Positions 1 to 64,000 of a DNA stretch of 64,000 bases are shown here, one piece after another. The DNA comes from Actinomycetota bacterium (GTDB lineage: Bacteria; Actinomycetota; Acidimicrobiia; Actinomarinales; Actinomarinaceae). The stretch is from contig JACNGE010000012.1 in the NCBI GenBank assembly GCA_014384285.1, positions 1 through 64,000 on the forward strand, written 5' to 3'. Below the pieces are notes generated by a model. The model searched no databases. It was not told where the DNA came from and was given only the letters and a program-made list of their open reading frames with translations. Positions within the stretch are counted from its first letter, which is position 1, and each line of letters opens with the position of its first letter. Both the position numbers and the translations under genes were made by a program.

Positions 1-156
1 GGATATACCCTCAGATTGAGCGGCTTTGTGAAGGCTCTTTACTGACTTTTGTTTTTGTGAAGATGCCATTCCAGCAAACCACTTAAACTCTATATTTTTT
101 TGTTCGAAAAAAACACCCTCTTCATCGCTTGCAAGGAATACTGGTCTGTTTGCCAT
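1..156 (-). CDS. NADAR-like (DarT1-associated type) protein, N-terminal part
   Basis: Only the first 52 codons are in the window; the gene continues past base 1. It begins at the ATG complementary to 154-156 and reads MANRPVFLASDEEGVFFEQ..., then FKWFAGMASSQKQKSVKSLH. From memory this N-terminus (RPVF near the start, SQKQKS-SLH-AA near residue 40) resembles the NADAR family found with DarT1 toxins, enzymes that remove ADP-ribose from guanine bases. It lies 13 bp downstream of the NrtR-like Nudix gene on the same strand, so the two are probably cotranscribed. The catalytic part is not visible, so the function is inferred from a short match and the NAD-related neighbours. Confidence 0.5.
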   Translation of the reverse strand, partial: MANRPVFLASDEEGVFFEQKNIEFKWFAGMASSQKQKSVKSLHKAAQSEGIS

Positions 157-169
157 CTGGTACTTTCTA

Positions 170-988
170 CTATTCTTCTATTGCAATATTAATTATTGGA
201 ATCTCTGAAGTCATATCGTCTAAGTTCTTTTGATACTCGGACTCCTTCTCTCTTATAATCGCACCATCAGGATTAGCTATCATGCGCTCAAACTGAGGTA
301 TATCGTGTTCTTTATACCATGTTGGAGGTTTTCCCCTTCTTCCCTTTAAATCCTCTGGTGGATTCTTCACTTCACGTATCCAACCATCGACATTTGTTAA
401 TTTATCTCTAAAATTGGCAGGATCAAGTTCAACTTCCCATATTGTCTCATAAACGTCTTGAATCTGACCTAAAGTGAAGTAATCAGGAAGAAAACGTGTT
501 GCTAAACCACTGAATTCAAGGTTTCTCCGCACTCTATTAGAAGCATCTAATAAAATCTGATCATGATCAAAAGCTAATGGTGGAACTGAGCGTTGTATGT
601 ATTTTCTAGGAATTTTAAACCATTCATAATCAGAACTATCCTCTGTTAAAACTGGATCTTTATCAAAGGTGTAAACCCCAATAAAAGATGTCGTGACTAC
701 CCTCACTTTATCTTTGCCAACCTCTCTTATGTCTCTTTTACTATCAGAGTATGTTCTCACCTGAGATAAATATGAAGGAGCGATACCTGTCTCTTCAACG
801 AATTTTCGTAGAGCTGCATCCTCAACAGTTTCATCAACATTCACAAAGCCACCAGGGAGAGACCATTTGTTCTTTTGTGGTGTAATGTTTCTCTTGATAA
901 GCAAAACTTTTAAGGCACGTTCATCCCAGTCTATTTTAAAACAGACTACATTCACAGCATTTAGTGATAGTGGATATCTCTCAGTCAT
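170..988 (-). CDS. NrtR-like Nudix-domain regulator
   Basis: 272 aa. Residues 1-145 form a Nudix fold with the box GGFVNVDETVEDAAL-RKFVEETGI; the second residue of the usual RE-x-x-EE core is Lys rather than Glu, so hydrolysis may be weak or lost. Residues 165-235 look like the winged-helix tail of NrtR regulators (FTLGQIQDVYETI, then FRDKL, then GRRGKPPTWY). NrtR proteins sense ADP-ribose or related NAD metabolites and repress NAD salvage genes. It heads a leftward pair with the NADAR-like gene and diverges from the small-ORF operon starting at 1107, so it may control both. A Nudix hydrolase without regulatory function is the alternative. Confidence 0.75.
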   Translation of the reverse strand: MTERYPLSLNAVNVVCFKIDWDERALKVLLIKRNITPQKNKWSLPGGFVNVDETVEDAALRKFVEETGIAPSYLSQVRTYSDSKRDIREVGKDKVRVVTTSFIGVYTFDKDPVLTEDSSDYEWFKIPRKYIQRSVPPLAFDHDQILLDASNRVRRNLEFSGLATRFLPDYFTLGQIQDVYETIWEVELDPANFRDKLTNVDGWIREVKNPPEDLKGRRGKPPTWYKEHDIPQFERMIANPDGAIIREKESEYQKNLDDMTSEIPIINIAIEE

Positions 989-1079
989 GAAGATAAGTAT
1001 ACAAAGAATGTCTTTATAGTGCTATGTACTAAAAAACTTTAATATTAATTGTACTAATCACCAAAAACGTGTATATTAA

Positions 1080-1094
1080 TAGTGACAAACACTA
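1080..1094. promoter_or_regulatory. Inverted repeat TAGTG-N5-CACTA in divergent promoter region
   Basis: A perfect 5-bp inverted repeat lies 12 bp upstream of the ATG at 1107, inside the 118-bp gap between the NrtR-like gene and the rightward operon. The same gap has two copies of TGTACTAA (near 1025 and 1050) and TTTAATATTAA. These are candidate operators for the adjacent NrtR-like regulator, but no known NrtR consensus is clearly matched. Confidence 0.25.
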
Positions 1095-1106
1095 AAAAGG
1101 GCTACG

Positions 1107-1340
1107 ATGACGAGACTACAAACTCCTTACAGATCAACCTTATGTTGGTCTGCGTTCAATGGAACTCCTTGCTTGTGCAATGAGTGCTGGAGTTGTAAAA
1201 GAAAAATGAAGTATCACACAAAAGAAGAAGCTACACGGATTGCACTGCGAGCTAGTAGGCGTACTAGTTCACTCATTCACTCCTACTCTTGTTCCTACTG
1301 TGACTCCTTTCATATTGGTCATGTAGGAAGAAGACAATAA
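1107..1340 (+). CDS. Small Cys-rich zinc-ribbon-like protein
   Basis: 77 aa, starting at an ATG preceded by AAAGGG. Cysteines cluster as CLCNECWSCK near residues 22-31 and as CSYC followed by HIGH near the C-terminus (YSCSYCDSFHIGH). The second motif resembles the YxCxYCxxxHxGH zinc-finger signature common in small phage and bacterial proteins. It also has basic stretches (KRKMKYHTKEEATR, RASRR), so nucleic-acid binding is plausible. It overlaps the next gene by one base and is the first gene of the rightward island operon. The specific function is unknown. Confidence 0.6.
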   Translation: MTRLQTPYRSTLCWSAFNGTPCLCNECWSCKRKMKYHTKEEATRIALRASRRTSSLIHSYSCSYCDSFHIGHVGRRQ

Positions 1341-1957
1341 TGGCGGTTGTTAATCTCCTTGGCGACAGCATTATTGATAATAAAGTCTACGTGGGCCCCC
1401 ATGAACTTAGTGTCACTGAACACCTACATAATTTAACTGATGATGTCATTAACTCCATTGCAGTTGATGGTCATACAACAAAAGATGTTATTCATGCACA
1501 GTTAGATAAGTTGCCCTACTACTCAACGCATCAAGTGCTCTCCATTGGTGGTAATGATCTTCTACAAAATATGTTTTTCTTAAAAAATACAGAACAGTTG
1601 ACCGCAAATGAAGTTTTTGAGCAATCTGTTGGGATTATGGCACCAATTAAACGAAGGTATCAGACCATTGTAGAAAAACTGTCACTGCAAAATTCTAATA
1701 TTTTGTTATGTACAGTTTATGAAGGAAATCTATTGAACGACCCCCTATTGTATGATATTGCACTTTCTTCTAAGGCAATGGTCTCGATGCTGAATGACAT
1801 CGTCTACTCCACTGCAAATACCTATAATGCTGAGGTTTTAGAGCTGAGAAATATTTTTACTAAACCAAAAGATTACGCAAACCCCATAGAGCCATCACAT
1901 ATTGGTGGATCAAAGTTTGCTTTAGAGATAAACGATTGGATTCAAGAGAGTGCTTAA
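1340..1957 (+). CDS. SGNH/GDSL-type hydrolase
   Basis: 205 aa with the three SGNH blocks: block I GDSI at residues 8-11 (nucleophile Ser), block III GGND near residue 76, and a C-terminal His in EPSHIGG, where the usual Asp of DxxH is Glu. No signal peptide is visible, so it probably acts in the cytoplasm. The family includes esterases, lipases and acyl- or deacetylases; substrate cannot be inferred. Its first codons overlap the stop of the preceding gene, and the next gene begins inside its last codons, indicating translational coupling. Confidence 0.7.
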   Translation: MAVVNLLGDSIIDNKVYVGPHELSVTEHLHNLTDDVINSIAVDGHTTKDVIHAQLDKLPYYSTHQVLSIGGNDLLQNMFFLKNTEQLTANEVFEQSVGIMAPIKRRYQTIVEKLSLQNSNILLCTVYEGNLLNDPLLYDIALSSKAMVSMLNDIVYSTANTYNAEVLELRNIFTKPKDYANPIEPSHIGGSKFALEINDWIQESA

Positions 1958-3431
1958 AACCCTATACGTTTATTTTATGGCTTCAGTGTGGATTGGAAGT
2001 TGGGGACTTTTTGCTGTAGATGAAGTAGGTGCTTCACTTACTCATATATTAGAAAAAAATGATTTAGAAATAAATTCTGTCCTTAAACCTGGCTATGTCA
2101 TGCATGAAAAGAATGGTGTAAAGTTTATGATTAAATCTGAAACGGCAGAGAAAATGGGTGTCGTTACTCTTGAGATGGAGTGCGATAGTCCAGAATTTTG
2201 GGATAACATTGAATATGAAGTAGATCTAGAAACCCTTGAGTTTGTAGTAGATTTCAATAATCTCAACTACAGAGATTACAAGATTCGAAATCTCTATGTA
2301 ATAACTGAACCCTACTCTCCTGATGCTGCAGATTGGAACCATAGTACCAAAGGTTTTGAGTACCATAACTTTACAAAAACTCTTGTACCGCATTATCACG
2401 ATGTTGCGACAGTTCGACTACCACTTTATAAATCAAACTTCGCTTCGTTGGAAAAAACATATCCCCTAGATGTAAAACTTGAAGCAATCAGTATGGGGAC
2501 TTCTTCTTCAGTTGCCTGTGTTAAGGAAAATGTAACGACGATTCCAGTTGAGAGATTTAGAGACTTTGAAAACATGGAGCCATTTTTTGCTGATGGTATA
2601 TTCGAGCCGTATGATATTGAAAATTTACAGATAGAGGCTTCGGGAGAAGATGCCTTTATAGAAAAGTTTATGGAGTATCAAGACTTGAGAAAATCTGGAG
2701 CAGAGCTTCCTTCATTAGAAGCTGGATTAGCTTTGCTTGGCAAGGATCTCATTTTCGAACCAAGTAATGATGGTGATTATAAGTGGGAAGACCAACCTGT
2801 TAGACATAAAAAACTTAGGAATAACAAAACAGTCATTGGGCTTTATGGTGATGTTATTAAGTCTGATTTAGAAGATGTAAACAAAATGATACAGGCCTTA
2901 CATGTTGTAGCTCCTGGTCTAGATATCTCTTACTCCAGTGAAACAAAAGATGTTACCTTACCAATTCACTTTACTGATTGCAAAGATAAGCTCGGCAAAC
3001 ACATAGGTTGTAAGACTGAAGGTTTTGTAGGGGTTTACTTTGCGAATTTTAAAGATTACATCTGGATTGATAGCAGTAAACGAGGTGACTATCGTTCCCA
3101 TATAATCATTCATGAAATTGGGCATGCTCTTGGTTTGGGTCACAATCTCTGCTGGACATCAGCAATGACCTATGAGTTTTCAGGACCACGGGTTCCATAC
3201 TTAAGTCACATTGATTTAATGCAGCTACAAATCTTATACCATCCGGATTTAACACCTAACTCATATAGTTATAAGACTGCCAAAAGATCCTTAGGGAGAC
3301 AAGAAGTAATAAACAAACTGGGTCTCTCGGAGGAACGAGTTTCCTATTATGAAGACAATATTGAGGAGGCTTGCTATCAAAAGCCTGGAGTTTATGACTA
3401 CCTGATTGAACTACAAGGAATTGAAAACTAA
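1950..3431 (+). CDS. Matrixin-like zinc metalloprotease, probably exported
   Basis: 493 aa from a GTG that overlaps the preceding gene by 8 bp; an ATG at 1977 is an alternative. The N-terminus is hydrophobic (MASVWIGSWGLFAV), consistent with a signal peptide. Near residue 390 the motif HEIGHALGLGH supplies the full HExxHxxGxxH zinc site of metzincins, followed by SAMTYE, a plausible Met-turn. The roughly 300 residues before it have no recognised fold. An extracellular M10/matrixin-type peptidase is the best reading. Such a protease coupled to an SGNH hydrolase inside an integrated element is unusual; the target is unknown. Confidence 0.75.
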   Translation: MLKTLYVYFMASVWIGSWGLFAVDEVGASLTHILEKNDLEINSVLKPGYVMHEKNGVKFMIKSETAEKMGVVTLEMECDSPEFWDNIEYEVDLETLEFVVDFNNLNYRDYKIRNLYVITEPYSPDAADWNHSTKGFEYHNFTKTLVPHYHDVATVRLPLYKSNFASLEKTYPLDVKLEAISMGTSSSVACVKENVTTIPVERFRDFENMEPFFADGIFEPYDIENLQIEASGEDAFIEKFMEYQDLRKSGAELPSLEAGLALLGKDLIFEPSNDGDYKWEDQPVRHKKLRNNKTVIGLYGDVIKSDLEDVNKMIQALHVVAPGLDISYSSETKDVTLPIHFTDCKDKLGKHIGCKTEGFVGVYFANFKDYIWIDSSKRGDYRSHIIIHEIGHALGLGHNLCWTSAMTYEFSGPRVPYLSHIDLMQLQILYHPDLTPNSYSYKTAKRSLGRQEVINKLGLSEERVSYYEDNIEEACYQKPGVYDYLIELQGIEN

Positions 3432-3641
3432 ATGGGGGTTTTTAATAGTGATGCAGAAGAAAATAGTTTTATACGTAATTTACACCTTCTTTCGTTTAGT
3501 AAAGAAGTTGCAGACACATTAAATTTAATCTGCGGAATGTGTGAAAAACCTTTTTTTACTAATTTATCTGGAGTTGAAGTTTGTGAGGATTGTCATGATC
3601 ATATCCAAGAATTAATTGAGGAATTTAAAAATGATTGTTAA
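3432..3641 (+). CDS. Small protein with paired CxxC zinc knuckles
   Basis: 69 aa starting immediately after the protease stop codon. CGMC (about residues 35-38) and CEDC (about 51-54) are separated by a short loop (EKPFFTNLSGVEV), giving a typical four-Cys zinc ribbon, followed by an acidic helical tail. No family recognised. It resembles the C-terminal part of the 92-aa protein at 7142-7420, which also carries two CxxC knuckles. Probably cotranscribed with its neighbours. Confidence 0.55.
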   Translation: MGVFNSDAEENSFIRNLHLLSFSKEVADTLNLICGMCEKPFFTNLSGVEVCEDCHDHIQELIEEFKNDC

Positions 3642-3900
3642 TTATTTGTTACTAAAAGTAAAGAACTCTACTCAACGAGGCTTTTATAGAAATACAGCAA
3701 TAGGTAGACGCATACTTTATAGAAAAACAGGCTGGCCAAACTCTGTTCTATGGCCAGAGTATGCAAGAAAATATGGAGTACTTAGAGCGAATGACAGAAC
3801 GAAGTACTTTACTAAAAAAGAGTTTCTCCTAAGTGGAGACCCTAAAAAAATTGCTTATGCAAAAGAGAGAATAAAAACACAAAGGAGGTTCTACTTATGA
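3631..3900 (+). CDS. Small basic hypothetical protein
   Basis: 89 aa. The ATG at 3631 is preferred over the upstream TTG at 3616 because GAGGAA lies at a good distance before it; the gene then overlaps the preceding one by 11 bp. The protein is very basic and rich in aromatic residues (IGRRILYRKTGWPN, KYFTKKEFLLSGD, ERIKTQRRFYL), suggesting nucleic-acid or membrane-surface binding. No homologue recognised. Confidence 0.5.
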   Translation: MIVNYLLLKVKNSTQRGFYRNTAIGRRILYRKTGWPNSVLWPEYARKYGVLRANDRTKYFTKKEFLLSGDPKKIAYAKERIKTQRRFYL

Positions 3901-4037
3901 GAGAAACTAAAACATTAGTACTTCATATTGAAGTAACTGATGAAAGTATAAGGACTGCTGAACAAAGAGAAAATTTCTTTAAGGGTTACATCAATAGTAT
4001 TCCTGGGGTAAAAATTGTTAAGACAGAAGTGATTTAG
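3897..4037 (+). CDS. 46-aa hypothetical protein related to the next gene
   Basis: A short ORF overlapping the previous stop by 4 bp (ATGA) and preceded by a strong AAAGGAGG ribosome-binding site. It encodes MRETKTLVLHIEVTDE, then QRENFFKGYINSIPGV and a beta-like tail. The pattern of a beta strand, an acidic loop, an E-FF-IN-I-G helix and a final strand is repeated in the 62-aa protein at 4095-4283, so the two look like diverged duplicates. Function unknown. Confidence 0.5.
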   Translation: MRETKTLVLHIEVTDESIRTAEQRENFFKGYINSIPGVKIVKTEVI

Positions 4038-4094
4038 ATTTTTAGAGTAAATTATTTAGAACAAATCGTTGCAAAGAGACAACTGGGAGGTTAG

Positions 4095-4283
4095 ATGAAG
4101 CTTTTAATAATAGAGATTAAAATAGACGATAAATGGATTCGTAGAGAGCCAGATGAATATATTGAATTTTTTAGAAGATGCATAAATAGAATAAGCGGAT
4201 TAAATGTGAAGGACATAGGTCTTGTTGAGAGAACTGTTGATAACTTTTGGGAGAACCTCTGGAGGATTGTTAATGAAAAATGA
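4095..4283 (+). CDS. 62-aa hypothetical protein, paralogue of the 46-aa protein
   Basis: ATG preceded by GGGAGG. Sequence begins MKLLIIEIKIDDKWIRREPD and continues EYIEFFRRCINRISG, matching the layout of the upstream 46-aa protein (strand, acidic loop, E-FF-IN-I-G helix). It carries about 20 extra C-terminal residues (VERTVDNFWENLWRIVNEK). It lies just before the ADP-ribosylglycohydrolase gene. No known family recognised; a small binding or antitoxin-like fold is possible but unsupported. Confidence 0.5.
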   Translation: MKLLIIEIKIDDKWIRREPDEYIEFFRRCINRISGLNVKDIGLVERTVDNFWENLWRIVNEK

Positions 4284-4301
4284 AATAGAAAGAGGAATAG
4301 G

Positions 4302-5297
4302 GTGTTAACTAAATATAGAGGAGTCATACTTGGTTTGGCGTATGCTGATGCTCTTGGTGCTGGTTATGAATTTTTTAAGGGAAAAATTGGCGAAGACGAA
4401 GTTATAGATTTTATAGAAATACCAAAAATTACTGCACATAAAAAATATGAATGGTCTGACGATACTGCAATGACATACCTCACCTTAAAAGCAATAAATT
4501 CGAGCAACTCCAATCCAGAATTTGTTGATTATGAACTTTTATCTGAATTATTTATTGACTGGTATAAAGGTGCGCCAGACAAAGGAATGCATACTTATAA
4601 TGTTCTATCTCAGACAGAAGCCTATAAGAAAAAAAATCCCAGCGAACAGGAAGTTATGGCAAAAATTGCAAAAGAAATAACTTTAAATAACCCAATGACT
4701 GCTGGTAATGGTGGGTTAATGAGAATTGCAGCTGGGTTAATTCCGCTTCATGTAGGAAGAATTAAAGATGACTTTGGGATAATGAGGACAGCATCGGCAT
4801 TAAATAACCTTACACATCCACACGTAGACTCTGAACAAAGTTGTAGGCTATTTTTATTTCTACTACATCAATTGATTGACCCATATGAGGAAGTAGCTAA
4901 TAAAAAAGATTTTTATAAATTTTTACATCATTGGATGAAAACACTTGAAGCAGGAAAGCTGGGAGGAATCGTAAGTGATGCTCTGGATGCAGATTTAAAA
5001 ACATTAAATCCTAATAGATACGTAGTCACCACTTTATCTTTGGCTATTGGAGCAATCTATCAGACTTGGGATGATGGAATATCACCAAAAGAACATTACC
5101 TAAAAGCTATACATACCTGTATCCGTGTTGGTGATGATACAGATACAACTTCTGCAGTTGCAGGTGCGATGCTTGGTGCTATTTACGGCGAAGAATGTCT
5201 ACCTGAAAATGTCGTTAAAATTTTTGGATATGCTGGAGAAAAGTATCCACACGTTACCTATCGAGACATTGTGGAGACAATTAATGAGCTTTTATAA
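4302..5297 (+). CDS. ADP-ribosylglycohydrolase family protein
   Basis: 331 aa from a GTG preceded by AGAGGA. The family (DraG/ARH-like) hydrolyses ADP-ribose linked to proteins, nucleic acids or small molecules, using two metal ions. Visible signatures are GLAYADALGAGYEF at the N-terminus, WSDDTAMT near residue 49 (the SDDT metal motif), NGGLMRIA near 140, and VGDDTDTTSAVAGAMLGA near 275-292 (second metal motif). All expected acidic ligands appear intact, so it is probably active. With the NADAR-like and NrtR-like genes at the left edge it gives this island three NAD/ADP-ribose genes. Confidence 0.9.
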   Translation: MLTKYRGVILGLAYADALGAGYEFFKGKIGEDEVIDFIEIPKITAHKKYEWSDDTAMTYLTLKAINSSNSNPEFVDYELLSELFIDWYKGAPDKGMHTYNVLSQTEAYKKKNPSEQEVMAKIAKEITLNNPMTAGNGGLMRIAAGLIPLHVGRIKDDFGIMRTASALNNLTHPHVDSEQSCRLFLFLLHQLIDPYEEVANKKDFYKFLHHWMKTLEAGKLGGIVSDALDADLKTLNPNRYVVTTLSLAIGAIYQTWDDGISPKEHYLKAIHTCIRVGDDTDTTSAVAGAMLGAIYGEECLPENVVKIFGYAGEKYPHVTYRDIVETINELL

Positions 5298-6771
5298 ACT
5301 TACCTTCTCAATCTTTCTTTTAATATTTGTTGCATGTTCATCAAACATAGAAACAAACAACTCTGAGGAAACAAACACTTTTGTTCAGGTTTCATCTACA
5401 ACAACTGCTATGGAGGCTGGTGAAGGTATAGACTGGGGACAAGCCTTTAGTAATTTTGAAAATTATTGGGAACCTCTTCTAAAAGAAAATAGACCTTTAA
5501 CAGATAAAGAGCTTAACATAACTTACGCTCTCCGTGAATTAATGGATCAAGAGTTTGATTATTTTGAAGGAAAAGGAGGATATTTCTATCTAGAGGATTT
5601 TATTTGTAATGAAAAAGTTAGAGGAACGAGTCCAGCCGGGTATATAGACGAAACACATCCCGTTCAATTAACAGATACTGATGCTTATAATCCTGATGGT
5701 TTTTGGGGATATTGTGATACTGCAAGTTCCGATGAATGGATGAGCACTTTCGGGATACCTTTTTTTCAGGATGGAATCTGGTGGACTTTTGTTAATACCG
5801 ATATATATGACACTGCAATTAATGATTGTAAAAAGGTAGTCGAGATATGTGATTCTCAGTGGGTTCTAGCTACAAGAGTAAAGATTGAGATTCCTGAAGA
5901 TTTTTTAGCCCAGTTAGATAGTCCTGAAGTAGAAAATGTAGTTCAGGATATTCAAGATACCTCTGTCCGTGATTATAGATATAACAGAGGTGTACTTAGG
6001 TATGCACCTTGGCAAAGTATTCCATTAGTTTCGAAAGCCACTCATGCCTATGAAGAGAAAACAATTGATCCTGATCATGATTACATTGATTACTTTATAT
6101 ATCAAATTGACTTTCCTCAATTCAATGATGATATTGCTTGCAGCAAAGAGATAAATACGGCAATCACAAATACCATGAATAGTTTTATCAGTGATAAAAA
6201 AAGTATTCTTGAAAACTACACACCTAAAGATGCTGAAGAAGATGGGTATGAGTTTTGGGAGCAACTCCTGGTTTATTATGATATTGTAGAGGTCTCTGAT
6301 TTTGTAGTTTCCGTAATCATTACAAACCAATCATATAGCTTTGGTGCTGCTCATCCTGTCTCTTATCCTGTATCTTTAAATTTCGATTTGAGGGACTGTA
6401 GTGAGATTTCAATTACTAAGCTTTTTGATGTAAATTCAGGATATGAAGATGTTCTTTTGCACGAAATGCAATTACAAGTTTGTTCACCATTATATGAAGA
6501 TCTGTGTAATCAATATTTCGAAAAGGAACCAAAATCACTCATAGATCTTGAAAAATGTTGTTCTGTCGTAGCTATTTCACAATATGGTTTATTTATTAAT
6601 TTTTGGGAATACGAGGTAAGTGGATATGCACAAGGTGCAGAATTAATCCTCATACCTTGGGCTGGAATAGCTTCAAATTTAGACAAAGATGGTCCTTACG
6701 CAGATATTCTTAGAGAATATAGTCAAATGTCTTGGTTGGTGACTCCTTATGAGCCAGAATGGGACTTCTAA
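5284..6771 (+). CDS. Lipoprotein with DUF4163/DUF3298-like (RsiV-type) domain
   Basis: 495 aa from the ATG at 5284, which overlaps the preceding gene by 14 bp and starts a clear lipoprotein signal (hydrophobic core then FVACSS lipobox). A Ser/Thr-rich spacer follows. The C-terminal half carries YSFGAAHPVSYPVSLNFD and the strand FDLRDCSEISITKLF, the typical core of DUF3298, preceded by a DUF4163-like stretch (YQIDFPQFND). These domains occur in extracytoplasmic parts of anti-sigma factors and cell-wall proteins. Probably membrane-anchored outside the cell; ligand unknown. Translational coupling to the ADP-ribosylglycohydrolase is notable. Confidence 0.7.
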   Translation: MSFYKLTFSIFLLIFVACSSNIETNNSEETNTFVQVSSTTTAMEAGEGIDWGQAFSNFENYWEPLLKENRPLTDKELNITYALRELMDQEFDYFEGKGGYFYLEDFICNEKVRGTSPAGYIDETHPVQLTDTDAYNPDGFWGYCDTASSDEWMSTFGIPFFQDGIWWTFVNTDIYDTAINDCKKVVEICDSQWVLATRVKIEIPEDFLAQLDSPEVENVVQDIQDTSVRDYRYNRGVLRYAPWQSIPLVSKATHAYEEKTIDPDHDYIDYFIYQIDFPQFNDDIACSKEINTAITNTMNSFISDKKSILENYTPKDAEEDGYEFWEQLLVYYDIVEVSDFVVSVIITNQSYSFGAAHPVSYPVSLNFDLRDCSEISITKLFDVNSGYEDVLLHEMQLQVCSPLYEDLCNQYFEKEPKSLIDLEKCCSVVAISQYGLFINFWEYEVSGYAQGAELILIPWAGIASNLDKDGPYADILREYSQMSWLVTPYEPEWDF

Positions 6772-6823
6772 AAAACCCAGTAACCAATTGCATTTTTTAG
6801 AGTCTAAATAATGTAAACAAAAG

Positions 6824-6837
6824 AGACAGTACTGTCT
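6824..6837. promoter_or_regulatory. Perfect 14-bp palindrome followed by a T run
   Basis: AGACAGTACTGTCT is a perfect palindrome in the 158-bp gap after the lipoprotein gene and is followed by TTTTA. It could be a weak intrinsic terminator for the upstream operon or an operator for the 6930 gene. The very short loop argues against a strong terminator. Confidence 0.3.
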
Positions 6838-6929
6838 TTTTACTCAATCATCATAATTAGAAAACACTGTGTATGAATCATTGAGCTCGGATTACAGAAC
6901 AATAACAATGTAAAAGGAGCCACTGCTGT

Positions 6930-7142
6930 ATGCATGATGAACTACTAGATATAGAGATTAAAAAATCTCCAATGTGGGAAATCAATAATCCAAGGGTAAA
7001 TGCCTTAATAAGGGCAACGATGGATATTGTCTACCTGTCGAAAGAAATGAAACCAGATCATAAAGAGGAAGTCTTTAATGTATTAATTTCCTGTGTAAGA
7101 ATATACGGTGATCCGGATCTAATTAAAAAGGAGATGATCTAA
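6930..7142 (+). CDS. Small acidic hypothetical protein
   Basis: 70 aa, ATG with AAAGGAG about 12 bases upstream. Predicted mostly helical (VNALIRATMDIVYLSKEM, HKEEVFNVLISCVRIYG). No recognised domain. Its last base is the first base of the next gene's ATG, so the two are translationally coupled. Confidence 0.45.
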   Translation: MHDELLDIEIKKSPMWEINNPRVNALIRATMDIVYLSKEMKPDHKEEVFNVLISCVRIYGDPDLIKKEMI

Positions 7143-7420
7143 TGGAGACTTCTATAGACATGGCGTATGTGACCTTCTTGCTCTTTCTTGTAGTTGTTGA
7201 ACGAAGAGTAACTGGTGTAAAGACAATAAAGAAACTCATAGAACAACAAGAGTTAATTACTAAACAGGCAGAAAAAATTAACTTGTATTTGAAATTCCAA
7301 ATGAAAAAACTAGAATTTCGACAAAATAATTTCTGTATTGAGTGCTCTAAAATGATTCCCAATCAACAAACACTTGGCATGTGTTTAGTTTGTTATGAGA
7401 AAATATTTGAAAGTAAGTAA
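7142..7420 (+). CDS. Membrane-anchored coiled-coil protein with zinc knuckles
   Basis: 92 aa. A hydrophobic N-terminal segment (MAYVTFLLFLVVV) is followed by a helical, probably coiled-coil stretch (IKKLIEQQELITKQAEKI) and a C-terminal four-Cys module (CIEC ... CLVC). It is the last gene before the tRNA-Val fragment and so the last gene of the putative island. The Cys module resembles that of the 69-aa protein at 3432-3641. Function unknown. Confidence 0.5.
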   Translation: METSIDMAYVTFLLFLVVVERRVTGVKTIKKLIEQQELITKQAEKINLYLKFQMKKLEFRQNNFCIECSKMIPNQQTLGMCLVCYEKIFESK

Positions 7421-7442
7421 AATTTAATGCCTTACAAATGCT

Positions 7443-7489
7443 CTTTCCTTACAAGGAAGAAGTCACAGGTTCAAATCCTGTAGAGCCCA
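7443..7489 (+). other. 3' half of tRNA-Val(UAC): probable attachment-site remnant
   Basis: The stretch folds exactly as nucleotides 27-73 of a tRNA: anticodon stem CTTTC/GGAAG around loop CTTACAA (anticodon TAC), a 5-nt variable loop, T-arm ACAGG-TTCAAAT-CCTGT, acceptor strand AGAGCCC and discriminator A. The 5' acceptor strand (GGGCTCT) and D-arm are absent upstream. A partial 3' tRNA copy is what remains at the distal end of an element integrated into a tRNA gene, and the orientation places the element, and presumably the intact tRNA, to the left. The octamer CCTTACAA of the anticodon loop also occurs at 7430-7437, just outside the fragment. Confidence 0.7.
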
Positions 7490-7600
7490 CAAGGGTTTTT
7501 CGGGAATCTAGTAAGAATAAAATAAGTTTGACGCCTAAATGACGCCCATTCTTTTCCAAAACATACTCGTTTAATTGAGTTTGTGATAATATTTAAACTA

Positions 7601-7885
7601 ATGAAAACTGCAACACCAAATCTAGAAGAGCGCACAGTTGATTTTAATGGAAGAGAAATCAAAGTATCCAATTGGTGGAATTGGAAACTCCAAGGTGCTG
7701 CTGACCTTTATCTAGATGGTGAACACTTAGATCAAAACAAAGATAAAATTGCTACCGGCAAAAAAGTACTTCTTTCTAAATATGATGTATCTGAAGACAT
7801 TAAATCTATTGAAGTATATGTATCATTCTTTTTTAAACTTAAATTTAAGATTCTTGTAAATGGAAATATTATCCATCAGGATTAA
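7601..7885 (+). CDS. Conserved-looking small hypothetical protein
   Basis: 94 aa from the ATG at 7601; the GTG at 7583 is a less likely start. Predicted all-beta with some charged loops: TVDFNGREIKVSNWWNW, GAADLYLDGEHLD, KKVLLSKYD, then FKILVNGNIIH. The repeated LYLDGE/LVNGNI pattern suggests a small beta-sandwich. It is the first gene outside the island. Not assigned to a known family. Confidence 0.5.
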   Translation: MKTATPNLEERTVDFNGREIKVSNWWNWKLQGAADLYLDGEHLDQNKDKIATGKKVLLSKYDVSEDIKSIEVYVSFFFKLKFKILVNGNIIHQD

Positions 7886-7922
7886 TCATTAAACAGGCAC
7901 AAAGTCAGTTAAAATCTAATTA

Positions 7923-8135
7923 ATGAAATATAAGTCAAAAGCCTGGATAGGACTTCTGGTTATTGCAACTCTTGGATGGCCAATATTAGCTCCTGAATAC
8001 AGGCCTGGTCAGGTGATTCTGGCTACAGGTTTTGCCTATATAGCAGTACGTTTCTTCGGTAAGGTCTTAGCATCAGGTTCAGGAAAAGATATTTACTCTC
8101 AGTTAGAGGAAAAAGAAGAGGACGAGGAAAGCTAA
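7923..8135 (+). CDS. Small two-span membrane protein
   Basis: 70 aa. Two hydrophobic stretches (AWIGLLVIATLGWPILA and VILATGFAYIAVRFFG) are followed by a polar, strongly acidic tail (LEEKEEDEES). No domain recognised. It follows the 94-aa gene by 37 bp and converges on the MFS gene. Confidence 0.45.
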   Translation: MKYKSKAWIGLLVIATLGWPILAPEYRPGQVILATGFAYIAVRFFGKVLASGSGKDIYSQLEEKEEDEES

Positions 8136-8197
8136 AATTTCAATAAGAGTGAAAGATATCGATTTAAATATTAACTGGGAACGAGTTGACTACCTTT

Positions 8198-9580
8198 TTA
8201 TTGAAGTTGCGACTCATTTTTTTTCACAAGAATAGCAAGGATACCCCAATTAATTATTGCAAGAATACCTGTAATAAAGCAGAACATTTCTGTACTATAT
8301 GTTGCTTCGCCTCCAACAAATATCTCTAATGAAAAATCGTATATTGTTGAGTAGAGAACTGTTCCAGCAAAAGCAAATATTACATGGAGGGTTTCAATCA
8401 TGGCTGAACCCGTCCCTCTGTTCTCTAGATTGAACTTAGACATTATCTCAGCATCGGTTGCAACAGAAGATACCACTGGGGCAATACCAAAAATTCCATT
8501 AAGCAGGATATAAGGAATATTAAGAAAATAAGGAGTTGTTAACCAGATTATCCCAGCAATAATATTTCCATAAGCTCCAATATAAAGAGAAGTTCTCAGT
8601 CCTTTTTTGTCATAAATTCTTCCAGCAACAATCGCCATTGGTACAAGAATTAAACCAAACCCTGTTCCAATGAGTCCATACTCAAAAGAGTTTAAACCTA
8701 AACCCTGTGTGAAAAAATATGGGGAGAGAATCGACCATCCACCAATAGAGATGAAGTAGATAACAATTGTGAAAAGAGAGATTTGAAATCGTTTATCTGA
8801 AAACACTCCTCGTGGAAAGATAGGGTTAGCAACAGATTTCTGTCTTTTGTAGAACAACCAAATAAAATAAGGACATAAAAAGAGAAGAAGAAAGCTAATA
8901 GTATTTGTAATATTTTCAACTCTAAAAAATGTAAGTGCTGATGAGAAACTAGAAAGTATTAATGTAATAAACACTAAAGACTTAACATCTACTTTATCAA
9001 TTGTTACAGTCTCTGTACCAAGATTTACTCGAAGCAAAATATATGCACTAATAAAAGACATTGCTACTGGTAAGATAAAAAACAGCCTCCAGTTGTTGTA
9101 TTCAGCTAAGTAGCCAATAGTTAATGGGATAAACAGTACAGAGACAGAGCCAATTGAGGCAATTAATCCAACTGCAGATCCTCTATTCTCATCACCAAAC
9201 ATAGTTGTCATAAGACCAACACTAAGACCCATGACACATTGTGCCCCTAATGCTTGGAGCCCCCTAGCAACAAGTAAAAGTTCAAAAGAATTTACAGCAA
9301 CAAGAAGAGATGTTGAAAGTCCGTAGATTAAAAGACCATAGATAAACATTCTTTTTCTTCCAATTAAATCAGCAAATCTACCAATTAATAGAGTTGAGAC
9401 AGCAGCCATTAATAAGTAGGAGAGATTCACCCATTGCAAGATAGCAATTGGTTTTTCGAAATCTCTATCCCAAAGTGTAAGTTGAATTGTTTGGGAGTTA
9501 ATAGTGGTGACAACTGCAAAAATTCCTAATGAGATAGACAGTGCACCAAGTTTGTTTTTAATCATGGAGAGAAAATTCAT
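8198..9580 (-). CDS. MFS transporter, drug-efflux (DHA2/EmrB-like)
   Basis: 460 aa integral membrane protein with 12-14 predicted spans. The cytoplasmic loop motif GRFADLIGRKRMF (residues 62-74) is the MFS motif A, and GLQALGAQCVMGLSVGL is typical of proton-driven drug exporters. It likely exports small amphipathic molecules in exchange for protons. No regulator is adjacent; it is divergent from the DsrE-like gene with a 42-bp gap. Confidence 0.85.
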   Translation of the reverse strand: MNFLSMIKNKLGALSISLGIFAVVTTINSQTIQLTLWDRDFEKPIAILQWVNLSYLLMAAVSTLLIGRFADLIGRKRMFIYGLLIYGLSTSLLVAVNSFELLLVARGLQALGAQCVMGLSVGLMTTMFGDENRGSAVGLIASIGSVSVLFIPLTIGYLAEYNNWRLFFILPVAMSFISAYILLRVNLGTETVTIDKVDVKSLVFITLILSSFSSALTFFRVENITNTISFLLLFLCPYFIWLFYKRQKSVANPIFPRGVFSDKRFQISLFTIVIYFISIGGWSILSPYFFTQGLGLNSFEYGLIGTGFGLILVPMAIVAGRIYDKKGLRTSLYIGAYGNIIAGIIWLTTPYFLNIPYILLNGIFGIAPVVSSVATDAEIMSKFNLENRGTGSAMIETLHVIFAFAGTVLYSTIYDFSLEIFVGGEATYSTEMFCFITGILAIINWGILAILVKKNESQLQ

Positions 9581-9622
9581 AACTAATAGATATTATCGAG
9601 TCTTTAGTTTTAATATTGAGGT

Positions 9623-9985
9623 ATGAATAAATTGTTAGTACATATAATTACAGGAGTTGAAAATCCAAGTCGTGCAGTCTTAGGATTTTTAGTCGCAAAA
9701 TCAGCTATTCAAGATGGTAATGAAGTCACTATTTTCTGTGCGGGAGATGGGGTAACAAGTCTCCATGAAATAACCACTCAAGAAATGCAGGGAGTTGGAT
9801 TAGGAACTCTTGAAGATCATCTTGTTGTACTAAAGGAAAAGGGTGCACATTTATATGCATCTGGAAAATCAGCTGCCGCTCGTGGTATTACAAAAGAACA
9901 ATTAGAAGAGCTTGGCTTTACGCCTGCAACTCCTAATAAGTTAGTTGAGTTAACTTTTGAAGCAGACAGAGTTCTCATTTATTAA
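9623..9985 (+). CDS. DsrE-family protein
   Basis: 120 aa, ATG preceded by GAGGT. The fold starts with LLVHIITGVENPSRAVLGF and continues through GNEVTIFCAGDGVTSL, characteristic of DsrE/DsrF/YchN proteins, which are small cytoplasmic proteins often linked to sulfur relay. The TusD-type active Cys is not clearly conserved; the only Cys is in FCAGDG. A sulfur-transfer role is therefore uncertain. It overlaps a possible small membrane-protein gene by 29 bp. Confidence 0.75.
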   Translation: MNKLLVHIITGVENPSRAVLGFLVAKSAIQDGNEVTIFCAGDGVTSLHEITTQEMQGVGLGTLEDHLVVLKEKGAHLYASGKSAAARGITKEQLEELGFTPATPNKLVELTFEADRVLIY

Positions 9986-10154
9986 AAAATTGCAAATAAA
10001 TAAAACTCTTCTATATTTTGCATCTGCATACATCTCTTATCCGTTGATGTATGTATTTGAAGACTCCAACATTTTTGTAAATTATTTCTTTCTATTAACT
10101 TTCATTTCAAGTTCTGTTTTAGGATTTATTAGTTTGGTTAAAAAAATTGGTTAG
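9957..10154 (+). CDS. Possible small two-span membrane protein
   Basis: 65 aa if read from the TTG at 9957 inside the DsrE-like gene; a second in-frame TTG lies at 9990. It has two hydrophobic segments (LLYFASAYISYPLMYVF and FFLLTFISSSVLGFISLV). It fills the space between two other genes and overlaps both, typical of coupled genes, but both starts are weak codons and no family is recognised. Confidence 0.4.
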   Translation: MKQTEFSFIKKLQINKTLLYFASAYISYPLMYVFEDSNIFVNYFFLLTFISSSVLGFISLVKKIG

Positions 10155-10587
10155 CTCTTCAGCGACAACAGTTCAGCAATATATTAATGAACTCGAAAGT
10201 GAAAAAGCCAAAGTGATTAAATATGTTAGAAAATTAATTCTTGAGAATCTACCAAAAGGAATAAAAGAAACGATGGACTGGGGAATGATTAACTATGAAA
10301 TACCTCTTTCAACCTATCCGAAAACATACAACAAGAAACCCTTAAGTCTGATGTCTTTAGCAGCACAGAAGCATCATTTTGCACTCTATTTACATGGTGT
10401 TTATTGTGACAAAGAGTTGTATGAGTCCTTTTCTAAAGATGTAATAGATGAAGTAGGAAAATTAGATATGGGTAAGTCGTGTTTACGTTTTAAAAAAGTA
10501 GAGTTATTTCCTGAAAAGACTGTATCTAAAGTTGTAAAAACAATTACACCAAAAGTTTATATTGAATGTTATGAGCGATATAAATAA
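10147..10587 (+). CDS. DUF1801-family protein (YdhG-like)
   Basis: 146 aa from a TTG that overlaps the preceding ORF by 8 bp. The core (YINELESEKAKVIKYVRKLI, then ETMDWGMINYEIPL and HHFALYLHG) matches the DUF1801/YdhG fold seen in many bacteria, including iron-chaperone-like frataxin relatives. The family's molecular role is poorly known. The TTG start is supported by good domain alignment directly after it. Confidence 0.75.
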   Translation: MVSSSATTVQQYINELESEKAKVIKYVRKLILENLPKGIKETMDWGMINYEIPLSTYPKTYNKKPLSLMSLAAQKHHFALYLHGVYCDKELYESFSKDVIDEVGKLDMGKSCLRFKKVELFPEKTVSKVVKTITPKVYIECYERYK

Positions 10588-10616
10588 AAGGTATCTCTTT
10601 GGATCAATTGTCTTAT

Positions 10617-10877
10617 TTATTTATAAGATATAAATGTATTACCTACCATGATGGAATCTTGGTTAAGTTCTTTTGCTTTAGATAAAATTATGTTTACAAT
10701 TTCTTTTGATTTATCGACATTGCAGACTATTTGAAGTTCAACAGAATCCTCTGAAATACCCTTCCACATACCTTCTAATTTTGAAATAGACCAACCATCA
10801 ACTACATTAAGTAAATCTTCTTTGGACAACTCAACTACCTGCGGAATTGTTTTTATATTTAATTCAATATCAAACAT
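10617..10877 (-). CDS. Small hypothetical protein
   Basis: 86 aa, alternating strand/helix pattern: MFDIELNIKTIPQVVEL, then LEGMWKGISEDSVELQIV and IILSKAKELNQDSIMVGN. No family recognised. Convergent with the DUF1801 gene and divergent from the cytochrome b561 gene. Confidence 0.45.
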   Translation of the reverse strand: MFDIELNIKTIPQVVELSKEDLLNVVDGWSISKLEGMWKGISEDSVELQIVCNVDKSKEIVNIILSKAKELNQDSIMVGNTFISYK

Positions 10878-10947
10878 GATTTATCAATACTACATTTATA
10901 TTTTTTCAATCTATTCATTTGTTTATAGATTTGCTAAATTATATTCT

Positions 10948-11514
10948 GTGAATACTCATACAACTATCTCAAAATTTACTCACTGGACATTTACAGTGCT
11001 TTACGCTTATGGCATATTTAAACAAGTTGATGATCTAGAGGATTTAGAAGACACCTCTCTTCTAAATTTTGAAATTGTATTCGCTATCGCATTCTTAGTG
11101 ATTGTTTTAATTCGATACTTTTATATGCGAGGAACTCCAACCCTTCTTGGTGCACATGAAGAGATGAGAAAAGGACATTTGTTTATTGCAAAAACTGTAC
11201 ACCAACTCGTATATTTTAGTTTGATAATGTTACCAACTACGGGTCTAGTAATTGCGGCACTCATTTCTTTTGACATGAGGGGAATGGGGATAGCCATAGG
11301 GCTACATGAATTTTCAGCATCACTAAGTTATTTAGTTATTATTACTCATATTGGCGCATCTCTCTACTCACGATTAAAAGGTGAAGGTATTTGGAATGCC
11401 ATGGTTCCAGTCTGGAAAGAAGAAGGAAAAGTTAACTCTGACTTATTTACAAAACTAGAGACTGTTGAAGACAAAGCTTATGATTTAATTGAGAAAATTT
11501 TCAGACTAAACTAG
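10948..11514 (+). CDS. Cytochrome b561-type membrane protein
   Basis: 188 aa when started at the GTG at 10948; an ORF extends to 10822 but the added residues overlap the minus-strand gene and do not fit the family. Four predicted membrane spans carry His in positions expected for two b hemes: KFTHWTF in span 1, GHLFIAKTVHQLVYF in span 3 and LHEFSASLSYLVIITHIG in span 4. Such proteins exchange electrons between quinol and periplasmic acceptors or superoxide. The C-terminus is a polar tail. Confidence 0.75.
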   Translation: MNTHTTISKFTHWTFTVLYAYGIFKQVDDLEDLEDTSLLNFEIVFAIAFLVIVLIRYFYMRGTPTLLGAHEEMRKGHLFIAKTVHQLVYFSLIMLPTTGLVIAALISFDMRGMGIAIGLHEFSASLSYLVIITHIGASLYSRLKGEGIWNAMVPVWKEEGKVNSDLFTKLETVEDKAYDLIEKIFRLN

Positions 11515-11518
11515 CCAT

Positions 11519-11683
11519 ATGGAAATCTCAGAAGTAGTCATTTATCTAGCCTTATTTTTATCTATTGCTCTAAATGTTTTAAACATTGACTGGAAAAACT
11601 CTAAAACATATAAAAATGCTTTGATGATTATGGTTGTACTAGCAAGTGGTGTTGGTTTGATGTTCCTCATTTTTGGTACATAA
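11519..11683 (+). CDS. 54-aa two-span membrane protein
   Basis: ATG four bases after the cytochrome b561 stop codon. Sequence MEISEVVIYLALFLSIALNV, a short polar loop (DWKNSKTYKN), then ALMIMVVLASGVGLMFLIF. Close spacing suggests cotranscription with the cytochrome. Possibly an accessory subunit, but this is only positional evidence. Confidence 0.45.
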   Translation: MEISEVVIYLALFLSIALNVLNIDWKNSKTYKNALMIMVVLASGVGLMFLIFGT

Positions 11684-11699
11684 CAGCTAGTCTAAAAGT

Positions 11700-12644
11700 A
11701 TGAAATTATTCCTACAGGCACGAGGAAGTTATGAGACCCTCCTTTCACTTTCTAAATGGTCAGAATTAAATGACATCGAAAGAATCGGTCTTCCTGATCA
11801 TTATATAGTTGGGAAACAACGACATGATAAAAATGATGGGACTCCAGCTCTAGATTTACTAACCGCAAGTGCTGGTTTAGTAAGAGATACGGAGAAAATG
11901 GTGTACTCCATACTTGTATCACCGATAACTTTCAGACACCCAAGCGTACTTGTCAAAATGGCCTCAACGATAAATGACATGGCAAAAGGTAGATTTCGAT
12001 TAGGTGTTGGCACAGGATGGCTAGAAATTGAACATGATCTCTACGGCATACCATTCCCAGATTTAAAAACTCGATTTGAAATGCTTGAAGAGTCACTCAT
12101 TTATATCAGAGAAGCTCTTTCTGGAAATGATAAAGGATTTCAGGGTGAGTACTATCAGCTTGAACAGTTTCCTGTTGAGCCAGCAACCCTACAAGACATA
12201 CCTATCATTATTGGTGGTGGAGGAAAACTGAAAACCCCTACCCTTGCTGGAAAGTATTCGGAAGAGTTCAATATATACGCTGGACCTAAAGAGACATTAG
12301 TTAATAGCATCTCTTTGTTTAAAGAAGTTGCAGCTGAAAATGGTAGAGATGTCTCGACATTAGAAATTACTACAGCCTGTCCTCCAGTCGTAGGTTTAAC
12401 AAAAGAACGTGTTGGAGAATCAGTAACTACTGCGGCTAAAGCTCTGGCACAAACTGAAGAAGAGATAGCTACTACATGGAAAGAGAAAAACTATCTCTAC
12501 GGTACCCCTGATGAAGTAGCCGCAACTTTATCTATGTGGCAGGAAGTTGGAATTGAGGCTGTTTATCTGCAGTTATTGTCACTACAAGAAGATCAGCGTA
12601 ATGAAACAATAGAGGTTATTAAGCAGGCGGTAGAGTTACTTTAA
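11700..12644 (+). CDS. LLM-class flavin (F420-type) oxidoreductase
   Basis: 314 aa luciferase-like TIM barrel. Motifs include RIGLPDHYIV near residue 30, RFRLGVGTGWLEIEHDLYGI near 100 and IPIIIGGGGKLKTPTLAGKY near 175, all typical of LLM oxidoreductases that use FMN or, in actinobacteria, F420. Sequence alone does not decide the cofactor or substrate. It follows the cytochrome b561 pair after 16 bp. Confidence 0.85.
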   Translation: MKLFLQARGSYETLLSLSKWSELNDIERIGLPDHYIVGKQRHDKNDGTPALDLLTASAGLVRDTEKMVYSILVSPITFRHPSVLVKMASTINDMAKGRFRLGVGTGWLEIEHDLYGIPFPDLKTRFEMLEESLIYIREALSGNDKGFQGEYYQLEQFPVEPATLQDIPIIIGGGGKLKTPTLAGKYSEEFNIYAGPKETLVNSISLFKEVAAENGRDVSTLEITTACPPVVGLTKERVGESVTTAAKALAQTEEEIATTWKEKNYLYGTPDEVAATLSMWQEVGIEAVYLQLLSLQEDQRNETIEVIKQAVELL

Positions 12645-12821
12645 AATCTGCTTTCCATTGAAAATTTCTGTCTTAGGTCGATGCAATACTTAACTTAGAG
12701 CGTTGGATGAACATAAATTTATTTAGTACTTTCAATGCTCACCAGTCACAAAAGATGTTGGTTAAATGTAGGTACTGCTTACCCTGTGCATACCCTTGTA
12801 GTATCTACACCAACTCTTTTT

Positions 12822-13757
12822 TTACTTAGGAGGTCTTGGGAAAAATCTATTCGTTGTTTTTTGATACTCTTTATACCCAGGTCTTTTTTGGGCAGAATAA
12901 TGTTCTGCAGGAATAGCACCAGTTGCATAGACGAGAGTAAGATACATCATTCTTGAGACATAGATTAGACCTGCTCCTAACAGTAACCAAAGAATTTGAT
13001 CGACTTGATCATTAAAAATTTCTGATTGTATATCTTTTAGTGCAAGCCATGATGGAAGAGCCATAATGATAAGGCCATTCCATACCATCCATTCAGCAAA
13101 ATAATTTGGATGTCTTGAATATTTCCATAAGCCAACATTACAGACTTGATTACGCTTCTCTTCTTTTTTCATTCTTTTGAGAAAAGCTAGTTTCTGAAAG
13201 TCAGCTATTGACTCCATAAGTAAAGCAACTCCCCAAATGCAGATACCTAGTATTTCTACTGGGCCAAATGACTGTTGTGTATTTGTCGCGGTGATAAAAA
13301 TAGGCAATGCTAGAAAAGATGCATTAGCTAGACCCTGAGAAATCGCATCTACCTGAAGGGCAAGCTGTGTGTTATCTTTGCCTTTCTTTTTCCAACGAAT
13401 ATGTTGATATTCATAACGTGATAATTCTTTTTCTAAATATCCTGATCTCCACATTTTGACTGCACCCAATCCCATTCTGAGGCCAACAAGAATTACCATT
13501 CCGCTAACTAGTAACGATCTAACCCAGTAACCATCACTAAAAATAAAACTAATTATTCCTAAAAGAACTAATCCCCATGGCCAAGCAATATCTACATAAC
13601 TCATTCGTCCTGTTTTGTAGATCGGAATGCATACAACGATTGTGAATAAAATTGCTTGAACTAAAAGGTTAATAAGTGCAATCTCCACAAATGATGTATA
13701 AGTAATCAGGATGAGTAAGCAAATAAAGTATTCTAATAATGGTTGGTAATATCTCAC
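12822..13757 (-). CDS. DUF1295 (steroid 5-alpha-reductase-like) membrane protein
   Basis: 311 aa with about six spans. The C-terminal signature NVGLWKYSRHPNYFAEWMVW matches the DUF1295/steroid reductase C-terminal domain, related to isoprenylcysteine methyltransferases and NADPH-dependent reductases; ELSRYEYQHIRWKKKG is also typical. Probably acts on a membrane lipid. It begins 2 bp after the small upstream membrane protein on the same strand. Confidence 0.8.
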   Translation of the reverse strand: MRYYQPLLEYFICLLILITYTSFVEIALINLLVQAILFTIVVCIPIYKTGRMSYVDIAWPWGLVLLGIISFIFSDGYWVRSLLVSGMVILVGLRMGLGAVKMWRSGYLEKELSRYEYQHIRWKKKGKDNTQLALQVDAISQGLANASFLALPIFITATNTQQSFGPVEILGICIWGVALLMESIADFQKLAFLKRMKKEEKRNQVCNVGLWKYSRHPNYFAEWMVWNGLIIMALPSWLALKDIQSEIFNDQVDQILWLLLGAGLIYVSRMMYLTLVYATGAIPAEHYSAQKRPGYKEYQKTTNRFFPRPPK

Positions 13758-13758
13758 T

Positions 13759-13914
13759 TTATGACTGTGGAGATCTTGTTCTCATATACCAGTAGCAAAA
13801 AGCCATGGCTATGAAGGAGAGACCCATGGAAACATAGTCAAAATCTGTTAATGCTGTAATAACTATTGTGACAAGAAATGCTACAGATATTATGAAGAAT
13901 TTTTTATCATTCAT
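13759..13914 (-). CDS. 51-aa two-span membrane protein
   Basis: Short leftward ORF directly upstream of the DUF1295 gene. It encodes MNDKKFFIISVAFLVTIVIT, a short loop (ALTDFDYVS), then MGLSFIAMAFCYWYM and a basic end. The 1-bp gap to the next gene argues for an operon. No family recognised. Confidence 0.45.
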   Translation of the reverse strand: MNDKKFFIISVAFLVTIVITALTDFDYVSMGLSFIAMAFCYWYMRTRSPQS

Positions 13915-13937
13915 AAATTCAATGATACACTTTTTCT

Positions 13938-14018
13938 ATGAATGCAAAAAGAATTATACTGCTTGGTTTTTTACTCTTAATACCATTATTTTTTGGTTTA
14001 GTATCTTTATCACTTTGA
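13938..14018 (+). CDS. Possible 26-aa single-span peptide
   Basis: ATG at 13938, TGA at 14016-14018, encoding MNAKRIILLGFLLLIPLFFG followed by LVSLSL. It has the form of a small membrane peptide or bare signal peptide. No convincing ribosome-binding site and no homologue recognised; chance is a serious alternative. Confidence 0.2.
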   Translation: MNAKRIILLGFLLLIPLFFGLVSLSL

Positions 14019-14022
14019 GTAA

Positions 14023-15411
14023 TTATTTTTTAATAGAAACTAAATATTCTGAATAACTTTCATCTGGAATGCCGCCCCCAATAACTATGCTATTAAAATA
14101 ATTATTTACGCTTAAAGAATCTGCATATTCAATAGAACCCTTTAGAAAGCTGTATTTTGCAAGTGGACTTATAGAACCAAAAGCGACAAAATCATAATGT
14201 CTCGCATCCTTCATGTAATATCCGTCAATTTCAACATCTTTAATTTTTAAAACTGTATTAAAGACCTCTATCTCAGTTAACTCTTCGCTATCGAGATAAC
14301 CGTTATACCAGTCTTCGCTGTAAATGACAGCTGTTTTATTTCGTAAATTTATCTCCCGAGCATCATAAATAAAGGGTGTAAGAAATGGATCTTGAAGTAC
14401 GGAGGTCCTACAAGTATTTAGCTCACAATACAAAACTGCTGCTCCACCACCAGTGGAGTGACCGATAATTGATACGTCTGTGAAATCTGCAGAGTTCTTT
14501 ACAATAGTGGCAATATCTGAATCTGAAGAAAAACTTTCATAATATGAAATGGTCTCTTCGATATCTAATGCCATTTCGGTCATGACACTAGTAATGCTTG
14601 TTGAGTTTTCGGTTGAACCAGTGTTCAAGATTATGCCAGAAGGTAAGTCAGTAAACATCGCAAGTCCAGTATGATCAACTGAAATAACGACATATCCTTT
14701 TGCTGCAAGATGTATCAACTGATCAGAAGCAAATATTTTTTCCCCAGCCCAACCGTGAGAGTAGATTACTATGGGAAACTTGCTGTCCTCTACTGGTCTA
14801 AGTCCAGTTTCTACCTCGAAACTTGAAAGTTTTAAATGACTTAGAATGAACTTTGGCAAGCTTAACTCCCAGGTTCTATTTAAATAATTAACAATGTACT
14901 CTCCCCAGTTGCCTTCATTAGATTTAACAATTTGATTAAATGAAGCAGTTTCCAAGCTTGGGTAGTAAATATCGACTAATAACTCTCTAGATGTATTTTC
15001 TTGAAGATTGCTTAACTCAATGAACGCAGTAGGATTTTTCCTTTGTTCAGAGACAAGATGATCTTCTGCGTAACCAACTGCATATTGAGTATCCTCACCT
15101 GCAGAGAAACTTGGTACAGGAAAAATATATAACAACCCAGCGGAAACCAGAACTAGTGTAAAACTTTTTATTGAAATAATTACTCTTAGAAATTTTTTAC
15201 TGCTTTTAAAGTCAAACAAAGCAGATATTGACTTTAAAATAAAGAACAGATAAATTAGGTAGTACTGCCACCTCAAGCCAACAAAAATAAGTTGACTAAT
15301 AATTGTTATTAAAAAGGTACTTAATAATACTCTTTGAGTTGTTACGGAAAAACGAGTTAAAAATAAGCATATAACTGAGAGAAAAATTATTACTATTTCA
15401 AAAAAGTACAT
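14023..15411 (-). CDS. Membrane-anchored alpha/beta hydrolase (PAF-acetylhydrolase-like)
   Basis: 462 aa. Residues 1-100 hold about four hydrophobic spans. The rest is an alpha/beta hydrolase: IVIYSHGWAGEK (oxyanion region) near residue 220, KGYVVISVDHTG, the nucleophile elbow IGHSTGGGAAV near 320, and a likely catalytic His in ARHYDFVAFG near the C-terminus. The layout resembles platelet-activating-factor acetylhydrolase or dienelactone-hydrolase relatives facing outside the cell. Substrate unknown. Confidence 0.75.
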   Translation of the reverse strand: MYFFEIVIIFLSVICLFLTRFSVTTQRVLLSTFLITIISQLIFVGLRWQYYLIYLFFILKSISALFDFKSSKKFLRVIISIKSFTLVLVSAGLLYIFPVPSFSAGEDTQYAVGYAEDHLVSEQRKNPTAFIELSNLQENTSRELLVDIYYPSLETASFNQIVKSNEGNWGEYIVNYLNRTWELSLPKFILSHLKLSSFEVETGLRPVEDSKFPIVIYSHGWAGEKIFASDQLIHLAAKGYVVISVDHTGLAMFTDLPSGIILNTGSTENSTSITSVMTEMALDIEETISYYESFSSDSDIATIVKNSADFTDVSIIGHSTGGGAAVLYCELNTCRTSVLQDPFLTPFIYDAREINLRNKTAVIYSEDWYNGYLDSEELTEIEVFNTVLKIKDVEIDGYYMKDARHYDFVAFGSISPLAKYSFLKGSIEYADSLSVNNYFNSIVIGGGIPDESYSEYLVSIKK

Positions 15412-15484
15412 ATTTAACTATGATACTTCGGATGAAAAGCTTAGAGTTGAGTCGTGAAATATACTTTTGAAGTAAACTATTTAA

Positions 15485-16624
15485 GTGTTGAAATTTTTTC
15501 TTCGTAATTTACTTACCTCTATAGTCTCAATATTTATTTTTCTACTCATTATGTTCTACGGAATAAACATATTGATACCAGGTGATTTCTTAACCCCACT
15601 TCGTTTAATGATGTCACAAGAAGAGTTAGATGCGTTGAGAGAAACTTTAGGGGCAAGTGATCCCTTAATACAACAATATTATCGATGGATACAAAGTGTT
15701 TTTAGCGGTGAAATTACTCCAGGTGGGTTTAGACAACGCTCCAGTAAGACTGTCCTTGATACTGTTTTACCAACACTACATATACTTCTACCATCTTTTA
15801 TCATCTCTATTTACCTCTCAAGGATTCCTGCATTAAAAACAAAAGTTAAGCGCTTGGGTAAAGAGAAAATATTCAGTGATGTTTTTGGCATACTTTTAAT
15901 CAGCCTGTTTCCTCCAATCATATATTTCTTAATTAGTGAGCGACTTGAAAATATTTTTAGAAGTTTATTTGAAAAGTTTGAAATTACAGGCACGTCTAGT
16001 GAAATCCTTCTTTTCAGTGAAATAAAGCTAGGTTTAGGATATCTCATTTTTGCGATTGCTTGTTCATTCATCATTGTTAGTTTTTTTGAAATAATTACAG
16101 TGATCACAATTCCAAAACAGAAAATTCTTCTTGCAACTGGATTACTCCTGCTTGTTTTACTCTTCTTTGAAACCAAAGAAATAGTAACTATGCTCTACTA
16201 CTCAAAAAATGCATTTATAACCATTGGAATACTTACTATTTTGCTTATTGGGGAGTTCATATTATTTAATAACATTATTGTGCAAAACATCTCTAAAGAA
16301 GATCACATCATGACTGCCGCGGCGATAGGTTATTCAAACCAGAAAATATTTAAAGATCACATTATAAGAAATTCATTTTTTCCTTTTGCAACAAGAATTG
16401 CGATTAACCTCCCTTACACTGTGGCCTCTTTAGTGATTGTTGAATCTACTACTGGCTGGGGTGGCATGGGCTCAATGCTTTATAGGGCTATTATGAGCCA
16501 GGACTCAAATGCGGCTATGGCTATTTTGTTCCTCTTGGCAATTCTTACAGCTACATTGCGTCTTATTATTACATTTTCACAGGTAATCTTTAATCCTCAA
16601 TTGAGGGGTACTCAAAATGTTTAA
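15485..16624 (+). CDS. ABC transporter permease, DppB-like
   Basis: 379 aa from a GTG (TTG at 15488 also possible). The N-terminal span, extracytoplasmic loop with LRETLGASDPLIQQYYRWIQ and C-terminal EAA loop (EDHIMTAAAIGYSNQKIFKD) are typical of peptide/nickel-type permeases. Between them the usual core is lengthened and diverged, making it longer than typical DppB. It overlaps the DppC-like gene by 8 bp. No ATPase or solute-binding protein is encoded nearby, so it must use distant partners. Confidence 0.8.
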   Translation: MLKFFLRNLLTSIVSIFIFLLIMFYGINILIPGDFLTPLRLMMSQEELDALRETLGASDPLIQQYYRWIQSVFSGEITPGGFRQRSSKTVLDTVLPTLHILLPSFIISIYLSRIPALKTKVKRLGKEKIFSDVFGILLISLFPPIIYFLISERLENIFRSLFEKFEITGTSSEILLFSEIKLGLGYLIFAIACSFIIVSFFEIITVITIPKQKILLATGLLLLVLLFFETKEIVTMLYYSKNAFITIGILTILLIGEFILFNNIIVQNISKEDHIMTAAAIGYSNQKIFKDHIIRNSFFPFATRIAINLPYTVASLVIVESTTGWGGMGSMLYRAIMSQDSNAAMAILFLLAILTATLRLIITFSQVIFNPQLRGTQNV

Positions 16625-17492
16625 ATTGATTCTTAGAAGCACCTACAAAACATATCATGGAAAACTAGGATATTTCTTTTTACTATTACTGATGACCGGA
16701 TCCGTAGCGCATATATTGTTATTGAAAACTATATGGCCAGTAAATGTTTACGATCCAATTGTGGGCTTTGATTTATCAGTATTCCCACATCCAGTTACTC
16801 CCTCCGGTTCCCATTTGTTAGGAACAGATCCTCTTGGAAGAGATGTTCTGAGTATGTTTTTAGCAGGGTCGGAACCGTTAATTAAACTTTCTATTGTCTC
16901 ATTTATTACCGGCTTAATTTCAAGCTTAATAGTTGGAACTTTCATTCCATTTCTCTTTAAGCGATTTGATCTTTTATTAAGAGAGTTCTCTTCAGGATTA
17001 GTCTTAATCTCACCACCCATTGTGTTGCTGATTCTCGGAACGGGTGATTTTTTAGAAAAACTTAGTCCAGAAGTAGTGGGTTTCATCTACGGATTACTTG
17101 GAGGACTTGGTGTATGTTATTTAGTGATTAGTACAAGAGTAAAAGAACTCATTAACTCTGAGTTTTTGAATGCATCAAGGGTTATCGGTGCAAGTGAGCT
17201 TCAAATTGCATTAAAGCATATCCTCCCCTTAATAATTCCATACTCTGTGGCTCTTATGCTCTCAGTTACAACAAGTGGAATCGTGGCTTATGGTTTTGCA
17301 TCCTTTTTTGGACAAGTGGGCTGGACCCCAAACTGGGGAATGATGATCTATGATGCAATTACCTATGGAAGCTATCTTGGTGGTACAAATTTATGGAACC
17401 TTATGCCTCCAACTTTTGGATTCATACTTTGTTCAAGCTCTTTTTACTTAATAAGTATTAGTGTTAAGAAACAATTTGGGATAACTCTTTAG
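16617..17492 (+). CDS. ABC transporter permease, DppC-like
   Basis: 291 aa. Shows the DppC hallmark HLLGTDPLGRDVLSMFLAGS near residues 66-85 and an EAA-like loop SEFLNASRVIGASELQIALK near 180. Pairs with the DppB-like permease as the membrane channel of a peptide- or opine-type importer. The absence of ATPase and binding-protein genes on either side is visible in the sequence. Confidence 0.85.
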   Translation: MFKLILRSTYKTYHGKLGYFFLLLLMTGSVAHILLLKTIWPVNVYDPIVGFDLSVFPHPVTPSGSHLLGTDPLGRDVLSMFLAGSEPLIKLSIVSFITGLISSLIVGTFIPFLFKRFDLLLREFSSGLVLISPPIVLLILGTGDFLEKLSPEVVGFIYGLLGGLGVCYLVISTRVKELINSEFLNASRVIGASELQIALKHILPLIIPYSVALMLSVTTSGIVAYGFASFFGQVGWTPNWGMMIYDAITYGSYLGGTNLWNLMPPTFGFILCSSSFYLISISVKKQFGITL

Positions 17493-17513
17493 TACTCCAT
17501 TATAATAAAAGTG

Positions 17514-17696
17514 ATGAGAAAATCACTAAATTTAACGTATTTGGCTGTTATTGGACTTTTCATCATATGCCTTTTAGGTATTGAGACAATATTAAGTCTT
17601 TTCGAGATACAGGAATCTATAGTTTTCCCGATATTTTGGATGATATTTTTTTGGTGGATACTGTTTGGAAAAAAATTATTACTAAAAAAATGGTAA
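17514..17696 (+). CDS. 60-aa two-span membrane protein
   Basis: ATG at 17514 (a GTG sits one codon upstream). Hydrophobic segments LTYLAVIGLFIICLLGIETI and VFPIFWMIFFWWILFG, ending in a basic tail (KKLLLKKW). Its TAA overlaps the ATG of another tiny ORF. No family recognised; it may belong with the permease pair by position. Confidence 0.4.
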   Translation: MRKSLNLTYLAVIGLFIICLLGIETILSLFEIQESIVFPIFWMIFFWWILFGKKLLLKKW

Positions 17697-17791
17697 TGAA
17701 CTTTATTGAGGAACTAGAGCTTATATGGGACACCTGGGAGATTATGCTAATTGTTATTCCAATTATCGTATATCAACTATTTAAAAAATAA
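17696..17791 (+). CDS. 31-aa single-span peptide
   Basis: Starts at the ATG of a TAATG overlap and encodes MNFIEELELIWDTWEIMLIV followed by IPIIVYQLFKK. An acidic amphipathic start is followed by one membrane span and a Lys-rich end. The overlap suggests translational coupling with the 60-aa protein. Very short, so low certainty. Confidence 0.3.
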   Translation: MNFIEELELIWDTWEIMLIVIPIIVYQLFKK

Positions 17792-17824
17792 AATACTGTC
17801 TTAAAGTAAATCTACAAATTTGAT

Positions 17825-18097
17825 TTACATTGATTCCATTTCTAATAGTTGGCGTTTACGCTCAATCCCTCCTTCAGTACTGTATCCCCCAAGAGACCCA
17901 TCAGAGCGAACTACTCTATGACATGGAACATCTGGTGCATATGGATTTTGTGCACAAGCATTAGCAACTGCTCTGGAGCTTTTTGGCCTTCCAATTGCGA
18001 CAGCAATTTCTTTATAAGTTTTAGTTTTGCCTTTTGGAATTTTAAGGAGTTCTTTCCAAACAGCTATTTGAAATTCTGTTCCTTCTAATTTAATCAT
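17825..18097 (-). CDS. Methylated-DNA--cysteine methyltransferase-type protein
   Basis: 90 aa, corresponding to the C-terminal DNA-binding/active domain of Ogt only. It has FQIAVWKELLKIPKGKTKTY at the start, the helix-turn-helix with RAVANACAQNPY, and the active-site motif VPCHRVV with the acceptor Cys present, followed by GSLGGYS. It therefore looks able to accept alkyl groups, unlike alkyltransferase-like proteins that replace this Cys. The N-terminal Ogt domain is missing, as in many short family members. Confidence 0.85.
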   Translation of the reverse strand: MIKLEGTEFQIAVWKELLKIPKGKTKTYKEIAVAIGRPKSSRAVANACAQNPYAPDVPCHRVVRSDGSLGGYSTEGGIERKRQLLEMESM

Positions 18098-18221
18098 TCT
18101 CTATTCAAGATTACCATCTGTTCATCAACACTTAAATTTAAAAACTCCTCAAATTCTACATAAAAATAACTGACAGACATCCTAACCCGATGATAAAAGC
18201 AACTTGATGAAAGAAATAAAA

Positions 18222-19031
18222 CTAACTAAATCTTTCTTTTAAATCAGAATCTATATTTTTAAGAACTAAAGACTTGAAATCATCATGGATAGATCTATTT
18301 GTAGCAATAATTAAGTTTGATGAAAGTGTTGGAAAGGCTTCATGTTCATCAACTACAAGTCCTCCAGCTTCTTTTAAAATTAAGCTAGCCCCTAAAGTGT
18401 CCCAAGGCTTAATAAAAAATTCATAATAAGCATCAAATTTATTATCGGCAACCCAGCAAACATCTAGTGCTGCCGATCCAAACCTTCTTACTCCACCCGT
18501 CATTTTGAGAATCGAGAGGAAGGTCTGTAAGTATTGCTCCCCAAACTCCAACCTGTCATAGGGGAAACCCGTGGCAACGATTGCTTTTTGTAGTGATGTT
18601 TCTTTTGTAACGTGTAATTTTTGAGAATTTTTATAGGCACCCTTGTCTACATATCCTTCATATAAATCATCCTGAAAAATATCATACACATAAGTTTGTA
18701 CCGGTACTTTATTGATTAGTAGAGTCAGCGTGATTGCTACTTGTGGTATGTTGTTGGCGTAGTTTACAGTCCCATCCAAGGGATCAATTAACCATGATCT
18801 TCCATTAGAGGAAATCACTTCATCGGATTCTTCTGAAATAACTCCATCCTCCGGAAAGTATTTGGTTATAGCTTCTATAAGAATTTCTTCGGCCTTAAGA
18901 TCTGCATTTGTTACTAAGTCCACCACTGCATCTTTTGAATCAATAGTAAAATCATCTCTCATATCTTTTATAGTTTTAGCAGCTTCTAGGACAGCATTAT
19001 TTAATTCATAAATATCGAAAGAAGTATTCAT
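18222..19031 (-). CDS. Inositol monophosphatase family phosphatase
   Basis: 269 aa. Metal-site motifs are in place: ISEESDE near residue 70, WLIDPLDGTVNYANNIPQ near 80 and KPWDTLGASLILKEAGG near 205. The family hydrolyses inositol phosphates, related sugar phosphates or PAP using Mg2+. It starts 2 bp after the two-domain oxidoreductase stop, so the pair is an operon; a cyclitol or sugar phosphate substrate would fit but is not shown. Confidence 0.85.
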   Translation of the reverse strand: MNTSFDIYELNNAVLEAAKTIKDMRDDFTIDSKDAVVDLVTNADLKAEEILIEAITKYFPEDGVISEESDEVISSNGRSWLIDPLDGTVNYANNIPQVAITLTLLINKVPVQTYVYDIFQDDLYEGYVDKGAYKNSQKLHVTKETSLQKAIVATGFPYDRLEFGEQYLQTFLSILKMTGGVRRFGSAALDVCWVADNKFDAYYEFFIKPWDTLGASLILKEAGGLVVDEHEAFPTLSSNLIIATNRSIHDDFKSLVLKNIDSDLKERFS

Positions 19032-19033
19032 AT

Positions 19034-21151
19034 CTATGAAAAAATACTGTGTTGAGACCCTGAATTCATATAATCTTGAGAGTAGATTGCTGCTTTAGCA
19101 ACAGACCTGAGTTCGAGCCAAGTATATGGATTATTTGACTCACCTTTTACATAGGAGAGAAAGGTCTCAATAGCTTCTTTATGGCCCTTACCTTTGGAAA
19201 ATACTTTACTTTTATCATCAGAACCTTCTAAGTGTCTGAGCATCTGGAAATCTTCCATTATATAAGAATTGCCACCACCATGAACCTCTATTCGTTCTTT
19301 AGCTAATGCTTGGTTAGTCTCACTAAAATATTGAATTGCTGCGTGAGAACCGTTGGCAAAATTAATATTAATAAATACTTGATTATCTAAAGCTGTGTCA
19401 TTTTCCTTGTCAATGGGTGATGAGGCTGAGATACTTTGTGGAAGTGAGTCAAATAAATATGTAGCTAGATCTATTGCATGTACTGCTTCACCAACTACTC
19501 TCCCGCCACCAATTTCTTTCATATTTGTCCAGTGGTCTTTATCTAAAGCAGGGACACTGAATCGAAAATTGATACTGTTTGCCGGAGAAGTATTTAACCT
19601 TGATTTAATAAATTGAGTAGCTTCAGCAAACCTTCTATTAAAACCAAGGAAAATCTTAGGGTTTTCTGCATTGTACATAGCTTCCTCAATGGCAGTCAGA
19701 GATTCGACTTCTAGAGCTAGAGGTTTTTCAACATACACTGCTTTTCCAGCATTAACAGCTTTAATTACTAATTCTGCATGATTGTGATGTTGTGTAAGGA
19801 TAAAGACTGCATCTATCTCTTCCGATTCAAAAATTTCACTTTCAGTCGAGTATTTATTCTTTATTTTGAAATTTCTTGAGAGTACTTCAGCACTTAAACC
19901 CCCTGAGGATGCAACTCCTACTACTTCACACTCTTTTTTTAGCTCTCTCAAAATTGGAAGAATAGTTGATGATGCAAAGTTTCCAGCACCAATTATTCCT
20001 AGTTTTATTTTTTTACTAGCTGTTGAACTTTTAGTGTCCTGTTTTTCAAAATCAATCTTCGGCTCATTTGCTAAGTCATATCTGAGAACAATTGAAAGGG
20101 GTTTCTCTTCAGAATCAAAACGTTCATAAATCGAAGGAGAGTCAATAAAATCTATCTCCTCAGAAATCATGTCGCTTAAAGAGAGCTGATTTGTTTGTAA
20201 GAGTTGTAAAAAAGCAGAAAAGTTTCTATTTTCTGTCCATCGAACATGTTCTATTGGATAATCATTGCCAAGAACCTCATACTGTTTATCATACCTGCCT
20301 GGACCATAGGACTTTGAAACTACTAACTCTAACTCTTTATAGTAAAATTCATTTCTTGAAATATTAAGAGGAATATCACCTACGACGACAATTTTTGCTT
20401 TGTTCCTGGCTATTCGTGTTGCCACTTCTATAGGTTCGTTACTTGATGACGCGGCTGTGATGATAACTGCATCTACATTTTCTGAATTTATACTTTTATC
20501 ATTAATAGCTCCATCAATCGAAGTATAAAAATTAGCTCTACCTTGAGTTCTTTTCTTGTCTGGATCAATACCAATTACTTCCGAACCCTGAGCTTCTGCT
20601 AATCGACATACAAGTTGTCCTACAATACCCAATCCAATGACGACTATTTTTGAACCAAGAGTAGTTTCTGAAAGTCGTAAACCATGTAGGGCAATGCTTC
20701 CAAGAACTGTGAAGGCTGCTTCTTTTTCGGAGGTTTCATCAGGCATTCTTGAACACAAATTCTGATTAACGGTTACATATTCAGCATGAGCTCCATTAGA
20801 AACAACTTTATCTCCAACATGGAAATCTTTTACATCTTTACCAGTTTGAATAACTTCTCCACATGAGCTGTATCCAAGCTGGAGAGGTAAAACGTTTTTT
20901 GGAAAGACAGCATCAATTACAGCTCCTAGACCCTCTTTTTTAAGAAGATCTAGTCCCTTGCTGATATTTGAAGAATCCTGTAATTTATCGGTGACAGATT
21001 TGTTTGCTGACTCAATTGAAGCAAGTTCTGTACCTGAAGATACAACTGAGTAGTGATTCCTAATTAATACTTCATTTGGACCAGGTTGAGGAATGGGGGT
21101 TTCCCAAATAACTGGTACTGGGTTATTTCTCTCAACGACTAATTGTTTCAT
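19034..21151 (-). CDS. Two-domain oxidoreductase: Zn-type ADH plus Gfo/Idh/MocA
   Basis: 705 aa fusion. Residues 1-345 are a medium-chain alcohol dehydrogenase (GYSSCGEVIQTG, then the NAD-binding KIVVIGLGIVGQLVCRLAEA near 165-185). Residues 380-705 are a Gfo/Idh/MocA oxidoreductase (KIKLGIIGAGNFASSTILPI, and the EKP motif in AVYVEKPLALEVES). Such fusions are known from cell-surface polysaccharide and cyclitol clusters. Here it sits between a biotin ligase gene and an IMPase gene rather than glycosyltransferases. Substrate unknown. Confidence 0.85.
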   Translation of the reverse strand: MKQLVVERNNPVPVIWETPIPQPGPNEVLIRNHYSVVSSGTELASIESANKSVTDKLQDSSNISKGLDLLKKEGLGAVIDAVFPKNVLPLQLGYSSCGEVIQTGKDVKDFHVGDKVVSNGAHAEYVTVNQNLCSRMPDETSEKEAAFTVLGSIALHGLRLSETTLGSKIVVIGLGIVGQLVCRLAEAQGSEVIGIDPDKKRTQGRANFYTSIDGAINDKSINSENVDAVIITAASSSNEPIEVATRIARNKAKIVVVGDIPLNISRNEFYYKELELVVSKSYGPGRYDKQYEVLGNDYPIEHVRWTENRNFSAFLQLLQTNQLSLSDMISEEIDFIDSPSIYERFDSEEKPLSIVLRYDLANEPKIDFEKQDTKSSTASKKIKLGIIGAGNFASSTILPILRELKKECEVVGVASSGGLSAEVLSRNFKIKNKYSTESEIFESEEIDAVFILTQHHNHAELVIKAVNAGKAVYVEKPLALEVESLTAIEEAMYNAENPKIFLGFNRRFAEATQFIKSRLNTSPANSINFRFSVPALDKDHWTNMKEIGGGRVVGEAVHAIDLATYLFDSLPQSISASSPIDKENDTALDNQVFININFANGSHAAIQYFSETNQALAKERIEVHGGGNSYIMEDFQMLRHLEGSDDKSKVFSKGKGHKEAIETFLSYVKGESNNPYTWLELRSVAKAAIYSQDYMNSGSQHSIFS

Positions 21152-21177
21152 TTAATAATCACCTTCACTAATGATAA

Positions 21178-21834
21178 CTACTTCACTTCTGATATTAAGG
21201 GAGAGGTTAAATTAATCATCTCACCTGAAATTGTTTCAACAACTAAAGAGCCGTCCTTTGCAATATCTCTTGCCCACCCTCTTCCCTCTGGGTATTCAAT
21301 AAGCTTTCCAAGTGTTGTCAGTTGAGATTTATACTCATCAAAATCAAAACTGTTGTTCTGGATCGTATCTAATGTATGTTCTGCCCAGGTTGTTGCATCT
21401 TGATTTATGGTCTCATTATCTATTTTTTCTTCGTATAAAGATGCGGCATTAGGTAACTCTGGGGTATCCCAAAAATAGTTTATTCCCATGCCGATGCATA
21501 TTTTATTTTCTTTCTCTTCAACTAGAACTCCTCCAACTTTTGAATCATTGAACACAATATCATTTGGCCATTTGAGTTGGAGTTGAAGATTATTAATCGT
21601 TTTTATGAATGAATTTCCAGAAATTAGCGGAATTAAGGTTTTTGTAAAAGGTTTTGGAATATCTGTAAAAACTAATGAACAAGCCAATGCTTGGTCAGCA
21701 TTTTGCCAGTCCTTATTATCTGTACCTCGACCTTTTTCCTGGAAATAGCTAATCACAAGTAGGGGTTCTGCCTCAAAATTCTCTAGTGCATAATCCTGCG
21801 TATTGTGGATAGATTCAAAAAAAACTACTTTCAT
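21178..21834 (-). CDS. birA: Biotin--protein ligase
   Basis: 218 aa, catalytic domain only, without the N-terminal DNA-binding domain found in E. coli BirA. Motifs are GRGTDNKDW near residue 35 (biotinyl-AMP loop), LKWPNDIVFNDSKVGGVLVE near 93-112 and ICIGMGINYF. It attaches biotin to the BCCP domain of acyl-CoA carboxylase, here encoded about 4 kb away at 23911-25599. It is divergent from the carboxylase operon with a 65-bp gap. Confidence 0.85.
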   Translation of the reverse strand: MKVVFFESIHNTQDYALENFEAEPLLVISYFQEKGRGTDNKDWQNADQALACSLVFTDIPKPFTKTLIPLISGNSFIKTINNLQLQLKWPNDIVFNDSKVGGVLVEEKENKICIGMGINYFWDTPELPNAASLYEEKIDNETINQDATTWAEHTLDTIQNNSFDFDEYKSQLTTLGKLIEYPEGRGWARDIAKDGSLVVETISGEMINLTSPLISEVK

Positions 21835-21899
21835 AGTGTTACTTCTTTACATATATATAGGTCAAATACTTACACTAACAATAAACAAGAAAGACGACC

Positions 21900-23387
21900 A
21901 TGTCAGACGAAAATTTAGCTGAAAAAAGAGATGAGAGAGCCAAAAAAGTTCAACATCCAAAAGGTAAGCTTACTGCATACGAGAGAATTCACCTTGTTTT
22001 AGATGAGGGTTCTTTTAGTGAGATCGATGAAAATGTCTCTTCAGAAGCTAATCCTGATGGCGAAGCCGTAATTACAGGCTCTGGAACTATTCACGGAAGA
22101 CCCGTATATATTTATTCAGAGGATTTCTCAATTATGGGTGGTAGTTTAGGTGAAATCGTTGCCAAAAAAATTCTAAGAGTCATGGATCTTGCCTTAGAAG
22201 CAAGAGCTCCAATTATTGGCATCAAAGATTCTGGCGGTGCTCGTATTCAAGAAGGTATTTCATCTTTATATGGATATGCACAAATTTTTAAAAAGAATGT
22301 TCAGGCCTCTGGAAAAATTCCTCAGATTTCCGTCATCGTTGGACCATCAGCTGGTGGAGCTGTTTACAGTCCAGCACTAACAGATTTCATTTTTCAGGTA
22401 AAAGATATCGGTCAACTTTATGTAACTGGACCTGCTGTTGTTAAAACAGTAACAGGAGAGGATGTTAGTTTTGAAGAGCTTGGAGGAATTGAAGCTCACG
22501 GAACACTCTCCGGTGTAAGTCATCAAATTTGTGAAGACGAGCAACAGGCATTTGATGAGGTACGATACCTTTTAAGCTTCCTTCCCCAATCAGCTGATCA
22601 AAAGCCACCCGTATTTATTACTGAGGATGACACAGAGAAAAATGTTGATTTATTAGATTCTTTTATTCCTGAAAATAGGAACCAACCTTATGATATGAAT
22701 GACATTATTAACAATATTGTCGATGATGGTGAACAATATCCCATACACGCAAACTTTGCTTTGAATATCATCACAACATTAGCCAGGTTTAATGGCAACA
22801 CTGTTGGCATAATTGGTAACCAGCCTTTAGAAGTTGCAGGAGTGTTAGATATTAATGCTTCTGAAAAAGCTGCAAGATTTGTCCGTTTTTGTGACGCTTT
22901 TAACATACCTCTTTTAACACTTGTAGATGTTCCAGGATTTCTTCCTGGGGTAGAACAAGAGCATGGTGGAATTATTAAAAGTGGTGCTAAGTTGCTGTAT
23001 GCATATTCTGAAGCAACGGTCGCAAGAGTTTGTGTTGTTGTTAGAAAAGCATACGGTGGAGCATATATTGTGATGGACTCAATGGGACTTGGTGCTGATA
23101 AACTTTTTGCATGGCCGAGTGCTGAAATCGCAGTTATGGGTGCAGAAGGTGCAGTAGATATTATTCATAAACGAGAAATTAAAGAAGCTAGTGATAAAGA
23201 TGCGTTTAAAGCAAAGCTTGTTGATGAATATAATGAAAAATTTAGTAACCCTGATATTGCTGCAAAACTTGGATTGATAGATAAGATTATTAAACCGAGC
23301 GAAACAAGAAAAGTTGTTACTGAAGCTTTTAAAGAGCTTGTAAATAAAACTAACTTAGGAGATAAGCATGGAAACATTCCCCTCTAA
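21900..23387 (+). CDS. Acyl-CoA carboxylase beta subunit (carboxyltransferase)
   Basis: 495 aa with both halves of the carboxyltransferase fold. Acyl-CoA binding and oxyanion motifs include KDSGGARIQEGISSLYGY near residue 108, VIVGPSAGGAVYSPALTD near 140 and VDVPGFLPGVEQEHGGI near 342. It transfers CO2 from carboxybiotin to acetyl- or propionyl-CoA. Cotranscription with biotin carboxylase and the fatty-acid genes points to acetyl-CoA as a main substrate. First gene of the long rightward operon. Confidence 0.9.
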   Translation: MSDENLAEKRDERAKKVQHPKGKLTAYERIHLVLDEGSFSEIDENVSSEANPDGEAVITGSGTIHGRPVYIYSEDFSIMGGSLGEIVAKKILRVMDLALEARAPIIGIKDSGGARIQEGISSLYGYAQIFKKNVQASGKIPQISVIVGPSAGGAVYSPALTDFIFQVKDIGQLYVTGPAVVKTVTGEDVSFEELGGIEAHGTLSGVSHQICEDEQQAFDEVRYLLSFLPQSADQKPPVFITEDDTEKNVDLLDSFIPENRNQPYDMNDIINNIVDDGEQYPIHANFALNIITTLARFNGNTVGIIGNQPLEVAGVLDINASEKAARFVRFCDAFNIPLLTLVDVPGFLPGVEQEHGGIIKSGAKLLYAYSEATVARVCVVVRKAYGGAYIVMDSMGLGADKLFAWPSAEIAVMGAEGAVDIIHKREIKEASDKDAFKAKLVDEYNEKFSNPDIAAKLGLIDKIIKPSETRKVVTEAFKELVNKTNLGDKHGNIPL

Positions 23388-23907
23388 AAATATTGCCATT
23401 ACTTGGGTAGAAAAAGGATCACTTGCTAGAAACTTATTTCTCTCTCTTGGTTTTGCAATTGTCACAGCGCTAAGTGCTCAAATTAGAATAGAACTCCCAA
23501 TAACCCCTGTGCCAATAACAGCTCAAACATTTGTTGTTATCTTGGCTGGCCTTTTGCTAGGTAGTACTTTTGGATCACTTAGTATGTTGATGTACTTATT
23601 TACAGGTTTAGCAGGTCTCCCTTTCTTTTCAGGTAGCGTTGCAGGATTAGCGATTTTAAAAAGTCCAACGATAGGTTACATTATTGGTTTCTTTCTAGCT
23701 GCTCAGATTATTGGAAGGTTATCACACACACCCTTGGTTGGAATACTTTTAGGAACCGGCATGATCTATTTATGTGGGGTTTTTGGGCTCACTATTATTT
23801 TAAATATTTCAGTAATCGAAGCCTTTACTATCGGTGTTGTACCCTTTCTAATTGGTGATTTAATAAAAGGATTTGGCGCAGTCTTAATTGCATACAAAAT
23901 TAAATAA
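23368..23907 (+). CDS. bioY: BioY-type biotin transporter substrate-binding subunit
   Basis: 179 aa, six predicted spans. The BioY signature is present: IRIELPITPVPITAQTFVVI near residue 42, GLLLGSTFGSLSMLMYLFTG, and GLPFFSGSVAGL. BioY is the S component of an ECF transporter, or a solitary importer, for biotin. It overlaps the carboxyltransferase gene by 20 bp and precedes the biotin carboxylase gene by 3 bp, placing biotin uptake inside the operon that needs it. Confidence 0.92.
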   Translation: METFPSKNIAITWVEKGSLARNLFLSLGFAIVTALSAQIRIELPITPVPITAQTFVVILAGLLLGSTFGSLSMLMYLFTGLAGLPFFSGSVAGLAILKSPTIGYIIGFFLAAQIIGRLSHTPLVGILLGTGMIYLCGVFGLTIILNISVIEAFTIGVVPFLIGDLIKGFGAVLIAYKIK

Positions 23908-23910
23908 CTT

Positions 23911-25599
23911 ATGACTCAAAAAAGGCTCCTTATTGCAAATCGTGGTGAAATAGCACTTCGAATAATTCGCTCTGCAAAAGAGATGGGCTTATATACGATT
24001 GCCGTGTACTCAGATGTAGACACTGATTCTCTGCATGTAAAAAGAGCTGATGAATCATACTATCTTGGTGGATCGCTTCCTGCAGAAAGTTATAGGAACA
24101 TTAAAAATCTAATGAAGGCTCTTGATGAGACCAATGCAGATATGGTTCACCCAGGATATGGTTTTTTAGCTGAGAACGCAGATTTTGCAAAAGCAGTCCA
24201 AAAAAAAGGGGTCATCTGGATAGGGCCAAATGCTGAAACAATTAAATCTATGGGTGACAAAATTGAATCAAGAAAACTTATTTCTAAAGCAGGACTACAA
24301 CCTGTACCAGGTCAACTGAAACCATCAAGAACAAAGAGAGAGGCATTGAAAGATGCCAACAAATTTGGTTATCCAGTTGCTCTAAAAGCAGCTCACGGTG
24401 GTGGTGGAAAAGGACTGAGAATTGTTAAAAATGACGCTGAGCTAGATGAAAACTTTGAAATTGTTAAACGAGAGAGTGAAGCTTATTTTGGATCTGACCA
24501 GGTTTATGTTGAAAAGTTTATAAAGCCAGCAAGGCATGTGGAGACACAGATTCTTAGTGATAAATTTGGAAACCATATATACCTCGGAGAGCGAGATTGC
24601 TCACTGCAAAGAAGAAATCAAAAGCTTATTGAAGAGAGTCCTCCAATATGGCTTTCAGAGTATGGAAAAGAAAAACTAAAAGATGCAACAATGCGAATTG
24701 CAGATATCTCTAACTATGTAAATGCTGGAACAGTTGAATTTTTAGCTGATTCTGATGAAAATTTTTACTTCCTTGAAATGAATACGAGGCTTCAAGTGGA
24801 GCACACTGTTACTGAAATGCGTTATGGAATTGATATTGTCAAAGAGCAGATAAAGATAGCTCTTGGAAACTCATTAGAAGATTTTGTAGTTGAACCAAGA
24901 GGTCACAGTATCGAATTTAGAATCAATGCTGAAGACCCAGCAAATAACTTTTTACCAACTCCTGGCACAATTACGGAATATAGAGAACCTATGGGAAATG
25001 GTGTACGTGTTGATGGATGGGTTAAAACTGGAACTGCAATATCTCACTTTTATGACAATTTAATTGCAAAATTAATTGTTTGGGGTGTTTCAAGAGAAGA
25101 GGCATTATCTAAAGGAGAGCGTTGCTTAGAAGAATATATTGTTGGAGGAATTCCAACAACTATTGGGGTCTTGTCTGATGTCCTCAAGACTAAGGAGTTT
25201 AAAGAAGGTAAAGTTCATGTTAAGTTTCTAGAAGAAAACTTCAAAATTAAGGAAGTTCAAGAGGAAGTGTCTACTGATAGACCTAGAAAAGTAAATATCT
25301 CTCTCGACGAAACAGGTTCACCAACTCTCGCACCACAACCACCTAAAAGAATAGGAATGGACTTGACTGGAAGCATTAGAAATCCAGGAATAATTACTGC
25401 AAGCATGCAAGGTACCATTATGGACACAATGACTAAAAAGGGTAAAAAGGTTAAAAAGGGTGATTCTCTCTTTGTGTTAGAGGCAATGAAAATGGAGAAT
25501 ATCATCACTGCACCTATAAATGGTGTAATTAAACAATTTAATATTAAAAAAGGTCAGCCAGTAAATAAAGGTGATGTCCTTGTTGAAATAGAACTCTAA
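23911..25599 (+). CDS. Biotin carboxylase fused to biotin carboxyl carrier domain
   Basis: 562 aa. Residues 1-445 are biotin carboxylase: NRGEIALRIIRSAKEMG at the N-terminus, ATP-grasp glycine loop HGGGGKGLRIV near 164 and the catalytic region EMNTRLQVEHTVTEM near 290. Residues 490-562 form the BCCP domain with the biotinylation site EAMKMEN. This fused alpha subunit is characteristic of actinobacterial acyl-CoA carboxylases. Its stop overlaps the acpS start (TAATG). Confidence 0.95.
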   Translation: MTQKRLLIANRGEIALRIIRSAKEMGLYTIAVYSDVDTDSLHVKRADESYYLGGSLPAESYRNIKNLMKALDETNADMVHPGYGFLAENADFAKAVQKKGVIWIGPNAETIKSMGDKIESRKLISKAGLQPVPGQLKPSRTKREALKDANKFGYPVALKAAHGGGGKGLRIVKNDAELDENFEIVKRESEAYFGSDQVYVEKFIKPARHVETQILSDKFGNHIYLGERDCSLQRRNQKLIEESPPIWLSEYGKEKLKDATMRIADISNYVNAGTVEFLADSDENFYFLEMNTRLQVEHTVTEMRYGIDIVKEQIKIALGNSLEDFVVEPRGHSIEFRINAEDPANNFLPTPGTITEYREPMGNGVRVDGWVKTGTAISHFYDNLIAKLIVWGVSREEALSKGERCLEEYIVGGIPTTIGVLSDVLKTKEFKEGKVHVKFLEENFKIKEVQEEVSTDRPRKVNISLDETGSPTLAPQPPKRIGMDLTGSIRNPGIITASMQGTIMDTMTKKGKKVKKGDSLFVLEAMKMENIITAPINGVIKQFNIKKGQPVNKGDVLVEIEL

Positions 25600-25976
25600 T
25601 GACGAGTATCTACGGCGTCGGGGTTGATCAAGTTAATCTGAATAGAGTGAGAAAACTACTGAGTAAAAATCAGTCCAAGTTTGAAAAAAGATGTTTCACA
25701 AAAAATGAGATACTTTATGCAAATAGGTTTAATGATCCTTCGAAAAGACTAGGTGCAAGGTTTGCAGGCAAAGAAGCAGTTATGAAATCTCTTGGAAAAG
25801 GATGGCGTCAGTTGAACTGGAAAGAAATAGAAATCACTGGTGGTGGAAAACCAACAGTCATTCTTCATGGGAAAGCGGCTGCGCTAGCTTCAGAGAATAA
25901 TATAAAAGATGTACATATCTCATTGTCTCATGAGCAAGAAATGGCAATTGCTTTCGCAGTCTCTGAGGTGGTGTAA
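25599..25976 (+). CDS. acpS: Holo-ACP synthase
   Basis: 125 aa. AcpS motifs GVDQVNLNRVRKLL at the N-terminus and RFAGKEAVMKSLG near residue 54 are intact, ending in SHEQEMAIAFAVSE. It transfers 4'-phosphopantetheine from CoA to the Ser of ACP, here encoded 3 kb downstream. The usual Glu of the first motif (xVEIxR) is Asn. Overlaps both neighbours by one base. Confidence 0.92.
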   Translation: MTSIYGVGVDQVNLNRVRKLLSKNQSKFEKRCFTKNEILYANRFNDPSKRLGARFAGKEAVMKSLGKGWRQLNWKEIEITGGGKPTVILHGKAAALASENNIKDVHISLSHEQEMAIAFAVSEVV

Positions 25977-26881
25977 TGAGTTGGGTTGGAATGTTTCCGG
26001 GACAGGGCTCTCAAGAACCAGGAATGGGGAAAGAACTTCTTGAAAAATATCCCGAACTCCTAATCGATATTTTCGACGATTCACTGGGATGGTCCCTGAA
26101 AGACATCATTAATAATGGTGATGCTGAGTCTATTAAGAAGACTAATATTGCTCAACCATATATATTTGCAATCTCCTATTGTTACGGTTTAGAAGTAATT
26201 AACAACTATGGAAAGCCATCTGCTCTTATAGGACATTCACTTGGAGAGTATACTGCCCTTGCCTTAAGTGGTTTTTTTGATTATACCGATGCTTTAAAAG
26301 TTATCTCTGTTCGAGGTGAAGCGATGCAAGCATCAGTTGAAAACTCTAATACTGGTATGGCAGCAGTGTTGACTACCGACTTGGAGGCAACACTAAAAGA
26401 GATAGAAGCTTTAAATTCTCAAGATATTGAAGTCTGGATCTCCAATTACAATGATGCTTCTCAAATAGTTATTAGTTCAACCATTGAAAACCTTGAATAT
26501 CTCAAATCTAACTCGAAAGCACTAGGCGCAAGAAGGGTTATACCTCTTGAAGTTGCTGGTGCGTTTCATAGTAAAATTGTCTCCCCTGCAAAACCAGAAC
26601 TTGCAGCTGCGTTTGAAGAGGTTACGCTAAAAGATGGTTCAATACCTGTCTATATGAATGTTGATGCAAACTTAGCGTCTAAAGAAACCCTTAAAGAACG
26701 CTTAGTTGATCAAATTGACAACTCTGTGCTATTTTATGACCAAATACTTAAGATAGATGATGAAATTAAACCTTCAGAATGGATACATATTGGTCCTGGC
26801 AATGTAACTGCTGGAATGGTTAAGAAGTCTATATCTAGTAAAGAAATTAGGGTAATTAATTCACTAGAATCTATAACTTAA
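25976..26881 (+). CDS. fabD: Malonyl-CoA:ACP transacylase
   Basis: 301 aa. Starts MFPGQGSQEPGMGKEL, the conserved oxyanion loop, with catalytic Ser in GHSLGEYTALALSG near residue 84 and catalytic His in GAFHSKI near 194. It loads malonyl groups from the carboxylase product onto ACP for fatty-acid elongation. Located between acpS and fabH in the operon. Confidence 0.95.
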   Translation: MSWVGMFPGQGSQEPGMGKELLEKYPELLIDIFDDSLGWSLKDIINNGDAESIKKTNIAQPYIFAISYCYGLEVINNYGKPSALIGHSLGEYTALALSGFFDYTDALKVISVRGEAMQASVENSNTGMAAVLTTDLEATLKEIEALNSQDIEVWISNYNDASQIVISSTIENLEYLKSNSKALGARRVIPLEVAGAFHSKIVSPAKPELAAAFEEVTLKDGSIPVYMNVDANLASKETLKERLVDQIDNSVLFYDQILKIDDEIKPSEWIHIGPGNVTAGMVKKSISSKEIRVINSLESIT

Positions 26882-26896
26882 TAGTTGGGAGTAATT

Positions 26897-27988
26897 TTGA
26901 AATCAACAATAACTGGTTGGGGTAAGTGCGTCCCAGATAATGTAGTTACTAATGATGATATGGCTACATTTATCGATACCTCAGATGAATGGATACAACA
27001 AAGAACTGGTATCAAAGAACGAAGATTTTCACATGTAAACAACTCTGATATGGCAACCGTTGCAGGACTTAAAGCAATTGCAACTGCCGGTCTTCAGCCA
27101 GAAGATATAGATGTAGTCATTCTTGCAACATGTACACCAGATAGTATCATTCCATCTGCAGCTTCACATGTGCAGAAAAAAATGGGATGCGTAAATGCAA
27201 TTGTGTATGATGTAAATGCTGCTTGTGCTGGTTTTCTATATGCAATGCAACAGGCAAAAGCTTTCATAGAGAGTGGTATTTATAAGAATGCTGTAGTTAT
27301 TGGTTCAGAACATATTACATGGTTACTTGATTGGTCTGATAGAAATACCGCAGTACTTTTTGGAGATGGTGCGGGGGCTATGGTCGTCGAACAAAGTAAT
27401 GACGAATCAGAAGGTGAGATTTACTCATTTAAGAATGGTCTAAGCTCTGATAAGTTAGCAATATTAGAGGTTCCCAACTTTGGATCTGCAATGAATAGAT
27501 TTACACCCTATGCTGCCGCTGAAACTACCTGGACATTTGATGGACAGGAAATATTTAAAAATGGTATTCGGGCTATGGGAAATGCAACTGAGGAGGCAAT
27601 TAAACTTTCAGGTTTAACGAAAGAAGATATTGACTTACTTATTCCCCACCAAGCAAACCTGCGAATTGTTGAAGGGCTAGAAAGAAATTTAAAATTGCCA
27701 AATGCAAAGACTTTAAAATATGTACATAAGTATGGAAACACTTCTGCTGCTTCAATTCCTACAGCTTTTGTTGATGGAATAGAAGATGGTTCTATCAAAG
27801 GTGGTGAAACCATGATTATCACTGCAGTAGGTGCAGGTCTTGCTTGGGGAGCAGCTGCAATAAAATTAGGTCAACGTGTTACGCCTTTAGGCGAGACAGA
27901 TGCAGCTTTACCAGAATTTGATGGTACTGGTATTGATGCCATCAAAGAATCAATAGATTATTTTGTTCATGGAAAAAAAGCTGAATAA
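26897..27988 (+). CDS. fabH: Beta-ketoacyl-ACP synthase III
   Basis: 363 aa when started at the TTG at 26897, which has GGGAG five bases upstream; a TTG at 26885 would add four residues. The FabH triad is visible: Cys in NAACAGFLYAMQ, His in LIPHQANLRIVE and Asn in YGNTSAASIPTAF. It condenses acyl-CoA with malonyl-ACP to initiate fatty-acid synthesis. A C-terminal extension beyond the normal end (about 35 residues after GAAAIKLGQ) is somewhat long. Confidence 0.93.
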   Translation: MKSTITGWGKCVPDNVVTNDDMATFIDTSDEWIQQRTGIKERRFSHVNNSDMATVAGLKAIATAGLQPEDIDVVILATCTPDSIIPSAASHVQKKMGCVNAIVYDVNAACAGFLYAMQQAKAFIESGIYKNAVVIGSEHITWLLDWSDRNTAVLFGDGAGAMVVEQSNDESEGEIYSFKNGLSSDKLAILEVPNFGSAMNRFTPYAAAETTWTFDGQEIFKNGIRAMGNATEEAIKLSGLTKEDIDLLIPHQANLRIVEGLERNLKLPNAKTLKYVHKYGNTSAASIPTAFVDGIEDGSIKGGETMIITAVGAGLAWGAAAIKLGQRVTPLGETDAALPEFDGTGIDAIKESIDYFVHGKKAE

Positions 27989-27990
27989 AC

Positions 27991-28719
27991 ATGAAAACAG
28001 TATTAGTAACAGGTGGTTCAAGAGGAATAGGTAAAGCTATTGCTAAAAATCTTGGACTAACATGCAACGTTGCAGTTGGTTACTCTCATTCCAAAGAACA
28101 AGCTGATGAAGTTGTTGATGAAATTAAAACAGCTGGCGGAAATGCTATCGCTGTAAGTATTGATGTAACAGATCAAAACTCAGTTGATGAATGTTTTGAG
28201 ACAGTCGAGGATGTCTACTCTTCTGTAGATATATTGATTAATAATGCTGGTATAACAAAAGATAATATTTTCCCAAGATTGAAACAAGAGGACTGGGATT
28301 CAGTTATTGATACAAATTTAACAGGTTCCTTCCGTGCTTCTCAAAGAGCTATCAAAGGTATGATGAAAAATAAATGGGGAAGAATAATTTTTATCTCCTC
28401 AGTTGCTGGAATAAGTGGTAACACTGGACAATCAAATTACGCTGCATCTAAAGCTGGTTTAATAGGACTAGCAAAGACAATAAGTAAGGAGCTTGGTTCA
28501 AGAAACATAACCTCTAATGTCATAGCTCCTGGATATATTGAAACGGATATGACTTCTTTCTTAAATGATGAACAAAAAGAAGATATTATAGAACAACTTT
28601 CAATAAAGAGAGTCGGTAAACCAGAAGATATTGCAAATATGGTATCTTTTTTGTGTTCAGATGAGTCAGAATATATAACAGGACAAGTTTTTCCAGTTGA
28701 TGGAGGACTAACTACTTAA
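27991..28719 (+). CDS. fabG: 3-oxoacyl-ACP reductase
   Basis: 242 aa short-chain dehydrogenase. NADPH motif TGGSRGIGKAIAK near residue 7, NNAGIT, and catalytic SS...YAASKAG near 138-155, then NVIAPGYIETDM. In the fatty-acid operon between fabH and acpP, so reduction of beta-ketoacyl-ACP is the clear role. Confidence 0.95.
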   Translation: MKTVLVTGGSRGIGKAIAKNLGLTCNVAVGYSHSKEQADEVVDEIKTAGGNAIAVSIDVTDQNSVDECFETVEDVYSSVDILINNAGITKDNIFPRLKQEDWDSVIDTNLTGSFRASQRAIKGMMKNKWGRIIFISSVAGISGNTGQSNYAASKAGLIGLAKTISKELGSRNITSNVIAPGYIETDMTSFLNDEQKEDIIEQLSIKRVGKPEDIANMVSFLCSDESEYITGQVFPVDGGLTT

Positions 28720-28735
28720 GTTAAGGGGGACAACT

Positions 28736-28975
28736 ATGGAAGTAAATGAAGTTTTTGATAAAGTAAAAAATCTATTCGTCGATGAACTCGGAATTGAGGC
28801 AGAAAAGGTCACTATGGAAGCAAAGCTTGAAGAAGATTTAGATATTGACTCTTTAGGTATTGTTGAGGTTGTTATGGCATTTGAAGATGAATTTGAAATA
28901 GAAATTGATGACGAAGAACTCACAGATGTTGGAACAGTTGGTCAGGCCGTAAACTTACTGCACTCTAAACTCTAA
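28736..28975 (+). CDS. acpP: Acyl carrier protein
   Basis: 79 aa acidic helical protein with the phosphopantetheine site LDIDSLGIVEVV (Ser of DSL near residue 40) and a typical helix III (DDEELTDVGTVGQAV). ATG preceded by a strong GGGGG ribosome-binding site. Lies between fabG and fabF. Confidence 0.95.
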   Translation: MEVNEVFDKVKNLFVDELGIEAEKVTMEAKLEEDLDIDSLGIVEVVMAFEDEFEIEIDDEELTDVGTVGQAVNLLHSKL

Positions 28976-28981
28976 ACAATC

Positions 28982-30220
28982 ATGTCTAAAAGACGTGTTG
29001 TTATAACTGGCTTAGGAACGATAAACCCTATAGCAAATAACGTTTCCGATACGTGGAATGGCCTAATTAATGGTCAGTCCGGTATTGGTTCAATAACATC
29101 TTTTGACACAAGCGACCTTCCAGTATCCTTCGCTGGTGAAGTAAAAAATTTTGATGCTAATGAATACATGGGCAAACAACAAGCACGTAAATTAGATAAA
29201 TCATCACAGCTCTCAATATTTGCAACTGAGGAAGCTCTAAAAGATGCAAATTTAAATACTGAAGAACGTTTAGGTCCCAATGTAGGGATTGTTTTCGGAA
29301 CAGGTATTGGTGGGATTGGTTCTACAGAGCAGGCAGTTAGAACTTTTGATGAAAGAGGAGCTTCAAGAATCAATCCTCTAGCTATAACTCAGTTGATGCC
29401 TAATTCAAGTACTGGTCAGGTTGCTATTAAGTATGGTATAGAGGGACCCTCTCTAACAATTACAACTGCTTGTGCAGCTTCTGCAAATGCAGTCGGTGAG
29501 GCTAAAAATATGATACAAAATGGAATTGTGGACATGGTCATAGCTGGAGGAACTGAATCTGGAACTACTGCCATGACAATAGGGGCGTTCGCTCAAATTA
29601 GAGCACTCTCGACTAATAATGAAAACCCGAAAGAAGCGTGTAAACCTTTTGATAAAGATAGAGATGGTTTTGTTATGGGAGAGGGATCAACAGTTTTAGT
29701 AATGGAAAGTGAGGAGTCTGCAATTAACAGAGGCGCTGAAATATATGGATATGTTGCTGGTTATGGTGCAACTACTGATGCATTTCATATCACTGCTCCT
29801 GCTGAAGGTGGAAAAGGTGCCGTAGTTGCTATGCGAAAAGCAATTGCTGATGCAGGTTTAACAATAGATGAAGTTGATTACATTAATGCCCATGGAACGT
29901 CGACACCAGCAAATGACAAAAATGAAACTGCAGCAATAAAAACTGTCTTTGGAGAACGAGCTTATGAAATAGACATTTCATCTACAAAGTCTATGACTGG
30001 TCATCTACTTGGTGGTGGAGGTGCGTTTGAAGCTATGGTCTCAGTTCTAACCCTCAAAAATGGTGTTATCCCACCTACTATAAATTTGAATAATCCTGAT
30101 GAAGAATGTGATTTAAAATACACCCCAAATAATGCCATAAAAAAGGAATTATCAACAGCAATGTCCAATTCTTTTGGGTTTGGTGGACACAATGGAGTAC
30201 TTGTCTTTAAAAAGAATTAA
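28982..30220 (+). CDS. fabF: Beta-ketoacyl-ACP synthase II
   Basis: 412 aa. Catalytic Cys in TTACAASANAVGEAK near residue 163, His in NAHGTSTPANDKNE near 303 and His in SNSFGFGGHNGVL near 398; DKDRDGFVMGEG is also conserved. It elongates acyl-ACP by condensation with malonyl-ACP. Last gene of the fatty-acid operon. Confidence 0.96.
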   Translation: MSKRRVVITGLGTINPIANNVSDTWNGLINGQSGIGSITSFDTSDLPVSFAGEVKNFDANEYMGKQQARKLDKSSQLSIFATEEALKDANLNTEERLGPNVGIVFGTGIGGIGSTEQAVRTFDERGASRINPLAITQLMPNSSTGQVAIKYGIEGPSLTITTACAASANAVGEAKNMIQNGIVDMVIAGGTESGTTAMTIGAFAQIRALSTNNENPKEACKPFDKDRDGFVMGEGSTVLVMESEESAINRGAEIYGYVAGYGATTDAFHITAPAEGGKGAVVAMRKAIADAGLTIDEVDYINAHGTSTPANDKNETAAIKTVFGERAYEIDISSTKSMTGHLLGGGGAFEAMVSVLTLKNGVIPPTINLNNPDEECDLKYTPNNAIKKELSTAMSNSFGFGGHNGVLVFKKN

Positions 30221-30388
30221 CTGAATATATACTTTATATCTCAAGAAATGTAAGGCAACTATCGTCCAGATACAAAACCGCCATATACATCCTCACTAGT
30301 AGGGTAAATGTTCAGTTTTTCTTTTGCTCACCTTAAAATTAACTCTGGAAAAATTGATTATGAGTTTTATAGTTTATAATAAATAATC

Positions 30389-33300
30389 GTGAAAAAAATT
30401 CCATTTGTAATAATGTCCTTACTGCTGACGCTATGTGGTGGTGATGACCTTCCAGAATCTACGACAGTTATATCAGACCAAGAATGTTTAAGTGCCTCTG
30501 AAATTAAAGAAATAGAATTAAGTATCAGTGAAAGTGAGATTTCTCTAGGTGAAGATATAACTCAACCTGAAAATGGAGAGACGATCGAGGAACTTAATAA
30601 ACGTTTAGAAATACTTCAAAGTGAGCTTACTGAGCTTACTGAACTAAAGAACTTCAGCAATGAAAATTCTCAATATATTGAAGAATTAAATAAACAAGTT
30701 GAGAATTTAAAAATGAAGACAGGTGTTAATTATGATGACGTTGATTTTGAAAATTTTGGTCAGGACAGCATTTTCGAGGAACTTTACAATGGCACTATAA
30801 ACGTTTTAGAAGCAAAACCTTCATTGACTGAAGCAGAGGAAGAAGAGTTAATGTTGGCCCAAGACAAGGCAAATTTACTCAATGCAACTATGGAACTTTA
30901 TTATCTACAAGGAAATGATAATCCGAGAGTTTCACAACTAGAAGAAGAAAAAATTGAAATACAAAGTCAGATAAATGATATCTCCCCAAATAATAACTCA
31001 CAAAATAATGAGGATGATATTGAAGAGATACAAGAATTTATAACTTCTCAGAAGAATCTTTTGAGTTCTTTACCGCTTTGTGAGGATATTGTAATTTCAG
31101 CTGATGGAGATAATGAAGATGTTATAGAAGTCAACCCAGCTGACTCTCTTGGATCTACTACTTCTTTTTACCGAACAGAAGGATGTTACGACATTGAAAT
31201 TTTTGGTCCACTAAGTAGTAGATTATTAGCTCTTTATGAACTTCGAATAGTTATTGAAGCACACTTGAATGAACGCCTTGAAGACTTCCCTGAAGACAGA
31301 AAGGATGAATACGAAAGAGAAGCAGAGTATGATTTTATTGAAAATATAGATCTTGGTTCTCTAGATAATATTGTTATCAGTGATACAAAAATAAAAAATC
31401 TACTTAAAGGTGACAGACTTAAGCCAACTCCTGAAGGTTTAACATTTATTAGATCATATTTAGATCAAACAAAAGAAGAGATAGAAATTCTAAAAACTAA
31501 ACTACTTCCTCTTTGTGGAGAAGGAGAAATTGGTAAAGAGATTGGGTCATTTTCTGATGAAGAATCATCCCTGACTTCTAATGCAGGTAGGAGTTTAAAC
31601 ATCAATAGATTGTGCGATATACAAAATGGAAATCTAAATTGCTCTACTCCAAATCTTTTTGAACCACAACGGGCAGATAGTTGTGATGCTTCAGTTTCAG
31701 ATAATAGTTTTACTAATCCTCAAGAGGTTGAGCGATTCTTTCCAACGAGTATATATAGAACTGAATATATGCGTAGATCTTTCGGAACAAGATATGCAGA
31801 TAATCAGTATGAAATTTATTTCAACCCAGAGGTAATTTTCGCCGATGAAGCAACACAGGTAACTATTGTAGATGATAAATCTTCTAGAAATGGTCTTACA
31901 AAACTGGAATTAGAAGACTCATTTTCTTCATCACAAAAGGGGAACTCTGAAAAAGCATATGTTTATGATGATGGAACTCATGGTGATACCGTTAAAGGAG
32001 ATGGTGTTTATACAAATAACTGTATAACTGTTGCGAAGACAGTTAGTTTTAATAACACTGTATATGAAAAAATTAATAAACTGTATATCTTAGATCCTGC
32101 ACTAAGAGATAGTGAAGAGATTTATCAAATAAGTGAAAATGTTGTACTAACTGATTCAGGTATGTTTCTCAACATTGGTTATGACTATACACAGTACGAT
32201 AACTTTAATAATCCAATTGTCTTTTCCCCAAACGATGATTCACTGCTTTATCGCTATGTGTTTAAATTATTTGATGACAATATCAATATGATAGTTATTA
32301 AACCACGAGAAGATTTTTCAAGAGGTCATATGATGAGACTTAATGACCATATTCGTGGAACAGGTTTTTATCATGATTACTATCTTAAAAATGGTGATCC
32401 CTCTCCTGCTAAATCAACAGATATAAAATTTGGCCCATGGATTGATGGTAAGGCTCACATGGAGCTTCAAGCTGTTCTCATGATGGGAGATCCCACTATG
32501 TCAGCTTTCTTACATGAATATGAACATTCTATTTTTGGTCAAACAGATGGTGGTATTAGTGATCCTTTCCCAGCTCCAAATAGAGGTTCTCTTTCTGATG
32601 ATGGTCAACATTTAACCCCTCACACTACAGCTATAAATTCCTTACAGGGCGGATTTAAAATCCTAATGCCTGATGGCCGTAATTATAAGAATGTAAAAAT
32701 TTCAAAAAATATATCAAATACAGTAGATACAAAATTGGTATTCCAAGATGGAAAATTTAAAGCTGTAGCCATTGACAGCATAATTAAAAAAACGAGTGAT
32801 ATTTTTCTATATGCTGCTGGTGTCATGAAAGCAAATGAAGTTTCAGAAACATATTACAATTTAGTAAATCCCTCAATTCAAGGTTGTGTTGAAACTAAGT
32901 TTGAGTATATCTGTAATGAAGATAATGAAGTTTTTGCAGAAAAAGTAATTTCATGGGATATTGGTGATTATATAGAGCACTTTGGTCCACGTTCTTATGC
33001 CTATGGTGATGAACCAAAACAACTCAATGTAGCAATAGTTAATATTGCTGAGAGACCATTCAGCGAGGCAGAAATCGTATTCAACAGCGGTATACAGGAA
33101 AACTTAATCAACTCAGAACGCAATAACTCTTGGAGAGATTACAGATTATCAATGAACTACGCTTGGGATAATAAGGCAAATGCAAATATTAACTTAAAGG
33201 AATTACTTTTAGACTCTTCAAGCTACATAGGCTTAAGTAAAATAGAAAATACCAAGATTGAAAATGGCTCTATACAAGTATCGAACATAGATCTTTATAA

Positions 33301-34291
33301 AGAACTCTTCTTTAAAGCTCTGGAAGACAACTCATTACAATTTATAGAAGAAGCAATTGAACTCATACCAAATCTTCCACATGCTTATCTAGTTAAAGGT
33401 TTAATAATGGAAAAAAACGGATGGTCCAACTCTGTCAAGCCTGAAGATGCTTACAATTCATTTACTAAAGCTTATGATATAGCCAAAAGTATTAATGGAG
33501 GTAATGCTTTTCTTAACACAGTTTTGAATGAAAGAGTCAACATAAATAGAGATAATGGCATTGATAAAGCTCAGTTAGATAAAGATTTACTTGAGTTAAA
33601 AGAGTTTGCTTCTGCAGCATCATGGGAATCTGTAGCACTTTTACAAGCCTTTCTTGATGAACTAACAACCACAGTGTGTTTTGCAAATAAGGAACAGCTA
33701 AGTGTAGAACTAAAAGATTGTGATGTAGAAAACATAAGACAAGATCCAGTTAAATTAGGGTTCGCAGTAGATGGAAATAATCCATTTTGGTGGGATAGTA
33801 ACTTTGAATTATTTATTCGTACCCATGCTGGACTTGCAAACAATTATGCAGATATTGCTATAGCCTACCTACAGGAGGGGAAGGAACAAGAATCTTTATT
33901 TTACTTCTTTAAATCTTTAGAAATATTGAGAACCGCAGTCAGTTATGACCCCACAGACATTTGGACTAGGTTTACATATCAATCAATTATGCGTATTTAT
34001 GAAAACCTTAATCTTCATCCAGCTTTGGATGAAGAGGAAAGAGCAATAGCAGAGGCTTTGCGTCAGTATTACTTCATAAAAGAAAAAGATGTTTTCGATG
34101 TAAGTTGTGAGAGATTTAAAGGTACTTTTCTTTCCGGCGGAACGGTTGGAGGTGCTGATGGAAGATTTTATGTAGCAGATTATTATTGTGGAAGGCCTAA
34201 TACATATTTACCAGTAGAAAGTGAAAGTTATTTGAACGGAGAATATGATTTCAACTTTCATACTTGGGAATGGTATAAAGTAAATGAATAA
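30389..34291 (+). CDS. Giant secreted lipoprotein with HExxH motif
   Basis: 1300 aa from a GTG, with a short signal and a lipobox-like LLTLCGG. Residues 45-230 are acidic coiled-coil helices (EELNKRLEILQSELTELTEL). Near residue 710 the sequence MSAFLHEYEHSIFGQTDGG contains HEYEH, a gluzincin-type HExxH that may bind zinc. The last third has repeat-like helices, possibly TPR (PHAYLVKGLIMEKNG, then AYNSFTKAYDIAKS). A cell-surface metallopeptidase or large surface scaffold is plausible. No family recognised; upstream spacing of 168 bp suggests its own promoter. Confidence 0.6.
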   Translation: MKKIPFVIMSLLLTLCGGDDLPESTTVISDQECLSASEIKEIELSISESEISLGEDITQPENGETIEELNKRLEILQSELTELTELKNFSNENSQYIEELNKQVENLKMKTGVNYDDVDFENFGQDSIFEELYNGTINVLEAKPSLTEAEEEELMLAQDKANLLNATMELYYLQGNDNPRVSQLEEEKIEIQSQINDISPNNNSQNNEDDIEEIQEFITSQKNLLSSLPLCEDIVISADGDNEDVIEVNPADSLGSTTSFYRTEGCYDIEIFGPLSSRLLALYELRIVIEAHLNERLEDFPEDRKDEYEREAEYDFIENIDLGSLDNIVISDTKIKNLLKGDRLKPTPEGLTFIRSYLDQTKEEIEILKTKLLPLCGEGEIGKEIGSFSDEESSLTSNAGRSLNINRLCDIQNGNLNCSTPNLFEPQRADSCDASVSDNSFTNPQEVERFFPTSIYRTEYMRRSFGTRYADNQYEIYFNPEVIFADEATQVTIVDDKSSRNGLTKLELEDSFSSSQKGNSEKAYVYDDGTHGDTVKGDGVYTNNCITVAKTVSFNNTVYEKINKLYILDPALRDSEEIYQISENVVLTDSGMFLNIGYDYTQYDNFNNPIVFSPNDDSLLYRYVFKLFDDNINMIVIKPREDFSRGHMMRLNDHIRGTGFYHDYYLKNGDPSPAKSTDIKFGPWIDGKAHMELQAVLMMGDPTMSAFLHEYEHSIFGQTDGGISDPFPAPNRGSLSDDGQHLTPHTTAINSLQGGFKILMPDGRNYKNVKISKNISNTVDTKLVFQDGKFKAVAIDSIIKKTSDIFLYAAGVMKANEVSETYYNLVNPSIQGCVETKFEYICNEDNEVFAEKVISWDIGDYIEHFGPRSYAYGDEPKQLNVAIVNIAERPFSEAEIVFNSGIQENLINSERNNSWRDYRLSMNYAWDNKANANINLKELLLDSSSYIGLSKIENTKIENGSIQVSNIDLYKELFFKALEDNSLQFIEEAIELIPNLPHAYLVKGLIMEKNGWSNSVKPEDAYNSFTKAYDIAKSINGGNAFLNTVLNERVNINRDNGIDKAQLDKDLLELKEFASAASWESVALLQAFLDELTTTVCFANKEQLSVELKDCDVENIRQDPVKLGFAVDGNNPFWWDSNFELFIRTHAGLANNYADIAIAYLQEGKEQESLFYFFKSLEILRTAVSYDPTDIWTRFTYQSIMRIYENLNLHPALDEEERAIAEALRQYYFIKEKDVFDVSCERFKGTFLSGGTVGGADGRFYVADYYCGRPNTYLPVESESYLNGEYDFNFHTWEWYKVNE

Positions 34292-34336
34292 TCCTTCCTG
34301 TAACGGTTTAGTATCCCTCGATGTTAGGATTCACCC

Positions 34337-35437
34337 ATGAATAATAAAATTTCTAATAAAATATCGTTACTTCTTTTATCTTTATTGGTTATCTGTTGTG
34401 GAAATTCAGATGATGCAATTTCTAGTAGGGTTGAGGAAGAGACTTCAGTTGTTGAGGAAGAGACAACCACTACATCTTCAACTACTACCACAACTACTAC
34501 AATTCCTGTATATCAAAAAGGTGAAATCATTGATGTTCTTACTATCCAAGCATATGACAAAGACCGTATTGTTGAAATACCTAGTGAATTTTTCAAACGT
34601 GAAGTAACTATTAATGGTGTAAGAATTATGGCAGCAGGAAATGTTGGAGGACAAGTTGCCGTCCCAGATGCTTTTATAGAAAAAGTTGCACGAATGGTTG
34701 AACTATTTACAGATCCAACTGGTGAAAACATAGATGCAGATAAACAAAAGACCTTTATCAAAACATTGAGAGGTGATAGTGGTACCTATCATGCTGGAAT
34801 GCCGACTCTTCAAAAAGTAGCGCGTGGTGGTGGAGATGATTACAGTCCAAACTTTCTAATGTCTGCTGAGAGTTATGATTTAGATTATTTATTTGATTCA
34901 CACTATGACAACGACATGGTCTGGTATCTAAATTCATCTGGTGAAGGTTTCGGAAATGGTGATACTGATGCAGCAGAAGTTATTGAACACGTATTTCATA
35001 CAATTCATATGAGCGGTTTAGACGCTCTAGCTTTAAAACAGTATTCTGAATTTTCATCAGATTGGGCAAGTGGACCGACATATGCCGCAATGCAGGAAGC
35101 TTATGATGGAGGGCTTTGGGATTCAGAAGGATATGGTGGAGATGCTTGGAAGTCTGATCCATTCATGTTTGAAGTTGCTCAGAAAGAATATTTGTACTTG
35201 CTTAATTTCAGTATGTTTGAATACACAAGTTTATGGGAAAATGGATCACTTTCTCCCGAATGGAGCGACAGTGTACGGACACCATCAGGTATTCTTGCAA
35301 ATAATCCATTGGGCTATGAGTTGTTTAACACATATATAGCACCAGTAATCAGCAAACCAGATTTAAGTACAATAAGAGATATTTTTCAAGATGGAGACGT
35401 AGGAGATCCTACAGTGGCAGGGTCTTCAGGCTATTAA
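34337..35437 (+). CDS. Secreted lipoprotein with Thr-rich spacer
   Basis: 366 aa. Signal peptide then lipobox LLVICCGN, followed by an acidic and poly-Thr spacer (residues about 33-55). The globular part has a His-rich stretch EVIEHVFHTIHMSG near residue 218 that could bind metal, and otherwise Asp/Gly-rich loops. It follows the giant lipoprotein by 45 bp on the same strand, so the pair may be expressed together. No family recognised. Confidence 0.6.
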   Translation: MNNKISNKISLLLLSLLVICCGNSDDAISSRVEEETSVVEEETTTTSSTTTTTTTIPVYQKGEIIDVLTIQAYDKDRIVEIPSEFFKREVTINGVRIMAAGNVGGQVAVPDAFIEKVARMVELFTDPTGENIDADKQKTFIKTLRGDSGTYHAGMPTLQKVARGGGDDYSPNFLMSAESYDLDYLFDSHYDNDMVWYLNSSGEGFGNGDTDAAEVIEHVFHTIHMSGLDALALKQYSEFSSDWASGPTYAAMQEAYDGGLWDSEGYGGDAWKSDPFMFEVAQKEYLYLLNFSMFEYTSLWENGSLSPEWSDSVRTPSGILANNPLGYELFNTYIAPVISKPDLSTIRDIFQDGDVGDPTVAGSSGY

Positions 35438-36210
35438 GGTAACATCGTTCCACCAACGGAGTGTGCTCCCCCATCAGCATGGATTATCTCTCCTGATACA
35501 GCCTCAGAAAATTCAGAAAGTAGAAAGTTAACCACTTTTGCAACCGGTAATGCATCTTTGGAGTCCCATCCAAGAGGTGCTCTCTCATCCCATTCATCAT
35601 TCATTTCTCCAAATCCAGGGATATTTTTTGCTGCTGTTGTAGCTAGAGGACCAGAAGCAACTGCATTTACTCGGACTCCTTCTTTACCCATATAAAAAGC
35701 TAAATAGCGGACAATCGATTGAAGACTTGATTTTGCCACTCCCTGCCAATCATATCCTGGCCAAGCTTGTGAGTTATCAAAATCTAAAGCAACAATTGAT
35801 CCAGGGTTATTTAAAATTGGTGAGAAACCCTGAGCTAGAGTTTTCAAGGAAAATGCCGATACTTCAAAGGAAGTTAGCGCATCCTCTACTTTTGTATTCA
35901 TGAAATTACCTCCCATTGCTTCAGTTGGAGAAAATGCAATAGCATGAAGGATTCCATCAAGATTTCCTATATTTTCTTGGACATTATTAACTGTTTTTTC
36001 AATCTGCTCAGGATTTTGAATATCCATTTCGTAAACCTGAATGTCCTCGGATAATCTTTTAACTGCTCTTTCTGTGATTCTAAGACCTTTACCAAATCCT
36101 GTAGCAACAACTTGGGCTCCATTTTCTAATGCCACTTGAGCAGATGCATAAGCAATACTTTTATCGGTTAGTATTCCAGTAATTAATATTTTTTTATCTT
36201 TTAAGATCAT
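35434..36210 (-). CDS. fabI: Enoyl-ACP reductase, FabI/InhA type
   Basis: 258 aa short-chain-dehydrogenase-like fold. The N-terminal GILTDKSIAYASAQVALENG is the FabI variant of the Rossmann motif; the active-site Tyr and Lys lie in YDWQGVAKSSLQ near residue 153, as in InhA. It completes the elongation cycle and is encoded on the opposite strand 5 kb from fabF. Its stop overlaps the convergent lipoprotein gene by 4 bp. Confidence 0.92.
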   Translation of the reverse strand: MILKDKKILITGILTDKSIAYASAQVALENGAQVVATGFGKGLRITERAVKRLSEDIQVYEMDIQNPEQIEKTVNNVQENIGNLDGILHAIAFSPTEAMGGNFMNTKVEDALTSFEVSAFSLKTLAQGFSPILNNPGSIVALDFDNSQAWPGYDWQGVAKSSLQSIVRYLAFYMGKEGVRVNAVASGPLATTAAKNIPGFGEMNDEWDERAPLGWDSKDALPVAKVVNFLLSEFSEAVSGEIIHADGGAHSVGGTMLP

Positions 36211-36268
36211 ATTTTTATCCTACTAACTAAGACTCAAAAAGTAGAGACAATGTATCAAAGAAATTTAA

Positions 36269-38917
36269 TTATTTAGAAATTTCAGCTTGTGCTGCTGCTA
36301 AACGAGCCGTTGGAATTCTAAATGGAGAGCAGGAAATGTAATCAATACCTAATGTGTTAAGAAAATGGATTGAGTCTGACTCTCCAGCATGTTCACCGCA
36401 AACTCCTATTTTTATTTCTTTATTCTTCGCCTTCCCATCACGCACTGAAATCTCTACAAGCTTTCCAACAGTATCAACATCAATTGATACGAATGGATCA
36501 ATACTAAATATATCTCTATCAACATATTCATTTAAGAACTTAGATGCATCATCTCTTGAAAGTCCGAGAGTAGTCTGTGTTAAATCATTAGTTCCAAATG
36601 AGAAGAAATCTGCATGTTCTGAGATTGATGCAGAGTTTAATGCTGCACTTGGCAGTTCGATCATCGTTCCAATGGTGTAGGAAAATTTATAATCTAATTT
36701 TTTTTCAATTATCTCAATTTTGTTAATGAGGATTTCTTTCATCTGCTGTAACTCTGAAGCATTCATCACTAGCGGGATCATGATTTCAGGAGTTATCGTT
36801 ACACCATCATCTTTATATAGCTTATGTGCTGCTCTCAAAATTGCCTCAACTTGCATTTCGTAAATCTCTGGGTAGCTTAATCCAAGCCTTACCCCACGAT
36901 GACCGAGCATAGGATTGCTTTCTGAAAGTCTTAAAAGCATTTCCCGGACATAGGTTGGAGTAACACCTATCACATTTGCTAAATCTGTCATTTCAATATC
37001 GCTTTTAGGCAAAAACTCATGCATTGGTGGATCTAGTAGCCTTACAGTAATGGGTTTATCTTTTAGTAAGGTGAAGATAGATTCAAAGTCTGCAATCTGA
37101 TACTTGATTAATTTTTTTAATGCTCGTTTTCTACCTTGAACGCTGTCAGACATAATCATCTCACGCATAGGAATAATTCTCTCACCTTCAAAAAACATAT
37201 GTTCTGTTCTACAGAGACCAATACCCTCTGCACCAAACTCTAGTGCTTTCAAAGTATCTGTCGTTGTTTCTGCATTAGCTCTGACTTTCATCCTTCTAAA
37301 TTCATCACTCCACTCCATCAGTGTATTAAATTCTTGAGATGGCTTAGGTGGTTCAGATTTTAACTCCCCTATGTAAACCTCTCCTAGTGTTCCATCAAGA
37401 GAGATGATGTCTCCTTCTTCAAGCACGATTGTTCCGTTTGAAATTGTCTTTTCTTCTAAATCGATGATAAGATTTTCTGCACCTACTATGCAGGGTTTAC
37501 CCATTCCTCGTGCAACAACGGCAGCGTGACTTGTCATACCGCCTTTGGTTGTAAGTATTCCTACAGAGGAATGCATACCATGAATGTCTTCTGGACTTGT
37601 TTCATCTCTAACTAATATCACATCTCTACCTTTTGCTGCCTCCTCTTCAGCTTTATCTGCATCAAAAACAATTTCTCCTATTGCTGCACCAGGAGATGCA
37701 TTAAGGGCTTTGTTAAAGAATTTTTTTTCTTGAGATTCCACAAACTGTGGATGTAAAAGATTAGTTATATTATTAGCATCAACCATAAGGAGCCCTTCCT
37801 CTTTAGAAATAACTCCTTCATTCACCATATCTATTGCAATTTTTACACTTGCTTGGGCAGTTCTTTTAGCTTTCCTAGTCTGAAGTAAGAAGATTTTTTC
37901 ATTTTCTATCGTGAATTCAATATCTTGAACATCCTTAAAATGTGTTTCAAGTTTATCTGAAATATCTCTAATCTCTTTAAATGCATCAGGATGGTTGGCT
38001 TCTAAGGAGTTGCCATCAGTTGCTACTTTTTTATTCAAAGGTAGCGGTGTTCTGATTCCTGCAACAACATCTTCTCCTTGCGCATTCATTAAATACTCAC
38101 CGTAAAGTTCCTTTTCACCATTAGATGGATTTCTTGAAAAAGCTACCCCCGTTCCTGACTTTTCATTTAGATTCCCAAATACCATAGTTTGTACAGTTGC
38201 CCCTGTTCCCCAAGCGTCTGGAATATTGTTAATTTTTCTATACGTTACAGCTCGATCGTTTAGCCAACTAGCAAATACTGCCTCTACTGCGCCAAGTAAC
38301 TGCTCTTGAGGATCTTGTGGAAATGGTGCCTTGGAAAATCTCTCTACAGTATTTTTAAATGCATCAATTATCCAATTTAATTGATCAACATTAAAGTCCG
38401 CATCGGAGACAACATTGTCCATTCTTTTTTTATTTGCTATCACCGCTTCAAATCGATCATGCTCTAATCCAAGAACAACATTGGAGTACATCTGGATCAG
38501 TCTCCTGTAGGAATCCAGGGCGAATCTCTCATCATCAAATGTATCTGCTAATTTACCAACATTATCATCGTTGAGGCCAATATTTAAAATTGAATCCATC
38601 ATTCCGGGCATGGAGATTTTACCACCGGAACGGACTGATAGAAGTAAAGGGGTACCGTCTCCACCGAATTGTTTACCAGAGTATTTCTCTAATTTCTGAA
38701 CAGAGGCTTTGATATCTTTTTCCAAAGAATCTGGAAGCTCGGCATGTTCCATAAAGTAGTTACATACCTCGGTTGTTATTGTGAATCCTGGTGGAACTTG
38801 TATTCCCATCCTGCTCATCTCAGCTAAGTTTGCTCCTTTTCCACCAAGCAAATCAGTCAAAGAAGAGTCTCCATCTGTGTGGATTTTGGAAAATTCAAAA
38901 ATGGGGTTGTTATTCAT
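36269..38917 (-). CDS. ppdK: Pyruvate, phosphate dikinase
   Basis: 882 aa, full length. The N-terminal ATP-grasp part includes GGKGANLAEMSRMG and LLSVRSGGKISMPGMMDS. The central swivelling domain has the phospho-His in TTKGGMTSHAAVVARGMG near residue 450. The C-terminal PEP-binding barrel ends with IGVCGEHAGE, carrying the catalytic Cys. It interconverts pyruvate and PEP. Divergent from the GAPDH-like gene with only 24 bp between them. Confidence 0.96.
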   Translation of the reverse strand: MNNNPIFEFSKIHTDGDSSLTDLLGGKGANLAEMSRMGIQVPPGFTITTEVCNYFMEHAELPDSLEKDIKASVQKLEKYSGKQFGGDGTPLLLSVRSGGKISMPGMMDSILNIGLNDDNVGKLADTFDDERFALDSYRRLIQMYSNVVLGLEHDRFEAVIANKKRMDNVVSDADFNVDQLNWIIDAFKNTVERFSKAPFPQDPQEQLLGAVEAVFASWLNDRAVTYRKINNIPDAWGTGATVQTMVFGNLNEKSGTGVAFSRNPSNGEKELYGEYLMNAQGEDVVAGIRTPLPLNKKVATDGNSLEANHPDAFKEIRDISDKLETHFKDVQDIEFTIENEKIFLLQTRKAKRTAQASVKIAIDMVNEGVISKEEGLLMVDANNITNLLHPQFVESQEKKFFNKALNASPGAAIGEIVFDADKAEEEAAKGRDVILVRDETSPEDIHGMHSSVGILTTKGGMTSHAAVVARGMGKPCIVGAENLIIDLEEKTISNGTIVLEEGDIISLDGTLGEVYIGELKSEPPKPSQEFNTLMEWSDEFRRMKVRANAETTTDTLKALEFGAEGIGLCRTEHMFFEGERIIPMREMIMSDSVQGRKRALKKLIKYQIADFESIFTLLKDKPITVRLLDPPMHEFLPKSDIEMTDLANVIGVTPTYVREMLLRLSESNPMLGHRGVRLGLSYPEIYEMQVEAILRAAHKLYKDDGVTITPEIMIPLVMNASELQQMKEILINKIEIIEKKLDYKFSYTIGTMIELPSAALNSASISEHADFFSFGTNDLTQTTLGLSRDDASKFLNEYVDRDIFSIDPFVSIDVDTVGKLVEISVRDGKAKNKEIKIGVCGEHAGESDSIHFLNTLGIDYISCSPFRIPTARLAAAQAEISK

Positions 38918-38941
38918 ATTTTTTGATATTCTTATATTATA

Positions 38942-39985
38942 TTGAGTAAAAACATTTTAGTCGTCGGAACTGGAACAATTGGAGAACCCTTGATTGGTCT
39001 CCTCGCCGAACACAAACCTGCACTTGGCATTGATAATGTCTACTTCTATAAAAGAACTCCTCTCACTGAAGAAAAAGGTAAAGTCGAGGCTTTGCAACGT
39101 AAGGGTGCTCAAATAGTTACAAAAAAAGAAACTATTCCTGCATTTAAAGATATTGGGTTTGATGCTGGTGATGTCGAGAATTCTTACGAGGATGCCCAGG
39201 TAATCATTGACTGTACACCGAGTGGAAATAAAAACTGGGATGAAATCTACTCCGACTTAGATCCTGAAAAAAGATATATGGCACAAGGATCAGAGCATGG
39301 TTTTGGACCATTTTTTGCATGGGGAATAAATAATGATGTACTAACAAGAGAAGTTAATAAATATCTTATTGCTTCATGTAATACACACAATATTGCATCT
39401 ATCGTAAAAACATTCGCACTTGATGTGGAAAGAACCCTTGATCAGGGTAAGTTTGTCTGTCTTCGAAGAGCGAACGATGTTTCACAAAATGATTCATTTG
39501 CTCCATCTCCAACAATAACAAAACATGACAACCAGGAATTTGGGACTCATCATGCAAGAGATGTCTATGAACTCTTCGATCAAGAGGGTATTAAAGTAGA
39601 TTTATTTTCCTCTGCAATAAAACTTCCTACTCAGTACATGCATACCTTATGGTTTAATCTAGCTTTTGAAGATAGCTTAGAGCTAGATGCTGTCAAGAAA
39701 GAGCTTGAAGATAGTGAATTTTTAATGTCTACAGAGAAACTCTCATCAAATAAGGTATTCTCCTTTGGTCGTGATCATGGATATCATGGCAGGCTTCTCT
39801 CTCATGGAATCGTAGCTGCTGACTCCCTGCATGTAAAAGATAACCAACTGACGGGGTATTGCTTTACTCCACAGGATGGAAATGCATTATTATCTTCAGT
39901 TGCAGCGTCAGTAAATTATTTTTATGAAGATACCTGGTTTGAGAAAATGAATGTGTTTAACAAATATATCTTTAAAAATATTTAG
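38942..39985 (+). CDS. Archaeal-type (type II) glyceraldehyde-3-phosphate dehydrogenase-like protein
   Basis: 347 aa from a TTG 24 bp from the divergent ppdK start. N-terminal ILVVGTGTIGEPLIGLLAEH is a Rossmann loop; VIIDCTPSGNKNWDE and YMAQGSEHGFG align by eye with type II (archaeal) GAPDH. The active-site motif is SCNTHNI, corresponding to SCNTTG, and KLPTQYMHTLWFNLA matches the later PTTLMH-like motif. Type II enzymes oxidise glyceraldehyde 3-phosphate with NAD(P). Such a gene in a bacterium next to PPDK is unusual. A diverged, non-GAPDH dehydrogenase is possible. Confidence 0.65.
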   Translation: MSKNILVVGTGTIGEPLIGLLAEHKPALGIDNVYFYKRTPLTEEKGKVEALQRKGAQIVTKKETIPAFKDIGFDAGDVENSYEDAQVIIDCTPSGNKNWDEIYSDLDPEKRYMAQGSEHGFGPFFAWGINNDVLTREVNKYLIASCNTHNIASIVKTFALDVERTLDQGKFVCLRRANDVSQNDSFAPSPTITKHDNQEFGTHHARDVYELFDQEGIKVDLFSSAIKLPTQYMHTLWFNLAFEDSLELDAVKKELEDSEFLMSTEKLSSNKVFSFGRDHGYHGRLLSHGIVAADSLHVKDNQLTGYCFTPQDGNALLSSVAASVNYFYEDTWFEKMNVFNKYIFKNI

Positions 39986-40079
39986 TCACACAAGATACCA
40001 TTTTAATAGATTTTAGTTTCACAATCAACTTAGCCTTGTGCAAATCTAAGTCTTTCTAAGAAATCTGTCTGAAATATTG

Positions 40080-40236
40080 ATAGCTTGAGAGTAGCAATAG
40101 AGGGGGTCAATGGATTACAAGGAAGAGTGCTATTGAAAAGAAATAGCACGGTAAAAAGTATGTCATAGAACCAGCCCAAAATCCAGCAAAGACCAAATAT
40201 GAAAAAAGGGATTTTCGGAGCTGGTTCTATTTTTTT
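40080..40236 (+). ncRNA. Candidate structured RNA with terminator-like 3' end
   Basis: This part of the 270-bp gap holds nested helices. GTGCTATT (40127-40134) pairs with AATAGCAC (40142-40149). ATAGAACCAGC (40165-40175) pairs perfectly with GCTGGTTCTAT (40220-40230), and inside it AAAATCC (40178-40184) pairs with GGATTTT (40209-40215). The outer helix is followed by a run of T, as expected of a plus-strand terminator. It may be a long terminator for the GAPDH-like gene or a separate small RNA. It lacks the conserved cores of RNase P, tmRNA and SRP RNA. Confidence 0.45.
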
Positions 40237-40255
40237 ATATTCTTTATTTAGCTCT

Positions 40256-40819
40256 TTACTTATGTTCTTTAAACTCTTTATAAAGCCATGGAATCATAAA
40301 TAAAGCAGCAACTGGGTCAAAATACCAGATATCAAATAGATAATTTACACCTACACCAATAATTACGAGAACAGATAAGTTTAGACAAAATAATGTTTCT
40401 TTGGCTTCAGCAATAATGAGGTCATTATTAAGTTTTCGCCCCAATTTAAACTTTTTATAAGCTAAGGGTCCTTCAACAAATATTGAAACAACTCCAATGA
40501 TTACTCCAATGTAGGTAATTTCATTTAATTTACTATTGAGTAAGTCATAAGAGGATTTAGCAAGAATAAAAAATATTAGAAAAAGAAAAGAGTATGCGAT
40601 GTATTTTTCGGCTGTTTCTGCGTTTAATTTTTTAGTATTTGAGATTCCCAACAAAGCTACGCTGGAGGCAAAGATCTCTATAAAACTATCAAGACCAAAG
40701 CTAAGAAGTGCGGTGGAGTTTTCACCTATACCAACAGTAAGAGCAATGATGCCTTCAACAAGATTATATAAAATAGTAAAATAAATTAAATTTTTTGACT
40801 GCTTTAAAACATCACTCAT
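40256..40819 (-). CDS. Short cation-diffusion-facilitator-like membrane protein
   Basis: 187 aa with about five spans. IYFTILYNLVEGIIALTVGI and the following ENSTALLSFGLDSFIEIFAS correspond to CDF span I-II with S-AL--FGLDS in the metal-site region, and WYFDPVAALFMIPWLYKEF matches the CDF span V-VI DP motif. The cytoplasmic C-terminal domain is missing, as in short cation transporters. Probably exports divalent metal. It lies between two structured intergenic regions. Confidence 0.75.
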   Translation of the reverse strand: MSDVLKQSKNLIYFTILYNLVEGIIALTVGIGENSTALLSFGLDSFIEIFASSVALLGISNTKKLNAETAEKYIAYSFLFLIFFILAKSSYDLLNSKLNEITYIGVIIGVVSIFVEGPLAYKKFKLGRKLNNDLIIAEAKETLFCLNLSVLVIIGVGVNYLFDIWYFDPVAALFMIPWLYKEFKEHK

Positions 40820-40902
40820 AAAAAGAATTCTACTAATTAAATGATTTAGAACACTTTTGTTGTGTCAAAAGTTTAAATAAAGTTACTAGACCCTTATAGA
40901 AA

Positions 40903-40920
40903 AGGGAGCATAAGCTCCCT
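40903..40920 (-). terminator. Hairpin with T tract on the minus strand
   Basis: A 7-bp perfect stem (AGGGAGC/GCTCCCT, 4-nt loop) is followed on the minus strand by TTTTCT, so it could end leftward transcripts coming from the 41207-41866 gene or from a minus-strand RNA. On the plus strand the upstream CCCTT at 40891-40895 can pair with AAGGG inside the same stem, giving a competing fold. Confidence 0.45.
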
Positions 40921-41118
40921 ATCTATCAACCTACCTCTTCTGTGGGAACAAGTAAGTTAGTCCATAAGTTAACAACTATACAACCCATGTAGGTTTATCT
41001 ACTTGGAGAGTTTTAACTTTATATAAAAATAGAAACTTCTCTTTTCATATGGTTTTTACATTGTTAGATTGTTAACTGGTCAACTTTTAATGCGGTTGTT
41101 AAAAGTTTGGCTTTGAAG

Positions 41119-41144
41119 AAGGGGTTCACGCCCCTTTTTCTTTT
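41119..41144 (+). terminator. Rho-independent terminator
   Basis: AAGGGG-TTCACG-CCCCTT followed by TTTCTTTT is a classic plus-strand intrinsic terminator. No plus-strand gene lies within 1.1 kb upstream, the nearest genes being on the minus strand, so it should end a non-coding plus-strand transcript. Confidence 0.6.
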
Positions 41145-41206
41145 ATAAGGTGAGATTGTAAAAACAATGAGAGATGTACTTAAGTTAGCTAAAAGTATTA
41201 AATAAT

Positions 41207-41866
41207 TTAAGTAACTTTTTTAGCTAACTCTCTTTTTGAGAAATAAATAATAATAGGGGTTCCTACAATAGTTGGGGCAACCCAGTTAAGCCAATCAATA
41301 GAAAATGGATTTAAAGTCACAATAAATGCAGTTGTAGTTGCAATAGTTCCAGCAAGCATGAGGTTTAAATGTAGATTAGTTCTGTCATAAAAATCTGGAC
41401 GTTCGACTATCTTCATACGACGAAAATCATTAATACCCATACCTAATGCTATGCTTCCAAAAACAACAGATGTAATCCACATAGAATCTTCGATTAAATA
41501 TAAACTCACAGCCATAGAATAAAAAAGAATACTTGTAGCAGTAATGAATACACCTAGAACTTTATCTATTTGCTCACGTGCTCCATTTCTATCTCGACCT
41601 TGGCGATATCCTGAAAATGCGAGATAAAACGAGAAAATAGCAACAACAAACAGAAATGGGTTGAATTCTCCAAGCAAACTTAGTGGAATTGCTGTCACAA
41701 AAATAGTTGACATCCCATAGACATAAATCAGCCCTAATTTTTTGTGTCTTTTATTACCTTTCTTGATGAATAAAAGAACATAGGCAATACCTAGAGAAAT
41801 TAAACCGGCGAGAATATGAAGGTAAAGTAAAGGTTTCTCTATTGCTAAATAATCACCGTTAATCAT
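41207..41866 (-). CDS. DUF2306-like membrane protein
   Basis: 219 aa with about seven short spans. The start LLYLHILAGLISLGIAYVLL followed by KKGNKRHKKLG resembles DUF2306 proteins, with their paired early helices and basic KG--RH--LG loop. His residues in this loop might bind heme but this is not established. Lies 19 bp after the pntB gene, on the same strand. Confidence 0.55.
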   Translation of the reverse strand: MINGDYLAIEKPLLYLHILAGLISLGIAYVLLFIKKGNKRHKKLGLIYVYGMSTIFVTAIPLSLLGEFNPFLFVVAIFSFYLAFSGYRQGRDRNGAREQIDKVLGVFITATSILFYSMAVSLYLIEDSMWITSVVFGSIALGMGINDFRRMKIVERPDFYDRTNLHLNLMLAGTIATTTAFIVTLNPFSIDWLNWVAPTIVGTPIIIYFSKRELAKKVT

Positions 41867-41885
41867 CTAAAAAGTATATAACTTT

Positions 41886-43214
41886 TTATACCAATTCAAA
41901 AGATTTAACAATATTTTCTAAGCCTTCTTTTGCGTCCGCAAATAACATTTTCGTATTCTCTTCAATAAAGAGTGGGTTAGCAATCCCAGCATAACCTGGT
42001 GACATAGATCTTTTTATTACAACAACCTGTTTTGCCATATCCACATCCAAGATTGGCATCCCATAGATTGGAGAGTCTTCATCTGTTCTTGCTAATGGAT
42101 TTACAACGTCATTCGCACCAATAACAAGTACTACATCAGTCGCGGAAAACTCAGAATTAATATCTTCTAAGGTAAACATATCCTCATAATCAATATCTAC
42201 TTCTGCTAATAAAACGTTCATATGTCCTGGCATTCTTCCTGCCACCGGATGGATAGCAAACTTCACTTCAATATTTTTTGATTTCAAAGTATTCGTCAGT
42301 TCTTTTACTGCAGACTGTGCTTGCGCAACAGCCATACCGTAACCTGGAACAATAACAACAGAGTCTGCATAACTTAACTGAATAGCAATATCCTCTGCAG
42401 ATGTACTAATCGGATCTTTCTCATATTCGTTGTTGATTTTCGTTGTTCCGAAACCACCCTTAAGTACTTGGTAAATAGTCCTATTCATTGCGCTACACAT
42501 TAAAAGAGTAAGAATAATTCCAGATGCTCCAACCAACGCACCCGCTATGATCAGGATGATACTGTTCACAATAAATCCTGCTGCCATTGCAGCAATTCCT
42601 GATAAGGAGTTTAAGAATGCAATGACCACTGGCATATCTGCACCCCCAATTAATACCACTCGTGTTATACCAAGTAGTAAAGAGAGAATGATGATGTACT
42701 CAGTTGAGTAATCTATTTTAGTTGTAAGCATTGTAATTACCCCAACCAGTAATACTCCTGACAAAATATTGATTACTGTTGCATTGAAACTATTTAACTT
42801 TCCACGTAATTTAGCTACTGCAATCAAACTTCCAGAAAAAGTAAAGACACCAATGGTCATAGAAAATATAGCTACTGAGAAATCTGAAAGAACCAAAGTG
42901 CTATTTGAGAGCTCCACATAAGCAATAGCTCCTGATGCTCCACCCCCAAGGCCATTAAAAATACCAACTAACTCTGGCATTTGTGTCATCTGTACCCTGT
43001 TAGAGACAACCACTCCAAGCCCAGCTGAAACGAGAATTACTAAATAAAACACAACATCGTAATCAGCAAACTTTAGGTTAAATGCAGAGATGATTGCTAA
43101 AACCATGCCTCCAATAGCTAAATTGTTGGCACGAAATGCAGTCGAAGGTCTTGAAAACAATTTAAGCGCAAAGATAAAAAGTACTGCGGAGATAAGATAA
43201 AGTGATTCAGTCAT
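41886..43214 (-). CDS. pntB: NAD(P) transhydrogenase beta subunit
   Basis: 442 aa. An N-terminal membrane domain of about eight spans is followed by the NADP-binding dIII domain with VVIVPGYGMAVAQAQSAV near residue 285, HPVAGRMPGHMNVLLAEV near 325 and VLVIGANDVVNP near 360. The enzyme uses the proton gradient to reduce NADP with NADH. Overlaps the upstream subunit by 8 bp. Confidence 0.95.
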   Translation of the reverse strand: MTESLYLISAVLFIFALKLFSRPSTAFRANNLAIGGMVLAIISAFNLKFADYDVVFYLVILVSAGLGVVVSNRVQMTQMPELVGIFNGLGGGASGAIAYVELSNSTLVLSDFSVAIFSMTIGVFTFSGSLIAVAKLRGKLNSFNATVINILSGVLLVGVITMLTTKIDYSTEYIIILSLLLGITRVVLIGGADMPVVIAFLNSLSGIAAMAAGFIVNSIILIIAGALVGASGIILTLLMCSAMNRTIYQVLKGGFGTTKINNEYEKDPISTSAEDIAIQLSYADSVVIVPGYGMAVAQAQSAVKELTNTLKSKNIEVKFAIHPVAGRMPGHMNVLLAEVDIDYEDMFTLEDINSEFSATDVVLVIGANDVVNPLARTDEDSPIYGMPILDVDMAKQVVVIKRSMSPGYAGIANPLFIEENTKMLFADAKEGLENIVKSFELV

Positions 43215-43494
43215 TTTTCTTAAACATTTCTAATATTCTGCCGGTAACAGAGAATCCGCCAACTATATTCATAGTCGCAAAGGAGACCCCAATAAGCACA
43301 ATTGTTTTAAGTAATACATCATCAACTACATTTGGATAAATAAGAATACCTGCAATTAAGGTAATGCCTGAAATTGCATTTGAGCCTGACATGAGAGGGG
43401 TGTGTAATGTTTGAGGTATTTTTGAAATCAGTTCATAACCTATAAAACTGGCCATGGCAGTAATTAATAAGGTGTATAGAAAAATCTCAGTCAT
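43207..43494 (-). CDS. pntAB: NAD(P) transhydrogenase alpha-2 (membrane) subunit
   Basis: 95 aa with three spans, matching the separate membrane piece of three-subunit transhydrogenases: FIGYELISKIPQTLHTPLMS, then GSNAISGITLIAG. The conserved HTPLMS-NAISG motif is intact. Overlaps both neighbours by 8 bp in the order alpha-1, alpha-2, beta. Confidence 0.93.
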   Translation of the reverse strand: MTEIFLYTLLITAMASFIGYELISKIPQTLHTPLMSGSNAISGITLIAGILIYPNVVDDVLLKTIVLIGVSFATMNIVGGFSVTGRILEMFKKND

Positions 43495-44515
43495 GTTTAC
43501 TCATTTCTTCAAATATTTCATCTTCTGGATTTTCTTCAAGAAGCTGAACAAGATTTCTAATATTTTCTGAATATAACTTTGTTGCAGCATGTTTTACATT
43601 TTTAAGAATATCCATTTCCCCAACAATCTTTACTCCATCTTTTTGAACTACTTTTCCGACTTTTGTAAGTTCACAGTTACCACCTGTTCCTGCAGCTAAA
43701 TCAACAATAACGGAATTTTTTTTCATTTTAGAAACTGTTTTTTTATCAATTAGTAGTGGGGCTTTTTTTCCAGGTATCTGTGCAAAGGTAAGTACGATAT
43801 CACTTTCAGTAACTTGATTGGCTAATGCTTTCTTTAAATCTGCTTCTTCTTTCTTCGTCAACTCTTTTGCATACACGCCATCTTGGGATGTGGAACTTGC
43901 TTCTACAAATTTTGCACCAAGACTTTCAACCTGGTCTTTAACATCTGCTCTTACATCATAACCCCAAACACGTGCGCCTAATCTTTTTGCTGTGGCGATA
44001 GCCTGTAAACCAGCCACACCTATGCCTAGAATTAATACTTTGGCTGGTGAAATATTTCCTGCTGCAGTGGTCATCATTGGAATAACATTTGATGTCTCTA
44101 ATGAAGCTCTTAGTACTGATGCATACCCAAGCAGGTTTGCTTGTGATGAAAGAGCATCCATATTCTGTGCTCTTGAAATTCTAGGAAGTTTGAAAAAATC
44201 ATATAGTGCTACATCTTGCCTTAATTTCATGATTTCTTTTTTTGTCTTTTCGTCAAAGAGACCAATAATTTTTGTATTTGGCTTTAGCGATTTAACTATA
44301 TTGAGGTCTATAGAGTCAACAAAGCAAACTACATCCATTTGCTTCAATGCTGTTTTATTCAAATTTTTAAGTTTTTTATAGTCTTTTAAATCTAGGTCAA
44401 GATTTTTGAATATATCTTTCTCTACAAATAATTTTGTTTTGCTATATTTTGTAAGTGAATCTGGATGCAAAGGAGCTCTAAACCCATTTTTGTCTGATAG
44501 AAATCCAATGTTCAT
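43487..44515 (-). CDS. pntAA: NAD(P) transhydrogenase alpha-1 (NAD-binding) subunit
   Basis: 342 aa soluble dI domain. The NAD motif KVLILGIGVAGLQAIATAKR and the following RLGARVWGYDVR are present, as is the mobile-loop region and VIVDLAAGTGGNCE. The N-terminal part (about 130 aa) is shorter and diverged compared with typical PntA. First gene of the leftward operon with a likely promoter in the 48-bp gap before the divergent glycerate kinase gene. Confidence 0.9.
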   Translation of the reverse strand: MNIGFLSDKNGFRAPLHPDSLTKYSKTKLFVEKDIFKNLDLDLKDYKKLKNLNKTALKQMDVVCFVDSIDLNIVKSLKPNTKIIGLFDEKTKKEIMKLRQDVALYDFFKLPRISRAQNMDALSSQANLLGYASVLRASLETSNVIPMMTTAAGNISPAKVLILGIGVAGLQAIATAKRLGARVWGYDVRADVKDQVESLGAKFVEASSTSQDGVYAKELTKKEEADLKKALANQVTESDIVLTFAQIPGKKAPLLIDKKTVSKMKKNSVIVDLAAGTGGNCELTKVGKVVQKDGVKIVGEMDILKNVKHAATKLYSENIRNLVQLLEENPEDEIFEEMSKHD

Positions 44516-44563
44516 TATTTTATTTTATTAGGTTTAAGGGCTATCTATAAATAAACTTAAGTC

Positions 44564-45604
44564 ATGAAAGTTAATATTTACAGTGATAAATTTTCCGGAA
44601 CACTCTCTGCCTCTGAAGTGTTGGGAATTATAAAATCTGTATTTAAGAATTCTGATATACAAGCTAAATTTTTTCCAGTAACAGATGGAGGAGAAGGCTC
44701 AACGGAAATTTTTAAGCATTACAACATGCCAATATATCAAACAGTTATGAAAAAAGACTTTGCAGGTAACTGGATACCGGCAGAATCTCTAAGTATTAAT
44801 AATCAGATTTTTTTTGAATCTGCATCATTAATAGGAGTGAATAATTCAATACTGCATCCTTATGAGTTAAACACGTCATGCCTATCTCAAATAATAAGAG
44901 AGGTTGATGTTTTAGGTTTGGGGGGTTCTAAAACAGTCGATGGCGGTATCGGGTTATTAAGTTCTCTTGGAATAGATTTTTATTCAGATGAGGAACTAAT
45001 TACAGACCCAAAGCCAAAAGATTTTGCACGCATTAGTTCAGTAAAAATTCTTGATTCTTTTACAAATTTGGAAATGAAAGTTTTAACGGATACTGCCATT
45101 CCGTTATTAGGTAATAACTCAGCATTATCTGCATATGGACCACAAAAGGGACTAAATAGAAAAGAAATCACCCAAACTCAAGAACAACTGCAAAGAATAT
45201 ATGAATTATTAGCTACTGCTCTAAATATTACACTCGATCCGTATGACAAAAATACTGGTGCTGCTGGTGGCCTGTCTTTTGTATTTGAGAAGATTCTTGG
45301 GTGTAATATAATTTCTGGTGCAGAATTCTTCCTTAAGGAAACTAGTTTGATTCATAAAATTCCACGCTCTCCAATCACTGTGGTCTGTGAGGGGAAGTTT
45401 GATAAAACATCCTTAAGTGGAAAGGTAGTAGGCGAAATTTTAAGACATGTTTCTGGCGATAGATATTTTTTAGGAGGTCAGTATGATTATATTGATAGTA
45501 ATGAATTCAATGGAATTTATGAATGTGGACCCAAGGGTCTATTGAACCCTAAAGAAGAGCTTAAAAATGTCGCAGGCAAACTCTTAGAACAAATTAGTAT
45601 ATAG
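44564..45604 (+). CDS. Glycerate kinase (GlxK/GckA type)
   Basis: 346 aa. Signature DKFSGTLSASEVLGII near residue 8 (family DSFKGSLSA) and FPVTDGGEGSTEIF near 38; later DVLGLGGSKTVDGGIGLLSS and DKNTGAAGGLSFVFE. The family phosphorylates D-glycerate, feeding 2- or 3-phosphoglycerate into lower glycolysis, which fits the neighbouring GAPDH-like and PPDK genes. Divergent from pntAA. Confidence 0.88.
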   Translation: MKVNIYSDKFSGTLSASEVLGIIKSVFKNSDIQAKFFPVTDGGEGSTEIFKHYNMPIYQTVMKKDFAGNWIPAESLSINNQIFFESASLIGVNNSILHPYELNTSCLSQIIREVDVLGLGGSKTVDGGIGLLSSLGIDFYSDEELITDPKPKDFARISSVKILDSFTNLEMKVLTDTAIPLLGNNSALSAYGPQKGLNRKEITQTQEQLQRIYELLATALNITLDPYDKNTGAAGGLSFVFEKILGCNIISGAEFFLKETSLIHKIPRSPITVVCEGKFDKTSLSGKVVGEILRHVSGDRYFLGGQYDYIDSNEFNGIYECGPKGLLNPKEELKNVAGKLLEQISI

Positions 45605-45606
45605 AA

Positions 45607-45861
45607 ATGGCAATTGTATCCCCATGTATAAACGTATGTGTAACTGATCCAAATAGTGATCTGTGTTACGGGTGTGCTCGTACTACTGATGAGATTAAAA
45701 AATGGTCATCCTATTCAGATGAAGAACAGAAAAAAGTTGTTGAGATTGGAAGGTCCAGAATGGATGGATGGCAGTTAAAAGCTTTTGATAAAGCCTATAA
45801 ACAAAAAGTTGATACCGGAAAAAGTCCTATAAAAGAACAGAAACTTCTGAACGAAAAATAA
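45607..45861 (+). CDS. DUF1289-like Cys-rich protein
   Basis: 84 aa. The family core SPCINVCVTDPNSDLCYGCA (residues 5-24) followed by RTTDEIKKW is clear: four Cys that may bind a metal or an Fe-S cluster. Function of the family is unknown. Starts 2 bp after glycerate kinase, same strand. Confidence 0.8.
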   Translation: MAIVSPCINVCVTDPNSDLCYGCARTTDEIKKWSSYSDEEQKKVVEIGRSRMDGWQLKAFDKAYKQKVDTGKSPIKEQKLLNEK

Positions 45862-45889
45862 TATTGATTAAGTATTTTAGAAATACAGG

Positions 45890-46132
45890 CTACAAAATTT
45901 TAAAATACTTTAAACAACGAATCGCAAAATAAATGAACAATAAAAAACTTACAATAGCAACAATGATTTCTGAGGTACTAACTCCCCTTGGAGCATAAGT
46001 AACAAAACTAACTATTGCTACAGTACTCCATAAAATCACTTGAATGATTTGTTTCTTTCTTTCTTTTGGGTTTTGCGGATTTTCAAGTTTGTTAAATTTT
46101 TGAGAAAGAATTTTAGCTATGATTTCATACAT
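45890..46132 (-). CDS. Small membrane protein with YAPRG motif
   Basis: 80 aa. A basic helical start (ERKKQIIQVIL) precedes two spans (LWSTVAIVSFVTYAP and IIVAIVSFLLFIYFA). The motif TYAPRGVSTSEI between them resembles LYAPRGPKPAEI in the protein at 55459-55827 in the cytochrome bc cluster. No family recognised. Confidence 0.45.
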   Translation of the reverse strand: MYEIIAKILSQKFNKLENPQNPKERKKQIIQVILWSTVAIVSFVTYAPRGVSTSEIIVAIVSFLLFIYFAIRCLKYFKIL

Positions 46133-46211
46133 TTTTTATCCAATATTTAGTAAAGTTAGTTTAATTCAATAGTGACTGTTTTGTCTGTACTATCTTAATT
46201 CGATCCAGTTA

Positions 46212-46403
46212 TCAATCATCCCCAAGCCAATTTGGGTTACCTTTATATTCATCTAGGAATTTTTCTTCGTACAAATCATCCATAGAGAGATAAATTTTTT
46301 TAGCGATTTTTCCTATGGTTACAATGCCTTTTTTAAGCAACCATCTATACGGTGCTGAGAATACCTTGTTTTCCCATTTTAAAAATGTCTTCCATAAACT
46401 CAT
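46212..46403 (-). CDS. Small hypothetical protein
   Basis: 63 aa. Amphipathic, Trp/Lys-rich first half (WKTFLKWENKVFSAPYRWLL) and an acidic end (DEYKGNPNWLGDD). Possibly membrane-surface bound. No family recognised. Confidence 0.4.
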   Translation of the reverse strand: MSLWKTFLKWENKVFSAPYRWLLKKGIVTIGKIAKKIYLSMDDLYEEKFLDEYKGNPNWLGDD

Positions 46404-46503
46404 ATTGACATTTTACAATCTATACAGGTAATGTAATTTTTAGCTACCCCAGAAACAGAAAAAGAGAGAATGAAAGGTCCTCTCTTCTGCTGTTTGAAGC
46501 TTA

Positions 46504-46519
46504 TAGTGTTGCAACACTA
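46504..46519. promoter_or_regulatory. Perfect 16-bp palindrome
   Basis: TAGTGTTGCAACACTA is a perfect palindrome in the 185-bp gap after the 46212-46403 gene start. It is flanked by GAAGCT (46496-46501) and AGCTTC (46534-46539), so a cruciform or RNA hairpin is possible. Either a repressor operator for the leftward gene or a terminator after the small membrane protein gene at 46589. Confidence 0.3.
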
Positions 46520-46588
46520 ATTCTTAAAAAGACAGCTTCTTGATAAATAGTACATGGGTATTTTTTAAAAGGGTAAGGTATTTTTAAT

Positions 46589-46768
46589 TTAATTTTTAGT
46601 TTTGCGAGTATTCAAATAGATAATTAAAAAACTTAGGGTAGCCATACCAGTTAGAAGATTGCCAATTGTAAAAATACCCTCATCGGTACCATAATCTGCC
46701 CAGACTCCAGTAATAAAAGCTACAAACCAAGTAATTACTGCAAGAAGAGGCCAGTTCCATTTTTTCAT
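46589..46768 (-). CDS. 59-aa two-span membrane protein
   Basis: ATG complementary to 46766-46768. Encodes MKKWNWPLLAVITWFVAFIT, a polar loop (ADYGTDEG), then a second span (TIGNLLTGMATLSFLIIYL) and a basic tail. It starts 13 bp after the GH57 stop on the same strand, so it is probably cotranscribed. Confidence 0.5.
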   Translation of the reverse strand: MKKWNWPLLAVITWFVAFITGVWADYGTDEGIFTIGNLLTGMATLSFLIIYLNTRKTKN

Positions 46769-46781
46769 ATTAAGAAGTCTA

Positions 46782-49700
46782 TCAAGAGTCTTTGCTAACT
46801 AATGGGATTGTTCCTAAATCTTGGTCTAAAATGTCGTCTACGGAGCCAACATAATTTTGATAAGAACCCAATAAATCTTCTTGAACGCCTTTGTTAGGGT
46901 GAATTGTGTCAAAAATATTTGGGTGATTAACAACATTTGGGGCACCTCCACCTCGATACTGCTCTGGTGAAGGATTGATTTCTCTTATCCTAGAAGAATT
47001 TGGTCCGTATCCATCTTGAGACATCAATATTACACCATAATGCCAATCCTTTGGATTACCTCCTCCCAGTTGATCTTCAATGTTAAGTTTTACAACAACA
47101 ACTCCCTTATCGGGGACAACAACAATATCAAATTGGTTTGTAATAAGTTCTGTTTCCCCACTCGGAAGAGCTTTCCAAATTTGAGGTTCCCACCCTTCAA
47201 TAACAATGTGATACTCCCACCCACTTTTTTCAGGCATTCTTGCAAGTCTATAATTTCCCAATTTGGTCACTCCTGTGTCTGCTCCAAAATCTTTATCAAT
47301 GTACACATCGATAGTTTGTACAGATAGGCTTCTTGGTGAATTCCATGGATTTTTTATGGCACTCAATATATCGAAATTTAAAATTAGACTTCCATCAGCA
47401 ACTCCTGCTGAAAATCTTTCAAAGTCATAACTTCCTGGTATAAAAACACCATCAGTTGGATATGTATAGGTGCCCTCTCCGTGATCATCATTGATTGGAT
47501 CTTCAATGTCTAAAAAAAGTTCCACATTTGAAACTTCAGGAACAAATAAGGCTAGAGGTCTGGAGGGTTCAATAAAACTATCAAACATATCTGAGTAAAG
47601 CCGAAGTTTAATTTTATCTCCAAAGCTAAGTGAGCCAAGTTCATCTATTGGAATCTTAAGGTACAATTCATTCCCAAAAGAAGAAACTTCAGTAGTTTCT
47701 TTGGTCAAGCACTCTGTAGAGAATGTTTTTTCTTTAACGCTTCCCTCATTAGGTAGGTCTCTTTTAGTGCATGTAAAGTATGCGTCATTACTTAGTTTCT
47801 CACCCTTATGAAATATTGCTTGAGTGGCTTCAATTCCTAAAAATGCCTGATTGGAAAGTCCTCCGTCTTTAAAAGGTACAGAAGATCTTCTAATCTTTGT
47901 TCTGGATGGACTCTCTATATAGATATCTAGATCGGTATATTTCCACGGCTCTGCCTCCTGCATTGCAGACGAAGATTTTTGAATTGAAATATACAAGTGT
48001 TCATTAGAGAATCTATATTTCATTTTTGAAATAATATCTGAAGTTTCTATCTCTCCGGCATCACTCCAAATATTTTTATTTGTTGAACCATTTAGAAGTA
48101 AAGCTTGATTTGTATCAAGTATTGAATCTGATGGTTTATCGAATAATTTAGCAGTAGGGGAAATAATTGGAATATCCAAGTATGCAGGAGGTTCTTCACC
48201 AAGAGCAGCATATACATTTTTTAATAGATTTCTAAATGCTGAACCAAAGTAATCATCATTACTACTTGATTGATCGCTTCCATACCACCAGAACCAATCA
48301 GAACCTTCTGCTAATAACATGTAATCAAAAGCTTCTTCAAGCTGTTCGTTAGTGTATTCTCCTGATGTGTTTGACCTATCAAAAAAAGCTCTTGTTTTTT
48401 GGAGGTAGTCCCAAGCGTAAGTTTCTTCGGTCTCACCAATCCATGTAGCAAAATTAGGTTGAAACCAAGAGGCAGGAAATACATTATCTAACTTTTTAAT
48501 TTGAGGTCCGTATTTTTCTATATATTCCGTTGGCGTTGTTGTTTTAAGCCAATCTGTTGTTGAAAGAGTTTCATACATTAGATTTAGAAAATCTATTCCA
48601 TCATTTTGATAGTGCTCCCATGCATTTTCACCATCTAGAACTATTGAGACTACCAGTGGTTTATCCATTGTTACGCTAACTTCTCTTGCAGCTTGTAAGG
48701 TTTTCATCATATCAGCAACTGCCAGCTCGGGAGACATGCCACTATAAGTGAATCCAACTTTATCGGAAATAGATAAGTCCCTAAAAAAGATTGCAACATC
48801 ATCCTGCCTGTTAAGTTGACCATACCAAGGGGTGTAAAGTACTTCTGGATTTGTAACGATCCCTTTCGTACTTCTTTTAAAAGTTGGGATATCGAGAGAT
48901 TTTGACAATACATGTTCTCCTGTGGCAATCCATTTAATTCCCTCTTTTGCAAACATACCTAAAACTTCTTGCGACACAGCACCTTCGGCCGGCCACATTC
49001 CTGTAGGTCTCTGACCTAAAAGTTCTTCAGCTAAATCTAGGCCTTTCTCAACCTGAATGGCGGCATCTGTGGGCTTATTAAATCTGTTTGTTGGTAATTC
49101 TGCTCCAATATCTCCTACTGCTGCCAAGTTAGTATCAAATATTAATGGAAGGATTGGGTGAGCGTAAGGCGTGGTTGTTATTTCAATCTGACCAGTTTTC
49201 CACAGCTCAGCATGAGTTGGAATAACCTTGTCTATCAATTTTGAGTGCTCATTTAAAAGAACAGCTTTATCCTCTTCAGAATAATTTCTTCCTTTACTAA
49301 CTAATCCCTTTAAAGGTTCTTGGGCTAAATATTTTGGATCTGTCCAAGCTAAATTAAACATAATTTGTAGATCAAGAAAATCTTGCGCTGACCAAGAGGG
49401 CCAATTTTGATTGTTGTTCCTCAGCTCAACATATCTTGGGAATCTTGCAATAACTTTTGGATTTGTATCGAAAAATCTTGAAACTATAAAAGCTTTGTCA
49501 TCTTCGGTAAGATCTTCTGCATTCGTTTCTGTGTAATACCAATATAGATCTTTTGCACCGTTTGAAAAATCTTCAAGTTGTCTGAGAAGAACTGGTGTAA
49601 GATTGAAGGTTGCTTTCATGTCTGGATAGTCAGCAACTAACTCAACCATATCAAGGTAATCTTTTGTTGCGTGGACTCTTACCCATGGCCTTGTGTAGTA

Positions 49701-49892
49701 ACCATCATCATTTTTTGTGTAAAATGGTTGGTGCTGATGCCACATCAACATTACATACAATTCGGGTTCATCCTCGGTGACAGCTTCTATTGTTTCCAAA
49801 GAAGTTGTAGTTGTGACTTTAATTTCTTCATTAGTAGAAGTTTCTCCACAGAATACAAATAGTAGAAAAAATAAAAAAGAAACTTTTTTCAT
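46782..49892 (-). CDS. Secreted lipoprotein glycoside hydrolase family 57
   Basis: 1036 aa. Lipoprotein signal (FLLFVFCGE) with a Thr-rich spacer. The GH57 barrel has YVMLMWHQHQPFY near residue 46, the catalytic Glu region TGMWPAEGAVSQEVLG near 305 and the acid Asp region VVSIVLDGENAWEHY near 415. C-terminal 400 residues carry beta-sandwich domains like those appended to alpha-glucan enzymes (DVYIDKDFG, WEYHIVIEGWEP). It likely degrades alpha-glucans outside the cell. Confidence 0.85.
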   Translation of the reverse strand: MKKVSFLFFLLFVFCGETSTNEEIKVTTTTSLETIEAVTEDEPELYVMLMWHQHQPFYTKNDDGYYTRPWVRVHATKDYLDMVELVADYPDMKATFNLTPVLLRQLEDFSNGAKDLYWYYTETNAEDLTEDDKAFIVSRFFDTNPKVIARFPRYVELRNNNQNWPSWSAQDFLDLQIMFNLAWTDPKYLAQEPLKGLVSKGRNYSEEDKAVLLNEHSKLIDKVIPTHAELWKTGQIEITTTPYAHPILPLIFDTNLAAVGDIGAELPTNRFNKPTDAAIQVEKGLDLAEELLGQRPTGMWPAEGAVSQEVLGMFAKEGIKWIATGEHVLSKSLDIPTFKRSTKGIVTNPEVLYTPWYGQLNRQDDVAIFFRDLSISDKVGFTYSGMSPELAVADMMKTLQAAREVSVTMDKPLVVSIVLDGENAWEHYQNDGIDFLNLMYETLSTTDWLKTTTPTEYIEKYGPQIKKLDNVFPASWFQPNFATWIGETEETYAWDYLQKTRAFFDRSNTSGEYTNEQLEEAFDYMLLAEGSDWFWWYGSDQSSSNDDYFGSAFRNLLKNVYAALGEEPPAYLDIPIISPTAKLFDKPSDSILDTNQALLLNGSTNKNIWSDAGEIETSDIISKMKYRFSNEHLYISIQKSSSAMQEAEPWKYTDLDIYIESPSRTKIRRSSVPFKDGGLSNQAFLGIEATQAIFHKGEKLSNDAYFTCTKRDLPNEGSVKEKTFSTECLTKETTEVSSFGNELYLKIPIDELGSLSFGDKIKLRLYSDMFDSFIEPSRPLALFVPEVSNVELFLDIEDPINDDHGEGTYTYPTDGVFIPGSYDFERFSAGVADGSLILNFDILSAIKNPWNSPRSLSVQTIDVYIDKDFGADTGVTKLGNYRLARMPEKSGWEYHIVIEGWEPQIWKALPSGETELITNQFDIVVVPDKGVVVVKLNIEDQLGGGNPKDWHYGVILMSQDGYGPNSSRIREINPSPEQYRGGGAPNVVNHPNIFDTIHPNKGVQEDLLGSYQNYVGSVDDILDQDLGTIPLVSKDS

Positions 49893-49897
49893 CTAGA

Positions 49898-51280
49898 TTA
49901 TTTTAAAGGCTCAAGCTTGGCTGTAAAGTGTCTGAGGAGTTTTGGTTGTTCTGTAATCTTATACCCTTTTAAGTTATCTTTTCTCTCAGCTAGCTTTTCT
50001 AAAACCTCTGCAACATAATCAAAATGGCTTTGAGTGTAAGTTCGTCGAGGTGCAGCAAGTCGTACTAACTCATGAGTTGCTGGCGTATCAGGATCTCCAT
50101 TTTCACCTGCCACCCCAAATGCCAAAGTACCCAACTCAACACCTCTGACTCCACCAATAAGATATATTTCACAGGCAACAGCATGACCAGGATATTGGTG
50201 AGGTGGAATGTTTGGAAGGAATGTTTTGGCATCAATATATAGTGCATGACCACCAGCTGGTTGTACAACTGGAATACCATACTCAATAGCTTTTTCAGCT
50301 AGATAAGAAATAGATCTTGCTCTGTATTCGAGATAATGTCTGTCAGTTATTTCTTTCAAACCTTGGGCTAGAGCATCCAGATCTCTGCCTGCAAGACCTC
50401 CATAGGTTGGAAATCCTTCAGTTAAAATCAATACATTTCTTGCTGCTTCCGCAAGAGCATCGTCATTAAGTGCAAGAAGCCCACCAATATTACCAAAACC
50501 ATCTTTTTTGAGACTTATTGTACATCCATCTGCCAATCGAAATGCTTCTTTAGCTATATCTCTAATTTCAACATCTTTATATGAATCTTCCCTTTGACTT
50601 ACAAACCAAGCATTTTCAGCAAATCGACATGCATCAAGTAAAAACATTTTATTGTATTTTTCACAGAGAACCTTTACAGCTTTTAGGTTTTCCATTGAGA
50701 CCGGCTGTCCCCCGCCAGTATTGTTGGTGATTGTCATTAAGACGAATGGAACCTTATCACTATCTTCACTTTCGAGTAGCGCTTCTAATTTATTTAAATC
50801 TATATTGCCTTTAAATGGTGAGGATGCGAGTAAATCAAGTCCCTCTTCACACAGCAAGTCTACTGGTGTTGCGAGTGCAGCTTCAAAGTTTGCCCTTGTT
50901 GTATCAAAATGACTGTTACTAGGAATAATGTCACCTTCTTTTACCGTAATAGTTGCAAGAATTTTCTCACTGGCTCTTCCCTGGTGAGTTGGGATAATGT
51001 GTTTATATCCTGTTAAATCTGAAACTACCTCATTAAATCTCTGCCAAGAGTGTGAACCTGCATATGCTTCATCCCCTCTCATTATTGCAGCCCATTGTTC
51101 AGAGGACATTGAACCTGTTCCTGAATCAGTAAGTAAATCAATTGTCACCTCTTGGGACTGAAGACCAAAAAGATTCCAGCTTTCTCTTTCAAGGAATTCT
51201 TTTCGCTGTTCCGGTTTAGTTATTGCTAACGGTTCGACTGACTTTATTTTGAATGGTTCAATTATTGTTTTAAATTCCAT
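49898..51280 (-). CDS. tnaA: Tryptophanase / tyrosine phenol-lyase family enzyme
   Basis: 460 aa. Substrate loop TDSGTGSMSSEQWAAIMRGD near residue 50, PTHQGRASEKIL near 95, and the PLP-Lys region ISLKKDGFGNIGGLLAL near 260; family members usually read KKD-A/C-x-VNIGG, so this is slightly diverged. It performs beta-elimination of tryptophan (indole, pyruvate, ammonia) or tyrosine. Lies 5 bp upstream of the GH57 gene on the same strand. Confidence 0.88.
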   Translation of the reverse strand: MEFKTIIEPFKIKSVEPLAITKPEQRKEFLERESWNLFGLQSQEVTIDLLTDSGTGSMSSEQWAAIMRGDEAYAGSHSWQRFNEVVSDLTGYKHIIPTHQGRASEKILATITVKEGDIIPSNSHFDTTRANFEAALATPVDLLCEEGLDLLASSPFKGNIDLNKLEALLESEDSDKVPFVLMTITNNTGGGQPVSMENLKAVKVLCEKYNKMFLLDACRFAENAWFVSQREDSYKDVEIRDIAKEAFRLADGCTISLKKDGFGNIGGLLALNDDALAEAARNVLILTEGFPTYGGLAGRDLDALAQGLKEITDRHYLEYRARSISYLAEKAIEYGIPVVQPAGGHALYIDAKTFLPNIPPHQYPGHAVACEIYLIGGVRGVELGTLAFGVAGENGDPDTPATHELVRLAAPRRTYTQSHFDYVAEVLEKLAERKDNLKGYKITEQPKLLRHFTAKLEPLK

Positions 51281-51320
51281 AAAATGAGTTTACATAAAAA
51301 AAACGGATATCATTATTCCT

Positions 51321-51797
51321 ATGGTAGATATTCATAAAACAGTTAAAAATCTTTATCAAGATAATCAAGATTTACTTGAACTATTTGAATGTGAGGATGC
51401 CTTTTCGGACACCCAAAGCTTTTGTGATCATTATGGTTATAAAATAGAGGATTCGTGTAATGCGATACTGATAAAATCAAAAAAACCAGAAGAGTTTTAT
51501 GCCTTATTTTGTGTCCTTGGTGTCGACAGATTAGATGTTAATCATAAAGGCAAGTCTGTATTGAATGCAAAAAAACTAAGCTTTGCATCTAGGGAGGAAG
51601 CTGAATTATTAACAGAACAGACGTATGGTGGAATAAGCCCACTTGGACTGCCAGAAAATATAAAAATTTATATTGATAAGAATGTCATGTCTAGGGAAAA
51701 AGTTTTTATAGGCGGAGGTAATAGAGTAACTAAATTTTTTCTCTCTCCTGAAACACTAGTTACCTTGACTAACGCAACTGTTGAAGATTTAACTTAA
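51321..51797 (+). CDS. YbaK/ProX-type aminoacyl-tRNA deacylase
   Basis: 158 aa. YbaK-domain features: CNAILIKSKKPEEFYALFCV near residue 43, then SFASREEAELLTEQTYGGIS and LGLPENIKIYIDKNVM, and FIGGGNRVTKFFL near the end. The domain removes misacylated amino acids from tRNA(Pro) or other tRNAs. Convergent with the next gene, overlapping it by 9 bp. Confidence 0.85.
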   Translation: MVDIHKTVKNLYQDNQDLLELFECEDAFSDTQSFCDHYGYKIEDSCNAILIKSKKPEEFYALFCVLGVDRLDVNHKGKSVLNAKKLSFASREEAELLTEQTYGGISPLGLPENIKIYIDKNVMSREKVFIGGGNRVTKFFLSPETLVTLTNATVEDLT

Positions 51798-52223
51798 TCC
51801 ATCCCTGCATAAACTTGCAGCCTGAGGTGCGAGAGCTTTTCCTCCAACACCTGGAAATCTACCAGCTTGTAGGTAGTTCTTTAAAAAAGATCTTACATTT
51901 TGAAAATCATCTTCGCTTATCTCTTGGGGAGTTGTTAAGACACTAAATGAATCTGGAAGATAGCTGTATAAAAAAGATTGCTGTTGGCTGTCTAGTTTTT
52001 CGACATACTGAGAAAGTAAATCTATTGTGACATCATAGTCATCAATTACGTTGATACAATTTTCATATTCAGCCACGCTTAGAGGACTTACGTCGACATC
52101 ATACTCAGCTCTGTATTGGAAAACTAAGATTCCTAAAATAAATAGAAGGGTTCCATAAAAAAGAATCTTTATTGGAAAGAGCAATACTTTTTTTATTGGC
52201 CATAAAATAGCTTTAAGAATCAT
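51789..52223 (-). CDS. Single-span hypothetical protein
   Basis: 144 aa. A positively charged N-terminus (ILWPIKKVLLFPIK) leads into one membrane span (ILFYGTLLFILGILVFQY), and the rest should lie outside the cell. No domain recognised. Starts 4 bp after the DDAH-like gene stop on the same strand. Confidence 0.5.
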   Translation of the reverse strand: MILKAILWPIKKVLLFPIKILFYGTLLFILGILVFQYRAEYDVDVSPLSVAEYENCINVIDDYDVTIDLLSQYVEKLDSQQQSFLYSYLPDSFSVLTTPQEISEDDFQNVRSFLKNYLQAGRFPGVGGKALAPQAASLCRDGLS

Positions 52224-52227
52224 ATGT

Positions 52228-53028
52228 TTATTTTAATGTGATTACAAGACACTGACATGCACCACCAGATTTAAGAAACTCTGAGACATCAGCAACCACC
52301 GCATTAAGTCCAAGCTCTCTGACTTTATTCATAACTTCAATGTCTTCTGATGGAAAAATAACTGTGTCATTGATGACCACAGCGTTACATGCTAATTTAT
52401 TGGCATCCTCTTCAGACACTGGAATCAAGTTAAAGATATCTGCAAACTCGGATAAAGATTCGTCTTTAAAGGCTTTTGGATAAAAGATGGCATCTTTATT
52501 TTCTGTGGGTAGCTGCTGAAAACAGGTGTCCAAATGGTAAAACTTTGGATCGGCTAATTCTACAATTTTTGGCTTAAGCCCAAATTCATTTGCAATATAC
52601 AAAAGAGCTTCTTTATCACTTCTAATTCCATAAGAACCTACAAGATAGTCTCCTAAAACAAAGGCATCTCCTCTTCCTTCAAATTTGAATTCTGATGGAA
52701 TTCTTGCAACTGTGTATCCATTTTCTGAAAACCAGTTAGCGTAAATCTCTTCTTCTCCTTGTCTTTCTTTGAATTTAAAGTTTGCAATTAACACTCTGTC
52801 TTCATTTACTATTCCTGAGTTTGCAGTAAAGACTAAGTCTGGATAATTTTCACTTGGAGGAACTACTTTTACCTCTGCACCAGCATTTTCAATGGTTGAT
52901 TTTAAGTTTTCCCACTGTTGCTTTGCTAAATCCAGGTTTACGTCTACTCCTTCAATCATCCAAGGATTTATAGAATATTCGACTTTAAAATAATCCGGTG
53001 AGCTCATTAGTACTGTAGTATTTCCCAT
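52228..53028 (-). CDS. DDAH-like amidinohydrolase
   Basis: 266 aa five-bladed propeller fold of the arginine-deiminase/DDAH superfamily. FKVEYSINPWMIE starts the domain; catalytic residues are the His of YHLDTCFQQL near residue 165 and the Cys of GGACQCLVITL at the C-terminus, with PDLVFTANSG and FEGRGDAF supplying acidic substrate contacts. It probably hydrolyses methylarginine or a similar guanidino compound to citrulline. Confidence 0.85.
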   Translation of the reverse strand: MGNTTVLMSSPDYFKVEYSINPWMIEGVDVNLDLAKQQWENLKSTIENAGAEVKVVPPSENYPDLVFTANSGIVNEDRVLIANFKFKERQGEEEIYANWFSENGYTVARIPSEFKFEGRGDAFVLGDYLVGSYGIRSDKEALLYIANEFGLKPKIVELADPKFYHLDTCFQQLPTENKDAIFYPKAFKDESLSEFADIFNLIPVSEEDANKLACNAVVINDTVIFPSEDIEVMNKVRELGLNAVVADVSEFLKSGGACQCLVITLK

Positions 53029-53079
53029 ATGAATAATTTAACATTTTATACATACAATGTATAACTGTAAGGATATGAA

Positions 53080-53589
53080 ATGAAAATAATACCAATAAAC
53101 ACTGATAACTTGGTAAGGTGTCATCAAATTAATGAGGATAATACTCCCGAAGTTGGTACAACAACACTAGAAGAGTTCCAAAGCTTAATGGAGAATTCAG
53201 ATTATGCATTTTCTATAGCTGAAGAAGATAAAGTAATAGGTTTTGTTATTTGTTTTCAAGATTCAAATAGTACTAAGTCATACATGGATACAATTATGCA
53301 TAAAAATTTTAAACAAATTAGTAAAAGGGTAAGTGACTTTTTGTATATTGATCGAATAGCGGTTGATGAGAATTATAGAAATCAAGCTATCGGTACAAAA
53401 TTATATAGTGAAGTTATCGACTTTGCTAATACCAAGAAAATTAAACATTTAACTGCAGAAATAAATCTGCTTCCTAGCAAAAATACACCATCATTTAATT
53501 TTCATAAAAAATTTAATTTTTCTGAATTAGATACAGTTAAATACTCAGAAGATTATGAAGTCTCCCTGCAAGTAAGAATGAATAGTTAG
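53080..53589 (+). CDS. GNAT-family N-acetyltransferase
   Basis: 169 aa. The acetyl-CoA binding motif A is FLYIDRIAVDENYRNQAIGT near residue 90-108, with YRNQAIG replacing the usual R-G-IG glycines. Upstream DYAFSIAEEDKVIGFVICFQ is a typical beta-strand pair. Substrate unknown. Confidence 0.8.
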   Translation: MKIIPINTDNLVRCHQINEDNTPEVGTTTLEEFQSLMENSDYAFSIAEEDKVIGFVICFQDSNSTKSYMDTIMHKNFKQISKRVSDFLYIDRIAVDENYRNQAIGTKLYSEVIDFANTKKIKHLTAEINLLPSKNTPSFNFHKKFNFSELDTVKYSEDYEVSLQVRMNS

Positions 53590-53602
53590 TTAGTATATCT
53601 AT

Positions 53603-53881
53603 ATGAAATTTAACCTTCCGAGAAGACAAAGAAAAAGTTTTGAATCAATTACTAAAAAAATGATTTCTGATAATTTTAATAAAACAGAATCTACGGAACT
53701 ATTTAATAATGTAAGAAAGCAATACACTGATGCTCCGCGTACTTTTGGAGCTAATCAAGGGAAAAAAGAAGCAACCCTTGAGCTACTAATTATCATTGGT
53801 AATCAAATCGCTGAAGAATACAAAGATCTTGAAGTAGAAATGGTTCTTGGTGTGCCTGAGTTATCAAAGACAAAAGCTTGA
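53603..53881 (+). CDS. Small helical hypothetical protein
   Basis: 92 aa, basic N-terminus (PRRQRKSFESITKKM) and a helical remainder (ATLELLIIIGNQIAEEYKDL). 13 bp after the acetyltransferase gene. No family recognised. Confidence 0.45.
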   Translation: MKFNLPRRQRKSFESITKKMISDNFNKTESTELFNNVRKQYTDAPRTFGANQGKKEATLELLIIIGNQIAEEYKDLEVEMVLGVPELSKTKA

Positions 53882-53900
53882 GAGTAAAAGTTACAACTTA

Positions 53901-54506
53901 GTGATTAGTTCATCTGTATTAATACCATTTTTAATCATTCAATTTAGTGTTGCTTTTAGTCCAGGATTAATTATTGCTTTAGTGGTAAATCAATCTGTTC
54001 AGAATTCAAGACGTAAGGGTATTGAAGTTGCACTTGGTGCCGCAACCGCAGCTATTGGATTAACTTTTGTTTCTGCATTAGTAGTGAGCCTATTAGTTAA
54101 TACAGTGCCTGTGATGATTACTGTTATTTATTTCATTGGTTCAATCTATATCCTGATAAAGGGTTATCAAACAATTAGATCAAAAGTATCAACAGAAACT
54201 GGCCTAGATGGCAATACTGCTTTCCTTTCAGGCTTAAAAGTAAATTTTTTGAATCCTAAGATGTGGGTGTTCTACCTGACAGTCCTACCAATATATATGA
54301 CAAGTGAGGGTGGTTACTTTTTAAGTTTGGTGTACCTAGGTCTTGTAACGTTAGTAATAAATTTTGTAGCAGATATAACTTATGCGTATACAAGTGACTT
54401 TTTCTTTAAAAACTCATCTGAAAAGACAAAAAATATTATTAATAAATTGAGCGGTGTATCACTCGTTTTAATAGGTACTTACTTATTCGTCAGTAAGTTC
54501 TTTTGA
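53901..54506 (+). CDS. LysE-family exporter
   Basis: 201 aa when started at the GTG at 53901; the longer ORF adds residues from the preceding gene's frame. Six spans with the LysE/RhtB signature [20 protein letters not shown] near residue 12 (family SPGP), then [15 protein letters not shown] and [15 protein letters not shown]. Exports amino acids or related compounds. Its end overlaps the convergent SPFH gene by 24 bp. Confidence 0.82.
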
Positions 54507-55424
54507 TTCTTCTTTATCTTCTTTAAATAGTTCGGAGATTGCCCCAATACTTCCTAAAGTTGCTGATAATTCAGCTGGTAAGAATATCTTAGTTGCATTG
54601 CCATCAGCAATTTTCTCCAATGATTCTAAATACTTAATTGCAATTAAATCATTTGATGGATTACCTTTGTGAATTGCATTAAATACTTGTTCAATAGCCG
54701 TCGCTTCACCTTCAGCAATTGCAATTTTTTCATATTTTTGTGCATCCGCAACAGCTTTAAGAGCTTCGGCTTCACCTTCAGCGGATAGAATCTGTGATTG
54801 TCTTTCACCTTCAGCAGTCAAAATTGTAGCTCTCTTCTCACCCTCAGCTTGGGTAACAGCAGCTCTTCTATCTCTTTCAGCTTTCATCACTTTGTTCATT
54901 GCATCTTGGACGTCTTGTGGAGGATCTACTCTTTGAATCTCAACTCTTACTACTCTTGTACCCCATTTATCAGTAGCATCATCAAGAATAAGTTTTAGCT
55001 GGGTATTAATATTTTCTCTTGAAGTCAGTGCTGCATCTAATTCCAAATCACCCACAACATTTCTTAAGTTAGTTTGAGCTAGTTTTGTTGCAGCGGTAAT
55101 AAAGTCCCCTACGTTATAAACTAATTTCTGTGGATCTGTTGGTTCATAATATATGACAGCATCAACTGTGATATTTACGTTATCTTTGGTGATAACTTCT
55201 TGTGGGGGTACGTCAATAACTTGCTCTCTCATGTCAACTATAATGAGTTTTTCTACGCCAGGAATGACTATATTAAGTCCTGGTTTTGCTCCTCGGTTGT
55301 ACTTACCAAATCTCTCAATTAGACCTTTTTCGAAGGGTCTTAATATCCTGAAAAGTCTAAAAACAATTACACCTATGATAATTATTCGAGCTAGTAGTCC
55401 TACAATATTTAAAATTTCATCCAT
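54483..55424 (-). CDS. SPFH-domain (stomatin/QmcA-like) protein
   Basis: 313 aa. One N-terminal span ([15 protein letters not shown]) then the SPFH/band-7 domain ([20 protein letters not shown], and [17 protein letters not shown]) and a coiled-coil with repeated AEGE motifs ([20 protein letters not shown]). It oligomerises on membranes as a scaffold. It sits 34 bp downstream of the cytochrome bc cluster on the same strand and may organise these complexes. Confidence 0.9.
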
Positions 55425-55458
55425 AACTTAATTATAGAGATAAAGCGTTTATAGTTTT

Positions 55459-55827
55459 TTATTCAGTGGCGTTTTCGGATTCTGTCTTTTCTTGCTCATA
55501 TCTGTTTAAAGCAAGAACGAACATGACAAATAGGATTGTTGAACCAACTAGGAAAGTAAGGGGTAGAATTCTAATTTCAAAAGCGTTGAGTCCTTCTATC
55601 TCAGCAGGCTTTGGACCTCGTGGAGCATAAAGAACAAATAAAATAGAGTTGATTATTCCCCATCCGAACGTTCCTGCACCTACAACTAAAAAGGCCAGCC
55701 TTTTACCTAAGTTTGTAGCATTGATTAATAAAGTTGACCCAAAGAAAACTACCAGAGAACCTACAAACATTATTATTCCTGTAATTGTTAGATTTGCTGA
55801 AAGCAACGATCTCATTATGTCACGCAT
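55459..55827 (-). CDS. Three-span membrane protein of the bc cluster
   Basis: 122 aa with three spans (ITGIIMFVGSLVVFFGSTLL, FLVVGAGTFGWGIINSILFV, FLVGSTILFVMFVLAL). The loop LYAPRGPKPAEIEG resembles one in the 80-aa protein at 45890-46132. It overlaps the di-heme cytochrome gene by 8 bp, so it is likely an accessory subunit. No family recognised. Confidence 0.5.
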   Translation of the reverse strand: MRDIMRSLLSANLTITGIIMFVGSLVVFFGSTLLINATNLGKRLAFLVVGAGTFGWGIINSILFVLYAPRGPKPAEIEGLNAFEIRILPLTFLVGSTILFVMFVLALNRYEQEKTESENATE

Positions 55828-57244
55828 CAGGCCCCATTCCTCTTAAATAGTCTATCACTAATGCAATATCAGATTCTGGTAATACTGCACCAAATCCTGG
55901 CATTTTACCTCCACCAACACCGTTCACACCATAGCCTTTGCCATTTACAGAACCATTAATAATAAAATCTATCAGGTCACCTCTTGATTTAAACTGAATA
56001 TTTGCTCTACCATTTCTAAGTGCTGGGCCTAAACCTCCAGAAGCAATTTCTTTAGTATAAGCAACTCCAGCGGAATAACCTGCTGTATGACACCTTGCAC
56101 AATAAGCATTGAATAAGCCAACCGCTCTCTTTGCTGCGTCAATGTCACCATCAAATGTTGTATCAGCTATCTCTTCATAGGAGACTTGCCATAGCTGTTG
56201 TTCTAGTGCTGTCTCAAGGAAATCTAATCCTTGGAGTCCTTCATTTAAAAATTTCTCTTGTCCGTCAACGAGTATTCCAGTGTTAATTAGCTGAGAGTTG
56301 AGTTGTGACAAATACCCTTTTGCAACAGAGCCATCTTTTCTTGATGGTGTTGACTCTTCCTCTTCTGGGTTTAAATTAAGAACTGATAAGCCAACAACAT
56401 CTGCGATTGTTGCGCTGTACTCAGATAGTTCAATTTCTACAGAATCATAAAGTCCATCTTCATCAGAATCGATTCCACTTTCTCGTTCTAATAAAGCTGT
56501 AATCTTTTCAACTGCTTCTTCTAGGACAGGTAGTTTTGCTGGTCCAGCTTTAATTTCTTCAATTAAAAGTTTTTGATTAATAATTTCATTTTCTACTTGA
56601 AGCGCTGAGTTTTCAATTCTCAACAATGCAGAATTTACATTTGATTCGATAGTTCCAAGTTCAAATGATTGTTCAACTTGGAATGAGTGTAAATAGTCAA
56701 GAAGATCATTTAATTGACCATCGTTCATAGGGCCACCGCCTTCAAGTCCCCAAGCAGGCATAGGTGAATTAGCTCTTCCATAAATGAGCCAGTACTTGAC
56801 TTCTTCATTATCGTATCTATAAAAAACATTATTTATAGCTGGTGCTGCCCACGTGACTTTTACACCACTTCGTTTTTCAACATATGATGCTGCTCCTCCG
56901 CCTCCATCTACACCGTGACAGTTACCACAACCAAACTCTTCATAAAGATGGTGGCCTCTTTCAATAGAGACATCTTCAAATTCTTCTACAAAGCTTTCTT
57001 GACGGCTATCTTCTCCTAGGTAGTAAAGCGGAATCATAATTGTGAGTACTGAAGCAATTAGAACTGCCCATGATAAAGATTTATCAAGATGCTTTGTTTC
57101 CAATTCGTCATCAGATTTATATTTGCTGAGGTTTGCTGGAGTTTCTTCTTTTTTACCTGATCCTCTAAATCCAACAGCTGCAAAATATGCCAACGCACCT
57201 ACAATTGCTAGCGAAAGTAAAGTAATAAATATAGAACTGTTCAT
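55820..57244 (-). CDS. Membrane-anchored di-heme cytochrome c of the bc complex
   Basis: 474 aa. Two N-terminal spans (residues 5-25 and 57-77), then heme site 1 CGNCHG near 107 and heme site 2 CARCHT near 390. About 200 residues between them are helical and contain DSDEDGLYDSVE, which resembles a Ca-binding DxDxDG loop. Heme 1 sits in a class I domain ending LLDYLHSF and heme 2 in one ending IDYLRGMG. The layout matches di-heme QcrC-type electron carriers, with an enlarged linker. Confidence 0.8.
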   Translation of the reverse strand: MNSSIFITLLSLAIVGALAYFAAVGFRGSGKKEETPANLSKYKSDDELETKHLDKSLSWAVLIASVLTIMIPLYYLGEDSRQESFVEEFEDVSIERGHHLYEEFGCGNCHGVDGGGGAASYVEKRSGVKVTWAAPAINNVFYRYDNEEVKYWLIYGRANSPMPAWGLEGGGPMNDGQLNDLLDYLHSFQVEQSFELGTIESNVNSALLRIENSALQVENEIINQKLLIEEIKAGPAKLPVLEEAVEKITALLERESGIDSDEDGLYDSVEIELSEYSATIADVVGLSVLNLNPEEEESTPSRKDGSVAKGYLSQLNSQLINTGILVDGQEKFLNEGLQGLDFLETALEQQLWQVSYEEIADTTFDGDIDAAKRAVGLFNAYCARCHTAGYSAGVAYTKEIASGGLGPALRNGRANIQFKSRGDLIDFIINGSVNGKGYGVNGVGGGKMPGFGAVLPESDIALVIDYLRGMGPDA

Positions 57245-58140
57245 TATGATTCTTCAGTTGGTGCTAATGCAATACATGAAAGACCTTGAGGATATTTAAC
57301 TGATAGTCCAGGAGCTCTTGGTGACTCAATAATTGTTCCAGTATCAATAATTAATTTTCCGGCAGATGATACATTGACTACAAATCTATCCAAGTTTCTT
57401 GGTGCTGGTCCAGCATAATACTCCCCAACCATATTGTATTTAGAACCATGGCATGGACATTCAAATCCTTGAGAAGAGTTACACCATGGAACCCTACAAC
57501 CTAAATGTACGCATCTTTGGTAAACGGCTACAAGTCCCTCAGCGATTGTGGAGCCATCTGTAAATTGCGATGAGCCTGCTGAGCTCTCACTAAATGGAAG
57601 GACATAAGCCCTTGCCTCTGGAATGAATGCAGGGATGACTGATCCATCAGCTTGGATAATTTGATTTTTTAAATCTTCAATTTTTCCAGCATCAACCTTG
57701 GAACCAAAACCACCAGATACCTTTGGCCATAAAAAGCCAAGCCATGCAAGTGCTTGAATACCCATGAATGCACCAAACGTACCTCCTAGGGCTTTTCCTA
57801 AAAATTGTTTTCTTGTGATGTATCTCTCTTCTTCGGAGATTTCTTCATAAACAACTTTTTCCTCAATCTTGATTGAGCCATCAGTTTGTTCTGCTTCTTC
57901 ATCTGTTTCCTCTACATCAGTAACTTCAGCTACATTTACCTCTTCAACAGATTTTGGTTTTTTAGGTGCAAAGAAACTTGTTTTCTCTTTTGATTTTTCA
58001 GCTTTGACAGCTCTTTTATCTAGATTCTTTTTCCAGTCAATATTTCCTGGCCCTCTGCCAGTTACGATTGCAATTATTCCTACAACACCTAGTACACCCA
58101 CTGCTCCAATAGCAATAAAAGATAACTCAACTATGCTCAT
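57244..58140 (-). CDS. qcrA: Rieske iron-sulfur protein
   Basis: 298 aa from the ATG at 58140, which forms a 4-bp ATGA overlap with the subunit IV gene; the TTG at 58155 is less likely. One span at the N-terminus, a charged linker, a second hydrophobic segment after YITRKQFLGKALGG, then the Rieske fold with CVHLGC near residue 228 and CPCHGS near 248, both with the ligating Cys and His. It passes electrons from quinol to cytochrome c. Confidence 0.92.
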   Translation of the reverse strand: MSIVELSFIAIGAVGVLGVVGIIAIVTGRGPGNIDWKKNLDKRAVKAEKSKEKTSFFAPKKPKSVEEVNVAEVTDVEETDEEAEQTDGSIKIEEKVVYEEISEEERYITRKQFLGKALGGTFGAFMGIQALAWLGFLWPKVSGGFGSKVDAGKIEDLKNQIIQADGSVIPAFIPEARAYVLPFSESSAGSSQFTDGSTIAEGLVAVYQRCVHLGCRVPWCNSSQGFECPCHGSKYNMVGEYYAGPAPRNLDRFVVNVSSAGKLIIDTGTIIESPRAPGLSVKYPQGLSCIALAPTEES

Positions 58141-59129
58141 TCGAAATATATCCAATCTAATAAGTCATCAAACCAGATTCCATCAATCCATGGGTATGTC
58201 CAGTTCCAACCAGGACCTCTAAACAACACACCTATGATGGTAAGTGTTCCAGCTCCTGCTAGGAAAAAGGTAAACATCATGATTGCATACTTTCTCTTTG
58301 AAGGATTGTTTTCTGGATTTCTGTCTATGTATGGGATTGCAGCAAAACCTATCAACCCAATTACTAGAGGAATCATAACACCAGCTATTTGAGGATCCCA
58401 ATAAGAAAGTGCCTCCTGAAGACCAAGGAAATACCATGGTGCTTTTGCTGGGTTTGGAGTGATGTTCGGATTTGCTTCTTCGAGTAATGGTGCCTGTAGT
58501 ATTGCACTTAATATAATTAGGAATGCCATCATTGCCATCAAAGATATAAATTCTGGCAGCATGAGGTGTGGCCAAGTATTCACTTTATCAACTGGCTCAG
58601 CAGATGCTTTTTGAATCGGTTTGGCTTTAACAACTGTTAATAATCTCTGAGTTACTTTGACCTCTGGAGCAAAATCTACTTCTTCAGGAGAATCATCTTT
58701 TGCCGGTGCAGGTGCTTTAGCTTTTACAGGTGCAGGTACTTCAGCTTTTGCTGGCTCTTCTTCTGTAACAGGTGTTTCAACAGGTGCAGGTACTTCAGCT
58801 TTTGCTGGCTCTTCTTCTGTAACAGGTGTTTCAACAGGTGCAGGTACTTCAGCTTTTGCTGGCTCTTCTTCTGTAACAGGTGTTTCAACAGGTGCAGGTA
58901 CTTCAGCTTTTGCTGGCTCTTCTTCTGTAACAGGTGTTTCAACAGGTGCAGGTACTTCAGCTTTTGCTGGTGCCGGTGTATCTATCTCAATAACTTCTGG
59001 TTCTTCTGCTACAACTGTAGGGGTTGACTCACCTTTCATTTCCGCAAGTGCTTGTTCAACACTAATTCCTAAGGCTTTCGCTCTAGCTTCTGCAGATCTT
59101 AAAAGTAAATGTTCTGGAATATCAACCAT
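58137..59129 (-). CDS. Cytochrome b subunit IV-like protein with N-terminal tag and repeats
   Basis: 330 aa. The C-terminal half has three spans and the PetD-type motif PNPAKAPWYFLGLQEALSYW near residue 230. The first 35 residues (PEHLLLRSAEARAKALGISV) form a small helical module also found in two proteins of the rightward operon. Between the two lies a linker of four identical 18-residue units (AKAEVPAPVETPVTEEEP). This N-terminal extension is not part of normal PetD, and its linker may let the tag reach partner proteins. Confidence 0.82.
   Translation of the reverse strand: MVDIPEHLLLRSAEARAKALGISVEQALAEMKGESTPTVVAEEPEVIEIDTPAPAKAEVPAPVETPVTEEEPAKAEVPAPVETPVTEEEPAKAEVPAPVETPVTEEEPAKAEVPAPVETPVTEEEPAKAEVPAPVKAKAPAPAKDDSPEEVDFAPEVKVTQRLLTVVKAKPIQKASAEPVDKVNTWPHLMLPEFISLMAMMAFLIILSAILQAPLLEEANPNITPNPAKAPWYFLGLQEALSYWDPQIAGVMIPLVIGLIGFAAIPYIDRNPENNPSKRKYAIMMFTFFLAGAGTLTIIGVLFRGPGWNWTYPWIDGIWFDDLLDWIYFE
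58738..58970. repeat. Four identical 54-bp tandem repeats plus partial copy
   Basis: Units begin at 58738, 58792, 58846 and 58900 and are identical at every base; a 17-bp partial fifth copy follows at 58954. They encode the 18-residue Ala/Pro/Glu linker of the subunit IV-like protein, in frame. Perfect identity including silent positions means recent expansion or ongoing homogenisation, so copy number may vary between strains. Confidence 0.95.
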
Positions 59130-59142
59130 AATTTATCTCTCT

Positions 59143-59916
59143 CTAGAGCGGTCCAGAGATTCCTCCATCTTTTCTAACTCTCCAAAAGTGTATTGCCATG
59201 AAAATAACAATTATGAATGGGAAAAAGAGTACATGTAAAACATAAAATCTGAGAAGAGTGGCTGTTGTAGCCTCTAGCCCAGCGAATAATCCAAACTTAA
59301 TTTGGGCGCCAAACACCGGCGTATAGCTTGCCATGTTTCCACCTACCGTAACGGCCCATATTGCTAGCTGATCCCAGGGTAGTAGATATCCAGTAAAGGA
59401 TAAGAACAATGTTAAAAACAATAAGATAACTCCAATAACCCAGTTGAACTCTCTAGGAGCTTTATATGCACCGTGATAGAAAACTCTGGACATATGTAAG
59501 AAAACTACAAGAACCATGAGGTGTGCTCCCCACCTGTGCATATTTCTAACTAGCGAGCCAAATGCAACGCTCGTTTGAAGTGCCTGGATATCAGCATATG
59601 CCATTTCAGTTGGTCGGAAGTAAAACATTAACCATATACCTGTAATGGTCAACACTATGAAAAGAAAGAAACTCATACCTCCTAAACAAAGCGTGTATGA
59701 CAAACGTACTCCATGTCTTTTCACTTTCACTGGATGTAAGTGATAGAGGACGTTATTCATTACTACATATGATCTGTTTCTTGGGCTATCAGAATAACCT
59801 TTTCTAAAAGGTGATCCCGGACGGAAAATACTGGTTGCAAATTTGCTTCCTCTAAGTGAGTCGCCAGAACCTTCAGCTCCTTTTTTAAATCTTTCTCTAA
59901 GAGTTAATTTTGCCAT
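59143..59916 (-). CDS. qcrB: Cytochrome b6-type subunit
   Basis: 257 aa with four spans after a basic N-terminus. Two pairs of heme-ligating His are intact: [20 protein letters not shown] (spacing 14) in span 2 and [20 protein letters not shown] in span 4. Short b6 form, completed by the separate subunit IV. It binds two b hemes and forms the quinol sites. 13 bp upstream of the subunit IV gene. Confidence 0.93.
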
Positions 59917-59925
59917 TATATTATT

Positions 59926-60375
59926 TTATAACCTTCCATATATATACCCGTGTCTGTCACTTCTTTCCCCTGAGTCTTCATCCCAAGGAGCTGTATAGAC
60001 ACCGTTTTGAACAGCTGCATCTGCTAATGATCCTGCAAATTTTCCTAATGAAATTACCCCTGTTGGACATCGGTCAACACAGAGAGCACATCTAGTACAT
60101 GCCTCTTCATCTACAACAAAAAAACCAGGAGCGTCTTCAGCATTTGGTGCTTCAACGTTCACAGAATCGTCAATTGCGTCAACTGACAGATAGTGTATAC
60201 ACTTCCATGGACATATATCTACACAGCCTTCACAAAGGATGCACTCTGCTTCATCTATATGAAGAAATTGTTTTGGTCGAACTCTTGATGCGACTTTTTG
60301 AGAATCAACCATTGCAAGGTTGTATTTCTTCTCAAACTCGGGCATTTCGATGAGGACTTCAGATTTTTTAGCCAT
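59926..60375 (-). CDS. Two-cluster 4Fe-4S ferredoxin-like protein
   Basis: 149 aa. Two ferredoxin motifs: CILCEGCVDICPWKC near residue 41 and CTRCALCVDRCPTGV near 91, each with all Cys, supporting two 4Fe-4S clusters. No signal peptide, so it faces the cytoplasm. The gene is embedded in the bc operon (9 bp before the cytochrome b gene), which is not usual for bc1 clusters. Confidence 0.88.
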   Translation of the reverse strand: MAKKSEVLIEMPEFEKKYNLAMVDSQKVASRVRPKQFLHIDEAECILCEGCVDICPWKCIHYLSVDAIDDSVNVEAPNAEDAPGFFVVDEEACTRCALCVDRCPTGVISLGKFAGSLADAAVQNGVYTAPWDEDSGERSDRHGYIYGRL

Positions 60376-60961
60376 TTGAGCCAGTCTTTACAACTTTTTT
60401 ACCATAGTCTGAAATCTTAACTTTTCCTTTTTCTTTCATGTTGTTTATGTCTTGAATGAAATATCCGATTACAAAAACAGCAATCAACGCTCCCTGAGAT
60501 ATCCCTAATTGAATAATATCTTTAAGAGCACCGAAACTTAATGAGACCTCGTTACCAAGAAATAACATTGGTGGAAATTTTATAAACTCTCTTTGGTTAG
60601 TCCACTCTAGAGGTCCTTGCGCTAGGTTGAGCCACTCGGATGGTAAGACTCCAAAAATTAGTGTGAGTTGAACCCAGCTTAAAAAAGAAAAGTATGCAGC
60701 TTTGCTCCATGTAAGAGGTTTCTCGGTCCATGCCATAAGCACAAGGCCAATCAAGATTAATTGACTACCACTGAATGCTACAAACTGACCAAGGGTTTGT
60801 GGAAGCCAACCACGTGGAATCCAGTTGAAGTAATCTACAATTTCGCCTTTTGGAAAACCTGCATAGTGCGCGACAATCACTCCTCCTACCAAGCTGCCTA
60901 TACCAGCAAGAAAAGTGGGCAAACCAATTTTTACTCGGTTTCTATAAACAAAATTTATCAA
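60368..60961 (-). CDS. Multi-span membrane protein heading the bc operon
   Basis: 197 aa with about four to five spans (LPTFLAGIGSLVGGVIVAHY, GQFVAFSGSQLILIGLVLMA, AAYFSFLSWVQLTLIFGVLP, LGISQGALIAVFVIGYFIQ). No obvious heme-ligand pairs or known domain. First gene of the operon and overlaps the ferredoxin gene by 8 bp, so the two may form a membrane-bound electron-transfer module. Confidence 0.5.
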   Translation of the reverse strand: MINFVYRNRVKIGLPTFLAGIGSLVGGVIVAHYAGFPKGEIVDYFNWIPRGWLPQTLGQFVAFSGSQLILIGLVLMAWTEKPLTWSKAAYFSFLSWVQLTLIFGVLPSEWLNLAQGPLEWTNQREFIKFPPMLFLGNEVSLSFGALKDIIQLGISQGALIAVFVIGYFIQDINNMKEKGKVKISDYGKKVVKTGSNG

Positions 60962-61111
60962 AGCAGTTCCTTAAAGTGTTACATTCTATTTTATCGTAAA
61001 TCCATTCAATATTATAAATTGAAAGGATAAGTTTTTTGCATAATTTATTATCTTTTTCAGTGTATTTCTATTGTTTGCGACTAAAGTCAATTTGAGTAAT
61101 TATTATAGAAA

Positions 61112-62518
61112 TTGATGAAGATAAAATTAATTCCAAGTAACGAACAAGATTTATCAAGGGTATTCATTTTCCTGTTGCCTTTGGTTGTTTTGTTAACGGC
61201 TTCAGTAAATTTCCTAAGAGATGCATTCATGTCATTCTCAAATATACTTCCAGGAAACCAGGTTTTAAATTATGGATTTCTGGATAAAGTCTCTAATCAA
61301 GTAAGTTTCAACTTTTTATTTTCATTTATCTTGGTTCTGACCGTAGTTTATTTATTATCAAAATCTCTGGGTAGATCAATTATCATCTTCCCTATATTTT
61401 TCTTAACTGGTCTTGGTTTAATTGGAATCGAGTTTATTGATGTTGTAATAGGTTTTGTAGCTCCTGAGCAACTAGAGACATTAGGAAACACTTCAATGCT
61501 TCTATTGTTAAAAATACTTTTAGTGGCCGCTTTCTTGGGATTAATATTTTTAAACCTTCTTGCGAAAAAAGAGCCCTCTATCTTCCTAAGTAGTCAATTC
61601 TTAATTGGTGCTGTGATATTTTATTTCATATCTTTGCTCATCTTTAGAAGTGATTACACCGTAATGTCAGACAACTTCTTTATCAACTCAATGTATCTCT
61701 CAACACATATATATGTAGGTTGTTCGTTTGTATTTTTAGCTATTTTTTACTTCTTGATAACAAAAGGCCTTGGGGCAACATTATTTAGTAAAACGCTAGG
61801 AACAATTAGCTTTTGGGGCTATCTATTTCTTTTACCATGGACAGGTTTCAAATATTTTTATGGAACAACTCTGCCTGATTGGATAGAGAATGTTTCTATT
61901 TATCTTTCTATAAGCCTAATTATTCCATTACTTGCTCTAATCGTAAATTACTCAAAAACAGTGGCAACTAAAGAAAATAAAGAACCAATTTTTTCAGTGC
62001 TTATCAGTTTTGCATTTGTGGTGTTTGGAATAACTAATGTCCTTCAAATAGTTAGCTCTATAGCAAACGTCACTCCTATCGTCAGCCTTACAAATTTTGA
62101 ATACAGTGTTCGATATGGGTACATGTATAGTCTTATTCTTATCATGATTCCCTTTGTCTATTATTTGGTTCCTAAAATATATGGTCGTGAATTAACTTAT
62201 GGTCGACTAGAGTCGTTCAATGCTTACCTCATTGGTATCTGTGTTGTAGTGAGTCTTTCTTTAAACGCACTAATTGGAATCAATTCTGGTTTTGCTTGGA
62301 ACGCTGGAGCAAATGCAGGGAACCCAACTATTTATGGTGAGGGGTTCTTAATTACTTGGTCTCTAGTTTCAGCTTCGTATACTTTCAATTTGTTCTTTTC
62401 ATTACTATTTTTACTCGGTACATTTCTCTTTGCTGTGACAACCTTGAAAGCAATAATTGGTGGCACTGTGACTGAATCTGAGACCGTTCTAGAGGTGACT
62501 GGAGATTCTGATGAGTGA
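61112..62518 (+). CDS. CcoN-like membrane protein lacking most metal ligands
   Basis: 468 aa with 12 predicted spans. The middle matches cbb3 oxidase CcoN in order: STHIYVGCSFVFLAIFYFLI, ISFWGYLFLLPWTGFKYFYG, TTLPDWIENVSIYLS, then YYLVPKIYGRELTYGRL. At the CuB His-His pair (CcoN AGPHH) it has TGFKY; where CcoN has GHVHAG (both heme ligands) it has EYSVRYGY; the first-span heme His is also absent (VSNQVSF). Only the His of STHIYVG seems kept. It should not reduce oxygen. It overlaps the next gene by 8 bp. Confidence 0.78.
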   Translation: MMKIKLIPSNEQDLSRVFIFLLPLVVLLTASVNFLRDAFMSFSNILPGNQVLNYGFLDKVSNQVSFNFLFSFILVLTVVYLLSKSLGRSIIIFPIFFLTGLGLIGIEFIDVVIGFVAPEQLETLGNTSMLLLLKILLVAAFLGLIFLNLLAKKEPSIFLSSQFLIGAVIFYFISLLIFRSDYTVMSDNFFINSMYLSTHIYVGCSFVFLAIFYFLITKGLGATLFSKTLGTISFWGYLFLLPWTGFKYFYGTTLPDWIENVSIYLSISLIIPLLALIVNYSKTVATKENKEPIFSVLISFAFVVFGITNVLQIVSSIANVTPIVSLTNFEYSVRYGYMYSLILIMIPFVYYLVPKIYGRELTYGRLESFNAYLIGICVVVSLSLNALIGINSGFAWNAGANAGNPTIYGEGFLITWSLVSASYTFNLFFSLLFLLGTFLFAVTTLKAIIGGTVTESETVLEVTGDSDE

Positions 62519-63314
62519 ACTGTTAGCTAAAGTAGCAGAACTTCTGGGTGCTCCTGAAACTTTGGTTCAGAGATCAGCTGAGGCAAGAGCGGAAGCCTCT
62601 GGAAACACAGTAGATGAAGTATTACAATCATGGGCCGGTGGGGAAAGTGTGTCTTCTACAACTCCTGCTGCCAAAGAAGCTCCAGCAGAGGAAGCACCTG
62701 TTGAAGAAGTTAAAGAGGAAGAAGCTCCAGCAGAGGAAGCACCTGTTGAAGAAGTTAAAGAGGAGGTTGTCTCTGAATCGACTCAAGTGAACGTTGAGCA
62801 GGTTATTGAGGAAGAAACAGTTGAGCTAAAAAATGAAAGCTCATTAGCCTTCATCGCAGGAGTTATTGGAGTTGCCGTATTTACATATTTCTTTGCATTT
62901 TCAATACCAAAAAACCAGAGCGCAGATTTAGTGGCTGAAGCACTTAATAATGAGATTGTTGTTAGTCAGGAAGTACTTAAAGGAGCAGAGGTTTACAATC
63001 AACTAAATTGTCAATCTTGTCATACACAAAATGTAAGGCTTTTAATACCTGACTCACAAAATGGTAAGATTCTAAAAAATAAATTTGCCAATGAAACAAT
63101 TATCAAAAATACAGGACTTCTTAGGCTTGGACCTGATTTGTCAACATCAGCAACCAGAGAACCAACAAATAACAGTAACTGGTTAGCTAGGTACTTAACA
63201 AACTCTGCATCTGTTAGAGATGAAATTCCACATCCTAACTATGATTTCTTGAGTGCTACAGATTTAGATTATTTGCTAACTTACTTATTATCTTTAGGAG
63301 AGGTAAATGAATAA
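62511..63314 (+). CDS. CcoO-like mono-heme cytochrome c with N-terminal tag
   Basis: 267 aa. The N-terminus carries a helical module (ETLVQRSAEARAEASGNTVD), followed by an acidic Ala/Glu/Pro linker with a duplicated 15-residue unit, one span (residues about 117-137) and a cytochrome domain. That domain has CQSCHTQNVRLL and LRLGPDLS, as in CcoO (CxxCHSQMIRP, RTGPDL). The axial Met of CcoO (MPAY/MPSY) is replaced, with IPHPNY at that position, so the second ligand may be His or absent. Confidence 0.78.
   Translation: MSELLAKVAELLGAPETLVQRSAEARAEASGNTVDEVLQSWAGGESVSSTTPAAKEAPAEEAPVEEVKEEEAPAEEAPVEEVKEEVVSESTQVNVEQVIEEETVELKNESSLAFIAGVIGVAVFTYFFAFSIPKNQSADLVAEALNNEIVVSQEVLKGAEVYNQLNCQSCHTQNVRLLIPDSQNGKILKNKFANETIIKNTGLLRLGPDLSTSATREPTNNSNWLARYLTNSASVRDEIPHPNYDFLSATDLDYLLTYLLSLGEVNE
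62676..62765. repeat. 45-bp tandem duplication in linker
   Basis: Two copies of a 45-bp unit start at 62676 and 62721 and differ only at the last base. They encode EAPAEEAPVEEVKEE twice, in frame, forming the acidic linker between the N-terminal module and the membrane span. Confidence 0.85.
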
Positions 63315-63543
63315 TCAGCAAGAAACTAACGATTGGGATATTACAAGATGTTCAAAACCATTTTGTTGCCAAGAAGATGCTGAAGAATATATGACAGCAA
63401 GAAACTTTGATGGCATGGTTTTGAAACTTAAAGATGGAACGATTCAAGCCGTTTGTCCTACCTATCCTGATGGTTTTTATAGTGGAGCTAAAACTCTCTC
63501 AACAATAGAAAATAAAGAAAGCTGTTGTGATATAAGTGAGTGA
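63307..63543 (+). CDS. Small Cys-rich protein of the CcoN-like operon
   Basis: 78 aa. Cys-rich ends (RCSKPFCCQEDAEEYM, and ESCCDISE) flank a small alpha/beta middle (FDGMVLKLKDGTIQAVCPTY). No CxxCH and no membrane span. It overlaps both neighbours by 8 bp, so it is tightly coupled to the two tagged proteins. Metal carrier or assembly factor are possibilities; no family recognised. Confidence 0.5.
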   Translation: MNNQQETNDWDITRCSKPFCCQEDAEEYMTARNFDGMVLKLKDGTIQAVCPTYPDGFYSGAKTLSTIENKESCCDISE

Positions 63544-64000
63544 ACTATTAGCTAAAGTCGCCGAGATGCTTGGAGCTCCTGAAACTTTGGTTCAGAGATC
63601 AGCTGAGGCAAGAGCGGAAGCATCTGGAAATACAGTCGACCAAGTTCTACAATCATGGGCTGGTGGAGAAAGTGTAGCATCTGCATCACCTCCGGCAGAG
63701 GAAGCTCCTGCTGAGGAAGTAAAAGAAGAAGTTGCTGTAGCAGAGGAAGCTCCTGTAGCTCAAAAAACCACGTCTAAAGTTGAAACTGTTATTAAAAAAG
63801 TTTCCCTAGCTAACAACACCATGGGAATTAAGTTGAATACGGATGCAGTACTACCAAGATGGTTAAATTTTAGTTTTATTGTTATCCCAATATTTATCTT
63901 GATTGGAATGATTAACACCTCTGGAACTCAAGAGTGTGGTGTAAATGGAATCTTAGATGTTGATAGAAAATCACAGCAAACAGTAAATTGTGATGGTTCA
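63536..64000 (+). CDS. Tagged membrane protein, probably cytochrome c, 5' part
   Basis: First 155 codons from a GTG overlapping the previous gene; it runs off the window. Residues 1-45 are almost identical to the module of the CcoO-like protein (ETLVQRSAEARAEASGNTVD), followed by an acidic linker and one span (LNFSFIVIPIFILIGMIN). After it comes SGTQECGVNG, before any heme motif. By analogy with CcoP or its neighbour it could be another membrane cytochrome c, but the decisive part is not visible. Confidence 0.6.
   Translation, partial: MSELLAKVAEMLGAPETLVQRSAEARAEASGNTVDQVLQSWAGGESVASASPPAEEAPAEEVKEEVAVAEEAPVAQKTTSKVETVIKKVSLANNTMGIKLNTDAVLPRWLNFSFIVIPIFILIGMINTSGTQECGVNGILDVDRKSQQTVNCDGS

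Follow-up and report, generated by a model that had tools for sequence, protein, structure and literature searches.

A CcoN-like protein without heme or copper ligands beside the bc operon of Acidimicrobiia

Six His ligands are the defining feature of heme-copper oxidases. The genome of Candidatus Actinomarina (OCS155; class Acidimicrobiia) encodes a protein that resembles CcoN, the subunit I of cbb3-type oxidases, and lacks these residues. What can such a protein do, and why is it kept? The gene lies in the window, i.e. the whole analysed stretch of 64,000 nucleotides (contig JACNGE010000012.1). The assignment to Candidatus Actinomarina rests on the cytochrome b of the adjacent operon, with which named genomes were searched.

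An oxidase fold without its ligands

The open reading frame ends at 62518 and has two possible starts, 61112 (TTG, 468 aa) and 61115 (ATG, 467 aa). The ATG is the more likely one because this start is conserved in the genus.

61115-62518, forward strand: ligandless CcoN-like protein with 12 predicted transmembrane (TM) helices and no heme or CuB ligands (ORF, Pfam, phmmer, AlphaFold2, Foldseek and alignment)

The protein matched Pfam COX1 (PF00115) with 39.6 bits, above the cut-off of 34.8, and NCBIfam ccoN (TIGR00780) with E = 9e-18 and 64.4 bits, which does not reach the cut-off of 583. A phmmer search against sequences of solved structures returned five matches at E <= 10, all annotated as cytochrome c oxidases and, where named, as cbb3-type subunit I; the best was a solved CcoN (1.1e-12). 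The AlphaFold2 model, computed with 51 relatives as input, reached a mean pLDDT of 91.9 and a pTM of 0.93, and Foldseek ranked solved CcoN first (3mk7/8smr/6xkw; TM 0.84-0.86, E about 1e-13). By model and Foldseek, the window protein has the heme-copper oxidase subunit I fold of 12 TM helices, and its homology to CcoN is well above chance.

Ligand positions were mapped by alignment to the CcoN of Rhizobium etli, and all six His ligands are missing. The corresponding residues, all on the forward strand and placed by this alignment, are as follows.

61292-61294, forward strand: S61, position of the TM2 heme b His
61700-61708, forward strand: S197, position of the TM6 CuB His, with H199 two residues on
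61850-61855, forward strand: K247-Y248, position of the TM7 CuB His-His pair
62108-62116, forward strand: V333 and Y335, position of the TM10 heme b3 and heme b His pair

The catalytic cross-linking Tyr of TM7 is replaced by Leu. With no His at the six positions, this Tyr lost and the CcoN fold kept, the sequence-only reading of the gene as a CcoN-like subunit minus its metal ligands is borne out. That reading was right about the loss itself, but its residue calls (Phe/Lys, Val/Arg/Ser and Asn) were slightly off and it did not mention H199. H199, in the motif STHIYVG, is the sole His of the whole protein and is invariant in the genus. Its placement near the TM6 CuB position depends on the method: phmmer pairs it with the CuB His, and MAFFT sets it two residues off. 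On the sequence, one His cannot replace six ligands, and the idea that the ligands are displaced but present, which would have refuted the loss, is ruled out, as the protein has this His only.

The loss extends over the family. Among 113 aligned ligandless members, 68 of them below 80% identity to each other, His occupies one of 678 ligand cells and the Tyr is kept in none. At none of the six positions do these members conserve a substitute ligand. In contrast, all eight ligand-bearing CcoN, five of them from other classes of the phylum, retain the six His and the Tyr. The protein is thus a heme-copper oxidase fold without cofactors. It cannot be an oxidase of known type, and the absence of catalysis is well supported, O2 reductase activity being inferred to be absent without data on the protein itself.

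Could heme or metal still be bound through other ligands? H199 and K247 lie near the CuB site throughout the genus and would be the candidates. However, the window protein offers a single His and the 113 members share no substitute, and we consider residual binding very improbable.

Distribution, origin and selection

An initial search of 34 other species of the genus found the ligandless protein in most of them, and those without a match in this search were incomplete genomes. A profile search gave matches in 160 of 395 genomes of the class (E <= 0.001); of these, about ten match weakly and probably represent ordinary oxidases, so that about 150 carriers remain. Over half of the 395 sampled genomes are without the protein. 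The ligandless form also occurs in five genomes from other classes of the phylum. A loss limited to Actinomarina was ruled out, since other families and classes share the form. One bin (G000) carries the whole locus twice, on contigs C8 and C10 (L005 and L006), with about 75-98% protein identity and the same flanks; the second copy is probably a sister-strain contig in the bin.

A tree computed without the ligand columns and without NorB groups the ligandless proteins in a single clade (support 100/99.6). Next to this clade stand the ligand-bearing CcoN-like proteins from the phylum, together with a cbb3-type subunit I of Paraburkholderia. The single clade suggests that the ligands were probably lost once and long ago, as far as sequences can tell. 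When NorB was included, a quick tree placed the fast-evolving genus with NorB, and this tree carried a warning for joined long branches. An origin from NorB was ruled out by the single clade recovered without NorB; the best sequence and fold matches of the window protein are also CcoN, not NorB.

The ligand-bearing CcoN-like proteins of the phylum (L125-L128 and L130) are adjacent in the tree and share the FGW region after TM2, but they bear six His and the Tyr, and no bc operon was found next to them. Compared with CcoN of cbb3 oxidases (C-family), the fold, helix order, FW and PxW motifs and the CcoO partner gene are alike, whereas the ligandless protein has no heme b, heme b3 or CuB ligands and no Tyr, and its gene adjoins a bc operon. 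NorB likewise has the heme-copper fold and a mono-heme partner, but it keeps most of the six ligand columns, while the ligandless family keeps none.

Close Actinomarina copies show dN/dS of about 0.04-0.07, similar to the values of the remaining operon genes, and no stop codons or frameshifts were found in any ligandless copy among the relatives. The gene is under purifying selection. A decaying pseudogene, which the loss of all catalytic residues might suggest, is refuted by the dN/dS of about 0.05 and the intact frames, and the same gene order is kept across families; its probability is negligible. Relaxed selection, which would have spoken against a protein kept for use, does not apply for the same reasons. 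In the genus, the ligandless CcoN evolves much faster than cytochrome b.

The bc operon and the cytochrome partners

The ligandless CcoN gene is divergent from a bc operon; its downstream neighbours are a CcoO-like gene and, after that, a second cytochrome c gene.

62511-63314, forward strand: CcoO-like membrane-anchored mono-heme cytochrome c; CxxCH kept, sixth ligand His (IPHPNYDFL), not Met
63536-64000, forward strand: cytc2, second membrane-anchored cytochrome c; runs off the window (full gene 299 aa, CAGCH and GGMPGF)
60368-60961, reverse strand: membrane protein of 197 aa, family unknown; the divergent bc operon starts with this gene
59926-60375, reverse strand: two-[4Fe-4S] ferredoxin-like protein of the bc operon
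59143-59916, reverse strand: cytochrome b N-terminal (PetB-like) part
58137-59129, reverse strand: cytochrome b C-terminal (PetD-like) part, with an N-terminal RSAEARA motif
57244-58155, reverse strand: Rieske iron-sulfur protein
55820-57244, reverse strand: di-heme cytochrome c of the bc operon
55459-55827, reverse strand: membrane protein of 122 aa; the bc operon ends with this gene

This divergent order is kept across the class, and in many genomes CcoO is fused to the ligandless CcoN. The search of related genomes thus found the same ligand loss together with conservation of the operon, class-wide. Intactness, purifying selection and a conserved operon are all met, in support of the earlier claim of an intact, non-catalytic protein coupled to a cytochrome beside the bc complex. 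The two membrane proteins at the ends of the bc operon (60368-60961 and 55459-55827) match no Pfam or NCBIfam family, and both are conserved with the operon. No CcoP or CcoGHIS genes were seen at the locus, which has only the mono-heme cytc2 (the rest of the genome was not covered), and genes for regulators or assembly factors are absent from the cluster. CcoN-CcoO pairs are also present outside the class, where no bc operon was found beside them.

Within the class, the ligandless CcoN is co-inherited with one bc lineage, as judged from gene trees and loci. In the cytochrome b tree, carrying or lacking the protein amounts to one change (102 with, 11 without), on a weakly supported branch, and loci without the protein bear a more divergent bc operon. 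Twelve Acidimicrobiia loci (L247, L250, L253, L259, L260, L263, L264, L266, L267, L270, L272 and L274) have a divergent form of the bc operon and no ligandless CcoN was found there; some of them have only a short flank on the CcoN side. Records titled Ferrithrix and Ilumatobacter are among these twelve.

A helical motif of about 45 aa (P..L..RSAEARA.A.G) occurs at the N-termini of CcoO, cytc2, the C-terminal part of cytochrome b and a membrane protein near the caa3 genes.

62511-62645, window: RSAEARA-type motif
63536-63670, window: RSAEARA-type motif
59028-59129, window: RSAEARA-type motif
2147-2281 of locus L007: RSAEARA-type motif

The motif had no Pfam match. In a relative it is also found on a 2-oxoacid oxidoreductase-like protein, and its use as proof of a supercomplex was dropped on that ground.

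The CxxCH of CcoO is kept wherever the gene was found. In families f2 and f7, among others, the sixth-ligand position of CcoO is Met; in Actinomarina and several further lineages it is His. His in place of Met often means a lower potential, which fits a main electron wire less well. The CcoO heme domain was not found in four Actinomarina assemblies and in one other family member (G063), all of which keep the ligandless CcoN. It may have been lost by collapse of repeats during assembly; this cannot be separated from a true deletion because, in 6 of 10 intact copies examined, CcoO and cytc2 have identical stretches of 164-221 bp in their 5' ends. These repeats suggest gene conversion and a risk of assembly collapse.

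L031, L037-L040 and L047: exact repeats shared by the 5' ends of CcoO and cytc2

Intact aa3-type CoxI was present in all 25 carrier genomes checked, in one of them split over two contigs. Therefore, oxygen reduction is independent of the ligandless CcoN. The CuA subunits of both Actinomarina oxidases (L007 5912-6928 and L008 3335-4339) have a C-terminal heme c motif and are of the caa3 type.

Possible roles

The reading that we favour as the most likely, with moderate confidence, is that of a redox-inert scaffold holding c-type cytochromes to one bc lineage that feeds aa3/caa3 oxidases; the sequence-only reading had likewise suggested, tentatively, a scaffold or an electron-routing subunit for the bc complex. 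A cbb3-type CcoN would have lost heme b, heme b3, CuB and the catalytic Tyr in a common ancestor, and with them the reduction of O2 or NO. The protein would have been kept in the membrane as an inert scaffold whose fold may hold the heme c of CcoO, and probably also cytc2, next to the bc complex. Electrons would then pass from quinol through the bc complex to the c hemes of CcoO and cytc2, and on to the separate aa3/caa3 oxidases. What the analysis shows is the oxidase fold, the ligand loss in one clade, purifying selection, a constant gene order with CcoO often fused to the ligandless CcoN, the link to one bc lineage and the intact CoxI of all carriers checked; binding, the direction of electron flow and the scaffold function itself are inferred. 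There are no binding data, and docking of CcoO is not demonstrated, as the model of a fused CcoN-CcoO leaves the heme domain at low confidence. A bias of conservation towards the periplasmic face, considered as proof of CcoO docking, was not found in the ligandless CcoN. The His sixth ligand and the absence of the protein from more than half of the sampled class also count against a scaffold, and loss of the CcoO heme domain, if real, would weaken the role as CcoO anchor.

Some of these points can be read differently. A heme-less CcoN joined to a c-type heme might sense redox state or take part in the assembly of the bc complex or of the aa3 oxidase, with the main flow of electrons going elsewhere. 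The change of the CcoO sixth ligand from Met to His in several lineages, the assemblies without its heme domain and the fast evolution relative to cytochrome b in the genus would all suit such a role; however, the gene order is linked to structural bc and cytochrome genes in a cluster that has no regulator or assembly gene. We hold a regulatory or assembly role to be unlikely, though a real possibility. The emptied heme and CuB cavities might instead form a path for protons, ions, quinone or lipid that links electron transfer to transport or that provides the bc complex with an additional quinone site. The 12-helix fold, its core being empty, would allow this, and in the genus that core contains the invariant H199 and a Lys at the CuB site. 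But conservation across the family is lowest in the core, and at the ligand sites the members have no polar residue in common, so that transport and the extra quinone site, judged jointly, appear rather improbable.

Comparable cases are found in other respiratory enzymes. CydB of cytochrome bd is the paralogue of a heme-binding subunit, has shed its hemes and now plays a structural part; the heme loss and the role resemble those proposed here, but the fold and family are different. In the bcc-aa3 and bc1-cbb3 supercomplexes, a bc complex and an oxidase are joined by bound cytochromes (PMC8795186, PMC7876108). The CcoN or CoxI in those complexes works as an oxidase, whereas the CcoN partner here has no metal sites.

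We found no published description of a ligandless CcoN family in the literature searched, which largely did not cover subscription journals and preprints. A ligandless family that is conserved in about 150 of the 395 genomes sampled from a class with abundant marine plankton would show that an oxidase core can be useful without being catalytic. Profile-based annotation (COX1, "cbb3 oxidase subunit I") can wrongly credit its carriers with a high-affinity oxidase. The locus also points towards an unstudied route of electrons from the bc complex to the oxidase.
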